A stretch of DNA of 64,000 nucleotides, taken from NCBI RefSeq assembly GCF_000215975.1, contig NC_015682.1, positions 186,001 through 250,000 of the forward strand. Direction: 5' to 3'. This document shows, in pieces, positions 1 through 64,000 of this stretch. The notes beneath the pieces were generated by a model. The model was not told the DNA's origin and did not search any database. It saw only the letters and a program-made list of their open reading frames with translations. The translations under genes and the position numbers were made by a program. This DNA comes from Thermodesulfobacterium geofontis OPF15. Lineage in GTDB: Bacteria; Desulfobacterota; Thermodesulfobacteria; Thermodesulfobacteriales; Thermodesulfobacteriaceae. Numbering within the stretch: the stretch's first letter is position 1; every line of letters starts with the position of its first letter.

Positions 1-2
1 AT

Positions 3-62
3 GGGGAGATTTTGGAACAATTTTACAAGTTTAGTCGTAAATTAGAGGAAGGAAAATCTTAA
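3..62 (+). CDS. C-terminal fragment of a protein entering from the left edge
   Basis: The third plus frame is open from the window edge to a TAA at 60-62 and gives 19 residues rich in Glu, Lys and aromatic residues, typical of a coding tail. The other two plus frames stop within about 45 bases. The gene would converge with the minus-strand gene ending at 67, leaving only 4 bases between the stops. Too little is present to name a function, and a chance open frame is possible. Confidence 0.4.
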   Translation, partial: GEILEQFYKFSRKLEEGKS

Positions 63-66
63 ATTT

Positions 67-1035
67 TTAAGAATAATGTATTAATTTGAGGGTTTCTCTA
101 TCTACTTCATAGGAATTTTCCCTTTCTTTTTTAGCTAACTCTAAAGCTTCTTTGGCTCGGTTTATAAGAAAGGAAACTGATCTTTCCAAGGATATTTCTG
201 GCAAAATTTGGGAAATTCCAATAGAAAGGCTAATCTCTTTATTAACCTCTTCCCACTTTTTAATAATCCTTTCAGCTATTGCAAGGGATTTTCTCCAATT
301 AATGTAGGGAATAATAATTACAAATTTGTCTTCATCATATCTACATACTTTATCAATTTTTTCTCTTGTTGATTTTTGAAGAACCTTAGCAAGTTCCCTT
401 AAAATTTTTTCTCCGCTTTGATGTCCATAATGACGATTATACCATTTAAAATTATCTATGCTTATCATAAAAATTACAAGAGGATATTTTTGTCTTAAAG
501 CTCTATAAGCCTCCTCCATTATAACTTCTTCAAAATATTTTCTATTAAAAACCCCTGTAACCAAATCTTCTCTTTCTATTTTTCTTATTTCCTTAAACAT
601 GAGATATTCTTTAAGAAGCTTAAAGATTTTTGCTTTGAATTCTTCTAAGGAAAAGGGTTTTATTATAAAATCATCTACTCCCCAGGAGAAAAAATCTAAA
701 AAATCTACTTTTAAAAGATAAAGATATTCTAAAATCATAAAATCAAGAATTATTAAAATCTTACTTTCTGGAGCTAACGTTTTTATATTAAAAACAAAGC
801 TGGAAAATCCCTCTTTAAGCTCCTTAGAAAGTATTATTAATATTTGAAATTTTTCTTGTTCAAGGTTCGTAAACATTTCCTCTTTTGAAAATGCTTCTAC
901 CACATCTATATTAAATTGGGTTAAAAATTTATTTAACAAGGCTCTAAAAGCTGGATCATTCTCTACATACATTAGCGCTTGAACTTTTTCCTTAAATCTT
1001 TCTTCTATTTGCTTACATAAATCTAGAAGTTTCAA
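67..1035 (-). CDS. Response-regulator-like protein with degenerate receiver and degenerate GGDEF domain
   Basis: A 322-residue protein with a receiver-like domain (about residues 17-145) followed by a GGDEF-fold domain (about 150-315). The receiver keeps an acidic residue near 27 and the Lys-Pro-Phe of the last strand (126-128), but the strand that should end in the phosphoacceptor Asp reads LIILSKEL, so Asp is missing. The GGDEF signature is RYDEDKF at 232-238 where RYGGDEF is expected, which should abolish diguanylate cyclase activity. It therefore looks like a sensor or effector pseudo-enzyme, possibly binding c-di-GMP or GTP, rather than a c-di-GMP producer. It is transcribed away from the kdsD gene pair, and the 140-base gap between them holds a 13-bp inverted repeat. 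Confidence 0.75.
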   Translation of the reverse strand: MKLLDLCKQIEERFKEKVQALMYVENDPAFRALLNKFLTQFNIDVVEAFSKEEMFTNLEQEKFQILIILSKELKEGFSSFVFNIKTLAPESKILIILDFMILEYLYLLKVDFLDFFSWGVDDFIIKPFSLEEFKAKIFKLLKEYLMFKEIRKIEREDLVTGVFNRKYFEEVIMEEAYRALRQKYPLVIFMISIDNFKWYNRHYGHQSGEKILRELAKVLQKSTREKIDKVCRYDEDKFVIIIPYINWRKSLAIAERIIKKWEEVNKEISLSIGISQILPEISLERSVSFLINRAKEALELAKKERENSYEVDRETLKLIHYS

Positions 1036-1053
1036 TTTTAAAACTCCCTTGTA

Positions 1054-1085
1054 AAATAGTTTTTAAATTAAATTAAAAACTATTT
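1054..1085. promoter_or_regulatory. 13-bp perfect inverted repeat between divergent genes
   Basis: Positions 1054-1066 and 1073-1085 are exact reverse complements separated by 6 bases. The element is AT-rich and lies 19 bases upstream of the minus-strand receiver/GGDEF-like gene and about 90 bases upstream of the plus-strand gene at 1177. Its symmetry and divergent intergenic position suit an operator. A weak hairpin is the alternative. No regulator is identified. Confidence 0.35.
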
Positions 1086-1176
1086 ATTTCAATCTTTCGG
1101 TAAATTTTAGCTATACTTAACTTAAAAAACAAAAATATCTTGATTTTTTAATTTCTTGATTTACACTAAAACCATT

Positions 1177-1551
1177 ATGGAACCTCCAAACAAAGTAGTT
1201 GACTTAAAAGATTGGATAAATGCTTTTTGGAATTTCCAAGAAGAGGATTTACAATATTTACAAAATTTAATCATAAAAAAAACACCTCTTGATCCTGAAG
1301 AAATAATAAATAATTTAAAAGAAAGGATTAAAACCAGAAAGGCTTTTTATCAAATCTATAAACACCTTCCTAAAAAAGATTTATCTCCCAAAGATTTAGA
1401 ATGGGCAGAAAAAAAACTTGCAGAAATTATATATAGAGAAGATTTAATAACTGAACTTACTAACAAAATTTTAGATCTTCTTACTTTCTTTGTTGAATCT
1501 GAAAAAGCTGTTTTTCCAGAACTTCCGTCAAATCCCTTTTTAGTACACTAA
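1177..1551 (+). CDS. Conserved-looking hypothetical protein upstream of kdsD
   Basis: A 124-residue, mostly helical, charged protein with no signal peptide or membrane segment, starting MEPPNKVVDL. The frame is open back to a TTG at 1156, but the ATG at 1177 is preferred as the first strong start. It ends 6 bases before kdsD, so the two are probably co-transcribed. I do not recognise the family. The sequence is rich in Lys, Glu, Leu and Ile with a Trp-containing segment near the N-terminus (DWINAFWNF). A role tied to LPS core synthesis would be a guess from position only. Confidence 0.6.
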   Translation: MEPPNKVVDLKDWINAFWNFQEEDLQYLQNLIIKKTPLDPEEIINNLKERIKTRKAFYQIYKHLPKKDLSPKDLEWAEKKLAEIIYREDLITELTNKILDLLTFFVESEKAVFPELPSNPFLVH

Positions 1552-1557
1552 TTTTCT

Positions 1558-2544
1558 ATGAAAGAAAAAGAAGTCCTTCTTGAAAGAGCTAAAGAAATTC
1601 TTCAAATAGAAAAATTAGGTCTTGAAGAGGTTTCTAAAAATTTAAATGATTCTTTTGTTCAAGCTTTAGAACTTATTTTAAACATTAAGGGAAGAGTAGT
1701 AGTTACAGGAGTAGGGAAAAGCGGAATTATAGGAAGAAAAATTTCAGCTACTCTTTCTTCTACAGGAACACCTTCTTTTTTCCTTCATCCAGTTGAAGCT
1801 CTTCATGGAGACTTAGGAATGGTCACCTCTGAGGATATTTTACTTGCTATCTCCTATTCTGGAAATACTCTCGAGGTTTGTGAACTTGCTTCTATTCTTA
1901 AAAAAAGAAATATCAAAATAATAAGTTTAACTGGAAATCCAGAAAGTAGATTAGCAAAACTTTCTGATATAATTATCAATACCAAAATTCCTAAAGAGGC
2001 TTGTCCTTTTAATCTTGCTCCTACTACAAGTACAACCGCCACTTTAGCTTTGGGGGACGCTTTAGCTATATGTCTTTTTGAATTAAAAGGCTTAGGTTCT
2101 GAAGATTTTAGAAAAAATCATCCAGGAGGCTCCTTAGGGGAAAGATTAAAAGTAAAAGTAAAAGAGATTATGCTTACAGATGAAAAAATACCTGTAGTTT
2201 CTGAAGGTACTCTCTTAGAAGACGCTATAGTAGAAATTGATAAAAAACGATTAGGTTGTGTGCTTATTACCAATTCTTTAGGAATTCTTACAGGAATTAT
2301 TACAGATGGTGATCTAAGGAGGATTTTTTTGAAGTATAAAACTTACAGTAACTTGAAAGTTGAGGAAGTAATGACAAGAAACCCTAAGGTAATCGAAGAA
2401 AATCGTTTAGCTTCAGAAGCTCTTGAAATGATGGAAAAATATCTTATTACGGTTTTACCTGTTATAAATTATGATCAAAAATTAGTAGGAATCTTACATC
2501 TTCATGATATTTTAGGAAAGGGGACATTTAAATTTACTATCTAA
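1558..2544 (+). CDS. kdsD: Arabinose-5-phosphate isomerase (KpsF/KdsD/GutQ family)
   Basis: A 328-residue SIS-domain sugar isomerase with two C-terminal CBS domains. It interconverts ribulose 5-phosphate and arabinose 5-phosphate, the first step towards KDO for lipopolysaccharide. The SIS domain (about residues 35-180) shows TGVGKSGIIGRK, the HPVEALHGDLG segment with its conserved His, and the SYSGNTLEV loop. The CBS pair occupies about 205-328 and ends with a typical LHLHDIL segment. Length matches the family. There is no clear Shine-Dalgarno sequence, which fits translation coupled to the small gene 6 bases upstream. The 3' end overlaps the convergent THEP1-Tmk gene by 33 bases. GutQ-type paralogues have the same architecture, so the physiological sugar is inferred. 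Confidence 0.9.
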   Translation: MKEKEVLLERAKEILQIEKLGLEEVSKNLNDSFVQALELILNIKGRVVVTGVGKSGIIGRKISATLSSTGTPSFFLHPVEALHGDLGMVTSEDILLAISYSGNTLEVCELASILKKRNIKIISLTGNPESRLAKLSDIIINTKIPKEACPFNLAPTTSTTATLALGDALAICLFELKGLGSEDFRKNHPGGSLGERLKVKVKEIMLTDEKIPVVSEGTLLEDAIVEIDKKRLGCVLITNSLGILTGIITDGDLRRIFLKYKTYSNLKVEEVMTRNPKVIEENRLASEALEMMEKYLITVLPVINYDQKLVGILHLHDILGKGTFKFTI

Positions 2545-3690
2545 AAATTTTAAAAGATACTCCAAATTTTCTTCTATAGGCTTTGTAGCATCAATTATTA
2601 GATAATTAAACAACTTTAGACATTTTTTATAAGTCTCCATTACTCTCTCTAAAAATTCCCTTTTTTCAAAAATAGTTAATTTTTTTTCACGATTTCCTAT
2701 TCTTTTAAAAGCAATTTCAAGAGGAAGATCTAAATAAATAACTAAATCAGGAATAGGGGCTATGGTTTCATTTTCTATTAAAAGTTCTTTTAAAGATAAA
2801 CCTTGAGAACTTTGATAGGCAAGAGTAGAAGGATAGTATCTATCAAGAATGATCCATTTTTGAGCTTCTAAGGCAGGGATAATTATATTTTCTACATGCC
2901 ATTTTCTATCCTTTAAAAAGAGAAGTTTTAAATCTTGAGGATTACTTTCTTTTTTAATTTTTTTAATCAAAGCAGATTTAATTTTTTCTCCAAAGGGGCC
3001 AGAAGTAGGCTCACAAGAAAAAATACAATTTATTCCTCTTTTTTTTAAGGTTTCAAATAAAGCTTTAGCAAAAGTGGTCTTTCCAGCTCCATCTATACCT
3101 TCAATTGCAATAAGCTTTCCTTTTCTCAAAAATTCAAATTTAAGTCTATTTTTCAAAAAATCCCTATTTTCCTTCGTAACTTCGCATAAAAAGGCTGGTT
3201 CATAATCTCTTACCTTTTTTAAAAAGGGATCTTCTCCTTTTCCAACCGTAGCTAAAAGATATCTTGAAGAAAATAAAAGTTTTTCTATAAAATTACGAAA
3301 TTTTAAAGATAAAATTTCCATTTTCCCTATTTCATCAATTAAAAAAAAGACATTTTCTTTTCCAAATTCTTTTTCTAAATCTTCTACTACCTTTTCTAAA
3401 TTTTCTATATTTACTATATATTTTCCCACAAAGGGTTTATCTTTTATTTCTTTGGGATCTATTAAATCCTTTCTTATAGCAAGAATGGATTCTGTATCTG
3501 AATTTAAAACCTTTATTTTAAATCCCTTTCTTTCAAAACCTTCTCTTATTTCTGTAGTAATAAAACCTGAAAAATTAAATGAAGATAAATTATTTTTTAA
3601 AAATTCAAATAAATATTTTACTAAGGTAGTTTTACCAACCCCTGGAGCACCAAAAATAAAAAATTTTTTTCTGGGAGAATTAAGAAACAT
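2512..3690 (-). CDS. tmk: THEP1-type NTPase fused to thymidylate kinase
   Basis: A 392-residue two-enzyme protein. Residues 1-180 match THEP1-family nucleoside triphosphatases: Walker A GAPGVGKT at 14-21 and a Walker B-like FFLIDEIGKME near 115-125. Residues 190-392 are thymidylate kinase: IEGIDGAGKTT (P-loop 198-205), CEPTSGPFGEKI, the DRYYPSTLAYQ nucleoside-binding motif at 283-293, and a basic lid segment near 330-345. Tmk phosphorylates dTMP to dTDP and is essential for DNA synthesis. Both halves are normally separate proteins. The frame runs through the junction with no stop, so the fusion is visible directly. It starts at ATG 3690, sharing one base with the stop region of the Smr gene upstream, and overlaps kdsD convergently. 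Confidence 0.88.
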   Translation of the reverse strand: MFLNSPRKKFFIFGAPGVGKTTLVKYLFEFLKNNLSSFNFSGFITTEIREGFERKGFKIKVLNSDTESILAIRKDLIDPKEIKDKPFVGKYIVNIENLEKVVEDLEKEFGKENVFFLIDEIGKMEILSLKFRNFIEKLLFSSRYLLATVGKGEDPFLKKVRDYEPAFLCEVTKENRDFLKNRLKFEFLRKGKLIAIEGIDGAGKTTFAKALFETLKKRGINCIFSCEPTSGPFGEKIKSALIKKIKKESNPQDLKLLFLKDRKWHVENIIIPALEAQKWIILDRYYPSTLAYQSSQGLSLKELLIENETIAPIPDLVIYLDLPLEIAFKRIGNREKKLTIFEKREFLERVMETYKKCLKLFNYLIIDATKPIEENLEYLLKFLDSKFKCPLS

Positions 3691-4295
3691 TATTTTTTGA
3701 TAGGTTTAGACGATAAAAGAACGTAAGTTGCTCCCCAACCACCATCGCAAGGTCTTGCTGAACAGTAGGCTAATACATATTTTCTAAATGGTCCTTTTTC
3801 TAACCACTCTTTTACTTTATTTTTAAGAACCGGCTCTCTTTTAGAAGAAAGTCCTCTTCCATGAATAATCAAAACGCATCTATCTCCATTTAATATTGCA
3901 GATTTCATAAACTCTTCAAAAGCTTCTTTTGCTTTTTCTATGACCATGCCTCTCAAATTGAGAGTTCTTTTAATCGAAAATCTTCCTTCTCTTAAAGCTT
4001 TAACTATTCTTTTGCTTACTATTGATTTTTTACCTTCTATATATTCAGAGGTTAACCAGATTTTAATTTCTATTTTTTCTGGAGGCCATTCTTTTTTGAG
4101 ATCCCAGAAGGCTTTTTTAGGTGAAAATTTCCAATAAAAATTTTTTTCCTTAAGAGGTTTGGAAGTATAAACTATTTCAGACCAATCTTTTTCTTCAACT
4201 TTAAAAGGTTTTTCTGAAGGATAATTTTTTTCTGATTTTGAAATATTTAGGGGAGTACCAAGGTACTCCCCTAATTTCAAAAAGGGTTTTTGCAT
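3690..4295 (-). CDS. Smr-domain protein
   Basis: A 201-residue protein whose C-terminal ~90 residues form an Smr (small MutS-related) domain: LNLRGMVIEKA, LIIHGRGLSSKREPVLK and GGWGATYVLL. The N-terminal half is a basic, low-complexity linker. Smr domains are nucleases that nick DNA or cleave RNA in ribosome rescue. The usual LDLHG motif reads LNLRG here, so the Asp and His of the LDxH motif are both missing and catalytic activity is doubtful, although the HGRG motif is intact. It begins 2 bases after the lipoprotein stop and runs into THEP1-tmk, so the three genes likely form one transcript. A strong hairpin lies within codons 8-16. The start could instead be internal, beyond the hairpin. 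Confidence 0.8.
   Translation of the reverse strand: MQKPFLKLGEYLGTPLNISKSEKNYPSEKPFKVEEKDWSEIVYTSKPLKEKNFYWKFSPKKAFWDLKKEWPPEKIEIKIWLTSEYIEGKKSIVSKRIVKALREGRFSIKRTLNLRGMVIEKAKEAFEEFMKSAILNGDRCVLIIHGRGLSSKREPVLKNKVKEWLEKGPFRKYVLAYCSARPCDGGWGATYVLLSSKPIKK
4247..4274. other. 13-bp perfect hairpin at the start of the smr gene
   Basis: Positions 4247-4259 and 4262-4274 are exact reverse complements separated by two bases, and the core is GC-rich (gggagtacc/ggtactccc). The hairpin sits in the first ~16 codons of the Smr gene and just downstream of the lipoprotein gene on the same strand. No uninterrupted T run follows on either strand, so it is not a standard intrinsic terminator. It could stabilise the 3' end of the lipoprotein mRNA or damp expression of the downstream genes. 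Confidence 0.6.
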
Positions 4296-4297
4296 CT

Positions 4298-4666
4298 TTA
4301 TTTTTTCAATCCCTTTTCAAAAATTCTTTCACATTTCTGAGCTGCAGTTTCTGCCTTTTGAGCAGCTTCTTCTGCTTTATTAGCTGCTTCAATTGCTTTT
4401 TGAGAGGCAGCTATAGCCTTTTGAGAGGCTTCATTTGCGTTAGCTACATCAACTTTAAGTTGATTTATTTGAGTTTTTAAAGCTTCAACCTCTGCTTTTA
4501 AACCAGCAAGTTCATTTTTTACTTCTGTTACGCATTCAGGACATTCTGAAGCTTGAGCTACCTTTGGAGCTTCAGTTGCTTCTGGAGCTTTAACAGGGCA
4601 AGTACATCCAAAAGCTAATAGCCCAATCAAACCTAATCCAGCTAATTTTAACTTGATATCTCCCAT
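4298..4666 (-). CDS. Small outer-membrane-type lipoprotein with alanine-zipper coiled coil
   Basis: A 122-residue lipoprotein. The signal peptide has a Lys-containing N-terminus and a LAGLGLIGLLAFGC lipobox with the acylated Cys at residue 21. A Pro/Ala/Glu-rich spacer follows, then a long Ala-rich coiled coil from about residue 50 with repeated AIAASQKAIEAANKAEEAA-like heptads. It ends in KGLKK. Architecture resembles Lpp-type lipoproteins, which are trimeric coiled coils attached to peptidoglycan through a terminal Lys, but this one is about twice as long as Lpp and carries four further Cys residues. The start is fixed by a strong AAAAGGAGGT site 4 bases upstream, suggesting high expression. 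It lies first in the lipoprotein-smr-THEP1/tmk run. Confidence 0.82.
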   Translation of the reverse strand: MGDIKLKLAGLGLIGLLAFGCTCPVKAPEATEAPKVAQASECPECVTEVKNELAGLKAEVEALKTQINQLKVDVANANEASQKAIAASQKAIEAANKAEEAAQKAETAAQKCERIFEKGLKK

Positions 4667-4670
4667 GGCT

Positions 4671-4680
4671 ACCTCCTTTT
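4671..4680 (-). promoter_or_regulatory. Strong Shine-Dalgarno site of the lipoprotein gene
   Basis: On the minus strand AAAAGGAGGT lies 4 bases before the ATG at 4666 and matches the anti-Shine-Dalgarno end of the 16S gene in this window (near 49682). Many neighbouring genes have no such site, so this one marks a well-translated gene and fixes its start. Confidence 0.8.
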
Positions 4681-4738
4681 ATTATTTTAATTAAAATTAT
4701 TTTTAGTAATTTTTAACTTTTTGTCAATTTGAAATTTT

Positions 4739-6169
4739 TTATCCTTTTATACATCCCATAGGAATAAGTTTAGCAACTTTTTTAGTTAAACCAGCTTTAC
4801 AAGTAGCATTAATAACTTCATTAACATCTTTATAAGCTTCTGGAGCTTCCTCTGCAAGTCCCTTTTTTGATTTTCCGATAACAATAATTCCTTTTTTTCT
4901 AAGTTTTTCTATTATATCATCTGCTCTAAAAGATTTTATAGCCTGATGTCTACTCATAGTTCTTCCTGCTCCATGGCAAGCAGAACCAAAAGCCTTTTCC
5001 TCTCCTTCAGAGGTTCCAACTAAAATATAAGATGCTGTTCCCATAGAACCGCCTATTATAATCGGTTGTCCTACTTCTCTATAAGCTTTAGGTAACTCCT
5101 CTCTTCCAGGTCCCCAAGCTCTTGTTGCTCCTTTTCTATGAACATAGAGTTTAAGTCTTTTACCATTTACTTCATGATACTCTACTTTACAGGTATTATG
5201 GCTTACATCATAAAGTACTTTTAAATGAATCCCGGGAAAAAATTTTCTAACAACCTCTCTAACTAAATGAGTTATTACTTGACGATTAGCAAGAGCACAA
5301 TTTACTCCACATACCATAGCTTTAAAATATTGTTCTCCTTCTGGTGAATTTATAGGTGCACAGACTAATTCTTTTTCTTTTATAGGTATTCCATATTTTC
5401 TTGCTGCTTTTGCTAAAATTGGTAAATAATCGGTTGCTATTTGATGCCCAAGAGCTCTTGATCCACAATGGAAAGTAATAACTACCTGGTCTTTGAATAA
5501 TCCAAAAGCAGAAGCAGTTTTTTCATCATAAATTTCTGCTACATATTGGATCTCAAGATAATGATTCCCTGAACCGAGGGTACCTATTTGTCTATGTTGT
5601 CTTTTTTTAGCTTCCATAGAAACGTAAGAAGGATCAGCACCAGGCATACATCCTTTTTCTTCAATATATTCAAGGTCTTCAAGCTCTCCATATCCTTTCT
5701 CAACAGCCCATTTAGCTCCCCCTACTAAAACCTCATCTAATTGAGAAGGAGATAGTTTTATTTCTCCTTCAGAACCAACACCAGAAGGAACTGTTTCAAA
5801 AAGTTCTCTAACAAGTTTTTCTAAATAAGGTTCTACTTCTTTTTTAGTTAATGGACTTAGAAGAGTTCTTACTCCACAAGAAATATCGTATCCTACACCA
5901 CCAACTGAGATAATTCCTCCTGCATCTGGATCAAAGGCAGCTACCCCTCCTATAGGAAATCCATAACCCCAATGAGCATCAGGCATAGCAATAGAGGCTT
6001 TTACAATACCAGGTAAACTTGCCACATTGCAAACTTGTTCATAAACCTTTTCATCCATCTCTTCAATGAGTTTTTCATCAGCAAAAATCTTTCCGGGAAC
6101 TTTCATATCCCCATAAGGAGGAATTTCCCATTCATAATCAGAAATCTTTTTTAGCTTTTTTAGCTCCAT
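4739..6169 (-). CDS. rtcB: RNA-splicing ligase RtcB
   Basis: A 476-residue RtcB, the GTP- and Mn-dependent ligase that joins RNA 2',3'-cyclic phosphate or 3'-phosphate ends to 5'-OH ends. Visible family motifs are SIAMPDAHWGYGFPIGG, VGGVGYDISCGVR, GTLGSGNHYLEIQ, HCGSRALGHQ, DVSHNTCKVE and VHRKGATRAWGPG, the last holding the His that is guanylylated in characterised members. IIGGSMGTASYILVG follows. Length is normal and no motif is missing. It is a single gene with its own upstream gap; no archease gene, the usual activating partner, is adjacent. Its natural substrate (tRNA halves or damaged RNA) cannot be told from the sequence. Confidence 0.95.
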   Translation of the reverse strand: MELKKLKKISDYEWEIPPYGDMKVPGKIFADEKLIEEMDEKVYEQVCNVASLPGIVKASIAMPDAHWGYGFPIGGVAAFDPDAGGIISVGGVGYDISCGVRTLLSPLTKKEVEPYLEKLVRELFETVPSGVGSEGEIKLSPSQLDEVLVGGAKWAVEKGYGELEDLEYIEEKGCMPGADPSYVSMEAKKRQHRQIGTLGSGNHYLEIQYVAEIYDEKTASAFGLFKDQVVITFHCGSRALGHQIATDYLPILAKAARKYGIPIKEKELVCAPINSPEGEQYFKAMVCGVNCALANRQVITHLVREVVRKFFPGIHLKVLYDVSHNTCKVEYHEVNGKRLKLYVHRKGATRAWGPGREELPKAYREVGQPIIIGGSMGTASYILVGTSEGEEKAFGSACHGAGRTMSRHQAIKSFRADDIIEKLRKKGIIVIGKSKKGLAEEAPEAYKDVNEVINATCKAGLTKKVAKLIPMGCIKG

Positions 6170-6282
6170 ATCTTTTCCCTCACCCTAAAAAATTTTTAAA
6201 CTCTTAATTATTATAAAATATTATTTAATTTTTCAAAAATCAAGGACTTTTTAATTTTTTGAATTATGGTATAACTTATAAC

Positions 6283-6810
6283 ATGTTTAAAGGAACTACG
6301 GTAATTGCTGTAAAAAGAGATGGAAAAGTTGCAATGGCAGGAGATGGACAAGTTACCTTGGGAAATACTATAATAAAACATAAAGCTAAGAAAATAAGAA
6401 AACTCTATAAGGGAAAGGTATTAGCTGGTTTTGCTGGTGCAACAGCTGATGCCCTTACTCTTTTTGAAAGATTAGAAAAAAAGCTTGAAGCCTATAGTGG
6501 ACAACTTTTGAGAGCTGCTGTAGAACTTGCCAAAGATTGGAGAACTGATAAGGCTTTGAGAAGATTGGAAGCTTTCCTTATTGCATGTGATAGTGAACAT
6601 ATGCTTATTATTTCAGGTGCAGGAGATGTGGTGGAACCTGATGAAGATGTAGTTGCTATAGGATCTGGTGGACCAATGGCTCTTGCAGCTGCTAAAGCTT
6701 TATTAAGACATACAAATTTTTCTGCTAAAGAAATTGCTGAAATTTCAATAAAAATCGCAGGTGAAATCTGTATATATACTAATTCTGAGATCATAGTTGA
6801 GGAGTTATGA
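6283..6810 (+). CDS. hslV: ATP-dependent protease HslV (ClpQ) peptidase subunit
   Basis: A 175-residue proteasome-like peptidase that forms the proteolytic core of HslUV. The N-terminus [14 protein letters not shown] places the catalytic Thr directly after a short propeptide (Gly4-Thr5), as in family members where processing exposes Thr. [10 protein letters not shown] and [17 protein letters not shown] are typical. The frame is open back to a TTG at 6259, but the ATG at 6283 gives the family-like N-terminus and is chosen here. No Shine-Dalgarno sequence precedes it; TATAAC hexamers at 6270-6275 and 6277-6282 suggest a leaderless or very short-leader mRNA. Its TGA overlaps the hslU start (ATGA), so the two subunits are translationally coupled. 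Confidence 0.93.
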
Positions 6811-8132
6811 ACTATAAAGAACTTACACCAAGAGAAATAGTAGAAGAGTTAAATCGTTATATAATAGGGCAAGAAAAAGCTAAAAAGGCTGTTGCTATCG
6901 CAATGAGAAATCGTTGGAGAAGGCAGCAAATTAAAGGTCCTTTAAAAGAGGAAATTTATCCTAAAAATATTCTTATGATTGGTCCAACAGGAGTTGGAAA
7001 AACTGAGATTGCAAGAAGGCTTGCCAAGCTTTCAAATTCACCCTTTTTAAAAGTTGAAGCAACTAAATTCACTGAAGTAGGATATGTGGGAAGAGATGTA
7101 GAATCTATGATAAGAGATTTAACTCATATTGCAGTACAAATGGTAAAAGCTGAGGAAGAAAAAAAAGTTTTTGAAAAGGCAAGAAAAAATGCTGAAGAAC
7201 GTTTAGTAGAACTTCTTATTCCTACTTCTTCCTCTAAAGTGGAGTATGATCCCTTAACTAAAGAAAAATTTTTAAAAATGCTAAGAGATGGTGTCTTAGA
7301 TGAAAGATATGTAGAAATTGAAATTGAACCTATCCAAAAAACACCTGCTATAGAAATTTTTGCAGCATCAGGTTTAGAAGAAATTGAAATGCAGTTAAGG
7401 GATATGCTTTCTACTTTTCTTCCTTTTAGAACCAAAAAAAGAAAAGTCAAAGTAAAAGAAGCTTTAGAAATTTTAACTAAAGAAGAGGCTAATAAATTAA
7501 TAGATATGGATAAAGTAATAAGAGAAGCTATCTATAGAACCGAAACAAGTGGTATCATTTTTATTGATGAAATAGACAAAATTGCAAGTAGAGGAGAAAC
7601 TCACGGTCCTGATGTATCAAGAGAAGGAGTTCAAAGGGATCTTTTACCTATTGTTGAGGGAACAACTGTAAATACACGCTACGGAATGGTTAGAACCGAT
7701 TATATTTTATTTATAGGAAGTGGGGCATTCCATATGTCCAAACCATCTGATCTTATTCCTGAACTTCAAGGAAGGTTTCCTATAAGGGTTGAGCTTGACC
7801 CCTTAACCAAGGATGATTTTGTAAGAATATTAACTGAACCGGAAAATGCTATTATAAAACAATATCAAGCGCTTTTAGAAACAGAAGGAGTAGAATTAGA
7901 ATTTACTAAGGAAGCTATAGAAGAAATGGCAAGAATTGCTTATGAAATAAATGAAAAAATGGAAAATATTGGTGCAAGAAGACTTTATACGGTAGTAGAA
8001 AAAGTATTAGAAGATATATCTTTTTCTGCACCAGATATTGCCCCAACAAAAGTAGTTATTACTCCTGAATATGTAAGAGAAAAATTAGAGAATATTGTTT
8101 CAGATGTAGAATTGATTAAATTTATTCTTTAA
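6807..8132 (+). CDS. hslU: HslU (ClpY) ATPase subunit
   Basis: A 441-residue AAA+ unfoldase that feeds substrates to HslV. Walker A is GPTGVGKTE (about residues 58-66), followed by [13 protein letters not shown] (the pore-loop GYVG), Walker [12 protein letters not shown] and the C-terminal DVELIKFIL tail that inserts into HslV in characterised complexes. The intermediate domain (about 110-230) is present. The start overlaps the hslV stop by four bases. The 3' end overlaps the convergent rimO gene by four bases. Length and motifs are normal. Confidence 0.96.
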
Positions 8133-9388
8133 ATAATTTCTCCCCAAAGATCGTAAAAATTAGCTTTTTTTATTCTAACTTTTACTAAATCGCCTGGGTA
8201 AATCAATTTTTTATTTAAATAAAGATAGGTTATTCCGTCTATTTCTGGAGCTTGAATTTTAGCTATCCCAAAAAACTTTCCTTTTAAATCTTCTCCCAAA
8301 ACCAAAACTTCTTCCTCTTTACCAATTCTTGTTTCTAATCTTTTTTTAGAAATTTCTCTTTGAATTTTCATTATTTCTTTTTTTCTTTTTATTTTTTCTC
8401 TATAAGGAACTTTGGGCAAAAGTGTTTCAGCTACAGTTCCTTCTTCTTGATAAAAAATAAAAACTCCAAGGTGATCAAATTCTACTTCTTTTATGAAGTC
8501 ACAAAGGGTTAGAAATTCCTTTTCTCCTTCTCCTGGAAAACCTACTATTATAGAAGTTCTTATAGCTGAAAAAGGATTAATTCCTCTTATATAAGTTATT
8601 ATTTCCTTAATTTTTTCTATATTTACAGGTCTTCTCATCTTTCTTAAAATTTCAGGATGAACATGTTGAATAGGGATATCAAAATAGGGAACTACCTTAG
8701 GATTAAGAAGCATTTCTTTAACAAATTTTTTATTAATATTAGCTGGATGAAGATAAAGGAGTCTTATTCTAAAATTATAGGGAAGTTCTGATAAAATAGA
8801 GACAAGTTTCAATAAACCTTCTTTTTCTCCTCTATCTTTTCCATAAGAAGTAATATCTTGAGCAACTAAAATTATTTCTTTTACCCCTTTTTTTAAAAGG
8901 TTTTCAGCTTCTTTTAAAATTTCTTCTAAGGGTCTACTTCTTAAAGGACCTCTTATTTTGGGAATAGTACAATAGGAGCATTTATAATTACATCCCTCTG
9001 AAATTTTTAAATATGCATAAAAGGGACTTTCAGTAAGAATTCTTTCAAGAGGTTCTTTTTTGATAAATTTTTTAAAAGGCTCTATTCCAAGAAAATCATC
9101 TACTTCTGGCAAAAGTTTTTTTAATACCTCTTTTCCATACCTTGCAGTTAAGCATCCAGAAACAATTAATTTTTGGGTATCTCTTTTTTTCTCTCCTAAT
9201 TCTAAAATATTTTCTATTGCCTCTTCAACTGCTGGTCTTATAAATGCACAGGTATTTATCCAAATAATATCTGCTTCTTCAGGAGAAAGGACTATTTGAT
9301 ACTTCTTTTTAGATAATACATATAAAAGTTTTTCAAAATCAGCTTTATTTTTAGGACAACCAAGACTTACAGGATAGACTTTTAACAT
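8129..9388 (-). CDS. rimO: Ribosomal protein S12 methylthiotransferase RimO
   Basis: A 419-residue radical SAM methylthiotransferase that adds a methylthio group to an Asp of ribosomal protein S12. The UPF0004 domain carries the first cluster cysteines ([26 protein letters not shown]). The radical SAM CxxxCxxC is [12 protein letters not shown], and a C-terminal TRAM-like domain ends the protein. SLGCPKN distinguishes RimO from MiaB. It is the last gene of a minus-strand run: its ATG shares a base with the panD TAA (TAATG at 9386-9390). The link with pantothenate genes is probably only positional. Confidence 0.94.
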
Positions 9389-9756
9389 TAAAAATTATGA
9401 GAACTTAATTTTATTTTTTTTATTTCATTTTTTTCTGTTAGATAAACTAAATAGGTTTTAAAATTTCTAATTTCTTCTTCTGTTACCCAAGCATAGGAAA
9501 CAATAATTATTTTATCTCCTATCTCCCCAAGTCTTGCAGCTGCTCCATTTAAGACTACTTCACCTTTATTTCCTTCTAATAAATAGGTCTCAAATCTCTT
9601 TCCATTATTAAGATTATATATCCAAACAGCTTCAAAGGGCTTTAGATTAGCTTTTTCCATTATTTCTTTATCAAGAGTGAGGCTTCCTTCATAAAAAAGA
9701 TTTTTCCCTGTAACAGTTGCTAAATGAATTTTACTTTTCAAAAGTTTTATAAACAT
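9388..9756 (-). CDS. panD: Aspartate 1-decarboxylase (pyruvoyl enzyme)
   Basis: A 122-residue proenzyme that decarboxylates aspartate to beta-alanine for pantothenate. The N-terminus MFIKLLKSKIHLATVTG and the self-cleavage site YEGSLTLD (Gly-Ser) match the family, and NGAAARLGEIGDKIIIVSYA covers the conserved C-terminal part. The frame is open further upstream to 9825, but that overlaps panC and adds 23 unrelated residues. The ATG at 9754-9756, two bases after the panC stop, gives the usual length and is preferred. Together with panC it supplies both halves of pantothenate. Confidence 0.95.
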   Translation of the reverse strand: MFIKLLKSKIHLATVTGKNLFYEGSLTLDKEIMEKANLKPFEAVWIYNLNNGKRFETYLLEGNKGEVVLNGAAARLGEIGDKIIIVSYAWVTEEEIRNFKTYLVYLTEKNEIKKIKLSSHNF

Positions 9757-9758
9757 TT

Positions 9759-10607
9759 TTATTCTGGATTTATAAGCATATTGTCTATTAATCTTGCCTT
9801 TCCCACAAAAACAGCTAAAGCGCAAACAACAGGTTTTTCTATTTTTTCAACAGGCTCAAGAGTTAAAGGATCAACAAATTCAATATACTGAACTTTAGTA
9901 AAAGGGAAGGAGTGAATAAAGTCTTCTAATTTCTTTTTAAGATTTTGAGAATTTCTTTCTCCATCTTTTATAAGTTCTTGAGCAAGAAGAAGAGCTTTAT
10001 AAAGAGTGCTTGCAGATTCCCTTTCTTCTGAAGATAAATATATATTTCTTGAACTCATAGCAAGACCATCCTTTTCTCTTACAGTAGGATGGGCTATAAT
10101 CTCTATATCCAAATTTAAATCCTTTACCATTTGTCTTACTACTTGAAGCTGTTGATAATCTTTTTCTCCAAAAATAGCTATATCAGGATTAATAATGTTA
10201 AAAAGTTTTAAAACTACTGTAGTTACTCCTTTAAAATGTCCTGGTCTAAAAGCACCACATAGTCCAGTAGTTAGTTTAGTAACCTCAACATAGGTTTGAA
10301 AATCGGAAGGATACATTTCTTCAGTTTTTGGAACAAAAACTACATCAACTTCTTCTTTTTCAAGAAGAGCTAAATCTCTTTCTAAATCCCTTGGATATTC
10401 TTTAAAATCTTCCTTAGGACCGAATTGTAAAGGATTGACAAATATACTTACTACAGTTTTATCCCCCAACTCTTTTGCTTTTCTTATCAAAGAAAGATGC
10501 GCTTCATGTAAAAAGCCCATAGTAGGGACAAAAGAAATTTTATACCCTTCTTTTTTCCAAATCTTACTAATTTTTTTCATTTTGGTAATTTCTTTTACAA
10601 CTTCCAT
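9759..10607 (-). CDS. panC: Pantothenate synthetase
   Basis: A 282-residue ATP-dependent ligase joining pantoate and beta-alanine. The ATP-binding HIGH-like segment is FVPTMGFLHEAHLSLI, and GEKDYQQLQVV and GLAMSSRNIYLS are hallmark motifs near residues 150 and 190. Length is typical. It lies directly upstream of panD on the minus strand and three bases after the L,D-transpeptidase gene. No panB appears in the window, so pantoate synthesis is encoded elsewhere. Confidence 0.96.
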   Translation of the reverse strand: MEVVKEITKMKKISKIWKKEGYKISFVPTMGFLHEAHLSLIRKAKELGDKTVVSIFVNPLQFGPKEDFKEYPRDLERDLALLEKEEVDVVFVPKTEEMYPSDFQTYVEVTKLTTGLCGAFRPGHFKGVTTVVLKLFNIINPDIAIFGEKDYQQLQVVRQMVKDLNLDIEIIAHPTVREKDGLAMSSRNIYLSSEERESASTLYKALLLAQELIKDGERNSQNLKKKLEDFIHSFPFTKVQYIEFVDPLTLEPVEKIEKPVVCALAVFVGKARLIDNMLINPE

Positions 10608-10610
10608 TTT

Positions 10611-11465
10611 TTATATTTCAAGTTGTTTATAAGGCTTTAAAAGATTTTCCAAATTTTCTATAAAAAGCTTTTTAAAATCTTCTTCTTCTGGGATATTACC
10701 GCTTTCATCACTTTCTATTTTTTCTTTCAGAGCACCTCTAACCCATTTTTTAATAACCAATTTTTTAGATCCCTGATAATTTTCTAAAAGATAAAAATTA
10801 ATATAGGTATCTTCATTCAATTTTAAATATAACTCACCCTCAAAAATTTCAAAAGGTTTTATTTTTGTAGGATAGACAAATTTTTTAAGGATATCAAAAA
10901 ACTTTTTTTGAGAATTTAAAATAAAAACTTTTTGCCCATTTTTAACATATTTCAAAAGTTCTAATAAATCTTTGTCATTTAAAGCTATACAACCTTTAGT
11001 CCAATGGTAATTCTTATAAAGTTTACCATCTCTTTTTTCCCACTTAAAGGCTCCTCCTCCATGAATACCAATTTTTCCTCCAAGTAAACTATCTTCCACA
11101 ATTTCTTTATTTTCAAGCATATTTATCCATTTTATAAATTTTTCTTTTTCTATTATTCCCTTATAGTAAGCTAAAGCCAAATCATTAAGGTTGGGATAGT
11201 TAAGTTCAAGAAAATATTTGTATTCTGAAGGTTTTATGTTAATTATTTTGAAAACCCCTTCCGGAGTCAAAAAATCTCCCCTTTTTTCTTTAGGAAGCAC
11301 GCTTTCTAAACCAAAGCCTATTTCATATTTTGCTATTATTTTTTCTTTTTCTCTAATTTCCAAAAATTTTTTGCTTTTATCAATAAAGATAATAGTTTCT
11401 GCTTTTAAATAGGAAAATGAAAAAATTATTAAGTAAAAAGAAAAAATGGCTAAAAATTTTTTCAT
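10611..11465 (-). CDS. Exported L,D-transpeptidase (YkuD domain)
   Basis: A 284-residue secreted protein with an N-terminal signal peptide (about residues 1-22, cleavage near LKAE). The YkuD domain runs from about 24 to 178: GDFLTPEGVFKI, IGIHGGG with His135, and HWTKGCIAL with the catalytic Cys159. These enzymes make 3-3 peptidoglycan crosslinks or attach lipoproteins to peptidoglycan. The C-terminal ~100 residues form a separate basic domain I do not recognise. It heads the run panC-panD-rimO with gaps of only three bases and back-to-back starts. An Lpp-like lipoprotein ending in Lys is encoded at 4298-4666 and could be a substrate, which is speculation. Confidence 0.85.
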   Translation of the reverse strand: MKKFLAIFSFYLIIFSFSYLKAETIIFIDKSKKFLEIREKEKIIAKYEIGFGLESVLPKEKRGDFLTPEGVFKIINIKPSEYKYFLELNYPNLNDLALAYYKGIIEKEKFIKWINMLENKEIVEDSLLGGKIGIHGGGAFKWEKRDGKLYKNYHWTKGCIALNDKDLLELLKYVKNGQKVFILNSQKKFFDILKKFVYPTKIKPFEIFEGELYLKLNEDTYINFYLLENYQGSKKLVIKKWVRGALKEKIESDESGNIPEEEDFKKLFIENLENLLKPYKQLEI

Positions 11466-11511
11466 TTTTAATCTTGACTTTAAGGATTTTTATAAATATT
11501 ATTAAAATTTA

Positions 11512-11904
11512 ATGGAGATAATTACAATTACAATAAAATCGAGTAAAAAGGAAGAATTGATAGATATTACTCAAGAAATTGAAAAGGTATTACCTTCTAA
11601 GGATGGAATTTGTATTGTATATGTTCCTCATACTACAGCAGGAATAATTGTAAATGAAGGAGCTGATCCTTCGGTAAAGGAGGATATTTTAAATATTTTT
11701 GATAAAATGGCTCCTCAAAATTTTAGCTATAAACATCTTGAAGGAAATTCTCCTGGGCATGTAAAATCAAGTCTTACAGGACCTTCTTTAATTTTAATTG
11801 TAGAAAAGGGAAAACTTATTCTTGGTACCTGGCAGAGGGTATTTTTTGCAGAATATGACGGTCCGAGAACAAGAAAAGTATATATAAAATTCATAGAGGG
11901 ATGA
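11512..11904 (+). CDS. YjbQ/UPF0047 family protein
   Basis: A 130-residue single-domain protein of the YjbQ family. Conserved features are YVPHTTAGIIVNEGADPSV, the HLEGNSPGHVKSSLTGPS segment with its metal-type His residues, and GTWQRVFFAEYDGPRTRKV. Some members have thiamine-phosphate synthase activity in vitro, but the physiological role is unsettled. The start at 11512 has no strong ribosome site. The stop overlaps the next gene (ATGA), indicating translational coupling to the TPR lipoprotein. Confidence 0.88.
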   Translation: MEIITITIKSSKKEELIDITQEIEKVLPSKDGICIVYVPHTTAGIIVNEGADPSVKEDILNIFDKMAPQNFSYKHLEGNSPGHVKSSLTGPSLILIVEKGKLILGTWQRVFFAEYDGPRTRKVYIKFIEG

Positions 11905-12668
11905 GACCTATGAAACTAAAATTTTTAATCCCTTTTGTAATTTTAGTTTTAATTTTATTTTCTTGTAGAGCTCAAAAAGAATATTATTCAGAAAAAGCTG
12001 CTTCTCACAAGGAAATTGCCAAAGTTTACATTAAGGAAAATCGCTATACTGAAGCCCTAAATGAGCTTGAATTAGCTAAGAGTGCTGACAAATGTGATCC
12101 AGAGATATATAATCTTCTTGGACTTGTTTATATGGGAAAAAATGAATATTTAAAGGCTGAAGAGAATTTAAAGGAGGCTATTAGATTAGATCCTAATTTT
12201 TCTGAAGCTTATAATAATTTAGGTTCTCTTCAAATGTTACAAGGGAAATATAAAGAAGCAATAGAGTATTTTAATAAAGCTTTAGAAAACCCATATTATG
12301 TAAATTCTTTTATTGCTCGTACTAATCTTGGTTGGGCTTATTATCAACTTAAAGACAAGGATAAAGCTATATCTACTCTTCTTTCCGCTTTTAGAGAAAA
12401 TCCTCGTTATCCTAAAACTTTGATTTATTTAGGATTAATATATTTAAATGAGGGAGATCTTAATTCAGCAGAATTTTATTTTCAACAAGCTTTAAAATTG
12501 GACAAAACCTCTGGGGAAGCAAGATATTATCTTGGAGAAATTTATTTTAAGAAAGGAGATAAAACCAAAGCAGAAGAATTATGGCAATCTATAATTTATT
12601 TAAGCCCTGACAGTGAATGGGCAAATAAAGCAACACAGAGGCTCTTTTTATTAAAAAGGACCTCTTAA
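11901..12668 (+). CDS. Lipoprotein with tetratricopeptide repeats
   Basis: A 255-residue protein with a lipobox (LVLILFSC, Cys about residue 22) and about six TPR units from residue 35 onward, visible as repeated YNLLGLVYM..AEENLKEAIRLDP-like segments. Such lipoproteins usually scaffold envelope complexes; PilF/PilW, the secretin pilotin of type IV pili, has this layout, but nothing here proves that role. An internal ATG at 11910 gives a more normal signal peptide and may be the real start. It overlaps the YjbQ stop by four bases and converges on leuA with a four-base overlap. Confidence 0.82.
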   Translation: MRPMKLKFLIPFVILVLILFSCRAQKEYYSEKAASHKEIAKVYIKENRYTEALNELELAKSADKCDPEIYNLLGLVYMGKNEYLKAEENLKEAIRLDPNFSEAYNNLGSLQMLQGKYKEAIEYFNKALENPYYVNSFIARTNLGWAYYQLKDKDKAISTLLSAFRENPRYPKTLIYLGLIYLNEGDLNSAEFYFQQALKLDKTSGEARYYLGEIYFKKGDKTKAEELWQSIIYLSPDSEWANKATQRLFLLKRTS

Positions 12669-14302
12669 TTCTTAAAAGAAAGCACCTTCTTTTTTAATTC
12701 CTCCCCCTTTTCTTTTAAAACTTCTAAACGGTTTAAAGCTTTAAGAAAGGCTTTCAGACTTGCAATTACTATATCTCCGTCTTTTCCAAGACCTGCAGTT
12801 CTTAATCCTTTTTCATCTTCAATAATTAAACCACAAACACCCTCTGCTGATGTTCCTCCACTAAGCGCGCTTATATGGAAATCTATTAGATTTAAAAATT
12901 CTTTTCCTTCTTTTTTATCAAAAGAATAACCTAAGGCTTCTGCCACTGCTTTATAAGCTGCATCAATAGGACCGACTCCAAGTCCAATAGAGACTTTTTT
13001 TCCTTCTCTTTTGTCCTCTATCTCTACTTGAGCAATAGGTTTTAGAGAGCTACTATAAACACTTATAACTTGTGAAGAAACAAGATGGTATCTATATTCT
13101 TTTTCCCAGAATAGATCTATTAGAATGCCTTCTAAATATTCATCATCTATTTTTTTAAGTATATCCTTTAATTCTGTACGGAATTTCTCAAAAATTTGAC
13201 TTAACACTTCGTCATCAAATTGCCAGCCCTTACTTCTCAATTTAAATCCTATAGCATGTCTTCCAGAGTGTTTCCCAAGAACTATTGCTGAACCTGTCCA
13301 TCCTACATCTTCTGGATTAATAATCTCATACGTTGATCTTTCGCAAATTATTCCATGTTGATGAATACCAGATTCATGAGCAAAGGCATTTGTTCCAACA
13401 ATAGCTTTATTAGGTTGAACAAACATCCCGGTATATTTAGAAACAAGCTGACTTGTAGGAACAATTTTTTTTGTATTTATATTAATTTGAAGAGGATATC
13501 CCAATTCTTTTTCAAAAAAATCCTTTCTTGTTTTAAGAGTCATAATAATTTCTTCTAAAGCTGCATTCCCTGCTCTTTCCCCAATTCCATTTATGGTTCC
13601 TTCCACTTGAGTCGCTCCAGCTAAAATAGCTGAAAGTGAATTAGCCACTGCTAAACCAAGATCATTATGACAATGAACTGAAATTCTTAAGCTACCATTT
13701 TTAAGTTCCTCTTCATAACCTGCCAAAATAAGTTTTTCTATTAAAAATTTGATAAGATTATAGTATTCGTGAGGAACTGTATATCCAACTGTATCAGGAA
13801 TATTGATAGTTTTTGCTCCTACTTTAACTACTTCTAAAACCACCTTAGCTAAATATTCCCAATCACTGCGAGTAGCATCTTCTGCTGAAAATTCTACATC
13901 TGGACAAAAAGAAAGTGCATATTTAACTGCCTCTTTTGCTATTTCTAAAACTTCTTCCCTGCTTTTTTTGAGTTTATATTTTAGATGAATATCTGAAGTA
14001 GCAATAAAAGTATGTATTCTTGGAAATTCAGCTTCTTTTAAAGCCTCCCAAGCAACTTCTATATCTTTTTTATTTGCTCTTGCAAGTGCAGCAATAGTTA
14101 CCCCTTTAATTTCTTTGGCAAGAGTTTTTACTGCCTCAAAATCTCCGGGTGAGGTGATAGGAAACCCTCCTTCAATAACATCTATGCCAAGTTCTGCAAG
14201 AGCTCTTCCTATTTCTATTTTTTGCTTTAAGTTTAAAGAAACACCAGGAGATTGCTCTCCATCTCTTAAAGTAGTATCAAAAAAGATTATTCTTGGATTC
14301 AA
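12665..14302 (-). CDS. leuA: 2-isopropylmalate synthase
   Basis: A 545-residue enzyme that condenses acetyl-CoA with 2-oxoisovalerate, the first committed step of leucine synthesis. The TIM-barrel domain has FFDTTLRDGEQSPGVSL, IATSDIHLKYKL, SAEDATRSD, INIPDTVGYTVP, HCHNDLGLAVANSL and GERAGNAALEE. The HESGIHQHGI metal-binding segment and the C-terminal allosteric domain (GVGPIDAAYKA, ISALSGGTSAEGVCG) follow. Citramalate synthase is related, but the HCHNDLGLAVANSL and full regulatory domain favour LeuA. An AAGGAGGAAC ribosome site precedes the ATG at 14302. It stands alone and is convergent with the TPR lipoprotein gene. Confidence 0.93.
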   Translation of the reverse strand: MNPRIIFFDTTLRDGEQSPGVSLNLKQKIEIGRALAELGIDVIEGGFPITSPGDFEAVKTLAKEIKGVTIAALARANKKDIEVAWEALKEAEFPRIHTFIATSDIHLKYKLKKSREEVLEIAKEAVKYALSFCPDVEFSAEDATRSDWEYLAKVVLEVVKVGAKTINIPDTVGYTVPHEYYNLIKFLIEKLILAGYEEELKNGSLRISVHCHNDLGLAVANSLSAILAGATQVEGTINGIGERAGNAALEEIIMTLKTRKDFFEKELGYPLQININTKKIVPTSQLVSKYTGMFVQPNKAIVGTNAFAHESGIHQHGIICERSTYEIINPEDVGWTGSAIVLGKHSGRHAIGFKLRSKGWQFDDEVLSQIFEKFRTELKDILKKIDDEYLEGILIDLFWEKEYRYHLVSSQVISVYSSSLKPIAQVEIEDKREGKKVSIGLGVGPIDAAYKAVAEALGYSFDKKEGKEFLNLIDFHISALSGGTSAEGVCGLIIEDEKGLRTAGLGKDGDIVIASLKAFLKALNRLEVLKEKGEELKKKVLSFKN

Positions 14303-14440
14303 AAAGTTCCTCCTTTATTTATTATTTTTTTTAATTTTAACCTATTTTAAAACTTTTCCAATTAGAAGTAAAGACTTGCAAAAATTGAAATTTGATATTT
14401 ATTGAATTTAATAATCAAAATAAAAAAGGGGGGTTAAGTA

Positions 14441-15547
14441 ATGATTATTATTATGGAAGCTCATATTACCAAAGAAAGTCCCGAATTTCAATCTTTAATG
14501 ACTTATTTGGAACGATTTCCCCATTTACAGGTAAAAGTTATGGAACATAAAGGGGTTACCCGAAATCTTCTCGAAATTCATCTTATAGGGGAAGACTATA
14601 TGATTTCCCAAGAAGAAATAGAAAGTTTACCTGGTGTTGAAAAAGCTATAAGAGTCACAGCTAAATATAGGTTAATTGGAAGACATGGTTTACTAAGTGA
14701 TTTGGGATTTGAGTATAAGGGAATCCAATTTAATCAAGATTCTTTTCATATCTTTGCTGGTCTTTGTGCAGTTGATACTTATGAGAATGCAGAAAAAGTT
14801 TTTAAAGCCTTAAAAGAAAATAATGTGTGCTGTGCTCGTATGGGAGCTTATAAACCAAGAACTTCTCCTTATGATTTCCAAGGACATGGTAAGGATTGCC
14901 TTCCTTGGCTTTTTGATTTAGCAGGAAAATATGGAATTAAAATAATTGTAATGGAGGTTCTTTCTCCTCATCATATAGATGAAATAAGAGAAGCTCTTGA
15001 ATTAACCGGAAATCCTTGCGGAATAATTTTGCAAATAGGAACAAGAAACGCCCAGAATTTTGAATTATTAAAAGCAGTAGGTAAACAGAAAGAATTTCCT
15101 ATTTTATATAAAAGGGGATATGGACTTGCTTTAGAAGAAAGCCTTATGGCAGCTGAATATATTGCCTCAGAAGGTAATACTAAAATTATTTTTTGTCTAA
15201 GAGGTGTAAGAACTCATTTAGGAGATCCTCACAGAAATTTAACTGATTTTGCTCATGTTCCGGTAGTTAAAAGACTTACAAGACTCCCTGTATGTATTGA
15301 TCCATCTCATCCTATTGGTACGAGAATAAAATCTTCAGATGGGATAAGAGATATTTATCATGTTACTGCTCAAGGTGTAATAGCTGGTGCTAATGCAATA
15401 TTAGTTGAATTTCATCCAGAACCTGATAAGGCACTCTGTGATGGACCACAAGCTATTCCACTTTCTGAACTTCCTATTTATTTAGATTATGTTTATAAAG
15501 TAAGAGAAACCTATTTAGAATTAAAAAAAATAGTAAATCGAAATTAA
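14441..15547 (+). CDS. aroF: 3-deoxy-7-phosphoheptulonate (DAHP) synthase, type I beta
   Basis: A 368-residue first enzyme of the shikimate pathway, condensing phosphoenolpyruvate with erythrose 4-phosphate. The N-terminal ~90 residues form a ferredoxin-like regulatory domain typical of the I-beta group. The barrel contains CARMGAYKPRTSPYDFQGHG, IIFCLRGVRTH, and VCIDPSHPIGTR, which include the substrate and metal ligands. The related enzyme KDO-8-phosphate synthase lacks this N-terminal domain, so DAHP synthase is preferred. A GGGGGG-rich ribosome site lies about 7 bases before the ATG, and an internal ATG at residue 5 is an alternative start. The gene is divergent from leuA. Confidence 0.9.
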   Translation: MIIIMEAHITKESPEFQSLMTYLERFPHLQVKVMEHKGVTRNLLEIHLIGEDYMISQEEIESLPGVEKAIRVTAKYRLIGRHGLLSDLGFEYKGIQFNQDSFHIFAGLCAVDTYENAEKVFKALKENNVCCARMGAYKPRTSPYDFQGHGKDCLPWLFDLAGKYGIKIIVMEVLSPHHIDEIREALELTGNPCGIILQIGTRNAQNFELLKAVGKQKEFPILYKRGYGLALEESLMAAEYIASEGNTKIIFCLRGVRTHLGDPHRNLTDFAHVPVVKRLTRLPVCIDPSHPIGTRIKSSDGIRDIYHVTAQGVIAGANAILVEFHPEPDKALCDGPQAIPLSELPIYLDYVYKVRETYLELKKIVNRN

Positions 15548-15550
15548 ATT

Positions 15551-16144
15551 TCATTTTTTAGCTTTTAAAAGTTTTATTATAATTTTAGCAAATTCCTCTG
15601 CGGCTTGCGGACCAGAAGCTGTAACTATATTTCCGTCAACTTCAACTGGTTTTCCTGTATAATGTGCTCCTTTTCTTTCCAAATTCTTTCCCTCTTCTGC
15701 CCAACAAGTTGCTTTCTTCCCTTTCAAAACTCCAGCTTCAGCTAATATTCTTGGAGCAATGCAAATAGCTGCAAGGATTTTATTCTTGGAAACCGCTTCT
15801 TTTGCTATTTTATGGGCTATAGAATTATTAAAATATTCTTTAGCACCTACTCCTCCTACAAAAACTATAGCATCATATTCATCTACTTTAACCTGATCAA
15901 TTAAAATTTGGGGTGTAACTACAGCACCAAGCATACCTTTAGCTGGTTTTAAAGAAGTTCCCGCTATAACCACACTATAACCCTCTTTTTCAAAAAGCTT
16001 CTTAGGAATTAACAATTCTTCATCCCTAAAATTTTGTGAAGCAATAATCATTAAAATTTTTTTATCACTTTTAGATAAACCTATAGAAAAACTAATTAAA
16101 ATTATAAAAATTAAACCCAAAAAAATTTTTGAAATTCTCTCCAT
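15551..16144 (-). CDS. Exported DJ-1/PfpI-family protein
   Basis: A 197-residue protein of the DJ-1/PfpI superfamily: KILMIIASQNFRDEEL at the start of the fold, YDAIVFVGGVGAKEY, the nucleophile-elbow LAAICIAPRILA with Cys128, and ASGPQAAEEFAKIII near the end. Members include deglycase-like or stress proteins and putative peptidases. The unusual point is an N-terminal signal-like segment (residues 1-24, hydrophobic stretch 8-23) that should export or anchor it, whereas most relatives are cytoplasmic. It lies 15 bases after the frameshifted gene at 16160-16592, so the two are probably co-transcribed. Confidence 0.85.
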   Translation of the reverse strand: MERISKIFLGLIFIILISFSIGLSKSDKKILMIIASQNFRDEELLIPKKLFEKEGYSVVIAGTSLKPAKGMLGAVVTPQILIDQVKVDEYDAIVFVGGVGAKEYFNNSIAHKIAKEAVSKNKILAAICIAPRILAEAGVLKGKKATCWAEEGKNLERKGAHYTGKPVEVDGNIVTASGPQAAEEFAKIIIKLLKAKK

Positions 16145-16159
16145 TTTAATTCCCCCTTT

Positions 16160-16592
16160 TTATTTATTATCTTTCTCTTTTTTCATCAAAGGTTTTAACC
16201 ACTTAAAAAGAGGTTCTGAGACCTCGGAATATCCTTTTATTTTAATTAAATAATATTTCTCTGGCTCCCTCTGAATGGCATAAATTTCTTTTTTTGACAC
16301 AAAATGAGAATCTTCAATTAAATTATAAAAATAGCTATCAATTCCCATAAAACCATCTAAAAGATGAGTAAAGGTATGTAATAAAAGTTTTATAACCCTC
16401 TTCTTCTAAATCATTTATAAAAAAAGAAAATAGGGTATCAAAAAATTTAATATCATCTCCTCTAAGAATTTCTGAGAATTCTATTTTGTCATAATAAAGT
16501 AATTCATATTTATCTAAAAAAGACTTTATATGAGTTTTAGCTTTTTCTTTTGAATCAGCTTTAACTAAAATCCAATGTTCAAAGACTTTCAC
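16160..16592 (-). pseudogene. Hypothetical protein split by a +1 frameshift
   Basis: Two overlapping frames look like halves of one protein. The upstream half (ATG at 16592, 84 codons, stop at 16338) starts MKVFEHWILVKADSKEKA. The downstream half continues in the next frame from about 16405 and reads LLLHTFTHLLDGFMGIDSYF, then an SHFVS segment, to the stop at 16160. The tail of the first frame after residue ~68 looks unlike protein. Removing one base from the AAAACTTTT run on the minus strand (plus positions 16383-16391) would join them into about 143 residues. The cause could be an assembly error in a homopolymer, a real mutation or programmed frameshifting. I cannot name the family with certainty. 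Confidence 0.6.
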
Positions 16593-16633
16593 AATTTTAT
16601 TTTATATCCCTTTAACCCTTTTTCAACTTTTCG

Positions 16634-16671
16634 CACTTCGTAAGTGAGATAAATTAGAATTATTTTAATTT
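16634..16671. repeat. 38-bp dispersed repeat, copy 1
   Basis: Exactly identical to 33763-33800. The repeat holds two short inverted repeats: CACTT/AAGTG at its left end and AAATTA/TAATTT across its right half. Identity stops abruptly on both sides. This copy lies in the intergenic region between the frameshifted gene and the phosphomannomutase gene. Confidence 0.85.
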
Positions 16672-16736
16672 GTATGGGTTTTTATTTAGCAGGTTTAGTT
16701 TATAATTAAATAAATTTTAAGTAGGAGAGGATTACT

Positions 16737-18101
16737 ATGAAAATAAGCCCTTATATTTTTAGGGAATATGATATTAGAGGAAAAGTTGGAGAAGATTTTA
16801 CTGAGGAAGTAGTTAAAGAAATTGGAAAAGCCTACGGAACAATTATCAGAAGAAAGGGAGGAAGAAAAATTTGTTGCGGAAGAGATGGAAGACTCTCCTC
16901 TTCCTCTTTACAAGAAGCACTTATTGAGGGGATTTTATCAACTGGAATTGAAGTAATAAATATAGGAATTTGTCCTACACCTGTAATGTATTTCTCTCTT
17001 TTTGCTTTTGAAGATTCTGATGGGGGAATCCAAGTTACAGGTTCACATAATCCCCCAGAATTTAATGGTTTAAAAATCTGTGTAGGAAAGGATACCATCT
17101 TTGGACCCCAAATTCAAGAAATAAGAAAAATTATTGAAAAAAAGGATTATGAAAAAGGAAATGGAAAAATTGAAGAAAGAGAGATTTTAAACAAATATAT
17201 AGATTATGTTTGCAATAATATAGAATTAAAAAGACCATTAAAAGTGGTTTTAGACCCAGGAAATGGAGTTTGTAGTTTAACAGCTCCTGAAATTTTTAAA
17301 AGGCTCGGTTGTGAGGTAGAATGCCTTTTTTGTGAAATAGACGGAACCTTCCCTAATCACTTTCCTGATCCTGTTGTTCCTGAAAATCTAAAATGGCTTA
17401 AAGATAAGGTTTTAAAAGGTGGATATGAAGTAGGTTTTGGATACGATGGAGATGGAGATAGGTTAGGAGTTATTGATGAAAAAGGAAATATTATTTGGGG
17501 AGACCAGCTTTTAATCATTCTTGCTAAGGATTTATTAAAAAAATATCCAGGAGCAAAAATAATAGGAGAAGTTAAATGCTCCAGAACCTTGTACGAAACA
17601 ATAGCTAAACTTGGAGGAATACCAATAATGTGGAAAACAGGTCATTCTCTTATTAAAAATAAAATGAAAGAAGAAAAGGCACTTCTTGCAGGAGAAATGA
17701 GTGGACACATCTTTTTTGCAGATAAATGGTTCGGATTTGATGACGGAGTATATGCTTCTTTAAGACTTATTGAAATCTTATCTCAAAATAATATCCCTCT
17801 TTCTGAATATTTAAAAGATATTCCCAAGATGTATTCTACACCTGAAATAAGAAAGGAATGCCCAGATGAAGTAAAATTTAAAGTAGTTGAAAGATTAATA
17901 AAAAAATTTAAAAATGAAGGCTTAAATGTGATTGATGTTGATGGAGCAAGAATTGAATTTAAGGAAGGATGGGCTTTAGTAAGAGCCTCAAATACACAAC
18001 CAGTTCTTGTTTTAAGATTTGAAGCAGAAACAGAAGAATTTTTAAAAAGATTGCAGGATATAGTTTATAAATCCTTAGAGGAAATTCTTAAAGAGGTATA
18101 G
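16737..18101 (+). CDS. manB: Phosphomannomutase/phosphoglucomutase
   Basis: A 454-residue alpha-D-phosphohexomutase. All four domains are present: the phosphoserine loop QVTGSHNPPEFNG (about residues 98-110), the Mg site GYDGDGDRLGV (about 238-248), the sugar-recognition GEMSGHIFF (about 318-326) and the phosphate-binding RASNTQPVLVLR near the C-terminus. GEMSGH and RASNTQP fit the bifunctional PMM/PGM group, which feeds LPS and exopolysaccharide precursors. An AGGAGAGG site precedes the ATG by about 5 bases. It opens a plus-strand run that continues with very small gaps to the parA gene at 25066. Confidence 0.93.
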   Translation: MKISPYIFREYDIRGKVGEDFTEEVVKEIGKAYGTIIRRKGGRKICCGRDGRLSSSSLQEALIEGILSTGIEVINIGICPTPVMYFSLFAFEDSDGGIQVTGSHNPPEFNGLKICVGKDTIFGPQIQEIRKIIEKKDYEKGNGKIEEREILNKYIDYVCNNIELKRPLKVVLDPGNGVCSLTAPEIFKRLGCEVECLFCEIDGTFPNHFPDPVVPENLKWLKDKVLKGGYEVGFGYDGDGDRLGVIDEKGNIIWGDQLLIILAKDLLKKYPGAKIIGEVKCSRTLYETIAKLGGIPIMWKTGHSLIKNKMKEEKALLAGEMSGHIFFADKWFGFDDGVYASLRLIEILSQNNIPLSEYLKDIPKMYSTPEIRKECPDEVKFKVVERLIKKFKNEGLNVIDVDGARIEFKEGWALVRASNTQPVLVLRFEAETEEFLKRLQDIVYKSLEEILKEV

Positions 18102-18102
18102 A

Positions 18103-18417
18103 ATGTTTTCCTTTAAAGAAATTCTTAAAGAATTAAACCTTCCTCCAGAAGTTAAAAAAAGTATAATTGCTCTTGAATTAGCTCAAAAAAACTGGGAAAA
18201 AGTTATTCATCCAGACTTTTTCAAAAAAACAAAACCTTACTCCTTTAACCATGGAACTTTGGTTATTGAAGTACCAAATCATTACTATCTTCAAATTCTT
18301 TCTTCTCAAGCTTTAGAAATTCTTGAAAGACTTGAAAGTTTTGCTCCTTCAGATTTAAAACCTCTTTTTAAAAATTTGAAATTTATTATTAATCCATCCT
18401 TGGAAAAGGAAACTTAA
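18103..18417 (+). CDS. DUF721/DciA-like protein
   Basis: A 104-residue protein with the DUF721 pattern: a helical N-terminus, NWEKVIHPDFFKKTKPYSFNHGTLVIEVPNH-like core, and a helix ending in a basic stretch. DciA proteins of this family recruit the replicative helicase in bacteria that lack DnaC/DnaI loaders. Here only the core domain is present. It starts one base after the phosphomannomutase stop and is followed 7 bases later by the HD gene, so it is co-transcribed. The family call rests on pattern similarity in a short protein and is moderate. Confidence 0.6.
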   Translation: MFSFKEILKELNLPPEVKKSIIALELAQKNWEKVIHPDFFKKTKPYSFNHGTLVIEVPNHYYLQILSSQALEILERLESFAPSDLKPLFKNLKFIINPSLEKET

Positions 18418-18424
18418 AAATTAG

Positions 18425-18976
18425 ATGGATCCTCTTGAAATTATTGAAAAATATTATTCTGATAAAGCAAGACTTAAGGAAGTTTTAATAAAGCACTCTT
18501 CTGCTGTAGCTAAAAAGGCATTAGAAATTGCCAAAAAATTTAAAGATGTAGATAAAGATTTTATTTATTCTGCAGCTATGCTTCATGATATAGGAATAAT
18601 TTTTACCTATATCCCAAAACTTAATCCAGAAGGAAAATATCCTTATATTGCTCATGGATATTTAGGGAGAATGCTTCTTGAAAAAGAAGGTCTTCCAAAG
18701 CATGCTCTTGTATGTGAAAGACATATAGGAGTGGGAATAACTAAAGAAGAAATCGTAAAGAAAAAATTACCCCTTCCTGAAAGAGATATGGTGCCTATTA
18801 CTTTAGAAGAAAAAATTATTGCCTTTGCAGATAAATTTTTTTCTAAACATCCTGATGGAAGTGTAAGAGAGAAATCTGTAGATGAAATTATTAATGATCT
18901 AAGAAATTATGGAGAAGAAAAAGTAGAAATTTTTAAAGCTTGGCTCAAATTATTTGAAGGGGGAGAAAATGGCTAA
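18425..18976 (+). CDS. HD-domain phosphohydrolase
   Basis: A 183-residue single HD domain: H24 in LIKHSSAVAKKA, the AAMLHDIG doublet near residues 50-57, HGYLGRMLL, and CERHIGVG plus FADKFFSKH. This ordering matches HDIG-type metal-dependent phosphohydrolases acting on nucleotides or phosphate monoesters. The substrate is unknown. It overlaps the start of mdh by eight bases. Confidence 0.82.
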   Translation: MDPLEIIEKYYSDKARLKEVLIKHSSAVAKKALEIAKKFKDVDKDFIYSAAMLHDIGIIFTYIPKLNPEGKYPYIAHGYLGRMLLEKEGLPKHALVCERHIGVGITKEEIVKKKLPLPERDMVPITLEEKIIAFADKFFSKHPDGSVREKSVDEIINDLRNYGEEKVEIFKAWLKLFEGGENG

Positions 18977-19895
18977 ATTATCTATTATTGGTGCAGGAGC
19001 AGTAGGAACAAGCTGTGCAAATTGGGCTATGGTTAAAAACCTGGCAGAGGAAATAGTGTTAGTGGATATTGTGCCTGATCTTGCAAAAGGTAAAGCCTTA
19101 GATTTAGCTCAGAGTAATCCTCTTTTTGGAAGGTCTTGTAAAATCTGGGGAACTGAAGATTTTTCAAGTATTAAAGATTCTCAAGTGGTAGTTATTGCTG
19201 CTGGAAAACCAAGACAACCAGGCATGTCAAGAGAAGACCTTTTAAATATAAATAAAGAAATTGTTAAATCTTGTGCAGAAAAAATAAAAGAATTTGCCAA
19301 AGATAGCATTGTTATAGTTGTTTCTAATCCCCTTGATGCTATGGTTTATGTAGCTTATAAGATAACTAATTTCCCAAAAAATAGAGTTATAGGTATGGCT
19401 GGAGTACTTGATTCAGCAAGGTATCGCTATTTTATAGCTGAAGCATGTGGTGTTTCTCCAAAAGATGTTCAAGCCTTAGTAATGGGTGTTCATGGAGATT
19501 TAATGCTTCCCTTAGTAAGACTTGCCAATGTTTCTGGAATACCTATTACAGAACTTTTACCTCAAGAAAAAATAGAAGAAATAGTTAAAAGAACTAAAAT
19601 TGGTGGAGCAGAAATAGTATCTTATTTAAAAACAGGAAGTGCTTTTATCACACCTGGGCTTTCTATTGTTGAAATGATAGAAAGTATTTTGAAAGATGAA
19701 AAAAGGGTTTTAACTTGCTCAGTTTATTTAGAAGGAGAATACGGAATAAAAGGAGTATTTTTAGGAGTCCCTGTTATTCTTGGAAAAAACGGAGTAGAAA
19801 AAATTATAGAAATAAAGCTTCTTCCAGAAGAAAAGGCTGTTTTAAAAGAATGTGAAAACTTTTGTAAAAAACTTATCAGCCTTTTAAATATTTAA
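18969..19895 (+). CDS. mdh: Malate dehydrogenase
   Basis: A 308-residue NAD-dependent dehydrogenase of the LDH-like MDH group. The Rossmann GAGAVG lies at 8-13, the substrate-loop Arg residues in GKPRQPGMSREDLL, NPLDAMVYVAYK supplies the cofactor-side Asn, DSARYRYFIAE the next Arg/Asp pair, and MGVHGDLMLPL the catalytic His. The Arg at the specificity position in GKPRQPG indicates malate rather than lactate. A TTG at 18954 extends the frame by 5 residues, but ATG 18969 is chosen because GGGGGAG sits just upstream. The gene overlaps the HD gene and is followed four bases later by mutL. Confidence 0.93.
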   Translation: MAKLSIIGAGAVGTSCANWAMVKNLAEEIVLVDIVPDLAKGKALDLAQSNPLFGRSCKIWGTEDFSSIKDSQVVVIAAGKPRQPGMSREDLLNINKEIVKSCAEKIKEFAKDSIVIVVSNPLDAMVYVAYKITNFPKNRVIGMAGVLDSARYRYFIAEACGVSPKDVQALVMGVHGDLMLPLVRLANVSGIPITELLPQEKIEEIVKRTKIGGAEIVSYLKTGSAFITPGLSIVEMIESILKDEKRVLTCSVYLEGEYGIKGVFLGVPVILGKNGVEKIIEIKLLPEEKAVLKECENFCKKLISLLNI

Positions 19896-19899
19896 TTTT

Positions 19900-21573
19900 A
19901 TGCCTAAAATTCAAATTCTTCCTGAAGAAATTAGATCAAAAATAGCTGCAGGAGAAATTGTAGAAAGACCTGCATCAGTGGTAAAGGAATTAATAGAAAA
20001 TGCCTTTGATGCAAAAGCAAGTTTTATTAAGATAAATTTAAGAGAAGGCGGAATTAAGGAAGTTTCTGTTTATGATGACGGAGAAGGTATAGAGCCAGAG
20101 GATTTAAAAATTTGTTATAAACACTTTGCTACAAGTAAAATAAAAACCCTCTCAGATATATTTAAAATTGTCACCTTTGGCTTTAGAGGGGAGGCTTTAG
20201 CAAGTATTTCTCAAGTTTCTAAAATGACTATTTTAAGTAAACATGCAGATTATGATTCTGCCTATGAAATTAGAGTAGAATTTGGTAAAGAAATTTATTT
20301 TAAGCCAGCTCATTTAAGTAAAGGAACTTTAGTAAAAGTAGAGGATCTCTTTTTAAATTTGCCTGCAAGAAAAGCCTTTTTAAAAACTCCAAGGACTGAA
20401 ACTTTTAAAATAATGGAAATTATAAGAGGATTAAGCCTTTGCTCTCCTGAAACTAAATACCAAGTAAAAAGTATAGAAGAAAATAAAGAAAATACTCTTT
20501 TTTTCTGGGAAGGAGGAAATGAAAGGGAGCTTCTTAGCTATATAATTGGATTAGAAAAATCTTTTTTTAAAGAATTACTTTTAGAACACCCTCCTTATTC
20601 AATTTTTTTACTTCTTACAGATACTTCCAAAACTTTTTCTCATACAAAATATCTCTATTTTCTGATTAATAAAAGATGGATAAAAGATGAGAAATTAACT
20701 AAAATGATTATAAATGCTCTAAAACCTTTTTATGGAAATCTGGGGTTTCCTGCAGGAATTATCTCTATAAAAGCTCCTTATCATCTTGTTGATGTTAATG
20801 TGCATCCTGCTAAATGGGAAATAAGATTTAAAGATGAAAAAACACTATTCCTTGCCTTAAATAAAGCTTTAGAAGAGTTTTTTAACAAAAAAACTTTTTA
20901 CTATGAAAGAGAAAAACATTCCTTCTCTCAACAAATAAAAGAGGATATACCCTTAGATTATCCTCAAGAAGTTTCTCCCTTTCATTTAGAAAGAAAATCT
21001 TTATTTATTTCTTCAGATTTTAAAAAACCTTCCCATAAATATTTGGGAACTTTTTTAAATACTTATCTTTTAGTAGAAAAGGAAGAAAACCTTTACATAA
21101 TTGATCAACACGCTCTTTCAGAAAGAATAATATATGAAGATTTAAAAAGAAATTTTTCTAAATGTCTTTCTCAAGAATTGTTAATTCCGATATTACTGAA
21201 TATTTCATGCGATCCTTCAGAATTTGAGGAAAAAAGAAAAATTTTACATTCTATGGGATTTGAACTTGGATTTTTAGAAAATAACAAAATTATTTTAAAA
21301 AAAATCCCCTCTATTTTTAAGATAGATATAAAAGATATCTTGGAAAAAGTTTTAGAAGAACCTTTTTCCGATTTAGAAGAATTAAAACTTGAGGTTTTAA
21401 GAAGATATGCTTGTTTACTTGCAAGAAAGAAGGGAGATCTTCTTTCTGAAAGGGAAATAGATTTTTTGATTGAAAAGTTTTTTTCTGAAAATCTTCAAAC
21501 CTGTCCTCACGGAAGACCTATCTACATAAAATTATCTTTAAAGGATATAGAAAAAGATTTAAGAAGGAGATAA
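19900..21573 (+). CDS. mutL: DNA mismatch repair protein MutL
   Basis: A 557-residue MutL. The N-terminal GHKL ATPase has ENAFDAKA, YDDGEGIEP, and FGFRGEALASIS. The C-terminal dimerisation domain has DQHALSERIIYE at residue 402, which fits the DQHA(X)2E(X)4E endonuclease signature, and TCPHGRPIYIKL near the end. Both are hallmarks of nicking MutL proteins in bacteria that lack MutH. The linker between the domains is short, making the protein compact. It sits between mdh and miaA in a tight plus-strand run; no mutS is in the window. Confidence 0.95.
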   Translation: MPKIQILPEEIRSKIAAGEIVERPASVVKELIENAFDAKASFIKINLREGGIKEVSVYDDGEGIEPEDLKICYKHFATSKIKTLSDIFKIVTFGFRGEALASISQVSKMTILSKHADYDSAYEIRVEFGKEIYFKPAHLSKGTLVKVEDLFLNLPARKAFLKTPRTETFKIMEIIRGLSLCSPETKYQVKSIEENKENTLFFWEGGNERELLSYIIGLEKSFFKELLLEHPPYSIFLLLTDTSKTFSHTKYLYFLINKRWIKDEKLTKMIINALKPFYGNLGFPAGIISIKAPYHLVDVNVHPAKWEIRFKDEKTLFLALNKALEEFFNKKTFYYEREKHSFSQQIKEDIPLDYPQEVSPFHLERKSLFISSDFKKPSHKYLGTFLNTYLLVEKEENLYIIDQHALSERIIYEDLKRNFSKCLSQELLIPILLNISCDPSEFEEKRKILHSMGFELGFLENNKIILKKIPSIFKIDIKDILEKVLEEPFSDLEELKLEVLRRYACLLARKKGDLLSEREIDFLIEKFFSENLQTCPHGRPIYIKLSLKDIEKDLRRR

Positions 21574-21583
21574 AAAGTTAGAA

Positions 21584-22498
21584 GTGAAAAAGGTTATTGC
21601 TATAGTCGGACCAACAGGAGTTGGAAAATCAGAACTTGCTGTATTTTTAGGAGAAAAACTAAATGGAGAAATAGTAAATTTTGATTCCTTACAATTTTAT
21701 AAAGAATTAAATATAGGAACTGCAAAACCCGGAGAAGAAGAAAGAAAAAGAGTTCCTCATCATTTATATGATTTACTTGAGCTTGATGAAGAATTTAATG
21801 CAGCTAAATTTGTAGAAATAGCTGATAATTTAATAAAGGAAATTTGGGAAAGAGGGAAAATTCCCATTCTTGTTGGAGGTACAGGTCTTTATTTAAGAGC
21901 CTTTGAATATGGACTATTTTCTATAGAGGTGCCAAAAGAAATAAGAGGAACTTTAAGAAAAAGGGCAGATCAAGATTTATCCTCTCTTTATGAAGAGTTA
22001 AAAAGGCTTGATCCAGAATATGCTCAAAAAATTTCACCCAAAGATAAAGTAAGAATTACAAGGGCTTTAGAAGTTATATATACCTCAGGTAAGCCCATAT
22101 CTTACTTTCATAAAGAAAATCCCTTCTTTGGAAAAAAAAGATATAACCTTATAAAAATTGGCTTAATCCTTCCAAGAAAAGAACTTTATGAAAAAATTAA
22201 TCTCCGTGTAATTAAAATGATTGAAAAAGGATGGATTGAAGAAGTTAAAAAACTTTTAGAAAAAGGATATTCTCCTAAACTAAAACCCTTTAAAGCCATA
22301 GGATATAAATACATTATTCAATATTTACAAGGAAAAATATCCTTAGAAAAGGCCATAGAACTTATTCAGAGAGATACGAGACGTTATGCTAAAAGACAGC
22401 TTACTTGGTTTAAAAAAGAGCCTGATATATATTGGTTTAATCCTGATGAAAAAGAAAGGATTCTAAATTTTTTAAAAGAAAAATTAGCTACAAATTGA
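21584..22498 (+). CDS. miaA: tRNA dimethylallyltransferase
   Basis: A 304-residue enzyme transferring dimethylallyl to A37 of tRNAs reading UNN codons. P-loop IVGPTGVGKSELA near the N-terminus, DSLQFYKELNIGTAKP, PHHLYDLL, LVGGTGLYLRAFEYG and QRDTRRYAKRQLTWF are all family motifs. It starts at a GTG, ten bases after the mutL stop. A miaA next to mutL is a common arrangement in bacteria. Confidence 0.95.
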   Translation: MKKVIAIVGPTGVGKSELAVFLGEKLNGEIVNFDSLQFYKELNIGTAKPGEEERKRVPHHLYDLLELDEEFNAAKFVEIADNLIKEIWERGKIPILVGGTGLYLRAFEYGLFSIEVPKEIRGTLRKRADQDLSSLYEELKRLDPEYAQKISPKDKVRITRALEVIYTSGKPISYFHKENPFFGKKRYNLIKIGLILPRKELYEKINLRVIKMIEKGWIEEVKKLLEKGYSPKLKPFKAIGYKYIIQYLQGKISLEKAIELIQRDTRRYAKRQLTWFKKEPDIYWFNPDEKERILNFLKEKLATN

Positions 22499-22507
22499 GG
22501 GATTTTT

Positions 22508-23389
22508 ATGGAAAGCATGACTGGATTTGGGAAAGGTGTTTTTCAATCTGATAATTATACTATAACTGTTTATGCAAAAAGCCTAAATTCAAAATACTTA
22601 GATATTTCCCTTAAACTTCCAAAAAGATATACTTTTTTGGAAGAGAGAATTAGAAAATTTGTTTCTCAAGAATTTAAAAGAGGAAAAATTGAAATCCAAG
22701 TCAAATGTGTAGGAACTGATCTTAGCCAAAAAGAAGTATTAATTGATATAGAACTTGCAAGAAACCTAAAAACATCTCTTACTCGTTTAAAATCTGAACT
22801 TGGTTTTGAAGATCCTTTAACTTTTTCTGATTTTTTAAAATTTAGAGAATATCTTCTTTTAGAAGAAAAAGAAGAAGAACTTGATAAACTTTGGGAAGAA
22901 ATATATCCTCCTCTAAATGAAGCTTTGAAAGCTCTTAAAGCTTCTCGCTTAAAAGAGGGAGAAAATCTAAAAAATGTTTTAAAAATCTATTTAGAAAAAT
23001 TAAAAGATGAGACATTACAAATTGAAAAATTGAAAGAAAAAGCTATAAAAGATAGCAAAGAAAAGTTAAAAGGTAGGATTGATAAACTTTTTAAAGAATT
23101 TAATCTTCGTGAAATAGATGAAAATAGATTTTATCAAGAATTGGTTTATCTTTTAGATAAAATTGATTTTACCGAAGAACTTGATAGACTTAAAGTACAC
23201 ATTTTCCATTTTGAAAACACTATGGAAGAAGAGGATTGCGGTAAAAAGCTTGATTTTATTTGCCAAGAGATGTTTAGAGAAATAAACACCCTATCTAATA
23301 AAGCACAATCTTCTGAAATTTCTATTATAGCAGTTAAAATTAAAGAACTTATAGAAAAATTAAGGGAACAAATACAGAACATTGCTTGA
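22508..23389 (+). CDS. YicC/YloC-family endoribonuclease
   Basis: A 293-residue YicC-type protein. The N-terminus MESMTGFGKGVF and the NSKYLDISLKLPKRYTFLEERIRKF segment define the N-terminal domain. The C-terminal domain (about 205-293) has KLDFICQEMFREINTLSNKAQSSEIS, the family signature. YicC proteins have been reported as RNases acting on small RNAs. It lies 9 bases after miaA and 6 bases before the prenyltransferase gene. Confidence 0.9.
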   Translation: MESMTGFGKGVFQSDNYTITVYAKSLNSKYLDISLKLPKRYTFLEERIRKFVSQEFKRGKIEIQVKCVGTDLSQKEVLIDIELARNLKTSLTRLKSELGFEDPLTFSDFLKFREYLLLEEKEEELDKLWEEIYPPLNEALKALKASRLKEGENLKNVLKIYLEKLKDETLQIEKLKEKAIKDSKEKLKGRIDKLFKEFNLREIDENRFYQELVYLLDKIDFTEELDRLKVHIFHFENTMEEEDCGKKLDFICQEMFREINTLSNKAQSSEISIIAVKIKELIEKLREQIQNIA

Positions 23390-23395
23390 AATCTT

Positions 23396-24274
23396 ATGGA
23401 AAAAATTATAAAAAAACTTAAACTTTACTCAGAACTTTTGAAATTTGAACATACTATTTTTGCTTTACCCTTTGGTTTAGCAAGTTTATTAATTCTTTAT
23501 AAAGTCTTTCCTTCTTGGGGGAAAATTATATATATTTTAGGTGCTCTCGTTTCTGCAAGAACACTTGGAATGGCTTTTAATAGACTTATTGATAAACCTT
23601 TTGATGAAAAAAATCCAAGAACCTCTATCTGGCCCCATGCTAAAGGATTAGTAAAAGATTGGGAAATAAAACTGATTATCCTTTTTAGCTCACTTCTTTT
23701 TATATTTTTCTGCTATAAAATAAATTTTTTAGCCCTTTTGCTAAGCCCTATAGTTATATTTTTTCTTTTTATTTATCCCTTTGCCAAAAGATTTACCTAT
23801 TTTCCTCATCTTTTTTTAGGATTAGTCTATTTTTTAATACCCATAGCTATTGATATAGCTCTAAATGAAAATGTTTCCTTAATAGCTATTTTCCTTGCAG
23901 GGGCTATGGCTTGTTGGGTGGCAAGTTTTGATATTCTCTATAGTTTGCAAGATATTGAATTTGATAAAAAAATGGGACTAAAATCTATCCCTGTAAAATT
24001 TGGAATAAAAAATGCTTTAAGAATAGCCAAATTTTTACACTTAATAACCTTTTTTCTCCTTCTTTTAACTGGATATTTTTATCCTAAAACAACTTGGATA
24101 TATTTTGTAGGGCTTATTTTAATTGCTATTTTTTTAACTTATGAACATAGTCTTATTAAAGAAAATGACCTTTCCAAAATCAATAAAGCCTTTTTTACAG
24201 TCAATGGTTTTATTAGTATTATCTTCTTTTTAGTGATTTTAATAAACAATCTTTATTATCATTTTTTAAAATAA
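23396..24274 (+). CDS. UbiA-family prenyltransferase, MqnP-like
   Basis: A 292-residue membrane protein with about eight hydrophobic segments. The two Asp-rich prenyl-diphosphate motifs are present: NRLIDKPFD at residues 62-70 and QDIEFDKKMGLKSIP around 188-202. Such enzymes attach a polyprenyl chain to an aromatic ring in quinone synthesis. The short length and the motif with Arg after Asn resemble MqnP of the futalosine menaquinone route, but 4-hydroxybenzoate prenyltransferase (UbiA) cannot be excluded. There is no other quinone gene nearby. Confidence 0.82.
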   Translation: MEKIIKKLKLYSELLKFEHTIFALPFGLASLLILYKVFPSWGKIIYILGALVSARTLGMAFNRLIDKPFDEKNPRTSIWPHAKGLVKDWEIKLIILFSSLLFIFFCYKINFLALLLSPIVIFFLFIYPFAKRFTYFPHLFLGLVYFLIPIAIDIALNENVSLIAIFLAGAMACWVASFDILYSLQDIEFDKKMGLKSIPVKFGIKNALRIAKFLHLITFFLLLLTGYFYPKTTWIYFVGLILIAIFLTYEHSLIKENDLSKINKAFFTVNGFISIIFFLVILINNLYYHFLK

Positions 24275-24280
24275 TGATCT

Positions 24281-25066
24281 ATGAAAATTTTTGCTTTTAT
24301 TAATCAAAAAGGTGGGGTTGGAAAAACAACAGTTGCTATAAATCTTGCAAGGGCATTAAGTCTTAAGAATTATAAAATTCTTTTAATAGATTTTGATCCA
24401 CAAGCAAATGCTGGAAGTGGATTAGGAATAAGGGTAAACAAAGAAGAAAGTATTTATCAGGCTTTAATAGAGGGAAATTGTGAGAGATTTTTTAAAAATC
24501 CCTATCCTAATTTTTATGTCTTACCTTCCTCTATTGATCTTGTTGGATTAGAGGTTGAATTGGTAGACTTACCAGAAAGAGAGTATCTACTTAAAAAATT
24601 AATTGAAAAAAGCACTTTTAATGGTTTTCCTTTAAAGAATTTTTTTGACTTTATATTTATAGATTCGCCACCTTCATTAAGTTTAATAACAGTAAATATA
24701 CTTACTGCCTGTGAAGGGGTAATTATCCCTTTACAATGTGAATATTACGCTCTTGAAGGATTGTCCCTTCTTGTAAGAACAATAAGGGGAATTAAAAAAA
24801 GTTTTAATCCAGATTTAGTTCTCTTTGGTCTTGTTTTAACCATGTATGATAAGAGAAACAGACTTTCCTATGAAGTAGCTGAGGAAGCTAAAAATCATTT
24901 TAAATGGATTGTTTTTAATACTCTTATCCCGAGAAGTGTAAGGGTTAGTGAAGCTCCAAGCTTTGGAAAGCCTGTAATTGACTATGAACCTCAAAATAAG
25001 GCAAGTCTTTCTTTTATAGAATTAGCTGAAGAATTTTTAGAAAGGGTTAAAAATTACTCTAAATAA
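24281..25066 (+). CDS. ParA/Soj-family ATPase
   Basis: A 261-residue deviant Walker ATPase. NQKGGVGKTTVAINLA at residues 8-23 holds the signature Lys, LLIDFDPQANAGSGLG the switch I region, and FIFIDSPPSLSLIT the Walker B. C-terminal SVRVSEAPSFGKPVIDYEP is typical of chromosomal Soj/ParA. It ends the plus-strand run, overlapping the convergent radical SAM gene by eight bases. No parB follows here, unlike the usual pair. Confidence 0.88.
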   Translation: MKIFAFINQKGGVGKTTVAINLARALSLKNYKILLIDFDPQANAGSGLGIRVNKEESIYQALIEGNCERFFKNPYPNFYVLPSSIDLVGLEVELVDLPEREYLLKKLIEKSTFNGFPLKNFFDFIFIDSPPSLSLITVNILTACEGVIIPLQCEYYALEGLSLLVRTIRGIKKSFNPDLVLFGLVLTMYDKRNRLSYEVAEEAKNHFKWIVFNTLIPRSVRVSEAPSFGKPVIDYEPQNKASLSFIELAEEFLERVKNYSK

Positions 25067-26285
25067 AAGACGAAAAATTTTCTTTTCCAAGAGAAAAAAG
25101 TTCAGTTTGTCTATAAAAAAGTGTTTTTTCCTTTTTTGAATCAACTAAGGGTTTACCATTAATAGTAATAAAATATTTTGCCTTTTTTAGGGGAATTCTA
25201 AGCTTTTTTAAAACCTCTTCAGAAATAACTCCATATTTGCGAGCTTGTATAATCTTTTTTGCAGAACTTGGGCCTATTCCAGGAACTCTTATTAATTCCC
25301 AATAATCTGCTTTAGTTATCTCAACTGGAAAGAAATGAAGATTTCTTATAGCCCAAGATAATTTAGGATCAACTTTTAAATCCAGATTTTTTTCTTCTTG
25401 AAATAGTTCATCTACTTGAAATCCATAAAAACGAATAAGCCAATCTGCCTGATATAATCTGTGTTCTCTTAAAAAGGGAGGCTCTTCTATAGCTGGGAGA
25501 TCAGAATCTTTATTAACAGGAATATAAGCTGAATAATAAACTCTTCTTACCATTTTTTGAGCATATAATTGTTGAGCTAAGGATAAAATAACTTTATCAG
25601 AATCAGGAGTTGCTCCAATTATAAGCTGAGTTGAAGCTGGAGCTTTTATTTCTTTATTTTCATAAAGTTCTCTTATTAATTTTAATGGATTTAAAAGTAT
25701 AGGTAAACTTTTTTCTGGGGCGAGTTTTTTAAGACTTTCTTCAGTGGGAAGTTCAAGATTTGAACTTACACGATCAGCAAGTTTTAGAGCTTTAGCTATC
25801 AATTCAGGAGAAGCTCCTGGGATTAATTTTAAATGGATATATCCTTTAAACGAGTATTTTTTCCTTAAGAGACTTGCAGTCCTAATCATAAGTTCCATAG
25901 TATCATCTGGTGTACGATAAATTCCTGAACTTAAAAAGAGACCTTCAATATAATTTTTACGATATAACTCCACTGTGAGATAGGCAATTTCTTCAGGAGA
26001 AAAAATTGCTCGGGGAACATCATTTATACGACGATTTATACAATATTTACAATTGTTTATACAATAATTGGTTAAAAGGATTTTTAAAAGAGGAACACAT
26101 CTTCCATCAGAACCCCAGGTATAATAAATTCCACTTAAATAACTGTTTTTCAAACCATAGGCTGGGGTTTCTCTTTTTCTTCCGGAACTGCTACAGGAAT
26201 TATCATAACTTGCAGCAACAGAAAGGATATTTAGTTTATAAAGCAGATCTTTTTTCTTCTGTAAAATCTGAAAAGAGAGCCCCAT
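25059..26285 (-). CDS. Radical SAM protein of the putative DNA modification/repair group with C-terminal helix-hairpin-helix
   Basis: A 408-residue radical SAM enzyme. The cluster cysteines are C75, C79 and C82 in TNYCINNCKYC. The C-terminal region holds a helix-hairpin-helix, LIRVPGIGPSSAKKIIQAR, implying nucleic-acid contact. The N-terminal DNSCSSSGRKR and the layout match the family often annotated as a putative DNA modification/repair radical SAM protein, frequently encoded beside a uracil-DNA-glycosylase-like partner. That partner is not next to it here. The ATG at 26285 is used. The island with the decayed IS begins about 70 bases upstream of its start. Confidence 0.8.
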   Translation of the reverse strand: MGLSFQILQKKKDLLYKLNILSVAASYDNSCSSSGRKRETPAYGLKNSYLSGIYYTWGSDGRCVPLLKILLTNYCINNCKYCINRRINDVPRAIFSPEEIAYLTVELYRKNYIEGLFLSSGIYRTPDDTMELMIRTASLLRKKYSFKGYIHLKLIPGASPELIAKALKLADRVSSNLELPTEESLKKLAPEKSLPILLNPLKLIRELYENKEIKAPASTQLIIGATPDSDKVILSLAQQLYAQKMVRRVYYSAYIPVNKDSDLPAIEEPPFLREHRLYQADWLIRFYGFQVDELFQEEKNLDLKVDPKLSWAIRNLHFFPVEITKADYWELIRVPGIGPSSAKKIIQARKYGVISEEVLKKLRIPLKKAKYFITINGKPLVDSKKEKTLFYRQTELFSLGKENFSSFI

Positions 26286-26355
26286 AAAATTATTTTTCTC
26301 TATTTTTATTTTTAAAAAATTATGGACTAAAATTCCCCAACTGTCAATGAGATAT

Positions 26356-27142
26356 GAGGCTGTTTCAAAAAAACATTTACTTTTGGTTCCCCTACAAATG
26401 ATCTTTAGATAAACATTCTCACTACCCTAAAGCTTGAATCAAGCTTTAACTTTATAGACCCAAATAATGGCTCTATCCGGTACCTATATCTACCGTACCT
26501 TTTCCAGTTTTCCATCGATAACTTTCTAACTGGATGTCTTATTTTCATCCTAAAGGTTTCTTTCACTCTTATAGCAGGCTCACATCCAAGCTCTTAAACC
26601 CTCTGAATTATGTCTATCGCATCGTAGCATCTACCAATATAACAACTGTAAGCCTCACATGGGCTTGGACCATCCTTATCTTCGTTCCTCTTTGCCAGTT
26701 AAGACAATATTTATCTCCAAAGCCAAACCCTGTGGCACAAGCCAATATAATGCTTTACTCGAGCTTCTCCTCGAAAAAAGACCTTAGAAATCTCCTCTAT
26801 GAAAACTTTTAAAAGCTTCTCCTCCAAATTTTTAACTCTGAAGTCGCCAATCCCGTAGAGAGGAGGTAGGAAAGTTTTGTTGAGAAGCCAAGGCAAGCGT
26901 TTCTCTGTGAGGGGCGTCCCATTAAAGTCTGATACAACCAAAGAGGCGATTATAACCTTGTCTGCATATTTTTGAGGTCTTCCACGCTTTTTTGTTTTAG
27001 GTTCTGATTTAACGTTTGAGAGAAAATAAGTCACAAAGGTATATAATTTTTCTAAAGAAAATGAACTTCTCCTCATACCTCCCATCTAAAATTAGTATCA
27101 TTACAGAAAATATCATATAAACTAAAATTTTGAAACAGCCTC
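26356..27142. mobile_element. Decayed insertion sequence with 15-bp perfect terminal inverted repeats
   Basis: Positions 26356-26370 (GAGGCTGTTTCAAAA) and 27128-27142 are exact reverse complements and enclose 787 bases that encode a broken DDE-type transposase on the minus strand. No clear target duplication is seen at the flanks. The 26286-27248 stretch holds no intact gene: it consists of this element plus the tetR promoter region. The IS family is not assigned. Confidence 0.85.
26405..27085 (-). pseudogene. Transposase remnant with frameshifts and an in-frame stop
   Basis: The 5' part (ATG 27085, about 124 codons) carries a basic KKRGRPQKYADKVIIASLV segment typical of transposase N-termini. 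Reading then moves to another frame (WQRGTKIRMVQAHVRLTVV), and again to a third (GRCYDAIDIIQRV, an in-frame TAA, then ELGCEPAIRVKETFRM and YRYRIEPLFGSIKLKL). The last piece resembles the C-terminal catalytic segment of DDE transposases. At least two frameshifts and one stop make it inactive. The reading frames between the breaks are long enough to show recent decay. Confidence 0.75.
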
Positions 27143-27151
27143 TTAAAGGGG

Positions 27152-27194
27152 TTGACAAAGAAACAAAAATTTTTAAAGTAAGTACTAACTTACT
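27152..27194 (+). promoter_or_regulatory. Promoter and operator of the tetR-RND operon
   Basis: A perfect -35 TTGACA lies at 27152-27157 and a weaker -10 (TAAAGT) at 27174-27179, spaced 16 bases. Overlapping the -10 is a 7-bp inverted repeat, AGTAAGT at 27177-27183 and ACTTACT at 27188-27194. A symmetric operator over the -10 upstream of a tetR gene is the expected autoregulatory arrangement. The assignment to TetR is inferred. Confidence 0.6.
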
Positions 27195-27205
27195 AAATAA
27201 AAAAA

Positions 27206-27241
<36 letters not shown>

Positions 27242-27248
27242 CATAAAA

Positions 27249-27854
27249 ATGACAAAGCTAAAGGCTAAAAAAGAGAAGACGCGGGAAAAGATTTTAGGGA
27301 CCGCTTTGAAGCTTTTTTCGGAAAAGGGATACCTTGGCACGACTACAAAGGAGATAGCCTCCTTAGCCGGCATAACCGAGACTACCCTCTTTAGGCACTT
27401 CCCGAGTAAAGAGGTCATCTTTGAAGAGGTCTTAAAACGCTATTCCTTTCTGCAAAAGCTTAAGGAGCTTATGCCTCAGGTTGAAGATCTGTCTGCTGAC
27501 AAGGCATTTACACTTCTTGGTAAAGCCTTTTTGGAACGTTTAAGGGAAAGAAAGCCCCTCATCACCATCCTCCACAGTGAACTAAACCTCTACCCAGAAC
27601 AGGTTAGGAATGCCTTTCAAGCCATCATAAGCTCAATAAAATCCGAATTTTCAAAGTATCTTTTCAAGCTCAAAAGGAGAGGGGAGCTAAGGGAGGATGT
27701 TCATCCTGAGATAGCGGGGCAAGCCCTCTTAGGGATGATTTTTTCCTATTTTTTACTCAAGGATATTAAAGGGGTACCGGTTTGCGAAAACTTTAGCGAA
27801 GAAGATATTCTCAAGGAATATATCCAAATCTTCTTAAAAGGAGTGAAGAAATGA
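27249..27854 (+). CDS. TetR-family transcriptional regulator
   Basis: A 201-residue regulator with an N-terminal helix-turn-helix (about residues 10-57): TREKILGTALKLFSEKGY, TTTKEIASLAGITETTLFRHF and SKEVIFEEVL. The remaining helical part would be the ligand domain. It is the first gene of the efflux operon and its stop overlaps the next gene (ATGA). By analogy with AcrR-type regulators it probably represses its own operon through the inverted repeat at 27177-27194. Codons are more GC-rich than in the genes outside the island. Confidence 0.9.
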   Translation: MTKLKAKKEKTREKILGTALKLFSEKGYLGTTTKEIASLAGITETTLFRHFPSKEVIFEEVLKRYSFLQKLKELMPQVEDLSADKAFTLLGKAFLERLRERKPLITILHSELNLYPEQVRNAFQAIISSIKSEFSKYLFKLKRRGELREDVHPEIAGQALLGMIFSYFLLKDIKGVPVCENFSEEDILKEYIQIFLKGVKK

Positions 27855-28963
27855 GCTTGAAAAGGACTTTTTTTATTCTTATGCTTTTGGTCCTACTTGT
27901 CTCCTGTGAAAGGGGAGCAAAAGAGGGGGAAAAGCCTTCATCAGCTCAGCCCTCCAACATGACCGTGCCTGTATCCATCCATAAGCTTGAGGAGAAAGAT
28001 TACGACTTTAGGGTTGAGCTTCCGGGGAAGACAAGAAGCAGAGAGAGCATTGTCGTTGTAGCAAGGGTAACAGGCATTTTACAGAGGATGCTTGTTAAGG
28101 AGGGAACCTTTGTTAAAAAAGGACAAACCCTCTTTATCATCGAGCGCGACCCATACGAAGCGGAGTATCAGGCAGCAAAGGCAGAAGTTGAGAACGCAAA
28201 AGCTGAGCTTGAGAAAGCTTCAGCGGATTGGAAGCGCGTTTCCTCTTCCTATAAGGCTAAGCTTGTAAGCGAGGCAGAAAGGGACCAAGCCTATGCCAAC
28301 TACCAAAAGGCTTTGGCAAACCTCTCCTTAGCTCAGGCAAGGCTTCGTCAGGCTGAGATCAACCTAAACTACACCGTGGTCAAAGCTGAGATAAGCGGGT
28401 ATGTAGGAAAAAGACTCGTTGACCCAGGCAACCTGGTTCAGCCTGGGAAGGAGCTCATCTCCCTCTATTCTGTCTCGCCTCTTGAGGTTGAATTTTCTAT
28501 ACCGGAGAGGGATTTGGAAAGGCTTGGTCTTCTTGGGAACTACGGGAAGCTCAAAGGCAGGACGGTTGAGGTAAAAAGAGATGAGATGAAGCATCAAGAA
28601 ATGGGTAAGATTTTCTTCGTTGATGCAAGGCTTGATGAGACGGCAAGCCTTAAAGCCAAGGCTCTGATCTCCAACTCACAGAAGAAGTTTTTGCCTAACC
28701 AGTTTGTCAAGGTGGTTATCTCTGAAAAAAGAAGGGGGCTTCTCCTTCCACAGAAGGCAGTCCTCTTTACCCCGAGGGGACCGATTGTTTATGTAATTGA
28801 GAACGGAACTGCAAACCCCAGAGGAATTACCATCGAAGAGGTTGATAAGGATTACTTCCTTGTTAAAAGTGGGCTAAGAGAAGGCGAGGTTGTGGCTCTT
28901 GACAATCTAATGAGGCTAAAGCCCGGAGCCAAGGTTAAGGTTATTCAAGGAGAAGGAAGATGA
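27851..28963 (+). CDS. RND efflux periplasmic adaptor (AcrA/MexA type), lipoprotein
   Basis: A 370-residue membrane-fusion protein. The lipobox LVLLVSC puts an acylated Cys at about residue 19. Then come a lipoyl-like half (VVARVTGILQRMLVKEGTFVKKGQ), a helical hairpin (about 95-165, rich in Ala, Lys, Glu), the second lipoyl half (AEISGYVGKRLVDPGNLVQPG), and beta-barrel and membrane-proximal domains. It bridges the inner-membrane pump and the outer-membrane channel. It starts in the tetR stop (ATGA), and its stop again overlaps the pump gene, so all are translationally coupled. Confidence 0.92.
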   Translation: MSLKRTFFILMLLVLLVSCERGAKEGEKPSSAQPSNMTVPVSIHKLEEKDYDFRVELPGKTRSRESIVVVARVTGILQRMLVKEGTFVKKGQTLFIIERDPYEAEYQAAKAEVENAKAELEKASADWKRVSSSYKAKLVSEAERDQAYANYQKALANLSLAQARLRQAEINLNYTVVKAEISGYVGKRLVDPGNLVQPGKELISLYSVSPLEVEFSIPERDLERLGLLGNYGKLKGRTVEVKRDEMKHQEMGKIFFVDARLDETASLKAKALISNSQKKFLPNQFVKVVISEKRRGLLLPQKAVLFTPRGPIVYVIENGTANPRGITIEEVDKDYFLVKSGLREGEVVALDNLMRLKPGAKVKVIQGEGR

Positions 28964-31900
28964 TATCCCAGTTTTTTATTCGCAGACCAAGGGTAGCTTT
29001 AGTTTCAGCCATTGCAGTCGTGCTTTTAGGGTTGATTTCACTTTCTGTCTTACCAGTTAAGGAGTATCCAGCCCTTACTCCACCCCAGATAGTGGTTACT
29101 GCAAGGTATCCGGGAGCTGATTCTGAAACGATTGCCAAAACGGTTGCTGCCCCTCTTGAAGAAGCGATAAACGGCGTTGATGGTATGCTCTACATGGTTT
29201 CTTCTTCAACCTCAGCGGGAGTTTACACCTTGAATGTTTACTTTGAGGTTGGCTGGGACCCTAATGTAGCGAAAATGGATGTAAACAACCGCGTTCAGAT
29301 TGCGCTGCCGAGGCTTCCTGAGGAGGTAAGAAGGCTTGGCGTTGAAGTTCGGGAAAGAAGCCCGGATATACTTAAAGTTGTAGCCTTCTACTCTGAGGGA
29401 GGGCAGAGGGATGTAGTCGAACTTGCTAACTTCCTTCTCATCAACGTAATAGACGAGTTAAAAAGAGTTCCCGGTGTAGCCGATGCCATTCTCGTTGACC
29501 CTAAGGTATATTCTATCAGGGTGTGGCTTTTGCCTGATAAACTTTCTATGTATGGGTTAACGCCCCTTGAAATCTATCAGGCAATTTCTCAACAGAACCA
29601 GCAGTTTACCGCTGGTGCCTTGGCGGATGAGCCAACCACAGAGAGACCTTTCTTTACCTATGTTCTTAGAGGTAGCGATAGGTTCTCCTCGGCTAAACAG
29701 TTTGAAGAGATACTGGTTAAAGTTTTGCCTGATGGTTCGACCTTAAAGCTTAAAGATGTGGCAAGGGTTGAGCTAACCTCTGAGCAGTTTAACCGCAATT
29801 CCTTCTTTAAGAAGCAAAAGGTTTTACCTGTTCCCATCTTTCTTACAAGCAGAGCAAACGCCCTTGAGGTTTCAAAGCTTATTGACGAAAAGCTAAAGGA
29901 GTTAAGCAAAACCTGGCCCCCAGACATAAAGTACTATTTTCCCTACAACCCTACGGTTTTTGTTAAAGAATCGATCAAGGAAGTGTGGATAACCTTTGGA
30001 CTTGCCATCCTTTTTGTAGTCATTGTGACCTACTTTTTCCTTGGGGGGCTTGCTCCAACAATCGTTCCAACCTTAGCCATTCCAGTCTCCATCTTTGGTG
30101 CCTTTATCGTTATGTATGTTCTTGGCTTCTCAGTAAACCTTCTTACCCTGTTTGGGTTGATCTTAGCCATTGGGCTTGTGGTTGACGATGCCATCATCGT
30201 CGTTGAAAACGTGGAAAGACATATGGAAGAGGGGCTACCGGTAAAAGAAGCAACTCTAAAAGCCATGGAAGAGCTTACCTCACCGCTTATCGCCATCGTT
30301 CTTGTGCTTTCTGCCGTCTTTATACCGGCAAGCCTTGTTGGCGGTTTTATCGGAAGGTTCTATCAACAGTTTGCCGTAGCTATAGCAAGCTCGGTGCTTA
30401 TTTCAGGTATGACTGCCTTGGTTTTTAGCCCAGTCCTCTGTACCCTTCTCCTTAGGGAAAGGGAGCTACACAAACGCCCCATCTATCCGGTTTATCTTTT
30501 TCAGCTTATCTTTAACCGAGCAAGGGAAAGCTATGTAGAGCGGATAAAGTTTCTCTTAAAGAGACCCGCAATCTTTGTCTTGCTATTCCTTTTAATTCTA
30601 CCTCTAACCTATGTTTTAATAAAAAGGCTACCTACTGCTCTTGTCCCTACTGAGGATAAAGGGGCTCTTTTTTTGATCGGGAACCTTCCACCAGGTAGTT
30701 CCCTTAAGCGGACGGAGGAGGTTCTATCCAAGATTGAGGACATCTTTATGAAGAACCCTTACATTGACCGCTACGTTGCCATCTCGGGCTTTGACCTTCA
30801 GGGCTTTACCTATTCTACAGATTCTTTAGGTGGCTTTATAGGATTGATAGATTGGAGCAAAAGGACTAAGAAGGAAGAGACCTCTTTTGCCCTTACCCAA
30901 AGGATAAACAAAGAGCTTTCTCAGATTAGGGAAGCCGTGCTTTTTGTGGTAAGTCCTCCGGCTATTATGGGGTTTGGAAGAGTAGGAGGGTTTGACCTTT
31001 ATCTTGAGGATAGAACCGGTGGTGATATAAGGCAGATGTTTGAGGTTGCTCAAGGTTTTATCAACAAGCTTAGAGAAAGAAAGGAGCTAACCTTAGTTAG
31101 AACAACCTTCAACCCCTCAAACCCTTACTTTGAGGTAATAGTCGACCGAACGAAGGCTGAAGCCTACGGGGTCTCGGTTAACGATGTATATAAGACTTTG
31201 AGCATGACCTTAGGGGCAAGCTATGTGAACGATTTTAACCTCTTTGACAGGGTTTACCGAGTATACCTTCAAGCAGAATTCGATTATCGTAAAGCATTTG
31301 ATGACCTTAGCAAGGTCTATGTTAAAAATAAAAATGGCGTTCCCATCCCCGTTGCTAACCTTGTAGAGATTAAGCCCCTTAGCAGACCGCAGCTCCTTGA
31401 GAGGCATAATCAGTTTAAAGCGGTGCGCATCCTTGGTGAGCCTGCTTCTGGCTACACAACCGGCGATGCCATAAGGGTGGTTGAGAAAGTAGCTAAGGCT
31501 ACCCTTCCCCCTGGGTATACCATCGGTTGGGTGGGGCAAAGCTTGCAGGAGGTTTTATCCCAGCAGAAGGGTTACGTCGTCCTTGCCATGGCTGTCCTCT
31601 TTGTCTATCTTATCCTTGTAGCTCTTTATGAAAGCTGGCTTGCTCCGATTGCGGTTATCCTCTCCATTCCCTTCGCCCTTCTCGGGGCAAGCTTAACCTT
31701 AAACCTTTTGAAGCTTCCCAATGATGTGTATTTTCAGGTTGGGCTTGTGACCTTGGTAGGTCTTTCCGCAAAGAACGCTATCCTTGTTGTGGAGTTTGCC
31801 GAAGAGCGTATCAGACGAGGTATGGACATCATCTCAGCCATTCTTGAAGCTTCCTATCTTAGGTTTAGACCAATAGTTATGACCTCTTTTGCCTTTATCG

Positions 31901-32094
31901 CTGGAGCCATACCCTTAGCGCTAAGCACAGGAGCTGGCGCCATGAGTAGACATGTTATCGGTTGGACTGTTGTCGGAGGTATGCTCTTTGCAACCCTTTT
32001 GGGAACCCTCTTTATCCCGCTTCTCTACTATGTGATAAAGGCTTTGAGCTTAAAGAGCTTAAAAATCCTTAAAAGAGGCAAAGAAAATGCGTAA
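28960..32094 (+). CDS. RND efflux pump, HAE-1 (AcrB/MexB) type
   Basis: A 1044-residue inner-membrane proton-driven pump. Twelve membrane segments and two large periplasmic loops are present, with the N-terminus MISQFFIRRPRVALV typical of the family. The proton-relay residues are visible: the Asp pair in LAIGLVVDDAIIVVENVERHM (TM4) and the Lys in LVGLSAKNAILVVEFAEER (TM10). Length matches AcrB. With the adaptor and channel it would extrude hydrophobic compounds such as drugs, detergents or metabolites; the substrate is not predictable here. Coding GC is high: bases 29041-29100 count to about 47% G+C. Confidence 0.95.
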   Translation: MISQFFIRRPRVALVSAIAVVLLGLISLSVLPVKEYPALTPPQIVVTARYPGADSETIAKTVAAPLEEAINGVDGMLYMVSSSTSAGVYTLNVYFEVGWDPNVAKMDVNNRVQIALPRLPEEVRRLGVEVRERSPDILKVVAFYSEGGQRDVVELANFLLINVIDELKRVPGVADAILVDPKVYSIRVWLLPDKLSMYGLTPLEIYQAISQQNQQFTAGALADEPTTERPFFTYVLRGSDRFSSAKQFEEILVKVLPDGSTLKLKDVARVELTSEQFNRNSFFKKQKVLPVPIFLTSRANALEVSKLIDEKLKELSKTWPPDIKYYFPYNPTVFVKESIKEVWITFGLAILFVVIVTYFFLGGLAPTIVPTLAIPVSIFGAFIVMYVLGFSVNLLTLFGLILAIGLVVDDAIIVVENVERHMEEGLPVKEATLKAMEELTSPLIAIVLVLSAVFIPASLVGGFIGRFYQQFAVAIASSVLISGMTALVFSPVLCTLLLRERELHKRPIYPVYLFQLIFNRARESYVERIKFLLKRPAIFVLLFLLILPLTYVLIKRLPTALVPTEDKGALFLIGNLPPGSSLKRTEEVLSKIEDIFMKNPYIDRYVAISGFDLQGFTYSTDSLGGFIGLIDWSKRTKKEETSFALTQRINKELSQIREAVLFVVSPPAIMGFGRVGGFDLYLEDRTGGDIRQMFEVAQGFINKLRERKELTLVRTTFNPSNPYFEVIVDRTKAEAYGVSVNDVYKTLSMTLGASYVNDFNLFDRVYRVYLQAEFDYRKAFDDLSKVYVKNKNGVPIPVANLVEIKPLSRPQLLERHNQFKAVRILGEPASGYTTGDAIRVVEKVAKATLPPGYTIGWVGQSLQEVLSQQKGYVVLAMAVLFVYLILVALYESWLAPIAVILSIPFALLGASLTLNLLKLPNDVYFQVGLVTLVGLSAKNAILVVEFAEERIRRGMDIISAILEASYLRFRPIVMTSFAFIAGAIPLALSTGAGAMSRHVIGWTVVGGMLFATLLGTLFIPLLYYVIKALSLKSLKILKRGKENA

Positions 32095-33484
32095 GTTGCT
32101 TATACTATTTGCAAGCTCTTTTATCCTTTTTGGATGCAGTCAAGGGGTAAAGCTTGATGCACCAGAGCTTGACCTGCCAAAGGAGATTGCTTCTAAAAGT
32201 CTAAAGGGGGAGGCAGAAAAAAAGAAGGAGCTATTGCCGGACAAGTTCTGGGAGGCTTACAATGACCCTATCTTAAACGAGCTTGTGGAAAAAGCTCTAC
32301 GGCAGAATGAAGATATCCTTATCGCTGAGGCAAGGATAGAGCAAACTTTAGCCATGGTCCGCTATGTGGGAGCAGATAGGTTCCCCTATCTTGGTTATGG
32401 GGCAAGTGTAACCCGGCAGAGAACCTCTGAGGAAACTATAGGTCCAAAACCTGGCTCTACCTACACCACCTATCAGCTCAACCTAAATGTTCAGTATGAG
32501 CTTGACCTTTTTGGCAGAATCAGCTCTCAGGAAAAGGCAAGCCTTTATCGTTATCTTTCTACCCTTCATGGTCGGGACGCCGTTAAGCTTTCGGTGATAA
32601 GCCTTGTCATGAACGCATACTTTGACCTTTTGGCAAAGGAAAGGATGGTGGAAGTAGCTGAGAGACAGCTTCAAACTCTGAAAGAAATATACAACCTTAG
32701 GGAAAAGGAATTTGAGCTTGGTTTGGCAAACATTCAAGTTGTTCTTCAGGCAAGGTCTGAGGTAGAAGCCATAGAACAAACGCTAAAATCCTTAAAGCAG
32801 GAAAGGGAGCTTCTAAGAAACCTCTTAGCTCTCCTTGTTGGTGAGAGCCCAGCTAAGATGTTTGAAAGGAGCGCCAAAACTTCCCTTGATTACCCTCAGG
32901 CTTTAAGGCTCCCTCCTCTTTTGCTTTCTGAGGTCTTAGAAAGAAGACCGGACATTCAATCGGCTTTAGAAGAACTAAAGGCTTCTGCCTATGATGTAGC
33001 TTCAGCCAAAGCCGAATACTTCCCAAGGATCACCCTTACTTCAGCCCTTGGTTATCAGAGCATAGAGCTTGCTAATCTTTTCAAAGGAGGTGCAACCTTC
33101 TGGAATATAGCGGGTTTAATTACCGGTCCCATCCTTGATTTTGGGAAGAGAGAAAGCAAGGTTAAGCTTGCTCAAGCAAAGCAGAGGGAAGCTCTCTTAA
33201 ACTATGTTAAAACTGTTAGAACTGCCTTTAAAGAGGTGCAGGATTCTCTAATTCAGCTTGAGATGCTTGAAGGAAGGATAAAGGACTTAGAACAAAGGGT
33301 AAAGACGCTTGAGGAGCTATACAAAGTTTCTGAGCTTCGTTACAAAGAGGGCTTATCGAGATATTTAGAAGTTTTAGACAGTGAAAGGGCTTTGCTTTCC
33401 GCAAAGCTTGATTTAGAAAGACTAAAGGCAGACTACTACAAATCCCAGGTCTACTTTATAAAAGCTATAGGGGGCGGTTTTTAA
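32087..33484 (+). CDS. Outer-membrane efflux channel lipoprotein (OprM/NodT type)
   Basis: A 465-residue TolC-family protein with a lipobox SFILFGC (Cys about residue 17). Two related halves carry the long coiled-coil hairpins: FWEAYNDPILNELVEKALRQN at the start and LRLPPLLLSEVLERRPDIQSAL at the second repeat, the latter a hallmark of the NodT group. It completes the tripartite pump and overlaps the pump gene by eight bases. Its 3' end is overlapped by a small minus-strand frame at 33465-33689. Confidence 0.93.
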   Translation: MRKLLILFASSFILFGCSQGVKLDAPELDLPKEIASKSLKGEAEKKKELLPDKFWEAYNDPILNELVEKALRQNEDILIAEARIEQTLAMVRYVGADRFPYLGYGASVTRQRTSEETIGPKPGSTYTTYQLNLNVQYELDLFGRISSQEKASLYRYLSTLHGRDAVKLSVISLVMNAYFDLLAKERMVEVAERQLQTLKEIYNLREKEFELGLANIQVVLQARSEVEAIEQTLKSLKQERELLRNLLALLVGESPAKMFERSAKTSLDYPQALRLPPLLLSEVLERRPDIQSALEELKASAYDVASAKAEYFPRITLTSALGYQSIELANLFKGGATFWNIAGLITGPILDFGKRESKVKLAQAKQREALLNYVKTVRTAFKEVQDSLIQLEMLEGRIKDLEQRVKTLEELYKVSELRYKEGLSRYLEVLDSERALLSAKLDLERLKADYYKSQVYFIKAIGGGF

Positions 33485-33689
33485 AAATGAAGACTTCCTT
33501 TAAATCCGACTCAAAACCTTCTAAAACTAAAGATTTTAAGACCTTGTCAACCTTGTATTCCTGATAGAGCTTAAAACCTTCGTCTATCAAAGTATAGACC
33601 TCTAAGGTTTTTTTTGTCTTGGTTAACAATCCAGTATTCTTTAACTCCGTAAATAAGATAAATATTTGTTTCTCTCTAATTGCCCTCAT
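33465..33689 (-). CDS. Small hypothetical protein at the right end of the efflux island
   Basis: A 74-residue basic frame starting MRAIREKQIFILF, with a balanced mix of hydrophobic and charged residues. It overlaps the 3' end of the channel gene by 20 bases in antisense. No family is recognised, and no ribosome site is evident. It may be the truncated end of another gene carried by the island or a chance frame. Confidence 0.35.
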   Translation of the reverse strand: MRAIREKQIFILFTELKNTGLLTKTKKTLEVYTLIDEGFKLYQEYKVDKVLKSLVLEGFESDLKEVFIFKNRPL

Positions 33690-33762
33690 GTATGAAGGGT
33701 ATCTATCTTTAAATCAAATAAAGCTTTTCCTTCATCAAAATTATTACTCGAAACATCTTCCC

Positions 33763-33800
33763 CACTTCGTAAGTGAGATAAATTAGAATTATTTTAATTT
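33763..33800. repeat. 38-bp dispersed repeat, copy 2
   Basis: Exactly identical to 16634-16671 and in the same orientation. It lies between the end of the efflux operon and the solitary IS end at 33867-33881. The 33690-33954 stretch otherwise holds only this repeat, the IS end and the tRNA promoter. Confidence 0.85.
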
Positions 33801-33866
33801 CCTGCAATTTTATTGCAAAAGCCAAGCACCTAAGAAAGTGCAGTTAGAATTTTTATAATAGGAAAT

Positions 33867-33881
33867 TTTTGAAACAGCCCC
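33867..33881. mobile_element. Solitary IS terminal repeat closing the efflux island
   Basis: TTTTGAAACAGCCCC matches the right terminal repeat of the decayed IS (27128-27142) at 14 of 15 positions and is inverted relative to the left end at 26356-26370. The AT-rich bases just inside it also resemble those inside the 27142 end. It is probably what is left of a second IS copy, so 26356-33881 (7526 bases) has proper inverted outer ends. Confidence 0.65.
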
Positions 33882-33890
33882 ATCCACATA

Positions 33891-33918
33891 TTGACATTTA
33901 AAAAAAATTTTTTATTAT
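33891..33918 (+). promoter_or_regulatory. Promoter of tRNA-Pro
   Basis: TTGACA at 33891-33896 and TATTAT at 33913-33918 are separated by 16 bases and end 36 bases before the tRNA. The -35 is 10 bases outside the IS end at 33881, so the insertion stopped just short of the promoter. Confidence 0.6.
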
Positions 33919-33954
33919 AGAAAATGTTAAGAAAGGATTTTTTGTCTTTTAGAT

Positions 33955-34028
33955 CGGGACGTAGCGCAGCTTGGAAGCGCACCCGCTTGGGGTGTGGGGG
34001 GTCGGCGGTTCAAATCCGCCCGTCCCGA
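33955..34028 (+). tRNA. tRNA-Pro (anticodon GGG)
   Basis: A complete cloverleaf: acceptor CGGGACG pairs with CGTCCCG at 34021-34027 with A as discriminator. The anticodon stem is CCCGC/GTGGG with loop TTGGGGT, giving anticodon GGG for CCC/CCU codons. The T arm contains GGTTCAAAT. No CCA is encoded. It lies between the efflux island and the speD-like gene and may share a transcript with the latter, since only a T run separates them. Confidence 0.95.
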
Positions 34029-34072
34029 TTTTTTTATTGGTAAAATTTTTTATTTTCTAAAATCCAATAAAG

Positions 34073-34100
34073 CCAGGCACCTTGCCTGGGGGAGGTGAGC
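34073..34100 (+). promoter_or_regulatory. Hairpin next to the ribosome site of the speD-like gene
   Basis: CCAGGCA (34073-34079) and TGCCTGG (34083-34089) form a 7-bp hairpin just upstream of a GGGGGAGGTGA ribosome site. In addition CACCT (34078-34082) can pair with AGGTG (34093-34097) in the ribosome site, so two mutually exclusive folds exist, one exposing and one hiding the site. This could be a translational switch responding to polyamines or temperature; no known riboswitch class was recognised. Confidence 0.4.
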
Positions 34101-34101
34101 T

Positions 34102-34539
34102 ATGAGAGCACTTGAACCCATTCGTCAAGTGGAAAGATTTGAAATTACTCCTACCCAGCAAGGTGCACTTAAACGAAATATATGGAGCTATCACCTAATT
34201 GTAGAGTTTTGGGATTCTCCCTTTGAGCTTTTAGCAAAAGCTAAAATTGTAGAAAGGGCTCTTAAATCTGCACTTACTAACTCTAATCTTAATAACAATA
34301 TAAGAACCATAAGCTACCAATTCCAACCCTTTGGAGTTTCAGCACAAGCAAGTTCTGGGAGAGCTAATGTCTATATTCATACCTGGCCCGAAAATGGATA
34401 CTCTGCAGTTGATATAATAGCTGATACAAAAGAAGAAGCTTATAAAATCCTTGAAAATTTACAAAAAGCCCTTAAACCTAAAAATGTGTATGTAGCTGAA
34501 ATATCCAGAGGGATTTCTGAAGACTGGGGTGAAACTTGA
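34102..34539 (+). CDS. S-adenosylmethionine decarboxylase-like protein lacking the pyruvoyl serine
   Basis: A 145-residue SpeD-fold protein. YHLIVEFW, QPFGVS (residues 75-80), YIHTWPENGYSAVD (91-104) and the ALKPKNVYVAEISRG tail align well with bacterial AdoMet decarboxylase, whose pyruvoyl group decarboxylates AdoMet for spermidine synthesis. But the proenzyme cleavage motif, Glu-Ser-His five residues before HTWPE, reads Arg-Ala-Asn (87-89) here, so the Ser that becomes pyruvoyl is Ala88. The conserved active-site Cys after the VD segment is Asp108; His93 is kept. As written it should not self-process. It is directly upstream of speE, with the stop overlapping the speE start. It may be a regulatory paralogue or have another function. 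A GGGGGAGG site fixes the start. Confidence 0.8.
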   Translation: MRALEPIRQVERFEITPTQQGALKRNIWSYHLIVEFWDSPFELLAKAKIVERALKSALTNSNLNNNIRTISYQFQPFGVSAQASSGRANVYIHTWPENGYSAVDIIADTKEEAYKILENLQKALKPKNVYVAEISRGISEDWGET

Positions 34540-35360
34540 CTGGAAACTTTTGGTGGAAAGAAAAGATTCACCGAGATTTTGGGCACGCTTATAAAGTTGA
34601 ATTAGTATTTGAAGAAAAAAATTTACAAAAAATACAGATTTTTAAAAACCCCTTTTGGGGTTATTTTCTTGTTTTAGATGGTATTGTCCAATTTACAGAA
34701 AAAGACGAATTTATTTATCACGAAACTATAACTTATCTTCCTGCTAGTTTGCTTGAAAATCCTCCAGAAAAGGTTCTTATTATAGGTGGAGGAGACGGAG
34801 GAGCTTTAAGGGAATTACAAAAAATTCCCTCTATAAAAAAAATCATTCAATTTGAAATAGATACCCTTGTTTTTGAAGTCTGCCAAAAATATTTTTTTAA
34901 ACTTTCAGGTAATTATCATGATCCCCGCGTTTCCTTTATTATAAAGGATGGTTTAGAGGGGCTCAAAGAATCTCCAGAAAAAGAGTTTGATCTCCTTATT
35001 GTAGATTGTACTGATCCTGTAGGACCAGCTAAATCTTTATATACCTATGAATTTTATAAAGAAGCTTATAGGGTTTTAAATGAAAAAGGAGTTTTTATCC
35101 AGCAAGCAAGTCTTCCTGTTTATTTTCCTCAAATTTTAAAATCTTCTTATCCTTTAATAACCTCTGTCTTTCCTATAGTAAAGATTGTAAGAACTTTTGT
35201 CCCTTCCTATGGAGAAGAGATAGCTTTTTTACTTGCTACTAAAGAACCAAAGGATTGGTTTAATCCCAAACAAGTTTTTAAAGGTAAATACTATCATCCC
35301 AGTCTTAACCCCTATTATTTTTCTATACCTAATACTTGGATTGATATCCTTTCTAAATAA
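34536..35360 (+). CDS. speE: Polyamine aminopropyltransferase (spermidine synthase family)
   Basis: A 274-residue SpeE that transfers aminopropyl from decarboxylated AdoMet to a polyamine acceptor. WWKEKIHRDFGHAYKVE, LDGIVQFTEKDEFIYHETI, LIIGGGDGGALREL and LLIVDCTDPVGPAKSLY contain the AdoMet-site glycines and the catalytic Asp. Many thermophiles use agmatine as acceptor; the substrate here is not decided by the sequence. Translation likely begins at the TTG at 34536, overlapping the TGA of the speD-like gene. The motifs are intact, in contrast to its upstream partner. Confidence 0.9.
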   Translation: MTGNFWWKEKIHRDFGHAYKVELVFEEKNLQKIQIFKNPFWGYFLVLDGIVQFTEKDEFIYHETITYLPASLLENPPEKVLIIGGGDGGALRELQKIPSIKKIIQFEIDTLVFEVCQKYFFKLSGNYHDPRVSFIIKDGLEGLKESPEKEFDLLIVDCTDPVGPAKSLYTYEFYKEAYRVLNEKGVFIQQASLPVYFPQILKSSYPLITSVFPIVKIVRTFVPSYGEEIAFLLATKEPKDWFNPKQVFKGKYYHPSLNPYYFSIPNTWIDILSK

Positions 35361-35372
35361 AGGAAGATAAAC

Positions 35373-35930
35373 TTGCAAATCACTGGAGGTTTTTTAAAAG
35401 GTAGAAAGCTTGTTTGTCCATCTAAGGATTTAGATTTTATTCGTCCTCTTAGAACAAGAATAAGAAAAGCTCTTTTTGATATACTTGGTCAAAACTTATC
35501 TGATTTAAAGGTACTTGATCTTTTTGCAGGAACAGGAGCACTTGGAATAGAGGCTATTTCAAGAGGGGCAAGTTTTGCAGTTTTTGTAGATAATAGCCCT
35601 ATAAGTATATCCATTATCAAAAAAAACCTTGAAAGATTTAATCTTCTTGATAAGGCTCAAGTTTTTAAATTAGACCTTCCTAAGGGACTTAAAATTCTTT
35701 CCAAAAAGTTTCAAAATTTTTTTGATTTAGTTTTTATAACCCCTCCCTATGAAAAAGGATTAGCTTTGAAAACAATCAAAAATTTCCCAGAAAATTTATT
35801 AAAAAAGCAAGCCTTAATTATTGTAGAAGAAAGAACAGGGGTTTTTCTTCCTGAAAAAATAAACAATTTTAATCTTCTTCAAAAAAGAAGTTATGGAGAA
35901 ACTACTCTACACATTTATCAGGGGTCTTAG
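35373..35930 (+). CDS. rsmD: 16S rRNA (guanine966-N2)-methyltransferase RsmD
   Basis: A 185-residue RsmD-type methyltransferase. ITGGFLKGRKL at the N-terminus, IRPLRTRIRKALFDIL, and LDLFAGTGALGIEAISRGA (AdoMet site) are typical. The catalytic tetrapeptide, usually DPPY, reads TPPY here (FITPPYEKG), an unusual first residue. The start is a TTG at 35373, 12 bases after the speE stop. The 3' end overlaps the convergent lipoprotein gene by 29 bases. Confidence 0.85.
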   Translation: MQITGGFLKGRKLVCPSKDLDFIRPLRTRIRKALFDILGQNLSDLKVLDLFAGTGALGIEAISRGASFAVFVDNSPISISIIKKNLERFNLLDKAQVFKLDLPKGLKILSKKFQNFFDLVFITPPYEKGLALKTIKNFPENLLKKQALIIVEERTGVFLPEKINNFNLLQKRSYGETTLHIYQGS

Positions 35931-36615
35931 GTCCTGGAATTAAAGTTCCTCTAAAATTTAAAATTGCCCTTATATTATAACAAACTCTCTCTCCGGGCTT
36001 GATTTTATCAAAATATTCTTCTTTATTCCTAATTTCTATAAGTTCTGTCTTTCCTTTAGAAATTTTCTCTATTTGGTAAAAAATTTCTCCTTCTAAATAA
36101 AGTCCATAAATATCTTCTTTTGGTCTTTCCCAAGTTATTAACACTGCATCTTCTCCTAAGGCTTTAATCTGAAATTTCTGAGGAAAAGAAGGGGGATTAT
36201 GCCAGAAAATAGTAACAGGTTCTGAAAAAGGAGTTTCCACAAGAAAATCCTTAACTACTTTTATTCTGTAAGAATATTCATGACGATGTTTAAGTTCATA
36301 ATCATAATAAATGAATAAATTTCCTGCTGAATGAAGCTTAGGGGAAAGTTTAATAATTTTTTCTTTTTTCTTAGCTTTAGGAATATCAAGAGGAAGCTCA
36401 GTTTTTTCAATAATTAGGCTTTTAATTTTACTTAGAGGATAGCCTCCTTCTGTTTTTGTAGGAAGTGAAATTAAAAGCTCTACTCCTTGGGGAGTTAAAT
36501 TAACTTCAAAGGAAAGTCCCTTAGGAATACTTTCCTTTATAGGAAGAGGCTCTGTTTTTTTCCCACAAGAAAAAATAAAAAAGACTAAAAGAAAAATAAT
36601 TAAAAATCTTTTCAT
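35902..36615 (-). CDS. Lipoprotein with fibronectin type III-like domains
   Basis: A 237-residue lipoprotein: signal MKRFLIIFLLVFFIFSC with the acylated Cys at residue 17, then KKTEPLP as a linker. Two beta-rich segments follow, the second (about 145-235) carrying NPPSFPQKFQIKALGEDAVLITWERP and YNIRAILNFRGTLIPGP, which resemble fibronectin type III strands. Similar small FN3 lipoproteins occur in many delta-like bacteria without known function. It is the last gene of a minus-strand run starting at 39515. Confidence 0.72.
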   Translation of the reverse strand: MKRFLIIFLLVFFIFSCGKKTEPLPIKESIPKGLSFEVNLTPQGVELLISLPTKTEGGYPLSKIKSLIIEKTELPLDIPKAKKKEKIIKLSPKLHSAGNLFIYYDYELKHRHEYSYRIKVVKDFLVETPFSEPVTIFWHNPPSFPQKFQIKALGEDAVLITWERPKEDIYGLYLEGEIFYQIEKISKGKTELIEIRNKEEYFDKIKPGERVCYNIRAILNFRGTLIPGPKTPDKCVE

Positions 36616-36627
36616 TTTTAAAATCTT

Positions 36628-37467
36628 CTACAAGATTTTAATTCTTTCTATTCTTGCTGAATGACATTGAATATTTACAGCAACTGGCAAGCTTGCAATA
36701 TGACAAGGATAAGTCTCAATATGAACCCCTAAACAAGTTGTCTCACCACCAAATCCAAGAGGACCAATTCCTAAATTATTTATCTCTTCCAAAATTTCTT
36801 TTTCAAGTCTTGCTATTTCTTTATCAGGATGAGGTTCTCCTAAGGGTCTAAAAAGTGCTTTTTTAGAAAGAAGAGCTACCTTTTCAAAATTACCTCCTAT
36901 ACCAATTCCTACAATAATTGGTGGACAAGGATTTGGTCCTGCCCTTTTAACAGTTTCAATTACAAATTTTTTAATTCCTTCTATTCCAGCTGAGGGAGAA
37001 AGCATACAAAGGGCACTCATATTTTCACTTCCGCATCCCTTTGGCATAAGATAAATCTCTAAAACATCTTCAGAAACAATTTCATAATGCACGATAGCTG
37101 GGGTATTTGTATTAGTATTTTTTCTACTGAGGGGTTCACAAACCGATGCTCTTAAAAAACCCTCTTTATAAGCAAGGTATAATCCCTCATTAATAGCAGA
37201 TTCTAAATCTTTAGTGACAATTCTTTCACCTTTTTTTATCCAGACAACAGCAATACCTGTATCCTGACAAAGAGGTAATCTTTCTCTTTTAGCTATCTGA
37301 GCATTCTCAAGAAGAATTTCTAAAACTATTTTGGCTAAAGGATTTTTTTCTTTCTCTAAAGCTTTTTCTAAAGCATAAATTTGTTCCTTGGGGAGCTCAA
37401 TACAAGCTTTAATGTACCCTTCTTTAACTAAAGAAATTATATTTTCGCAAGAAACCTCTTTTTTCAT
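36628..37467 (-). CDS. Class I fumarate hydratase, alpha subunit
   Basis: A 279-residue Fe-S hydratase alpha subunit. Iron-sulfur ligands appear in RLPLCQDTGIAVVW, MPKGCGSENMSALCML and GGETTCLGVHIETYPCHIA; VGIGIGGNFEKVALLSKKALFRPLG is also typical. It interconverts fumarate and malate, linking with the mdh encoded at 18969-19895; the same family includes L-tartrate dehydratase. The frame extends to an ATG at 37491 inside nagZ, but the ATG at 37465-37467, one base after the nagZ stop, gives the usual N-terminus and is preferred. No beta subunit gene is adjacent. Confidence 0.88.
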   Translation of the reverse strand: MKKEVSCENIISLVKEGYIKACIELPKEQIYALEKALEKEKNPLAKIVLEILLENAQIAKRERLPLCQDTGIAVVWIKKGERIVTKDLESAINEGLYLAYKEGFLRASVCEPLSRKNTNTNTPAIVHYEIVSEDVLEIYLMPKGCGSENMSALCMLSPSAGIEGIKKFVIETVKRAGPNPCPPIIVGIGIGGNFEKVALLSKKALFRPLGEPHPDKEIARLEKEILEEINNLGIGPLGFGGETTCLGVHIETYPCHIASLPVAVNIQCHSARIERIKIL

Positions 37468-37468
37468 T

Positions 37469-38401
37469 TTAGTTCCATCTAATATTTTCAAAAATAAAAA
37501 AACTTTCTTTAATTTTTTCTTTTAATACTAAACTCTTTTCCAATTCACTTTTTATATCTTCTAAAGCATAGACTAAATTATCAAAATTGCCACAATAAAT
37601 TAAAAGATTATGTCCACTTGCTAAACTTAAAATAATCCTTTCTTGAAGCTCCCAATTTTTTAATGCCCCCATATTTAAGTCATCAGTAAGAATTGCACCT
37701 CTATAATTTAAATTATTTCTTAAGATTTTTATTATATTGGAAGAAAAGGTTGCTGGCTTAGTATCAATTTCCTTTATAATTAGATGGGCAGTCATAATAA
37801 AATTTATTTTTTCTTTTTCAAGAAGCTTTTCATAGGGAGAAAGACTTTCTCTATCTATTCTTTCTTTAAAAGGAAGATCTTTATGAGGATCTATTTTAAC
37901 ATCTTTTAAGCCTGGAAAATGTTTTAAACAAGTAAATATTTTCTCTTTTTTATGTTCTTTTATAAAAATATAGGCGAGCTTTTTTACTAAAACTGGATCT
38001 TTACCAAAGGTTCTCTCTTTTAAAAATTCTTCAGCATCTTCATCAGCAAGATCAACACAAGGAGAGAGATTAAGGTTAAGTCCGTATTTTTTTACAGAAT
38101 TAGCTATTTTTTTAGCCCAATTTTCAACTACCTTCTCTCCTTCTTTTTTATACTTTTTAGCTATTTCAAGGGGTGAATCATGATCTCCCTCAATTCTACA
38201 AACTCTTCCCCCTTCCTGATCCACAGCTAAAAATTTTAGCTCAAGTTTTTCTCTTAAATTAGAGAGAAAATAATCAAAATCTTCTTCAAAATGTTCTTTA
38301 AAAAAGAGAAAATTTACAAAACTAAGCTCTTTGTAAAGGGTAATATTTTCCTTAATGTTTTCTGGCTTAATTAAAAAGAGTTTCCCAATTTTTTTAAACA
38401 T
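37469..38401 (-). CDS. nagZ: Glycoside hydrolase family 3, NagZ-like beta-N-acetylhexosaminidase
   Basis: A 310-residue GH3 enzyme. LAVDQEGGRVCRI, NLSPCVDLA, RTFGKDPVLVKKLA, CLKHFPGLKDVKIDPHKDLPF and AILTDDLNMGAL are hallmark NagZ motifs; the Asp of the last is the nucleophile. NagZ removes GlcNAc from peptidoglycan fragments during cell-wall recycling. It is slightly shorter than typical and lacks a signal peptide, so it is cytoplasmic. It overlaps the cysteine desulfurase gene by eight bases and sits one base before the fumarase alpha gene. Confidence 0.88.
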   Translation of the reverse strand: MFKKIGKLFLIKPENIKENITLYKELSFVNFLFFKEHFEEDFDYFLSNLREKLELKFLAVDQEGGRVCRIEGDHDSPLEIAKKYKKEGEKVVENWAKKIANSVKKYGLNLNLSPCVDLADEDAEEFLKERTFGKDPVLVKKLAYIFIKEHKKEKIFTCLKHFPGLKDVKIDPHKDLPFKERIDRESLSPYEKLLEKEKINFIMTAHLIIKEIDTKPATFSSNIIKILRNNLNYRGAILTDDLNMGALKNWELQERIILSLASGHNLLIYCGNFDNLVYALEDIKSELEKSLVLKEKIKESFFIFENIRWN

Positions 38402-39515
38402 TATTTTTGAAATATTTGGAAAAGATCTGCAAAGTCTTTTCTATATCCTCTAAAGAAGTATATCTTCCTAAGGAAAATCTTACAGTTCCTTCAGCTAATT
38501 CTTGTGGCACTTTTAAAGCTAAAAGTGTGTGAGAACCTTTTCTGTCATGACATGCAGATCCAGTTGAGGCACATATTTCTTTAAGCTCAGAAAGTATTTT
38601 TGCACCATTTTTTCCAACAAAAGAAACTGTTAAAGTATTAGGTAAAGTTTTTTCAGGGATTCCGTAGCGATAAAGTTTAGGATAAATTTCTTTAAGCCCT
38701 TGGAAAAGTTTTTCTCTTAAAAAAATTAGTCTTTCCCCTTCTGCATTTAAATCCCTTAGAGCTATTTCAGAAGCTTTGGCTAAAGCTGAAATTAAAGCAA
38801 CTGCTTCTGTTCCTGCCCTTAAACCTCTTTCTTGCCCACCTCCTAAAAATAAAGGTTCTATTTTTACTCCATTTTTAATATATAGAGCCCCTATCCCTTT
38901 AGGTGCATACATTTTATGTCCTGCTATACTTAATAGACTACATCCTATTTCTTTAACATCTACAGCTATTTTCCCTACTGCTTGACATGCATCTGTATGA
39001 AAATAAATTTCCCTTTCCTTACAAATTTCTGCTATTTCTTTAACAGGTTGAATAGTTCCTATTTCATTGTTAGCCATCATTACAGAAACAAGTATAGTAT
39101 TAGATTTTAAACGCCTTTTGACCTCATCTGGTTCTACATATCCATAAGAATTAACAGGGATAAAATCTACTTGAAAACCCATTTCTAAAAGTTTTACTGC
39201 TGGATTTAAAACTGAGGGATGTTCAAAGGCACTAACTAAAATGTGCCCTTTTCCTTTAGAAAAGGCAACTCCATATAAGGCAAGGTGGTTAGATTCTGTT
39301 CCTCCAGAGGTAAAAATTATTTCTTCTGGCTCTGCATTAATTAAATCTGCTACTTTTTTACGAAATTCTTCTAATTTTTCTCTTACAAATTTTCCAAAAA
39401 TATGAGCAGAACTTGGATTAGCAAAATATTCAACTGAATATAGTTTAAATTCCTCTATAACTTCTGGTAAGACAGGTGTTGTAGCATTGTAGTCTAAATA
39501 AATTATATTTTTCAT
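38394..39515 (-). CDS. Cysteine desulfurase (NifS/IscS family)
   Basis: A 373-residue PLP enzyme releasing sulfur from cysteine for Fe-S clusters and thiolated tRNA. IYLDYNATTPVLPEV, FTSGGTESNHLAL, HTDACQAVGK, SIAGHKMYAPKGIGALY with the PLP Lys, and ICASTGSACHDRKGSHTLLAL with the catalytic Cys are present. The short catalytic loop belongs to the NifS/IscS group I. No scaffold gene (iscU/nifU) lies next to it. It is divergent from the reverse gyrase gene, with a 210-base AT-rich gap that shows TATAAT-like boxes. Confidence 0.9.
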   Translation of the reverse strand: MKNIIYLDYNATTPVLPEVIEEFKLYSVEYFANPSSAHIFGKFVREKLEEFRKKVADLINAEPEEIIFTSGGTESNHLALYGVAFSKGKGHILVSAFEHPSVLNPAVKLLEMGFQVDFIPVNSYGYVEPDEVKRRLKSNTILVSVMMANNEIGTIQPVKEIAEICKEREIYFHTDACQAVGKIAVDVKEIGCSLLSIAGHKMYAPKGIGALYIKNGVKIEPLFLGGGQERGLRAGTEAVALISALAKASEIALRDLNAEGERLIFLREKLFQGLKEIYPKLYRYGIPEKTLPNTLTVSFVGKNGAKILSELKEICASTGSACHDRKGSHTLLALKVPQELAEGTVRFSLGRYTSLEDIEKTLQIFSKYFKNNV

Positions 39516-39725
39516 TTTGTTTCTATTTTAAAACTTTTTATAAAATTCTAAAGTATGATTTCTCGCCCTATACAACTAAAATTGATTAAAGGCTCTTGTT
39601 TTATTCTTTAAAACCTTTTAACATAATTTAAATTATAATTTTATAAGGTCTTGCTTTTTTATTTTTTTCTTTTATGGTTTAATTTTCAATTAATCTTAAA
39701 CTTTAATAAAGGGGATTTTAGTTAT

Positions 39726-42700
39726 ATGCTTTTTTATGTAGCTAAGGGCTGTCCCAATTGTAAAGGTATAATTTCTGATGAAAGATTAACTAAGGAATTG
39801 CCCTGCGAAAAATGTTTACCAGAGAAAGAAAAACCCTCTCTTTCTAATTTTTCAGATATTTGTAAAATACTTTATTCGCAAAATTCTTTAAAGGATTTAA
39901 AACCCTTTTGTGAAGTAGAAAAGAAAATTGAACTATTTAAAAAAGTTTTTAAAAATCTTTTAAATACTTTTCCTTCATCTCTACAAATAGGTTGGGCTAA
40001 AAGATTCTTTCTAGGGGAATCCTTTGCCATTGTTGCACCCACTGGAACAGGAAAAACAACTTTTGGTCTTATAAGCTCTCTTTTTACTCCTAAAAAGGCT
40101 TTAATTATTGTACCCACAAAGGTTTTAGTAAAACAAACAGAAGAAAAACTTAACCAGTATTTAGCAAAAATTAAAGAACCCCTTTTAAAAAATAAAATAA
40201 TTTTAGCTTATACAGGATCAAATAAAGAAAAGGAACTATTAGAAAAAGGGAAATTTGATATTTTCATATGTACTTCAGCTTTTTTGCATAGAAATTTCGA
40301 GCTTCTTAAAAATATAGATTTTTCTTTAATATTTGTAGATGACGTAGACTCCTTTCTAAAAAATAGCAAAAATGTAGACAATCTTTTTTTACTTCTTGGT
40401 TTTTCAAAAAAAGAAATAGAGCTTGCTTTAAAAAGAGATAAGGAGGAAAAGGATTATGAAGATCTTTTAAAAATTAAGGAAAAACATAAAAAATCAATTA
40501 AACAGCTTATTATTTCTTCTGCAACCTTAAAACCTAAAACAAATAGAGTACTTTTATTCCAAAATTTACTTGGTTTTGAAATAACTCGCTTTGTCTCAAC
40601 CTTAAGAAAAGTTATAGATACTTATATTCCTGTAGATTTAAATGATAAAAAAAATAAAGATGAAGTCTTTTATCAGCTTCTTAAAGTAGCAGAAAACCTA
40701 ATTGCTAATTTAAAAGAGGGAGGACTTATTTTTGTTGAAGAATCTTTCGGAAAATCTTATGTAGAAGTTACTACAGATTATTTAAGAAATAAGGGATTTA
40801 AGGTTATCTCTTATTTAGAGGCTGATGAAGAGGAACTTCTTAATGCTTTAAAAAATAAAAAAGTAGATGTAGCTATAGGACTTTGCCATATCGGTAATCC
40901 TTTGGTGAGAGGGATTGATATTCCTGAAGTTTTAAGATATGCTTTATTTTTAGGGGTCCCGAAACATATTTTCCCCCTCTCAAAAAGTAAAGAAGGCTTT
41001 TCTCTTTCTATTTCTCCTCAATTTTTACAAAGTATACTTATTTCTCTTATGCCTCTATTTGATGAAGAAGAAAAAATAATAGCTTTATCTCACATCAATT
41101 ACCTTCGTAGATATCTTACCTTAAAAGAAGAACAAGTAATGCAATATGAAGGACTCTACAAGAAAATTCTTAACATAAAAGAGTTTATAGAAAAAAAACT
41201 TAATGATCCAGATTTTTTAGAAAATCTCAAAAAAAGTGAGGAGGTTTTTTTAGAAGTTGATGATGAAGGTAATTATTATGTTATAGTAGGGAATGCTTCT
41301 TCCTATTTACAAGCAAGTGGAAGAGTTTCAAGACTTACAACTCGTGGACTTCTTCCTGGGCTTTCTATTATTTTAGTTGATAATTTTAAGGCCTTAAATA
41401 GTTTAAAAAAGAGATTGCGTTTTTATTTAGGAGAGGAAGTTGAATTAAAAGAAGTGGATTTAGAAAAAGTATTAATTCTTGATAAAGAAATAAGAGAGGA
41501 GCGCCAAAAACTAACAAAAGAAAAAATAGATTTTAAAAATTATTTATTAATAGTAGAATCTCCTCATAAAGCAAAAACTATTGCTAACTTTTTTGGTAAA
41601 CCCTCTGTAAGAAGAATTAAAAGTGTTTTTATTTATGAAATTCCTATGGAAAATAATCTTCTTTCTGTGTGTGCTTCCTTAGGGCATGTTTTTGATCTTT
41701 CAAGAAAAATAGGTATTTTTGGGATTATTAAGGATAATAATCATTTTTATCCAGTATTTAATACTATCAAAATTGATAAAATAAATAAAGAGCAATTTGT
41801 AGATGAAGAAGAGATTAGAAATAGAGATGAAATTTTTGATAAAGCTGAAATTATTGAAGTTTTAAGAACTTTATCTTTTTGTGCAGATCAAGTTTTCATA
41901 GCTTCAGATCCTGATGCAGAAGGAGAAAAAATAGCTTATGATCTTTATATCAACTTAAAACCTTTCCAACCTAATATAAAAAGACTTGAATTTCATGAAG
42001 TTACAGCAAAAGCTTTAAGATCTGCTTTAGAAAATCCACAAGAAATAAATATAGCAAGAGTAAAGGCACAACTTGCAAGAAGAGTAGCAGATAGATGGGT
42101 TGGTTTTTCTTTATCTCAACAATTATGGAAAGTTTTTAAAAAATCAAGACTATCTGCAGGAAGGGTTCAAACCCCTGTTTTAGGTTGGATTATAGAAAGG
42201 GCAGAACTTGCTAAACAATATAAATATAGGATCTCTTTTAGCTTAAATGGATATAAATTAAGCCTTGAAATAGAAGATGAAGCTCTTGCTAAGAAAATTC
42301 TTGAAGAACTCCCTAAAAATTTAGAAATAAAAGTTTTAAGATATTTTGAGGATGAACTTTCTCCACCTCCTCCTTATACTACTGATACAGTTTTAGAGGA
42401 TGCTTTTCATTTCTTTAGATTTTCTTCCTCCTATACTATGCAACTCTTACAGGAACTATTTGAGTTAGGACTTATTACTTATCATAGAACCGACTCTACA
42501 AGAATCTCAGAGACAGGACGCTATCAAGTAGCAAAGCCTTATATTATCCAAACCTTAGGAGAAGAATATTTTTATCCCAGAGAATGGTTTAGTGAAGGAG
42601 CTCATGAAGGTATAAGACCAACAAGACCTTGGGATCTTGCTGAAATTAAATTAAGAGTTGCTCATGGACTTTTAACTTTCAAAAATCCTAAGGATAGTTT

Positions 42701-43253
42701 TAAACTTTATGATATTATTTTTAGAAGATTTATGGCAAGTCAAACAAGAAAAACCAAAGTCTTAAAAGGAACTTTTGAATTTAAACTTCCCTCTTATTCT
42801 TGGGAAGAAGACTTAATTCTTGATATTAAAGAGCCTGGATATGAATATTTCTGGACAAAACCCCAAATTTTTAAATTAAAAGAATCTCTTTATCCAGAAA
42901 ATATTCAGTATAGTAAAGTTCCTAAGGTTTTTCTTTACAATCAAGGAACCCTTATTCAAGAAATGAAAAAAAGAGGTCTTGGTAGACCATCAACTTATGC
43001 AGAGATAGTATCAACTCTTCTTCAGAGATATTATGTATATGAACTTAAAAACGGAAGTTTAGTACCTACTCCCTTAGGAAAAGAAGTTTATAATTATTTA
43101 AAAAGTAATTATAGTGAGTATGTTTCTGAAGAATTTACAAGAGAATTAGAAAAATTTATGGATGAAGTAGAAGAAGGAAAAAGGGATTGGGAAGAAATTT
43201 GCTTTAAACTTCTACCTTTACTAAATTTCTTAAATATTAGTTTTTCCAACTAA
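39726..43253 (+). CDS. rgy: Reverse gyrase
   Basis: A 1175-residue fusion of an SF2 helicase-like domain and a type IA topoisomerase that introduces positive supercoils; known almost only in hyperthermophiles and extreme thermophiles. An N-terminal zinc finger (CPNC at 9-12, CEKC at 27-30) is followed by APTGTGKTT (about 40035) and a VDDVDS box. The TOPRIM region begins VESPHKAKTI near 41550, and the cleavage Tyr lies in LITYHRTDSTRIS near 42475. GRPSTYAEIVSTL is also typical. The second zinc finger seen in some homologues is absent. The frame opens upstream at a TTG (39651), but ATG 39726 follows an AAGGGGA ribosome site and starts directly at the zinc finger. Confidence 0.97.
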   Translation: MLFYVAKGCPNCKGIISDERLTKELPCEKCLPEKEKPSLSNFSDICKILYSQNSLKDLKPFCEVEKKIELFKKVFKNLLNTFPSSLQIGWAKRFFLGESFAIVAPTGTGKTTFGLISSLFTPKKALIIVPTKVLVKQTEEKLNQYLAKIKEPLLKNKIILAYTGSNKEKELLEKGKFDIFICTSAFLHRNFELLKNIDFSLIFVDDVDSFLKNSKNVDNLFLLLGFSKKEIELALKRDKEEKDYEDLLKIKEKHKKSIKQLIISSATLKPKTNRVLLFQNLLGFEITRFVSTLRKVIDTYIPVDLNDKKNKDEVFYQLLKVAENLIANLKEGGLIFVEESFGKSYVEVTTDYLRNKGFKVISYLEADEEELLNALKNKKVDVAIGLCHIGNPLVRGIDIPEVLRYALFLGVPKHIFPLSKSKEGFSLSISPQFLQSILISLMPLFDEEEKIIALSHINYLRRYLTLKEEQVMQYEGLYKKILNIKEFIEKKLNDPDFLENLKKSEEVFLEVDDEGNYYVIVGNASSYLQASGRVSRLTTRGLLPGLSIILVDNFKALNSLKKRLRFYLGEEVELKEVDLEKVLILDKEIREERQKLTKEKIDFKNYLLIVESPHKAKTIANFFGKPSVRRIKSVFIYEIPMENNLLSVCASLGHVFDLSRKIGIFGIIKDNNHFYPVFNTIKIDKINKEQFVDEEEIRNRDEIFDKAEIIEVLRTLSFCADQVFIASDPDAEGEKIAYDLYINLKPFQPNIKRLEFHEVTAKALRSALENPQEINIARVKAQLARRVADRWVGFSLSQQLWKVFKKSRLSAGRVQTPVLGWIIERAELAKQYKYRISFSLNGYKLSLEIEDEALAKKILEELPKNLEIKVLRYFEDELSPPPPYTTDTVLEDAFHFFRFSSSYTMQLLQELFELGLITYHRTDSTRISETGRYQVAKPYIIQTLGEEYFYPREWFSEGAHEGIRPTRPWDLAEIKLRVAHGLLTFKNPKDSFKLYDIIFRRFMASQTRKTKVLKGTFEFKLPSYSWEEDLILDIKEPGYEYFWTKPQIFKLKESLYPENIQYSKVPKVFLYNQGTLIQEMKKRGLGRPSTYAEIVSTLLQRYYVYELKNGSLVPTPLGKEVYNYLKSNYSEYVSEEFTRELEKFMDEVEEGKRDWEEICFKLLPLLNFLNISFSN

Positions 43254-43313
43254 AAGTTGCCTTTTTAATCTTTTCATATTATATTTATTTCAAATTTTTT
43301 CAGGGGGAAAGAA

Positions 43314-44219
43314 ATGAAATATAAAAATCTTCTTTATGGTTTTTCTTTAACTCTCCTAATTTATCTTTTGGCTTCTTTAAAGGAAAAAACTCTCTTTCCA
43401 GAAAATAGTTTACTTTTTGGCTTAACTACTTTTATTTATTTGGGAGCAGGACTTTTATATTTAATTTATTGGATATTTAAATGGGAAAAAGGAACTTTTT
43501 TAGGATCAATTGTAGGTTGGGCAGGATTTTTCTTAAATCTTTTAGCCTTTTTTGTAAGATGGGTACAAACTCATCAAGCTGGATTTGGATATGTTCCTTT
43601 ATCAAATCTATATGAATCTTTAGTATTTTTTAGTCTCTGTACTGCTGGAATATACCTATTTTTAGAACCTAAATTACCTACTAAAATTTTTGGAAGTTTA
43701 GTCTTTTTATTAGCCAGTTTTATATTAGCTTATGCATCTTTAAAAACAAGCTCCTCTATTAAACCTCTTATTCCTGCTTTGAAAAGTAACTGGCTTGTTG
43801 CTCATGTAATAACTTGTTTTTTAGGATACGGTGCTTTTGCTGTAGCTTTTGTTTTTGGGATTTTTTATTTAATAAGTGATAAAGGTAATCTTAAAAATTA
43901 TCTTCCTTCAAAAACAATTCTTGACACTCTTATTTTTAAAATCATACTTTTTGGCTTTTTTTGGCTTACCTTAGGGATAATTACTGGTGCTGTTTGGGCT
44001 GACCAAGCTTGGGGAAGTTATTGGAGCTGGGATCCAAAGGAAACTTGGTCACTTATAACTTGGCTAATTTATGGGGGAACTATTCATGCTCGTTTAACTC
44101 GCGGATGGAGTGGTAAAAAACTTGCTTGGTTAAGTATAATTGGTTTTTCTTCTGTTATGTTTACCTATTTTGGAGTTAATTTTTTACTTTCTGGATTACA
44201 CAGTTATGCTACACCTTAA
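43314..44219 (+). CDS. CcsA/CcsB-family cytochrome c biogenesis protein
   Basis: A 301-residue polytopic membrane protein with about eight hydrophobic segments and the WWD heme-handling signature GSYWSWDPKETWSLITW in a periplasmic loop (about residues 227-243). Conserved His residues occur in VAHVITCF and GGTIHARL, and near the end LHSY. Such proteins deliver and attach heme in system II (Ccs/Res) cytochrome c maturation. A GGGGGAAAG ribosome site precedes the ATG. No resB-like partner is adjacent in the window. Confidence 0.88.
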   Translation: MKYKNLLYGFSLTLLIYLLASLKEKTLFPENSLLFGLTTFIYLGAGLLYLIYWIFKWEKGTFLGSIVGWAGFFLNLLAFFVRWVQTHQAGFGYVPLSNLYESLVFFSLCTAGIYLFLEPKLPTKIFGSLVFLLASFILAYASLKTSSSIKPLIPALKSNWLVAHVITCFLGYGAFAVAFVFGIFYLISDKGNLKNYLPSKTILDTLIFKIILFGFFWLTLGIITGAVWADQAWGSYWSWDPKETWSLITWLIYGGTIHARLTRGWSGKKLAWLSIIGFSSVMFTYFGVNFLLSGLHSYATP

Positions 44220-44220
44220 T

Positions 44221-46095
44221 TTAGAATGTTTCGTTAGAAGTAGGTTCTTCTTGCTTTTCAATAGGCATGTAAGTGGGAAATTCCTGATATACGTGAGCTG
44301 TACCTTGCATAACACTTAACCAGACAGGACAGGCAATTCTTCCACCTGTTTCTCCTTTGGCTAAGGTTTTACCTTTATCATATCCCACCCAAACTCCACA
44401 GGTATAGCGAGGAGTATATCCTATAAACCAAGCATCTTTATAATCCTGAGTAGTCCCAGTTTTGCCAGCAACAGGAACTCCTAATGCCTTTGCACAGGTA
44501 CCTGTTCCATATTGTACTACTGCCTGCATAAATTCATTCATTACATAAGCAGTATAAGCTGAAATTACAGCTTTATTTTCTAAGGAATGCTGATATATAA
44601 TTTTAGAGGCGTCATAAATTTTATCATATATTTTTTCAATAAAATATGGTTTTACAAGAACTCCCATGTTAGGGAAAATAGAATAAATCCTTGTTAATTC
44701 TAAAGGAGATACCTCATAAGTTCCTAAAGCTATACTATAATTTAAAGGTTGATTATATTTAACTTCCAATTTTTCTAACATTTTCTGGATTCTTCCTAAT
44801 CCAGTTAATAAAGCTATTCTTACAGAAACAGTATTTCTTGAATAAGCTAATCCATCTTTTAGACTAACAGGCCCCATATATTTATTGTCATAATTTCCTG
44901 GACTCCAATCTTCACCTTTATTAGCTCCGGGAAGAGTTATAGGTTGATCTGGAATAATTGCAGTCGGAAGAAGGACTCCATCTTCTATCGCAGTTGCCCA
45001 AATAAATGGTTTAAAAGCTGATCCAGGTTGTCTTTTAGCTAAGAGTGCTCTATTATAAGATGATTGAGAGTAATTTCTACCTCCAATTAAAACCCTTACT
45101 CCCCCATCTTCATTGTTTAAACAAACTATAGCTATTTCTGGAGGCTCTCTATTAGCAAATATATGGTTTACAGTTCTTATGGCATTTTCATAAGCTCTTT
45201 TAGCCCACTCTAAATCTAAAGTAGTTTGAATTTTTAATCCTCCTTGTTCTATAATTTTTGAAGGAAGAATCTGATAAAGTTCATCTTTTACTGCATCTAT
45301 AAAATAAGCTGCATAGACAGGAATATTTACATTTTTAGGATTTAATATAATGGGTTGAGAAGAAACTTGTTGAGCAATCTCCCAAGAAATATAACCAACT
45401 TCCGCCATTCTTTTTAAAACATAATTTCTACGAGCTACAGCAAGTTGCGGATTACTTAAAGGACTATATTTTGATGGTGCAGCAGGAAGACCGGCAAGAG
45501 TAGCTGCTTCATTTAAATTAAGTTCCCAAACATGTTTATTAAAATAGGTTAAAGCTGCTGCTTCAACTCCGTAGGCTCCTTCACCTAAGTATATATGATT
45601 TAAATAAATAGTAAGAATTTCGTCTTTGGTGAGATGTTTTTCTATTTGCCAGGCAAGAATAATCTCTTTTATTTTTCTCTGAATGGTTCTTTCTGGAGAA
45701 AGTAAAAGTGCTCTTACTACTTGTTGAGTAATGGTGCTTCCACCTTGGACAATTTTTCCGTGGATAATGTTTTTATAAATAGCTCTTAATACTCCCCAAA
45801 AATCTATTCCCTTATGCTTATAAAAATTAGCATCTTCAGCAGCAACAAAAGCTTTTACTACATGAGAGGGTATCTTTTCTAAAGGAACAAAAATTCTTCT
45901 TTCTTCTCCAATATAACCTATAACATCTCCTCTTATATCTACTACTACATTAGTTTGTTTAGGTCTGTAATTTTTAAGTTGTGAAATACTTGGAAGAGTT
46001 ATTTTTAAGTAAAGAAAAAAGATGAGAAAAAGAATTCCTAAAAAGAGGGTAAAAGTTAAGAATAAAAGACCTATAATCTTTACAAAGGATTTCAT
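44221..46095 (-). CDS. Penicillin-binding protein 1A (bifunctional class A)
   Basis: A 624-residue peptidoglycan synthase. One N-terminal membrane helix (about 8-33) precedes the GT51 glycosyltransferase domain with AAEDANFYKHKG, QGGSTITQQVVRALLL and RKIKEIILAWQIEKHLTKDEILTIYLN. The transpeptidase domain has KRQPGSAFKPF (SxxK), SRNTVSVR (SxN) and KTGTTQDYKDAWFIGYTP (KTG). It polymerises and crosslinks glycan strands in the periplasm. It is shorter than E. coli PBP1A, lacking the extra OB-type insertion. The gene is adjacent to the 3' end of the rRNA operon and co-oriented with it. Confidence 0.95.
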   Translation of the reverse strand: MKSFVKIIGLLFLTFTLFLGILFLIFFLYLKITLPSISQLKNYRPKQTNVVVDIRGDVIGYIGEERRIFVPLEKIPSHVVKAFVAAEDANFYKHKGIDFWGVLRAIYKNIIHGKIVQGGSTITQQVVRALLLSPERTIQRKIKEIILAWQIEKHLTKDEILTIYLNHIYLGEGAYGVEAAALTYFNKHVWELNLNEAATLAGLPAAPSKYSPLSNPQLAVARRNYVLKRMAEVGYISWEIAQQVSSQPIILNPKNVNIPVYAAYFIDAVKDELYQILPSKIIEQGGLKIQTTLDLEWAKRAYENAIRTVNHIFANREPPEIAIVCLNNEDGGVRVLIGGRNYSQSSYNRALLAKRQPGSAFKPFIWATAIEDGVLLPTAIIPDQPITLPGANKGEDWSPGNYDNKYMGPVSLKDGLAYSRNTVSVRIALLTGLGRIQKMLEKLEVKYNQPLNYSIALGTYEVSPLELTRIYSIFPNMGVLVKPYFIEKIYDKIYDASKIIYQHSLENKAVISAYTAYVMNEFMQAVVQYGTGTCAKALGVPVAGKTGTTQDYKDAWFIGYTPRYTCGVWVGYDKGKTLAKGETGGRIACPVWLSVMQGTAHVYQEFPTYMPIEKQEEPTSNETF

Positions 46096-46149
46096 AATTG
46101 ATTACTTAAGATAATCGATTTTAGGAATTTTACAATGGATTTTTAGAAG

Positions 46150-46167
46150 ATTTAAAAATAAAAAAAT
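46150..46167 (-). terminator. T-rich end of the rRNA operon
   Basis: Directly after the 5S gene on the minus strand comes a run of seven T, one A and five T. The closed acceptor-like stem of 5S (CCCGGG ends) precedes it, so the 5S terminal helix plus this tract could end transcription. No separate hairpin is visible. Confidence 0.45.
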
Positions 46168-46285
46168 CCCGGGCACCGACCTACTCTCCCAGGGCGGTAA
46201 CGCCCCAGTACCATCGGCCCTGGAGGGCTTAACGACCGTGTTCGGAATGGGAACGGGTGTGGCCCCTCCGGTATAGGCACCCGGG
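46168..46285 (-). rRNA. 5S ribosomal RNA
   Basis: About 118 bases. The ends CCCGGGTGCC and GGTGCCCGGG pair, and the internal ACCCGTTCCCATTCCGAACA is the conserved 5S core. It follows the 23S gene with a 59-base gap. Confidence 0.95.
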
Positions 46286-46301
46286 AACTTAATATTTTTA
46301 A

Positions 46302-46344
46302 CAAGTGAATAGGGTATCCTTTGGAACTTTTAAGCTGGTACTGC

Positions 46345-46350
<6 letters not shown>
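46302..46350 (-). other. 3' arm of the 23S precursor processing stem
   Basis: This segment is complementary to 49370-49419 with small bulges: AGGGTATCCTTTGG against CCAAAGGATACCCT and TAAGCTGG against CCAGCTTA. The long helix would bring the 23S ends together for RNase III-type processing. Confidence 0.75.
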
Positions 46351-49369
<3,019 letters not shown>

Positions 49370-49374
<5 letters not shown>

Positions 49375-49419
49375 CAGGAACCAGCTTAAAGATGCCAAAG
49401 GATACCCTTATTCACTTGT
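49370..49419 (-). other. 5' arm of the 23S precursor processing stem
   Basis: Pairs with 46302-46350 across the 23S gene. One extra T forms a bulge in an otherwise near-perfect helix. Confidence 0.75.
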
Positions 49420-49455
49420 CAAAGATCAATCCTTTTTCCACCACTTATCAAAAAG

Positions 49456-49531
49456 TGGTGGAGGTGAACGGATTCGAACCGTCGACCTCCGGCTTGCAAA
49501 GCCGGCGCTCTCCCAGCTGAGCTACACCCCC
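49456..49531 (-). tRNA. tRNA-Ala (anticodon TGC), rRNA spacer
   Basis: Acceptor GGGGGTG pairs with CACCTCC. The anticodon loop TTTGCAA gives TGC. The T arm has GGTTCGAAT. Discriminator A and an encoded CCA (49456-49458) are present, unlike the other tRNAs in this window. It lies between tRNA-Ile and 23S, the usual order. Confidence 0.95.
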
Positions 49532-49540
49532 ACACAAAAA

Positions 49541-49616
<76 letters not shown>

Positions 49617-49643
49617 ACAATCCGTTCACCTAAAAATTTTATA

Positions 49644-49666
49644 TGAATAGCGTCCGTTGGGACTCC
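49644..49666 (-). other. 3' arm of the 16S precursor processing stem
   Basis: GAATAGCGTCCGTT on the plus strand is complementary to AACGGACGCTATTC at 51335-51348, and the pairing continues outward with few mismatches. The helix flanks the whole 16S gene. Confidence 0.75.
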
Positions 49667-49681
49667 TTAAATTTCTCCTTA

Positions 49682-51262
<1,581 letters not shown>

Positions 51263-51325
51263 AATTTGTCCCGGCTCAATTTACCTACCCTTAAGGTAGG
51301 TAAAGAGGCCGCAAGCTTAATTTGC

Positions 51326-51349
51326 GGAGCCCCAAACGGACGCTATTCA
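51326..51349 (-). other. 5' arm of the 16S precursor processing stem
   Basis: Complementary to 49644-49666 across the 16S gene, forming a helix of at least 14 uninterrupted pairs. Confidence 0.75.
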
Positions 51350-51379
51350 ATTTTCAAAGATCAAAAACACACTATTAAA

Positions 51380-51408
51380 AATATAAATTAGCTTTTAAAC
51401 TTTGTCAA
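51380..51408 (-). promoter_or_regulatory. rRNA promoter P2
   Basis: On the minus strand TTGACA (51408-51403) and TATATT (51385-51380) are 17 bases apart. It lies about 30 bases before the processing stem of 16S, downstream of P1. Confidence 0.65.
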
Positions 51409-51448
51409 GAGGTTAAAAAATTCAAAGATCTAAATGACGCAATAAAAA

Positions 51449-51476
51449 ATTATAATATTTTAAAATTTTTTGTCAA
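51449..51476 (-). promoter_or_regulatory. rRNA promoter P1
   Basis: Consensus -35 TTGACA (51476-51471) and consensus -10 TATAAT (51454-51449) with a 16-base spacer on the minus strand. It lies just downstream of the tRNA-Ala(GGC) gene and is the best-matching promoter seen in the window. Confidence 0.8.
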
Positions 51477-51498
51477 GAGCTTTTTTAAAAATAAAATG

Positions 51499-51570
51499 TG
51501 GAGCCGGTGGGACTTGAACCCACGACCTCGTGAATGCCATTCACGCGCTCTCCCTCTGAGCTACGGCCCC
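51499..51570 (-). tRNA. tRNA-Ala (anticodon GGC)
   Basis: Acceptor GGGGCCG pairs with CGGCTCC, with A as discriminator. The anticodon stem CGTGA/TCACG carries loop ATGGCAT, giving GGC. The T arm has GGTTCAAGT. No CCA is encoded. It lies about 300 bases upstream of 16S and has its own promoter at 51584-51612, so it may be read together with the rRNA operon. Confidence 0.93.
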
Positions 51571-51583
51571 TTAATTTTTACTA

Positions 51584-51612
51584 AATATAGTCTTTTTAAT
51601 CTTTTTTGTCAA
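51584..51612 (-). promoter_or_regulatory. Promoter of tRNA-Ala(GGC)
   Basis: TTGACA (51612-51607) and TATATT (51589-51584) with a 17-base spacer on the minus strand, 13 bases before the tRNA. The -35 overlaps the last codons of the hemerythrin-GGDEF-EAL gene. Confidence 0.65.
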
Positions 51613-53255
51613 GAGATAAGTTTTTTAAAATCTTCTATCGATATAGGTTTGCAAAAATAAAAACTTTGAAATAAATCTACATTTAAATTTTTTAATGCCT
51701 CAGCAATTTCCCTATTTTCTACAAACTCCGCTACAGTTTTTATACCTAAATCCTTAGCTATAGAAACAATCCCCTTAACAATATTATAACATTTTTTAGA
51801 TTTATTGATTTGACGAATTAAATTTCCATCAATTTTTAAAAACTTTGGATCTACTTTCAATAAAGAAGTAAAAGAAGCATATCCAGACCCAAAATCATCT
51901 ATAGCAATACCTATTTTTTCGCTTTTAGTTTCAGAGGATATAACTTGAAAAACATCAAGAAAATTGATTATAGAAGATTCAGTAATTTCCAATACAACAA
52001 AAATTTCATGTGTTTTTGCTATATCTTTCCATAATTTTAATTCCTCTGACAAAAAGAGGGCTTTATTATAAGAGTTTACACTTTTATTAATAAAAATATA
52101 CCTATTTTTAAAAAGTTCTAAAACTTCATCCTTAATAATTTCTTCAGTAAGAACCGCTTCCAAATCCTCTATATATCCAAGTTCATAGGCATATTTTATA
52201 AAAGTACCAGCACTGATTACGTTTTTCTTTTCATCTAAAATTCTTATTAAAACTTCACCTCCCATAATTTTTAGAGTATAAGCATCAAATATGGGTTGAA
52301 TATAGGGAATTACAAGGCGTTCTCTAATAGCTCTTTCTAACAAACTTCTAATTTTATTTAACTTCTCCAATTCTTTTAAAAATTTAGAATCAAAAAATAC
52401 CCACTTATTTCTTCCTTCCCTCTTAGCTATTTGAAGAGCAATCTCAGCAGAATTTAACAATTTAAAAGCTTCATCTCCATCATGAGGATAAAGAGCTACA
52501 CCTATAGAAACGCTTAAATGTATAGTCTGATTATTGGCTTTAAATCTAAAATTTTTAACTTTATCTACTAACTCTTCTAAAAATCCTATGAGCTCTAAAA
52601 AGGTATAATTTAGTAAACCTATTAAAATTTGATTTTCTTTATATTTTCCGAAAATAACATTTGGTGTATGAAAATGCTCCTTTAAAAATAAAGAAAAATC
52701 TTTTAAAAGGAAATCAGTAATTTCTGCTCCTAAGGTTAAGGAAAGAAAAGAATAATCTTCTATTTCTAAAACAATAAGAGCAATATCTTCTATAAATTTT
52801 TCTTTTGCCCTGTTTATAAAATCCTGTAATGTATCAAAAAAGGCTTCCTTAGACAAAAATTCAGTAAGTGAATCAATTCTAAGGTTTAAATATAAATTAA
52901 AGGTTTTGTCAAAAGTATTTAGATGATCTATTAGTAAATTTTCTAATAGTCCTACGAGTTCATAACTTAAATCTAATTTCTGGATATCACTTTTAAAGAA
53001 TAAATATTCTATCTTTTTCCTAATTAATTGATGCTCTCTTTTGTGGAATTCTAAATCTGGATACTTATATTCTTTCATTAAATTTTCTTCTTTATTAAAA
53101 TAATCTTCTAAAAAGAAAACAAACTGATTTAAAAAATCAGAAACTTTTTCAGCCCTATTCTCTTTTAGAGCACCTTTTATACTTTCTAAAGCTTGAAATA
53201 AATTTTCATACTCCCTTTTAAGTTTTGAATTTTTCAAAAAAATGAAATTATCCAT
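51609..53255 (-). CDS. Hemerythrin-GGDEF-EAL protein, probable c-di-GMP phosphodiesterase
   Basis: A 548-residue three-domain protein. Residues 1-125 look like a bacteriohemerythrin, with a di-iron ligand set in NKEENLM (E56/E57), HKREH (H71, H75) and HLNTFD (H111, D116); the first His of the canonical set is not obvious. A GGDEF-fold domain (about 130-300) has YKENQ at 205-209 where GGDEF is expected, so no cyclase activity. The EAL domain (about 305-548) keeps EVLIRI, EITESS, DDFGSGYASF, a KIDGNLI segment and AEFVEN, so c-di-GMP hydrolysis is likely. This suggests an oxygen- or redox-sensing phosphodiesterase. No signal peptide or membrane segment. Confidence 0.85.
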   Translation of the reverse strand: MDNFIFLKNSKLKREYENLFQALESIKGALKENRAEKVSDFLNQFVFFLEDYFNKEENLMKEYKYPDLEFHKREHQLIRKKIEYLFFKSDIQKLDLSYELVGLLENLLIDHLNTFDKTFNLYLNLRIDSLTEFLSKEAFFDTLQDFINRAKEKFIEDIALIVLEIEDYSFLSLTLGAEITDFLLKDFSLFLKEHFHTPNVIFGKYKENQILIGLLNYTFLELIGFLEELVDKVKNFRFKANNQTIHLSVSIGVALYPHDGDEAFKLLNSAEIALQIAKREGRNKWVFFDSKFLKELEKLNKIRSLLERAIRERLVIPYIQPIFDAYTLKIMGGEVLIRILDEKKNVISAGTFIKYAYELGYIEDLEAVLTEEIIKDEVLELFKNRYIFINKSVNSYNKALFLSEELKLWKDIAKTHEIFVVLEITESSIINFLDVFQVISSETKSEKIGIAIDDFGSGYASFTSLLKVDPKFLKIDGNLIRQINKSKKCYNIVKGIVSIAKDLGIKTVAEFVENREIAEALKNLNVDLFQSFYFCKPISIEDFKKLIS

Positions 53256-53320
53256 GCTTTTTATTGATTTTCTATTATACCATATCGGTTGATTCCAAAA
53301 AAACTGTTAAAGATTTTTTT

Positions 53321-55342
53321 CTAAATAAAAGTAGATTTTAGAGAATAAGAAATGGGATCCTCAAGAAATATTAAAGCTTTGTTTAATTGTTCTTCAGATC
53401 CTATAAGTATTAAAATATCTTTTTCTTTAAAGGAGAGATTAGCAGGAGGATTAACTATAAATTCTTCTCCTCTTTTTATAGCTATAATTGTAGCTCCTGT
53501 TTTGGATCTAAGATCAAGAGCTCTAATTGTTAATCCAATTAAAGGGCTTTCTTTTTTAATTAAATAAGTTTCAGTAGCTACATCTTTTAAAAATTCTAAA
53601 TTCTCAATACTTTCTAAAAGCGGTTTTTCTAATGTCCTAAAAGCTTTATAATAATTTTTCCTTAAAGCTTCTAAAAGTTCAAAAATTACATTTCTTGGAA
53701 CTTTGTAATAGTGAAGAACCTTAGCAAATATTTCTATAGAGGCTTCAAATTCTTCGGGTATTACTTCATTAGCACCAAGTTTTATTAAATCTTCAATCTC
53801 TGCTACAAATCTTGTTCTTACTATAATATAAAGATTTGGATTTTCTTTACGAGCAAGAAAGGTAATTTTCCTAGCAGAAATATTGTCCCCAATAACGATA
53901 ACCAAAGTTTTTGCTGTTTTAATCCCTAATTTTCTTAAAACTTCAATATTGGTAGCATCTCCAAAAAAGATAGGTTCTCCCCTACTTTTGTAAGTTTTTA
54001 CTGTATTAGGATTAAGATCAACAATTACATAGGGAATTTTTAAAGTTTTTAAACCATAAACAATATTTTGCCCTCCCACTCCATATCCTACAACAATGGT
54101 ATGATCTTTTAAATAGGCTTTTTCTTCTTCCCTTTTTTCTTCTCTTATTTTTTTCAGTCTTAAATAGCTTTTATAGGATATTTTTTCAAGAAGAAGATCA
54201 GTTAATTTATGAGACCTATCAATTGAGAATGGAGTTAAAAATAAGGTAATCATAGAGGATCCTATAAAAAGTTGGTACCAATTCTCTTCAAGTAATCCGT
54301 ATTTTTTACCTTCTAAAGCAAGAACTAAAGAAAATTCTCCTATTTGAGAAAGTATAAAACCTGTTAATAAGGAAATTCTTAAGCTTTTACTTATAAAGAG
54401 TGTAGAGAAAAAGATTCCTACAAATTTAATTAAAAAAATTAGAAGAACAATTAAAATAGTCAATTTTAGATTAGCAAAAAGAAAATACGGTTTTAAAAGA
54501 AGTCCTATAGAAATAAAAAATATAGCCATTAACAAATCTTTAAAAGGTTTAATTTCAGCTACAGTTTGAAGTGCATACTCTGATTCGGAAATCACAATTC
54601 CTGCTAAAAAAGCTCCTAAGGCTAAAGAAAGTCCTAATTTATAAGAGAAAAGGGCAGTTCCCAAAGATAAAACCAAAATAGTCATAAGAAATAACTCTCT
54701 ACTACGAGTTTTTACGATCTGATGTAAAATTAAAGGGAAAAAATAAAGAGAAACTATAAAGGTGCAACCAAGTATAGCTAAAGATTTACTAAAAACAAAT
54801 AAAATATCTTTTATGGAACCCTCTTCTTTACTTAAAATTGGAATAAGAAGCATTATAAGTATTACACATAAATCTTGAAAAATTAAAATACCAAAACAGA
54901 CTCTACCATAAGAGGTAGTAAGCTCCCCTTTATCCATCAAAATTTTTAATACTAAAGCAGTGCTACTCATAGCTATAAGAGATCCAAAGAAAATGCCAAT
55001 TTTTAGGGATTTATTAAGAAAAAGTAAAGTGATAGTAGAAACGATAAAAATAGTTAATCCTACTTGAATAAAGCCTGCAAATAAGATTTCTCTTCTGTAG
55101 GCTATTAACTTTTTTATTGAAAATTCAACTCCAATAAGAAACATTAAAAAAATAATCCCAAACTCTGCAAAGGTTTCAATTAGATGGGCATCGTGAATTA
55201 AGCCTAATACAGAAGGTCCTACTATGATTCCTGTGAGTAAAAAACCAATAATAGGAGATATTTTAAATCTTATAAAGATTGTACTTATTATAATGGCAAA
55301 TAAAGATATAATGAGAAAACTTCTAAGTAATTCAAAAAGCAT
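53321..55342 (-). CDS. Kef-type K+/H+ antiporter with TrkA-N and TrkA-C domains
   Basis: A 673-residue CPA2-family transporter. About 12 membrane segments fill residues 1-385 (FEFGIIFLMFLIGVEFS-like helices, FGSLIAMSSTALVLKIL). The cytoplasmic part has a RCK/TrkA-N Rossmann domain, HTIVVGYGVGGQNIVYGLK at about 415-433 with FFGDATNIEVL, and a TrkA-C domain at the end (about 590-665). It would exchange K+ or Na+ for protons under nucleotide control. The KefB/KefC glutathione-specific partner is not seen, so specificity is open. Confidence 0.88.
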   Translation of the reverse strand: MLFELLRSFLIISLFAIIISTIFIRFKISPIIGFLLTGIIVGPSVLGLIHDAHLIETFAEFGIIFLMFLIGVEFSIKKLIAYRREILFAGFIQVGLTIFIVSTITLLFLNKSLKIGIFFGSLIAMSSTALVLKILMDKGELTTSYGRVCFGILIFQDLCVILIMLLIPILSKEEGSIKDILFVFSKSLAILGCTFIVSLYFFPLILHQIVKTRSRELFLMTILVLSLGTALFSYKLGLSLALGAFLAGIVISESEYALQTVAEIKPFKDLLMAIFFISIGLLLKPYFLFANLKLTILIVLLIFLIKFVGIFFSTLFISKSLRISLLTGFILSQIGEFSLVLALEGKKYGLLEENWYQLFIGSSMITLFLTPFSIDRSHKLTDLLLEKISYKSYLRLKKIREEKREEEKAYLKDHTIVVGYGVGGQNIVYGLKTLKIPYVIVDLNPNTVKTYKSRGEPIFFGDATNIEVLRKLGIKTAKTLVIVIGDNISARKITFLARKENPNLYIIVRTRFVAEIEDLIKLGANEVIPEEFEASIEIFAKVLHYYKVPRNVIFELLEALRKNYYKAFRTLEKPLLESIENLEFLKDVATETYLIKKESPLIGLTIRALDLRSKTGATIIAIKRGEEFIVNPPANLSFKEKDILILIGSEEQLNKALIFLEDPISYSLKSTFI

Positions 55343-55374
55343 ATATTAAATGAATAATAATTCAGAAATTTACA

Positions 55375-55401
55375 AAAATAAATAGAGGGGGGAGAACCCC
55401 C
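55375..55401 (-). terminator. Intrinsic terminator after the FKBP gene
   Basis: GGGGG (55388-55392) and CCCCC (55397-55401) form a hairpin with a 4-base loop. On the minus strand it is followed by a TCTATTTATTTTT tract. It lies 13 bases downstream of the slyD-like stop, so it ends the adh-ispF-FKBP transcription or at least the FKBP gene. Confidence 0.8.
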
Positions 55402-55413
55402 AAAAGAAAATTC

Positions 55414-55878
55414 TTAAAGAATTAAATCTTCTTCATCCAGATTATAAATCTTCAAAAGTTTAATATGGAAGTAAAGGTCTTCACCTGCTAAAGGTGGGTT
55501 AAGGTCAAGAACAAGTTCGGTATCAGTTACTTTTACGATGGTAGCTGGGAAATTCATTTCTCCTCGAGGCGTATCCACTATAAGATTTAACATTAATCCT
55601 TCCTCTGGTTCTACATCAATATTTAGAGCATCTCTGGGTATAGTTCTAACTAAATTTTCATCTCTTGGACCAAAGGCCTTATCATAAGGAATTAAAACTT
55701 CCTTTTCCTCTCCCTCTTCCATTCCAATAAGAGCTTCAGAAAGTCCAGGGATTATTTCAGGGGAGCCAACTTGAAAAATAAAGGGTTCTCCATTATAAGT
55801 ATTCTCAAAAATCTCCCCATTCTTTAATTTTCCAATACAATGAATACTTACTACATCACCAATTTGAACCTTACGCAT
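55414..55878 (-). CDS. FKBP-type peptidyl-prolyl isomerase, SlyD-like
   Basis: A 154-residue SlyD-type isomerase and chaperone. VQIGDVVSIHCIGKLKNGEIFENT, GSPEIIPGLSEALIGMEEGEEKEV and AFGPRDENLV define the FKBP half, interrupted by the IF chaperone insert (about 75-125: RTIPRDALNIDVEPEEGLML). LVLDLNPPLAGEDLYFHIKLL closes the FKBP fold. The His-rich metal-binding tail of E. coli SlyD is absent; the C-terminus is acidic instead. Cytoplasmic, single gene with its own terminator. Confidence 0.9.
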   Translation of the reverse strand: MRKVQIGDVVSIHCIGKLKNGEIFENTYNGEPFIFQVGSPEIIPGLSEALIGMEEGEEKEVLIPYDKAFGPRDENLVRTIPRDALNIDVEPEEGLMLNLIVDTPRGEMNFPATIVKVTDTELVLDLNPPLAGEDLYFHIKLLKIYNLDEEDLIL

Positions 55879-56017
55879 CTTAAACTCCTTTAAATTTTAA
55901 TTTGATAGAAGTTGAGATTTTAGAGAATAGGACTCTAAAAACTCAACCTTCTATCTTAAGAAGAAGAGTAACATATAATAAAAAAAATACAAGCTTAAGA
56001 ATTTTAGCTTTAATTTT

Positions 56018-56494
56018 TTATTTAGTTAAAACAACCAAACAAAAGCAAGCTATAGCTTCAATTTGGAGAGATTCCATTAGTCCTTCTGTAGTTTTTGCTT
56101 TTATTCCTATATTTGAAGGATCTATTTTTAGTTTTTCAGAAAGTAAATTTTTCATTTTTTCATAAAAAGGAGAAAGTTTTGGTTTATCACATATAAAGGT
56201 TAGATCTATTTGAGAAATCTTAAATCCTTTTTTTTCTACAAGTTCTAAAGTTTTTTCCAAAAGTTTTATACTATCTATGTCTTTATATTGAGGATCTTTA
56301 TCAGAAAAGATAGTTCCTATATCAGGAAGACCAGAAGCTGATAGCATAGCATCTATAAGAGCATGTAATCCTACATCCCCATCTGAATGCCCTAAAAGAC
56401 CCTTTTCAAAAGGAATTTCTATTCCACAAAGCTTTAATTTTCTGCCTGGAACTAATTTGTGAAGATCAAATCCTATGGAAACTTTAAAATTCAT
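56018..56494 (-). CDS. ispF: 2-C-methyl-D-erythritol 2,4-cyclodiphosphate synthase
   Basis: A 158-residue enzyme of the non-mevalonate isoprenoid pathway. IGFDLHKLVPGRKLKLCGIEIP supplies the Asp and His zinc ligands, GLLGHSDGDVGLHALIDAML the next His and the loop, and IKAKTTEGLMES the conserved Thr-Glu end. Length is normal. Its start overlaps the ADH stop by four bases (ATGA), and no ispD lies next to it. Confidence 0.94.
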   Translation of the reverse strand: MNFKVSIGFDLHKLVPGRKLKLCGIEIPFEKGLLGHSDGDVGLHALIDAMLSASGLPDIGTIFSDKDPQYKDIDSIKLLEKTLELVEKKGFKISQIDLTFICDKPKLSPFYEKMKNLLSEKLKIDPSNIGIKAKTTEGLMESLQIEAIACFCLVVLTK

Positions 56495-57522
56495 TCTATT
56501 ATTTTTAAAACTTTTGCTCCTTTAATTTTTTTATTTTTAATATCTATTAAAGCCTGATTAGCTTTCTCAAAAGGGTAAATTTCTATTTCTGGTTTAATAT
56601 TGAAAACTTCTACAAGTTGCAAAAATTCTTTAATATCCTTTCTGGTTACATTAGCTACACTTTTAATTTCCTTTTCTAACCAAAGATCACGAGCATAATC
56701 TAAATTTAAAAGAGCTTCCTTATCCTTATCTTCCTTTCTTATGGCATTTATTACAAGTCTTCCTCCGGGAACAAGATATTTTAGAATAGTAAGAGGAGGT
56801 TTCCAAACAGGAGTTGTATCTATAGCACAATGAAGTTTTTGGGGAGGCTCTTCTTCTATATCTCCTACCCAGAAAGCTCCAAGACTTAAAGCTAATTCTC
56901 TTTGTTTGGGATTTCTTGCAAATACAAAAACTTTAGAAAATGGGAAAAGAGCTTTAATAGTTTTTAAAACAAGGTGTCCAGAAGCACCAAAACCCACAAG
57001 TCCTATATTTTGTTCATCTCTTGGATTAGCTAATTTTATAGACCTATAACCTATAGCTCCAGCACAAAAAAGGGGAGCGCATTCTTCATAGGAAAAAGTT
57101 TTAGGTAGAGGAAAAGCAAAATTTTCTTTTATTTTAAAATATTCTGCATAACCCCCTTGAGCATCTTTACCTGTAGCTTTAAATTGGGAACAAAGATTTT
57201 CTAATCCCCTTTTACAATATTCGCATTTTTCACAAGAAAAATAAATCCACCCAGCTCCTACTCTATCACCTATTTTAAATTTGGTTACTTCTTCACCTAT
57301 TTTAACTACCTCTCCTACTATTTGATGCCCAGGAATGATAGGAAAAAAAGATGGTTGGGCTCTGCCTTCAATTTCGTCTATTTCAGTATGGCAAATCCCA
57401 CAAGCATAAACTTTTATAACAATCTCATCTTTTTTTGGTTCAGGATCATCTATTTCTACCAATTTTAAAGGATTAGTATTTTCAGATATATGAGTAATCT
57501 CCTCTATTACCCAAGCTTTCAT
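56491..57522 (-). CDS. Zinc-dependent alcohol dehydrogenase
   Basis: A 343-residue medium-chain dehydrogenase. The catalytic zinc ligands are Cys in YACGICHTE and His in IIPGHQIVGEV; the structural zinc cysteines are CEKCEYCKRGLENLC. The Rossmann motif is GLVGFGASGHL. The LQGGYAEY-like GGYAEYFK and the overall length fit the propanol-preferring AdhA group. Direction and substrate in this organism are unknown. It overlaps ispF by four bases and is divergent from ssb. Confidence 0.85.
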   Translation of the reverse strand: MKAWVIEEITHISENTNPLKLVEIDDPEPKKDEIVIKVYACGICHTEIDEIEGRAQPSFFPIIPGHQIVGEVVKIGEEVTKFKIGDRVGAGWIYFSCEKCEYCKRGLENLCSQFKATGKDAQGGYAEYFKIKENFAFPLPKTFSYEECAPLFCAGAIGYRSIKLANPRDEQNIGLVGFGASGHLVLKTIKALFPFSKVFVFARNPKQRELALSLGAFWVGDIEEEPPQKLHCAIDTTPVWKPPLTILKYLVPGGRLVINAIRKEDKDKEALLNLDYARDLWLEKEIKSVANVTRKDIKEFLQLVEVFNIKPEIEIYPFEKANQALIDIKNKKIKGAKVLKIIE

Positions 57523-57612
57523 AATTTTTAAATTTTAATACAAGAAATTAAATTTTGAATTGCAAAAAATCTAATTGAAAAAATTGAAAAGTAGAATATC
57601 ATTAAAATTAAA

Positions 57613-58059
57613 ATGAGCATAAACAAAGTTATTCTAATTGGTAGACTTGGAGCAGATCCAGAAATTAGATATACTCTTGATGGAAAACCGGTAGCTACAT
57701 TCAGAATAGCGACCAATGAAGTAATAATAAAAAACGGAGAAAAGGAGATTCTTACTGAATGGCATAGAATTGTTGCTTTTGGAAGACTTGCTGAAATTTG
57801 TGGAGAATATTTATCTAAAGGAACTCAGGTTTACATAGAAGGGAAATTAAGAACAAGGAAATTTGAAGATAGACAGGGGAATCAAAGATATATCACTGAA
57901 ATAGTAGCTAATACCCTTCAAATTCTTGAAAGAAAATCTGCATCCAATTCCGAACCTAAGGAAATTCCTTCAATTCAAGGATTCAAAAATACTTTAGAAG
58001 AAGAACCTTTAGAAGATTTAGAAGAAAACCTATTAGACGAAGAAGATATCCCCTTTTAA
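57613..58059 (+). CDS. ssb: Single-stranded DNA-binding protein
   Basis: A 148-residue OB-fold protein. INKVILIGRLGADPEIRYT and EWHRIVAFGRLAEICGEYLSKG are typical of bacterial SSB. The linker is short and acidic, ending in DEEDIPF, the conserved tail that recruits repair and replication partners. No ribosome site is obvious before ATG 57613. It is convergent with hemA, with only three bases between the stops. Confidence 0.95.
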   Translation: MSINKVILIGRLGADPEIRYTLDGKPVATFRIATNEVIIKNGEKEILTEWHRIVAFGRLAEICGEYLSKGTQVYIEGKLRTRKFEDRQGNQRYITEIVANTLQILERKSASNSEPKEIPSIQGFKNTLEEEPLEDLEENLLDEEDIPF

Positions 58060-58062
58060 GGT

Positions 58063-59460
58063 TTATTGAACTAAAATCTTTTTAGTATTTGTGTCTTTGG
58101 TAATATTTTCTTCAGATTGGGATTTTTCTTCAACTTTAGGATATAAGTTTTCTATTTCGGCATCAGAGATTTCTTTAAATGGTTCATCAAGCTCAAAGAT
58201 CTGCCTTATTAAACTTATAGCATACCTCCCTTCTTCATGATAACTTTTTTTAATGAAGTTAATAGGATAGTAGATAAGTTTTTGAACTAAAGATTTAGTC
58301 AATATTTCTATAGCTTCTTTTTCTTCTTCTGAGAGATTTTTAAGTTTTTTTAAAGTTTTAGCAAGTTCATTTTGTCTAAGGATTTCTACTTTTTCACTTA
58401 AAGCTCTAAAAGTAGGATAAAAATCAAGTTCTTTAAGCCATTTTTGAAATTTAAAAACCTCAGTTTCTATTATTACTTGTGCTCTAAGTGCTTCTTTTTT
58501 TCTTTCTTTTAAATTTTCTTCTACTACAGATTTTAGATCATCTATATCATAGAGATAAACATTTTCGAGCTTATTTACTTCAGGCTCTACATCTCTTGGA
58601 ACAGCTATATCAATTATAAAGAGAGGTTTATATTTTCTTGGTTTCAAAATAGAACTTACCATATTTTTAGTAATAATATAGTTTGGTGCTCCGGTAGAAG
58701 AAATTACTATATCAGCTTTTATTAAAGCCTGAGGAAGTTCATCTAAAGAATAGGCTTCTCCTTTAAATTTTTCTGCTAACTCAATAGCTTTAGAGAGTGT
58801 TCTATTAGCAATGATTACTTTTTTAACTCCCTCTGAAACAAAATGCATACAAGCAAGTTCTGCCATCTCACCAGCACCAACTAAAAGAATAGTTTTATCC
58901 CTTAAAGACCCGAGGATCTTTTTTGCAAGACTAAAAGCTGCATAACTTATAGAAACAGCTCCTCCACCTATTCCAGTTTCAGTTCTTACCTTTTTAGCTA
59001 CAAAAAAACATTTATGAAGTAATCTATTTAAAACTATTCCTGATGTGCGATAATTTAATGCATCTTTATATGCAGATTTAACCTGTCCAAGAATTTGAGG
59101 TTCTCCAATTACCATAGAATCAAGCCCACAGGCTACTTCAAAAAGATGTTTCACTGCTTTTTCATTCTCAAAAAAATAAAGATAGGGTTCTAAATCTTTC
59201 CATTTGAAAGTGGATTCTTTTTCTATAAAAGATGAAAAATCTTTCAAAAATTGATTTTTTTTATCAGGATCCAAAACAAAATAAAATTCAACTCTATTGC
59301 AGGTAGATAAAAATAAGCCCTCTTTAAAAGAATAAATCTCTTTTTTAATTTTTTCCAAAGGATGTAAGGAAGAATTTTTAAATGTAAGCTTTTCTCTTAT
59401 TTCAATAGGAGCTGTTTTATGATTCAATCCAATTAATAATATAACAACATCAAGATCCAT
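58063..59460 (-). CDS. hemA: Glutamyl-tRNA reductase
   Basis: A 465-residue enzyme that makes glutamate-1-semialdehyde for tetrapyrroles. LIGLNHKTAPIEIREKL at the N-terminus, FLSTCNRVEFY with the catalytic Cys54, GLDSMVIGEPQILGQVK and VLLVGAGEMAEL-like ILLVGAGEMAELA are present, as is the C-terminal dimerisation helix. Length is slightly above average because of a charged C-terminal extension. It overlaps the HemX-like gene by eleven bases, an arrangement common in hemX-hemA pairs. Other heme genes are not in the window. Confidence 0.94.
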   Translation of the reverse strand: MDLDVVILLIGLNHKTAPIEIREKLTFKNSSLHPLEKIKKEIYSFKEGLFLSTCNRVEFYFVLDPDKKNQFLKDFSSFIEKESTFKWKDLEPYLYFFENEKAVKHLFEVACGLDSMVIGEPQILGQVKSAYKDALNYRTSGIVLNRLLHKCFFVAKKVRTETGIGGGAVSISYAAFSLAKKILGSLRDKTILLVGAGEMAELACMHFVSEGVKKVIIANRTLSKAIELAEKFKGEAYSLDELPQALIKADIVISSTGAPNYIITKNMVSSILKPRKYKPLFIIDIAVPRDVEPEVNKLENVYLYDIDDLKSVVEENLKERKKEALRAQVIIETEVFKFQKWLKELDFYPTFRALSEKVEILRQNELAKTLKKLKNLSEEEKEAIEILTKSLVQKLIYYPINFIKKSYHEEGRYAISLIRQIFELDEPFKEISDAEIENLYPKVEEKSQSEENITKDTNTKKILVQ

Positions 59461-60274
59461 AGGTATGAAATCCCTTGGAAAATAAATTTATCACAAAAAA
59501 ACTAATAAGCCATATACTAAATCCTAATAAAAACATGTAAGAAGCCTTTTTCCCTCTCCAGCCGATTAAAACCCTCTGGTGTATCAAAACCGCATAAATT
59601 AACCATAGTATTAGAGTTATAACTTCCTTAGGTGACCATCTCCAGTAATTTCCGAAAGCAATCTCACTCCAAATAGCTCCACTTATCATAGCTAAGGATA
59701 AAAAAATAAACCCCAAGTAAAGACATTTTTCAGTAACTTTGTCTAAATATTCAAGAGGCGGAAGCTTTCTAAAAAATAATCCTAAATGTTTTTTCTTAAT
59801 TTCTCTTTCCTGTAAGATATACATCAAAGAGGTAACTGTTCCAAAAAGTAAAAACCCATGAGAAAAAAGTCCTGTAAAGGCATGTAAAGGAAACCATAAA
59901 CTTTTAAAATGGGGACTAAAGGGAGAAAAAATTTCTTGAGGGAAAAAGTAAGAAAGAAGTAATAATATTAAAACAATAGGTAAAAGAAAAAAACCTGTAG
60001 CATAAATCTTTATAGGAAGGATAGTAAAAAGAAAATAGATTAAAACCAATTCCCAAGAAAGAAAGTTAAAAAGATATTTAAAAGAAAGAAGAGAGGTAGT
60101 AAAAATTTGAAAAATTTTAAATACCCAAAAAAGAGTATGAAAAATAAAACCTACTAATAAAACCAATTGAGCATATTTTAGAGCTTCTTTTTTAAGACTT
60201 TTAAAATAAAAACCAAACCCTATAAAAGAAATCAAATATACAAAAAAACTTAAAAAGAAAAATAAATCAGTCAT
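59450..60274 (-). CDS. HemX-like/CcsA-family membrane protein
   Basis: A 274-residue polytopic protein with about eight hydrophobic segments, related to the CcsA/HemX group. The tryptophan-rich segment reads FGNYWRWSPKEVITLILW, so the Asp of WxWDPKE is Ser. His residues occur in LHAFTGLFSHGF and VLIHQRVL and near the end in FHTYGS. HemX proteins are linked to control of HemA levels. The position directly before hemA, overlapping it, supports HemX. A CcsB-type paralogue is encoded at 43314-44219. Confidence 0.78.
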   Translation of the reverse strand: MTDLFFFLSFFVYLISFIGFGFYFKSLKKEALKYAQLVLLVGFIFHTLFWVFKIFQIFTTSLLSFKYLFNFLSWELVLIYFLFTILPIKIYATGFFLLPIVLILLLLSYFFPQEIFSPFSPHFKSLWFPLHAFTGLFSHGFLLFGTVTSLMYILQEREIKKKHLGLFFRKLPPLEYLDKVTEKCLYLGFIFLSLAMISGAIWSEIAFGNYWRWSPKEVITLILWLIYAVLIHQRVLIGWRGKKASYMFLLGFSIWLISFFVINLFSKGFHTYGS

Positions 60275-60288
60275 TTAGTAAATAATTT

Positions 60289-60696
60289 TTATTTCTTTTT
60301 AGCAATATATACAGAACAAGGAGCAAAACTTACTACTTTTGCAGTAGTACTACCAAGGGTATATCTTATAATATCGGGTCTCACACCTCTTGCCCCCATA
60401 ATTAACATGTCCGCTTCTTCACTTTCAACAAAATTAAGAATTGCTTCAGCTATAGAATAATCAGCTATTATTGCTTCTCTAATAACAAATTCGTCTTTAA
60501 TCTCAGCTTTAGCTTCTTCTAATAACTTTTTAGCTTTTTCAATTTCTTTTTCTTCCTCTTCTTTACTCATACCTTCTCTTTTACGAACTACATAAAGTAG
60601 TATCAATTCATCAATCACCTCTTTTAAAAATTTCTTAGCTACATTAAGACCCTCTTTTGCATCTTGAGAACCATCATAAGCTATCACTACCTTCAT
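60289..60696 (-). CDS. Universal stress protein (UspA family)
   Basis: A 135-residue single-domain Usp. The N-terminus VVIAYDGSQDAKEGLNVA and the nucleotide-binding pattern LIMGARGVRPDIIRYTLGSTTAKVV (G-2X-G-9X-GS/T) indicate an ATP-binding member. An AGGAGG-type site lies just upstream of the ATG. It is 14 bases upstream of the HemX-like gene on the same strand. Confidence 0.9.
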   Translation of the reverse strand: MKVVIAYDGSQDAKEGLNVAKKFLKEVIDELILLYVVRKREGMSKEEEEKEIEKAKKLLEEAKAEIKDEFVIREAIIADYSIAEAILNFVESEEADMLIMGARGVRPDIIRYTLGSTTAKVVSFAPCSVYIAKKK

Positions 60697-60751
60697 TCCT
60701 GCCTCCTCTAATTTTTGAAATTTTTTTGTAATAAAAATATTATATCAAAGA

Positions 60752-62119
60752 TTAAATTTTTGATAAGGTTCTCAGAAATTCTTTTCTTTCTTTTCTTGCC
60801 TTTTTGGTTAATTTTGTTCCTAAGAAATGAATAGTTGCATGTATCCAGTCCAGTTTTAACAAATATTTTATAGCACCCTTGTAAGAATAAAAACCTTCAA
60901 AAAGCTTAAAAGCTAATTCTTGAAGTTCAAAGGGACTCATATTTTTTGGATAAAAGACTACATGATGTCCATCATAATAATCCCAATTAGTAGTAAAAAT
61001 CCTACCTTCTTTTAAAAATTCCTCAAAAATTTTACTTCCTGGAGCAGGGGTTAAAATTAAAAACTGAACAGAGTCAATTTTCATTTTTTTAGAAAAATCT
61101 AAGGTAGCTAAAATACTTTCTCTTGTATCAGTATCAGCACCAATTACAAACATTCCATGAACTTTAATATTATATTTATGAAGAATTTTAATTCCTTCCT
61201 CTATTTGAGCTGGTGTAATACCTTTTTTGTAAAGTTTTAAGGTTTCAGGGTTTATAGATTCAAAACCTATATAAAGGGTACTACAATTACTTTTTTGCAT
61301 AAGTTTTAATAATTCTTCATCTTTGTAAATATCAATTCTTACCTGAGTAGACCAAGTTCCCTTAAAATTTATTTTTATCATCTTTTCAAGAAGAATTTTG
61401 GCTCTTTCTTTATCTGCTGCAAAATTATCATCATAAAAAAATATATGCTCTACCTTTTTAAGGTTTTTTATTTCCTCTATAACAAGATCTTCATTTCTAA
61501 ATCTGTATTTTCTACCAAACATAGGAACTACAGCACAAAAGGTACAGTTATAAGGACAACCTCTTGAAGTAGAAATAGGATAAATTTTAAGTTTATTAAG
61601 GTTATAACCCTCAACTAAAGTGAAATCAGGTATAGGTAAAGAGTTAAGATCCACAAAATTTTCATCTAAGGGATTATGATAAAATTCGCCATCTTTTTTA
61701 TATGAAAGATTTGGTATAGAAGAAAAGTCATTACTTCCCCTTTCTATATTTTCTATTAGCTTTAATAAGGCTTTTTCTCCTTCTCCCCTTATAATGAAAT
61801 CTGCATGCAAAAGGGCTTCATCTGCTAAAAAACTTACATGAGGTCCTCCCATAATAATAATTTTTTTATACTTCTTTTTATAATAATCAGCTAATTCATA
61901 AGCCCTGTTTGCTGTGGGAGTAATGGTAGAAATCATAATTACATCAGCTTCTTTGATAATATTTTCATTTATAGGTGCCCATTCTTCCAAAAAAATTTTA
62001 ACTTTGTATCCTTTATTTTTTAAAATTGTGCCAAGAAGAGGCATAGCTAAGCGAGGAAGTTTAAAAGCAGAAAAGACGTGAGTTTTAAAATTTTTGGGTT
62101 CAATTCCTACAATCTTCAT
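60752..62119 (-). CDS. Radical SAM protein with N-terminal B12-binding-type domain
   Basis: A 455-residue enzyme. Residues 1-130 look like the cobalamin-binding Rossmann domain (LPRLAMPLLGTILKNKGYKVKI, VIMISTITPTANRAYELADYYKKK), and ISTSRGCPYNCTFCAVVPMFG gives the radical SAM cysteines. HHVVFYPKNMSPFELQELA near the end is typical of this subgroup. The frame is open to an ATG at 62185, but ATG 62117-62119 gives the normal MKIVGIEP start and is preferred. Such proteins methylate or rearrange diverse substrates; the reaction is unknown. Its neighbours do not indicate a pathway. Confidence 0.82.
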   Translation of the reverse strand: MKIVGIEPKNFKTHVFSAFKLPRLAMPLLGTILKNKGYKVKIFLEEWAPINENIIKEADVIMISTITPTANRAYELADYYKKKYKKIIIMGGPHVSFLADEALLHADFIIRGEGEKALLKLIENIERGSNDFSSIPNLSYKKDGEFYHNPLDENFVDLNSLPIPDFTLVEGYNLNKLKIYPISTSRGCPYNCTFCAVVPMFGRKYRFRNEDLVIEEIKNLKKVEHIFFYDDNFAADKERAKILLEKMIKINFKGTWSTQVRIDIYKDEELLKLMQKSNCSTLYIGFESINPETLKLYKKGITPAQIEEGIKILHKYNIKVHGMFVIGADTDTRESILATLDFSKKMKIDSVQFLILTPAPGSKIFEEFLKEGRIFTTNWDYYDGHHVVFYPKNMSPFELQELAFKLFEGFYSYKGAIKYLLKLDWIHATIHFLGTKLTKKARKERKEFLRTLSKI

Positions 62120-62238
62120 TAAACTAATTATAACTCTAAAATTTTTTTTAAAAATTATAATTGTATTCAAAAAATTTTTTGACAAAATTTTAAAATGGTT
62201 TATCTTAAAAATAGTAATTATAAAACAAGGAAAAAACT

Positions 62239-63315
62239 ATGAAAAAAATATTAGTTTTTATTTTTGTTTTTGTTTTTTTGTTTTGTTTTAAAGTATTTGG
62301 ACAAGAAAATACTTCTGAAACTAAAAAAGTTTTAATACTTCCTTTTGATATCTATTCACCTCCTGAATATTCTTATTTAAAAGAAGCTATCCCAGAAATG
62401 CTTATAAGCCGTCTTTTTTCTCCTTCTAAAATAGAAATAGTAGAAATGGAGAAAGTTAAGGAAGAAATTAAAAATTTTGAAAAAATAAATAGAAAAATAG
62501 CTGAAGATTTGGGTAATAAATTTAAGGCAAATTACGTTATATGGGGAAGTATTACTGTTTTAGGAGAAGGAGTAAGTATTGATGCACAAATAATAGATTT
62601 ATCTGGTGAAAAAAAGCCTGCTCAATTTTTCCAAGAAATAAAAAATATTTCTGATATAATTCCCCAAATTTCAAAATTTGCACAAAAAGCAAGGATGTAT
62701 ATAGAAGGAAAGGAGGAAGATTTTTATAGGGAACCTTATTATGCTTTAGCACCGTATGGATTAGGGAAAGAACATCCGGAGAGAGGATACTATTATTATG
62801 CACCTTATCTTTTTCCTTCTACACCTATTGAAAGAAAACCAAAAGTAACCAGAGCCAAAAGTCCTTATGGAGATTATGAGCCAGAGGGACTGAGTAGTAA
62901 ATTAGTAATAGATCTTTCTACAGGAACAATTGGATGGGCAGAAGAAGAAAAAGAAAAAAATAATAATGCTACTGCAGTTACTCCTAATTATCCACCCATG
63001 TATCCTCCTCAGCCTTACTATCCCTATTCTCCACCACCTTATACTTATTATTACTATTCAGAAGATGAGGGTATCCTTTCTAAGCTATGGTCTCGTATAT
63101 GGCCTTTTGGAGAAAAAGAAAAAACTCCCAAATATTATTCTCCTCAAGTAATTCCTGCTCCTTCTCCTCAACCACCAGCTGAAACTTATCAACCAAGTCA
63201 GCCCCAACCTCAAACTTCTCAATCTCAAACTTATATAGAAGAATCCTCAAAAAAACAAATACCATCTCAAAAAACTTCTTCAGTAAAAAAAGAAAATCCT
63301 TGGAGTTGGGAATAG
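62239..63315 (+). CDS. Exported protein with TolB/FlgO-like N-terminal domain and Tyr/Pro-rich C-terminal region
   Basis: A 358-residue secreted protein. A signal peptide (about residues 1-21, ending VFG before QENTS) leads to a domain (about 28-145) with KKVLILPFDIYSPPEYSYLKEAIPEML and YVIWGSITVLGEGVSIDAQIIDLSG, the pattern of TolB N-terminal and FlgO-like outer-membrane proteins. Beyond about residue 160 the sequence turns into Tyr- and Pro-rich low-complexity stretches (NYPPMYPPQPYYPYSPPPY), a short Trp-containing helix (LSKLWSRIWPFG) and a Gln/Pro/Ser-rich tail ending NPWSWE. I do not recognise the whole. The unusual tail could contact cell wall or polysaccharide, which is speculation. 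Confidence 0.75.
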   Translation: MKKILVFIFVFVFLFCFKVFGQENTSETKKVLILPFDIYSPPEYSYLKEAIPEMLISRLFSPSKIEIVEMEKVKEEIKNFEKINRKIAEDLGNKFKANYVIWGSITVLGEGVSIDAQIIDLSGEKKPAQFFQEIKNISDIIPQISKFAQKARMYIEGKEEDFYREPYYALAPYGLGKEHPERGYYYYAPYLFPSTPIERKPKVTRAKSPYGDYEPEGLSSKLVIDLSTGTIGWAEEEKEKNNNATAVTPNYPPMYPPQPYYPYSPPPYTYYYYSEDEGILSKLWSRIWPFGEKEKTPKYYSPQVIPAPSPQPPAETYQPSQPQPQTSQSQTYIEESSKKQIPSQKTSSVKKENPWSWE

Positions 63316-63320
63316 ATAAA

Positions 63321-63674
63321 TTAACAGGTTAAATGAAAAGCACCAGCTAAGGAAACTCCTGAAGAATAGAGTTCATTAAACCTTTTAACAGCTAAATCAG
63401 TTTTATAAATTTCAATTTTAATGCCTAAACTTTTTGCCTTCTTTTCTACTTCAGAATCAACTTTCATTACCCCATGAGCTCCAGTTCCTACTATTAAATA
63501 TTCTAAAGAATATTTCCATACCTCTTCTAAATCTTCAACTTGTAATCTATGACCTTCCTTTCTCCACCAATCAGGAAAAATTTTTTCTTCTTTTGGGGTT
63601 TTTATAATAATAAGGTCTTTGTGATATGTTTTATCTTTAAAACTAAGACTACCAAAACTATAGTAAGTTATCAT
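63321..63674 (-). CDS. Mth938-domain protein
   Basis: A 117-residue single-domain protein. YYSFGSLSFKDKTYHKDLIII, WWRKEGHRLQVEDLEEVW, LIVGTGAHGVMKVDSEVEKKAK and GAFHLTC are the conserved blocks of this small family, related to the human complex I assembly factor NDUFAF3. The bacterial function is not established. It is 17 bases downstream of prfA and may share its transcript. Confidence 0.82.
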   Translation of the reverse strand: MITYYSFGSLSFKDKTYHKDLIIIKTPKEEKIFPDWWRKEGHRLQVEDLEEVWKYSLEYLIVGTGAHGVMKVDSEVEKKAKSLGIKIEIYKTDLAVKRFNELYSSGVSLAGAFHLTC

Positions 63675-63691
63675 TAGTTAAAAAGTTGAAT

Positions 63692-64000
63692 TTAAGCAGC
63701 TAAGCTAAGTTTTTCTTCCTCTTCTTTTAAGGCCTTAACCCTATAATGAGCAATTAGTGCATCTATGAATTCATCAAGTTCTCCATCTAAAACCTCGGGA
63801 AGATTGTAAACGGTTAATCCAATACGATGATCAGTCACACGATTTTGTGGGAAATTATAGGTTCTTATTTTTTCACATCTTTCTCCTGTTCCAACTTGGG
63901 ATTTTCTTTCTGTTTGAATTTTTTCATTTTGTTCTCTTAAAGCCAATTCATAAAGTTTAGCTCTTAAAATTTTTAAAGCAGTTGCTTTATTTTGATGTTG
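63692..64000 (-). CDS. prfA: Peptide chain release factor 1, C-terminal part
   Basis: The last 103 codons of a class I release factor; the 5' part lies beyond the right edge. [28 protein letters not shown] and [21 protein letters not shown] match RF1, which reads UAA and UAG. RF2 has a different sequence at the TYNFPQ position. The frame stays open upstream of the ATG at 63946 to the window edge ([20 protein letters not shown]), so that ATG is internal. The GGQ loop and the anticodon-like PxT motif are outside the window. Confidence 0.92.

Follow-up and report, generated by a model that had tools for sequence, protein, structure and literature searches.

A speE-coupled SpeD homologue without its pyruvoyl serine in Thermodesulfobacterium geofontis, a candidate non-catalytic subunit of a two-gene AdoMet decarboxylase

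Results

A pyruvoyl-less speD gene overlaps speE

The window analysed here is a stretch of 64,000 nucleotides from Thermodesulfobacterium geofontis OPF15, whose genome is a single contig (C1) of 1,634,377 bases. Downstream of a tRNA-Pro gene, which has no part in the mechanism discussed below, the window carries a gene for a homologue of SpeD (AdoMet decarboxylase, AdoMetDC) that has lost its pyruvoyl serine, followed by speE (Table 1). We refer to this homologue and its like as dead SpeD, and to the intact paralogue described further on as live SpeD. The dead gene has a strong ribosome site, and its stop codon shares four letters with the TTG start of speE, an arrangement of translational coupling. 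The speE product has both spermidine-synthase domains, and the two genes are separate, overlapping reading frames, in contrast to the fused domains of animal spermine synthase.

Table 1. Features of the dead speD locus and of the distant live speD gene (window coordinates unless marked C1)
Feature	Position	Strand	Basis or remark
tRNA-Pro (GGG)	33954..34029	+	ARAGORN; directly upstream neighbour
Shine-Dalgarno of dead speD, GGAGGTGAG	34091..34099	+	read from the sequence
dead speD (pyruvoyl-less SpeD paralogue), 145 aa, ATG start	34102..34539	+	Pfam, alignment, structure model
TTGA overlap of dead speD stop and speE TTG start	34536..34539	+	sequence
speE, spermidine synthase (aminopropyltransferase), 274 aa	34536..35360	+	PF01564, 162 bits; PF17284, 34 bits
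live speD	C1:814404-814859		A-E-S-H and F-S-C intact; directly 5' of the agmatinase gene (speB)

An inverted repeat, CCAGGC-ACCTT-GCCTGG, stands immediately 5' of the Shine-Dalgarno sequence (window 34073-34089) and is a possible hairpin for translational control. Further upstream, a short reading frame of 74 aa (window 33465-33689, minus strand) lies between an efflux operon and the tRNA.

Dead SpeD matches the Pfam AdoMet_dc family (PF02675) with 83.5 bits (cut-off 25) over the full length of the profile (1-107 of 107). Against the NCBI equivalog for the active enzyme, TIGR03330, it reaches 66.4, under the cut-off of 75.65. The structure model (pLDDT 80.7) has T. maritima SpeD as its top match (1tlu, Z 16.9), and its fold is one half-sandwich of class 1b, without the class 2 fold and its dimerisation domain.

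The pyruvoyl side is lost and the partner-facing side is kept

In the alignment with the T. maritima enzyme, R87-A88-N89 of dead SpeD fall on Glu62-Ser63-His64 and D108 falls on the catalytic Cys83. This agrees with the initial annotation, which had read Arg-Ala-Asn in place of Glu-Ser-His and Asp108 in place of the Cys; its view that no pyruvoyl should form at the usual site stands as well, with R87-A88 at Glu62-Ser63. The same alignment places F74, S80, H93 and E97 on Phe49, Ser55, His68 and Glu72, all four of which are kept.

The dead type has 60 relatives, spread over eleven family groups of the phylum. Across the 60 dead sequences the Phe49, Ser55, His68 and Glu72 positions are 100% invariant, and 20 of the 113 domain columns are invariant. 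Glu62 is retained in 5%, and no sequence has a Cys at the Cys83 position (0/60; one carries a Cys within a few residues of it). The Ser63 position is Ala in 58% and Ser in 11% (7 sequences); these seven, T. thermophilum included, all lack the Cys, even the one among them that has Glu-Ser-His, the dead protein of L034. Arg-Ala-Asn is one state among many at this site, alongside GDAH, EEAH, EEVH, PGAH, GQAH, FTH, TIH, DNLQ and others. A sequencing error is ruled out by these related states and by the closest relative, a metagenome-assembled genome named T. geofontis (L042/L098), whose protein is 90% identical and also has R-A-N.

Eukaryotic AdoMetDC consists of two class 1b halves that are fused and stacked by their beta-sheet faces, the human enzyme being such a fusion with one pyruvoyl (PMC5201418). 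The residues named as binding AdoMet in human AdoMetDC are Phe7, Leu65, Glu67, Phe223 and Glu247 (PMC3686867, PMC5201418). The spacing of F74-S80-H93-E97 in dead SpeD (6-13-4) and of 223-229-243-247 in the human protein (6-14-4) agrees within one residue. We take Phe7, Leu65 and Glu67 to lie in the half that holds the pyruvoyl Ser68, and Phe223 and Glu247 to lie in the other one, to which Ser229 and His243 also belong. Judged by this equivalence with the eukaryotic enzyme, from which, rather than from coordinates, the assignment of residues across the bacterial dimer is taken, dead SpeD has lost the side of its own pyruvoyl (Glu62, Ser63, Cys83) and kept the side that faces a partner, like the uncleaved half of eukaryotic AdoMetDC.

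The dead type is a single lineage under purifying selection

A tree built from 120 SpeD proteins, whose few columns leave the deep branching order unsure, places the dead type in a single clade (support 100/100) and the live type in another (likewise 100/100). Thus, catalysis seems to have been lost a single time, with the gene kept afterwards. In close pairs dN/dS is 0.04-0.20 for the dead type and 0.02-0.07 for the live type. The dead gene is under purifying selection, as its preserved length and coupling had led the initial annotation to propose, and these values together with the 20 invariant columns rule out a pseudogene in decay. Within the order, the dead type has a mean column identity of 60% and 31 invariant columns. 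A scan of named genomes with the dead alignment brought out a second dead lineage, mostly labelled Deltaproteobacteria, that is likewise without the Ser and the Cys and overlaps speE.

Whether such variants always precede speE had been raised at the outset, and the answer is divided: 56 of the 60 dead genes overlap speE by the identical TTGA, but in four lineages the dead gene does not adjoin speE, and in one of these (G194) no SpeE was found. The junction typical of the overlap, ACTTGACT (ACCTGACT in L276), persists after the dead speD stop in L276, L278, L279 and L280, where speE does not follow, as it might after a removal or relocation of speE. In two of these loci the following co-directional gene (L279 1006-1794, L280 1135-1923) resembles, by eye, a DUF62-like AdoMet hydrolase.

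An intact SpeD accompanies the dead type

A second SpeD with Glu-Ser-His, which had been suggested as a thing to look for, is present in the genome. The two genes, near C1:814404 (live) and C1:220102 (dead), are about 594 kb apart, and live and dead genes stand at separate places in all loci read. Live SpeD is the only SpeD of this genome able to carry a pyruvoyl. It passes the AdoMetDC equivalog TIGR03330 with 84.7 (cut-off 75.65), and it keeps the pyruvoyl-side residues as well as Ser55 and His68. Among 32 live-type sequences the mean column identity is 84%, and the Ser, His and Cys are always present. In the alignment, the Phe49 position of the live type is occupied by Tyr (98%). Since the AdoMetDC of T. 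brucei also has Tyr at the equivalent position (PMC5201418), we make no claim that AdoMet binding is impossible at the live face.

Both types, with at least one copy each and the live one next to speB, occur in all 24 genomes at least 97% complete, this one included, in a set of 41 from the order (the present genome plus 40 relatives). In the second dead lineage, which was found independently of the live gene, the live type is present in 9 of 10 genomes. Twelve more genomes outside the order have both genes; these were chosen for having the live gene and so are no test of co-occurrence.

Polyamine genes and a candidate for arginine decarboxylation

Three users of decarboxylated AdoMet are encoded in the genome: speE, a second SpeE-like gene and BpsA. 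In the related T. thermophilum, which accumulates spermine/thermospermine, the two aminopropyltransferases are active (PMC11107197), and just two SpeDs, one dead and one live, are present in its genome (G001). A profile search of our genome for canonical arginine or ornithine decarboxylases (ADC/ODC) gave no match to PF01862, matches to PF01276 below the cut-off only, and LysA as the only PF02784 protein (548 bits); on this basis a hidden canonical ADC/ODC was rejected. The second PF02784 proteins of relatives were considered as SpeA and rejected, as they are mostly decarboxylases of the FslC/LysA type; these 447-aa PLP enzymes with an N-terminal YxKP motif (L222-L226, L228) occur in several relatives and are absent from this genome.

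In a survey of the phylum, the live type was found in 89 of 394 genomes, 62 of which, outside the order, were tested for SpeD and SpeE. These 62, together with the reading of many genes, gave three kinds of genome. In the first, the live type is the sole SpeD and no open frame of the size usual for SpeE (about 280-350 aa) matches PF01564 above the cut-off. Eleven genomes that are at least 96% complete and whose live-type SpeD has an identity of 57% or more are of this kind (G046, G088, G103, G163, G224, G244, G263, G301, G318, G386, G402); speB is the next gene in three (G103, G163, G402), and the check for PF02784 within this kind covered G046 and G057. In the second, the live type comes as an additional copy beside another SpeD with an intact cleavage Ser, which in several families lies directly 5' of speE. 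In the third, live and dead types occur together, with a SpeE in nearly all; it comprises the Thermodesulfobacteriales (three families) and eight family groups (f31, f50, f57, f63, f67, f79, f84, f99).

Li and colleagues found pyruvoyl arginine and ornithine decarboxylases by looking for a SpeD unaccompanied by SpeE, or for a second SpeD where a genome lacks ADC/ODC (PMC10407285). Because no known ADC/ODC is present here and at least 11 near-complete genomes have the live type but no SpeE, live SpeD alone may decarboxylate arginine and is a candidate arginine decarboxylase. It has the traits by which SpeDA enzymes are recognised, namely intact pyruvoyl residues, linkage to speB and a genome without canonical ADC/ODC, and it carries the Pro marker used for SpeDA (PMC10407285), which is not decisive. 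Two points speak against this assignment. Live SpeD passes the AdoMetDC equivalog cut-off, and in the genome G299 (L311, L323) the sole SpeD is of the live type and a SpeE-like protein of 337 aa is also encoded, which suggests that the live type alone has AdoMetDC activity there.

Discussion

The initial annotation had likened dead SpeD to the trypanosome prozyme and wondered about a similar bacterial pair. With a second, intact SpeD in the same genome, selection on the dead gene and its coupling to speE, a prozyme-like bacterial pair is now the leading idea, although one of another build than the trypanosome example. We propose, with a probability of about 0.5, that dead SpeD is a non-catalytic subunit that pairs with live SpeD into the AdoMet decarboxylase supplying SpeE; both the complex and its activity are predicted from sequence. 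The loss of own-side residues combined with the retention of partner-side residues is the main reason to favour an active site shared with live SpeD. Dead SpeD, folded as a class 1b half-sandwich, would stack beta-sheet face to beta-sheet face on the pyruvoyl-bearing SpeD encoded at the distant speD-speB locus. The live subunit would provide the pyruvoyl, the Glu and the Cys, and the dead subunit the opposite wall, with F74 stacking on the adenine, S80 and H93 serving in processing and catalysis, and E97 facing the ribose. Decarboxylated AdoMet made by the pair would then go to the co-translated SpeE. Such a pairing would explain how these thermophiles make long and branched polyamines with just one SpeD able to form a pyruvoyl and in the absence of any known ADC/ODC.

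If the live type is an arginine decarboxylase, the dead subunit would turn it to AdoMet. We could speculate, more tentatively than for the pairing itself, that a switch of partner sets the substrate: the live homodimer would decarboxylate arginine for agmatinase, and the pair of live and dead subunits, with AdoMet specificity conferred by the latter, would be the AdoMet decarboxylase of the cell. Some observations weigh against pairing. The live homodimer could be a complete AdoMetDC, with its pyruvoyl side and Ser55/His68 kept and the equivalog passed. Moreover, the live and dead loci are separate, four lineages have no speE link, and seven dead proteins keep the Ser. It is G299 and the equivalog score of live SpeD that hold the pairing at even odds and the partner switch well below them.

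The strongest rival, a serious one that the initial annotation had not considered, is that dead SpeD acts as a scaffold, a structural subunit of SpeE on a separate chain. The TTGA overlap in 56 of 60 genes would suit such a role, and so would the fold: once bacterial SpeDs are set aside, the model fits best on human spermine synthase, at its N-terminal domain (3c6k, Z 10.4, 105 residues, 19% identity). That animal domain, class 1b-like and dead, precedes an aminopropyltransferase; it has lost its AdoMetDC activity yet is essential for dimer formation (PMC12803844). It is fused there, whereas dead SpeD is encoded by a separate gene, and a profile search found no sequence match between the two. 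We consider the scaffold less likely than the pairing, given that SpeE has an oligomerisation domain of its own (PF17284), that each of the two T. thermophilum aminopropyltransferases, expressed by itself in E. coli, yielded spermidine (PMC11107197), and that the dead gene is apart from speE in four lineages. A pure scaffold would also have no need of S80 and H93, residues of processing and catalysis that are conserved at 100%.

Somewhat less probable again is an allosteric activator in the strict sense of the prozyme, in which the live site would be complete and the dead paralogue would stimulate or stabilise it, for example in an edge-to-edge dimer. The mechanism is known within the same enzyme family: the prozyme is a dead AdoMetDC paralogue of trypanosomatids that acts allosterically (PMC5201418). 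As there, a paralogue without the pyruvoyl Ser is kept here alongside a live one; live and dead genes co-occur in these bacteria, and live SpeD has all its catalytic residues. However, the prozyme is a two-half, class 2 protein that has lost ligand-binding residues, as has its Leishmania relative with respect to the residues facing AdoMet (PMC3686867), and it uses a eukaryotic dimerisation domain that is absent from bacterial enzymes (PMC5201418). Dead SpeD, in contrast, is a bacterial class 1b half of 145 aa, co-translated with speE, whose AdoMet-facing residues are invariant. Pure allostery would leave that invariance unexplained; the kept residues and the class 1b half-sandwich are thus better accounted for by completion of a shared site.

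A sensor role is improbable. Here dead SpeD would bind AdoMet or decarboxylated AdoMet by its kept half-site and regulate SpeE or SpeD without forming a catalytic pair. The AdoMet-contacting Phe and Glu are retained, and the hydrolase-like gene follows dead speD in two lineages unlinked to speE, but a dead homodimer would lack half of the ligand site, the Glu62 and Cys83 positions being lost. Finally, it is very doubtful that dead SpeD still cleaves itself and works as a decarboxylase: seven of 60 relatives have a Ser at the cleavage position, but neither there nor close by is any Ser, Thr or Cys conserved, all 60 lack the acid Cys at its position and 95% lack Glu62, and S84/S85, which the initial annotation had offered as another cleavage site, is replaced by T-F, N-L, N-S, S-D or S-P in relatives and has to be dropped.

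Close parallels to the proposed live-dead pair are the C-terminal half of class 2 enzymes and the bacterial fusions of a degraded SpeD to SpeDC in Victivallis vadensis and Desulfobacter (PMC10407285). In both, a half without a cleavage site completes the site of the pyruvoyl half and the F/S/H/E face is kept. They differ in having one chain with the live half, whereas here the genes are separate and the live half is of the speB-linked type. SpeDA and SpeDC resemble the present case in that two SpeD homologues, one linked to speB, occur in a genome without canonical ADC/ODC; this fits the live partner, but both keep the pyruvoyl Ser that dead SpeD is without.

The prozyme was described in 2016 as restricted to trypanosomatids, and degraded SpeD halves of bacteria as fusions only. 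Our literature search, with most subscription journals outside its scope, found no report of a free-standing dead SpeD in bacteria. Present in many families of the phylum and with half of its active site fully kept, it offers a living example of a step that could have led to the asymmetric enzyme of eukaryotes. The dead and live SpeDs are also a test case for a change of substrate by exchange of partner. Should the partner switch be true, the pair would represent, as two natural genes, what eukaryotes have as the fused class 2 enzyme.

Other SpeD homologues of the phylum depart from both types. Those of L244-L253, L255 and L256 (f9 and f53 genomes) mostly have A-Q-S-H, with Glu62 changed to Gln, and Thr at Ser55; they lie away from speE and are possibly SpeDC of the ornithine type. 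One of them, L248, differs in kind, having K-E-S-Y and adjoining speE. A homologue in L074 (3019-3423), with V-E-S-G and Q-L-H-T-L-S-E, overlaps an unrelated gene; its genome has no SpeE. In the SpeD-like proteins of L064, L274 and L286, I-E-T-S...I-S-A-H-F replaces the usual motif.
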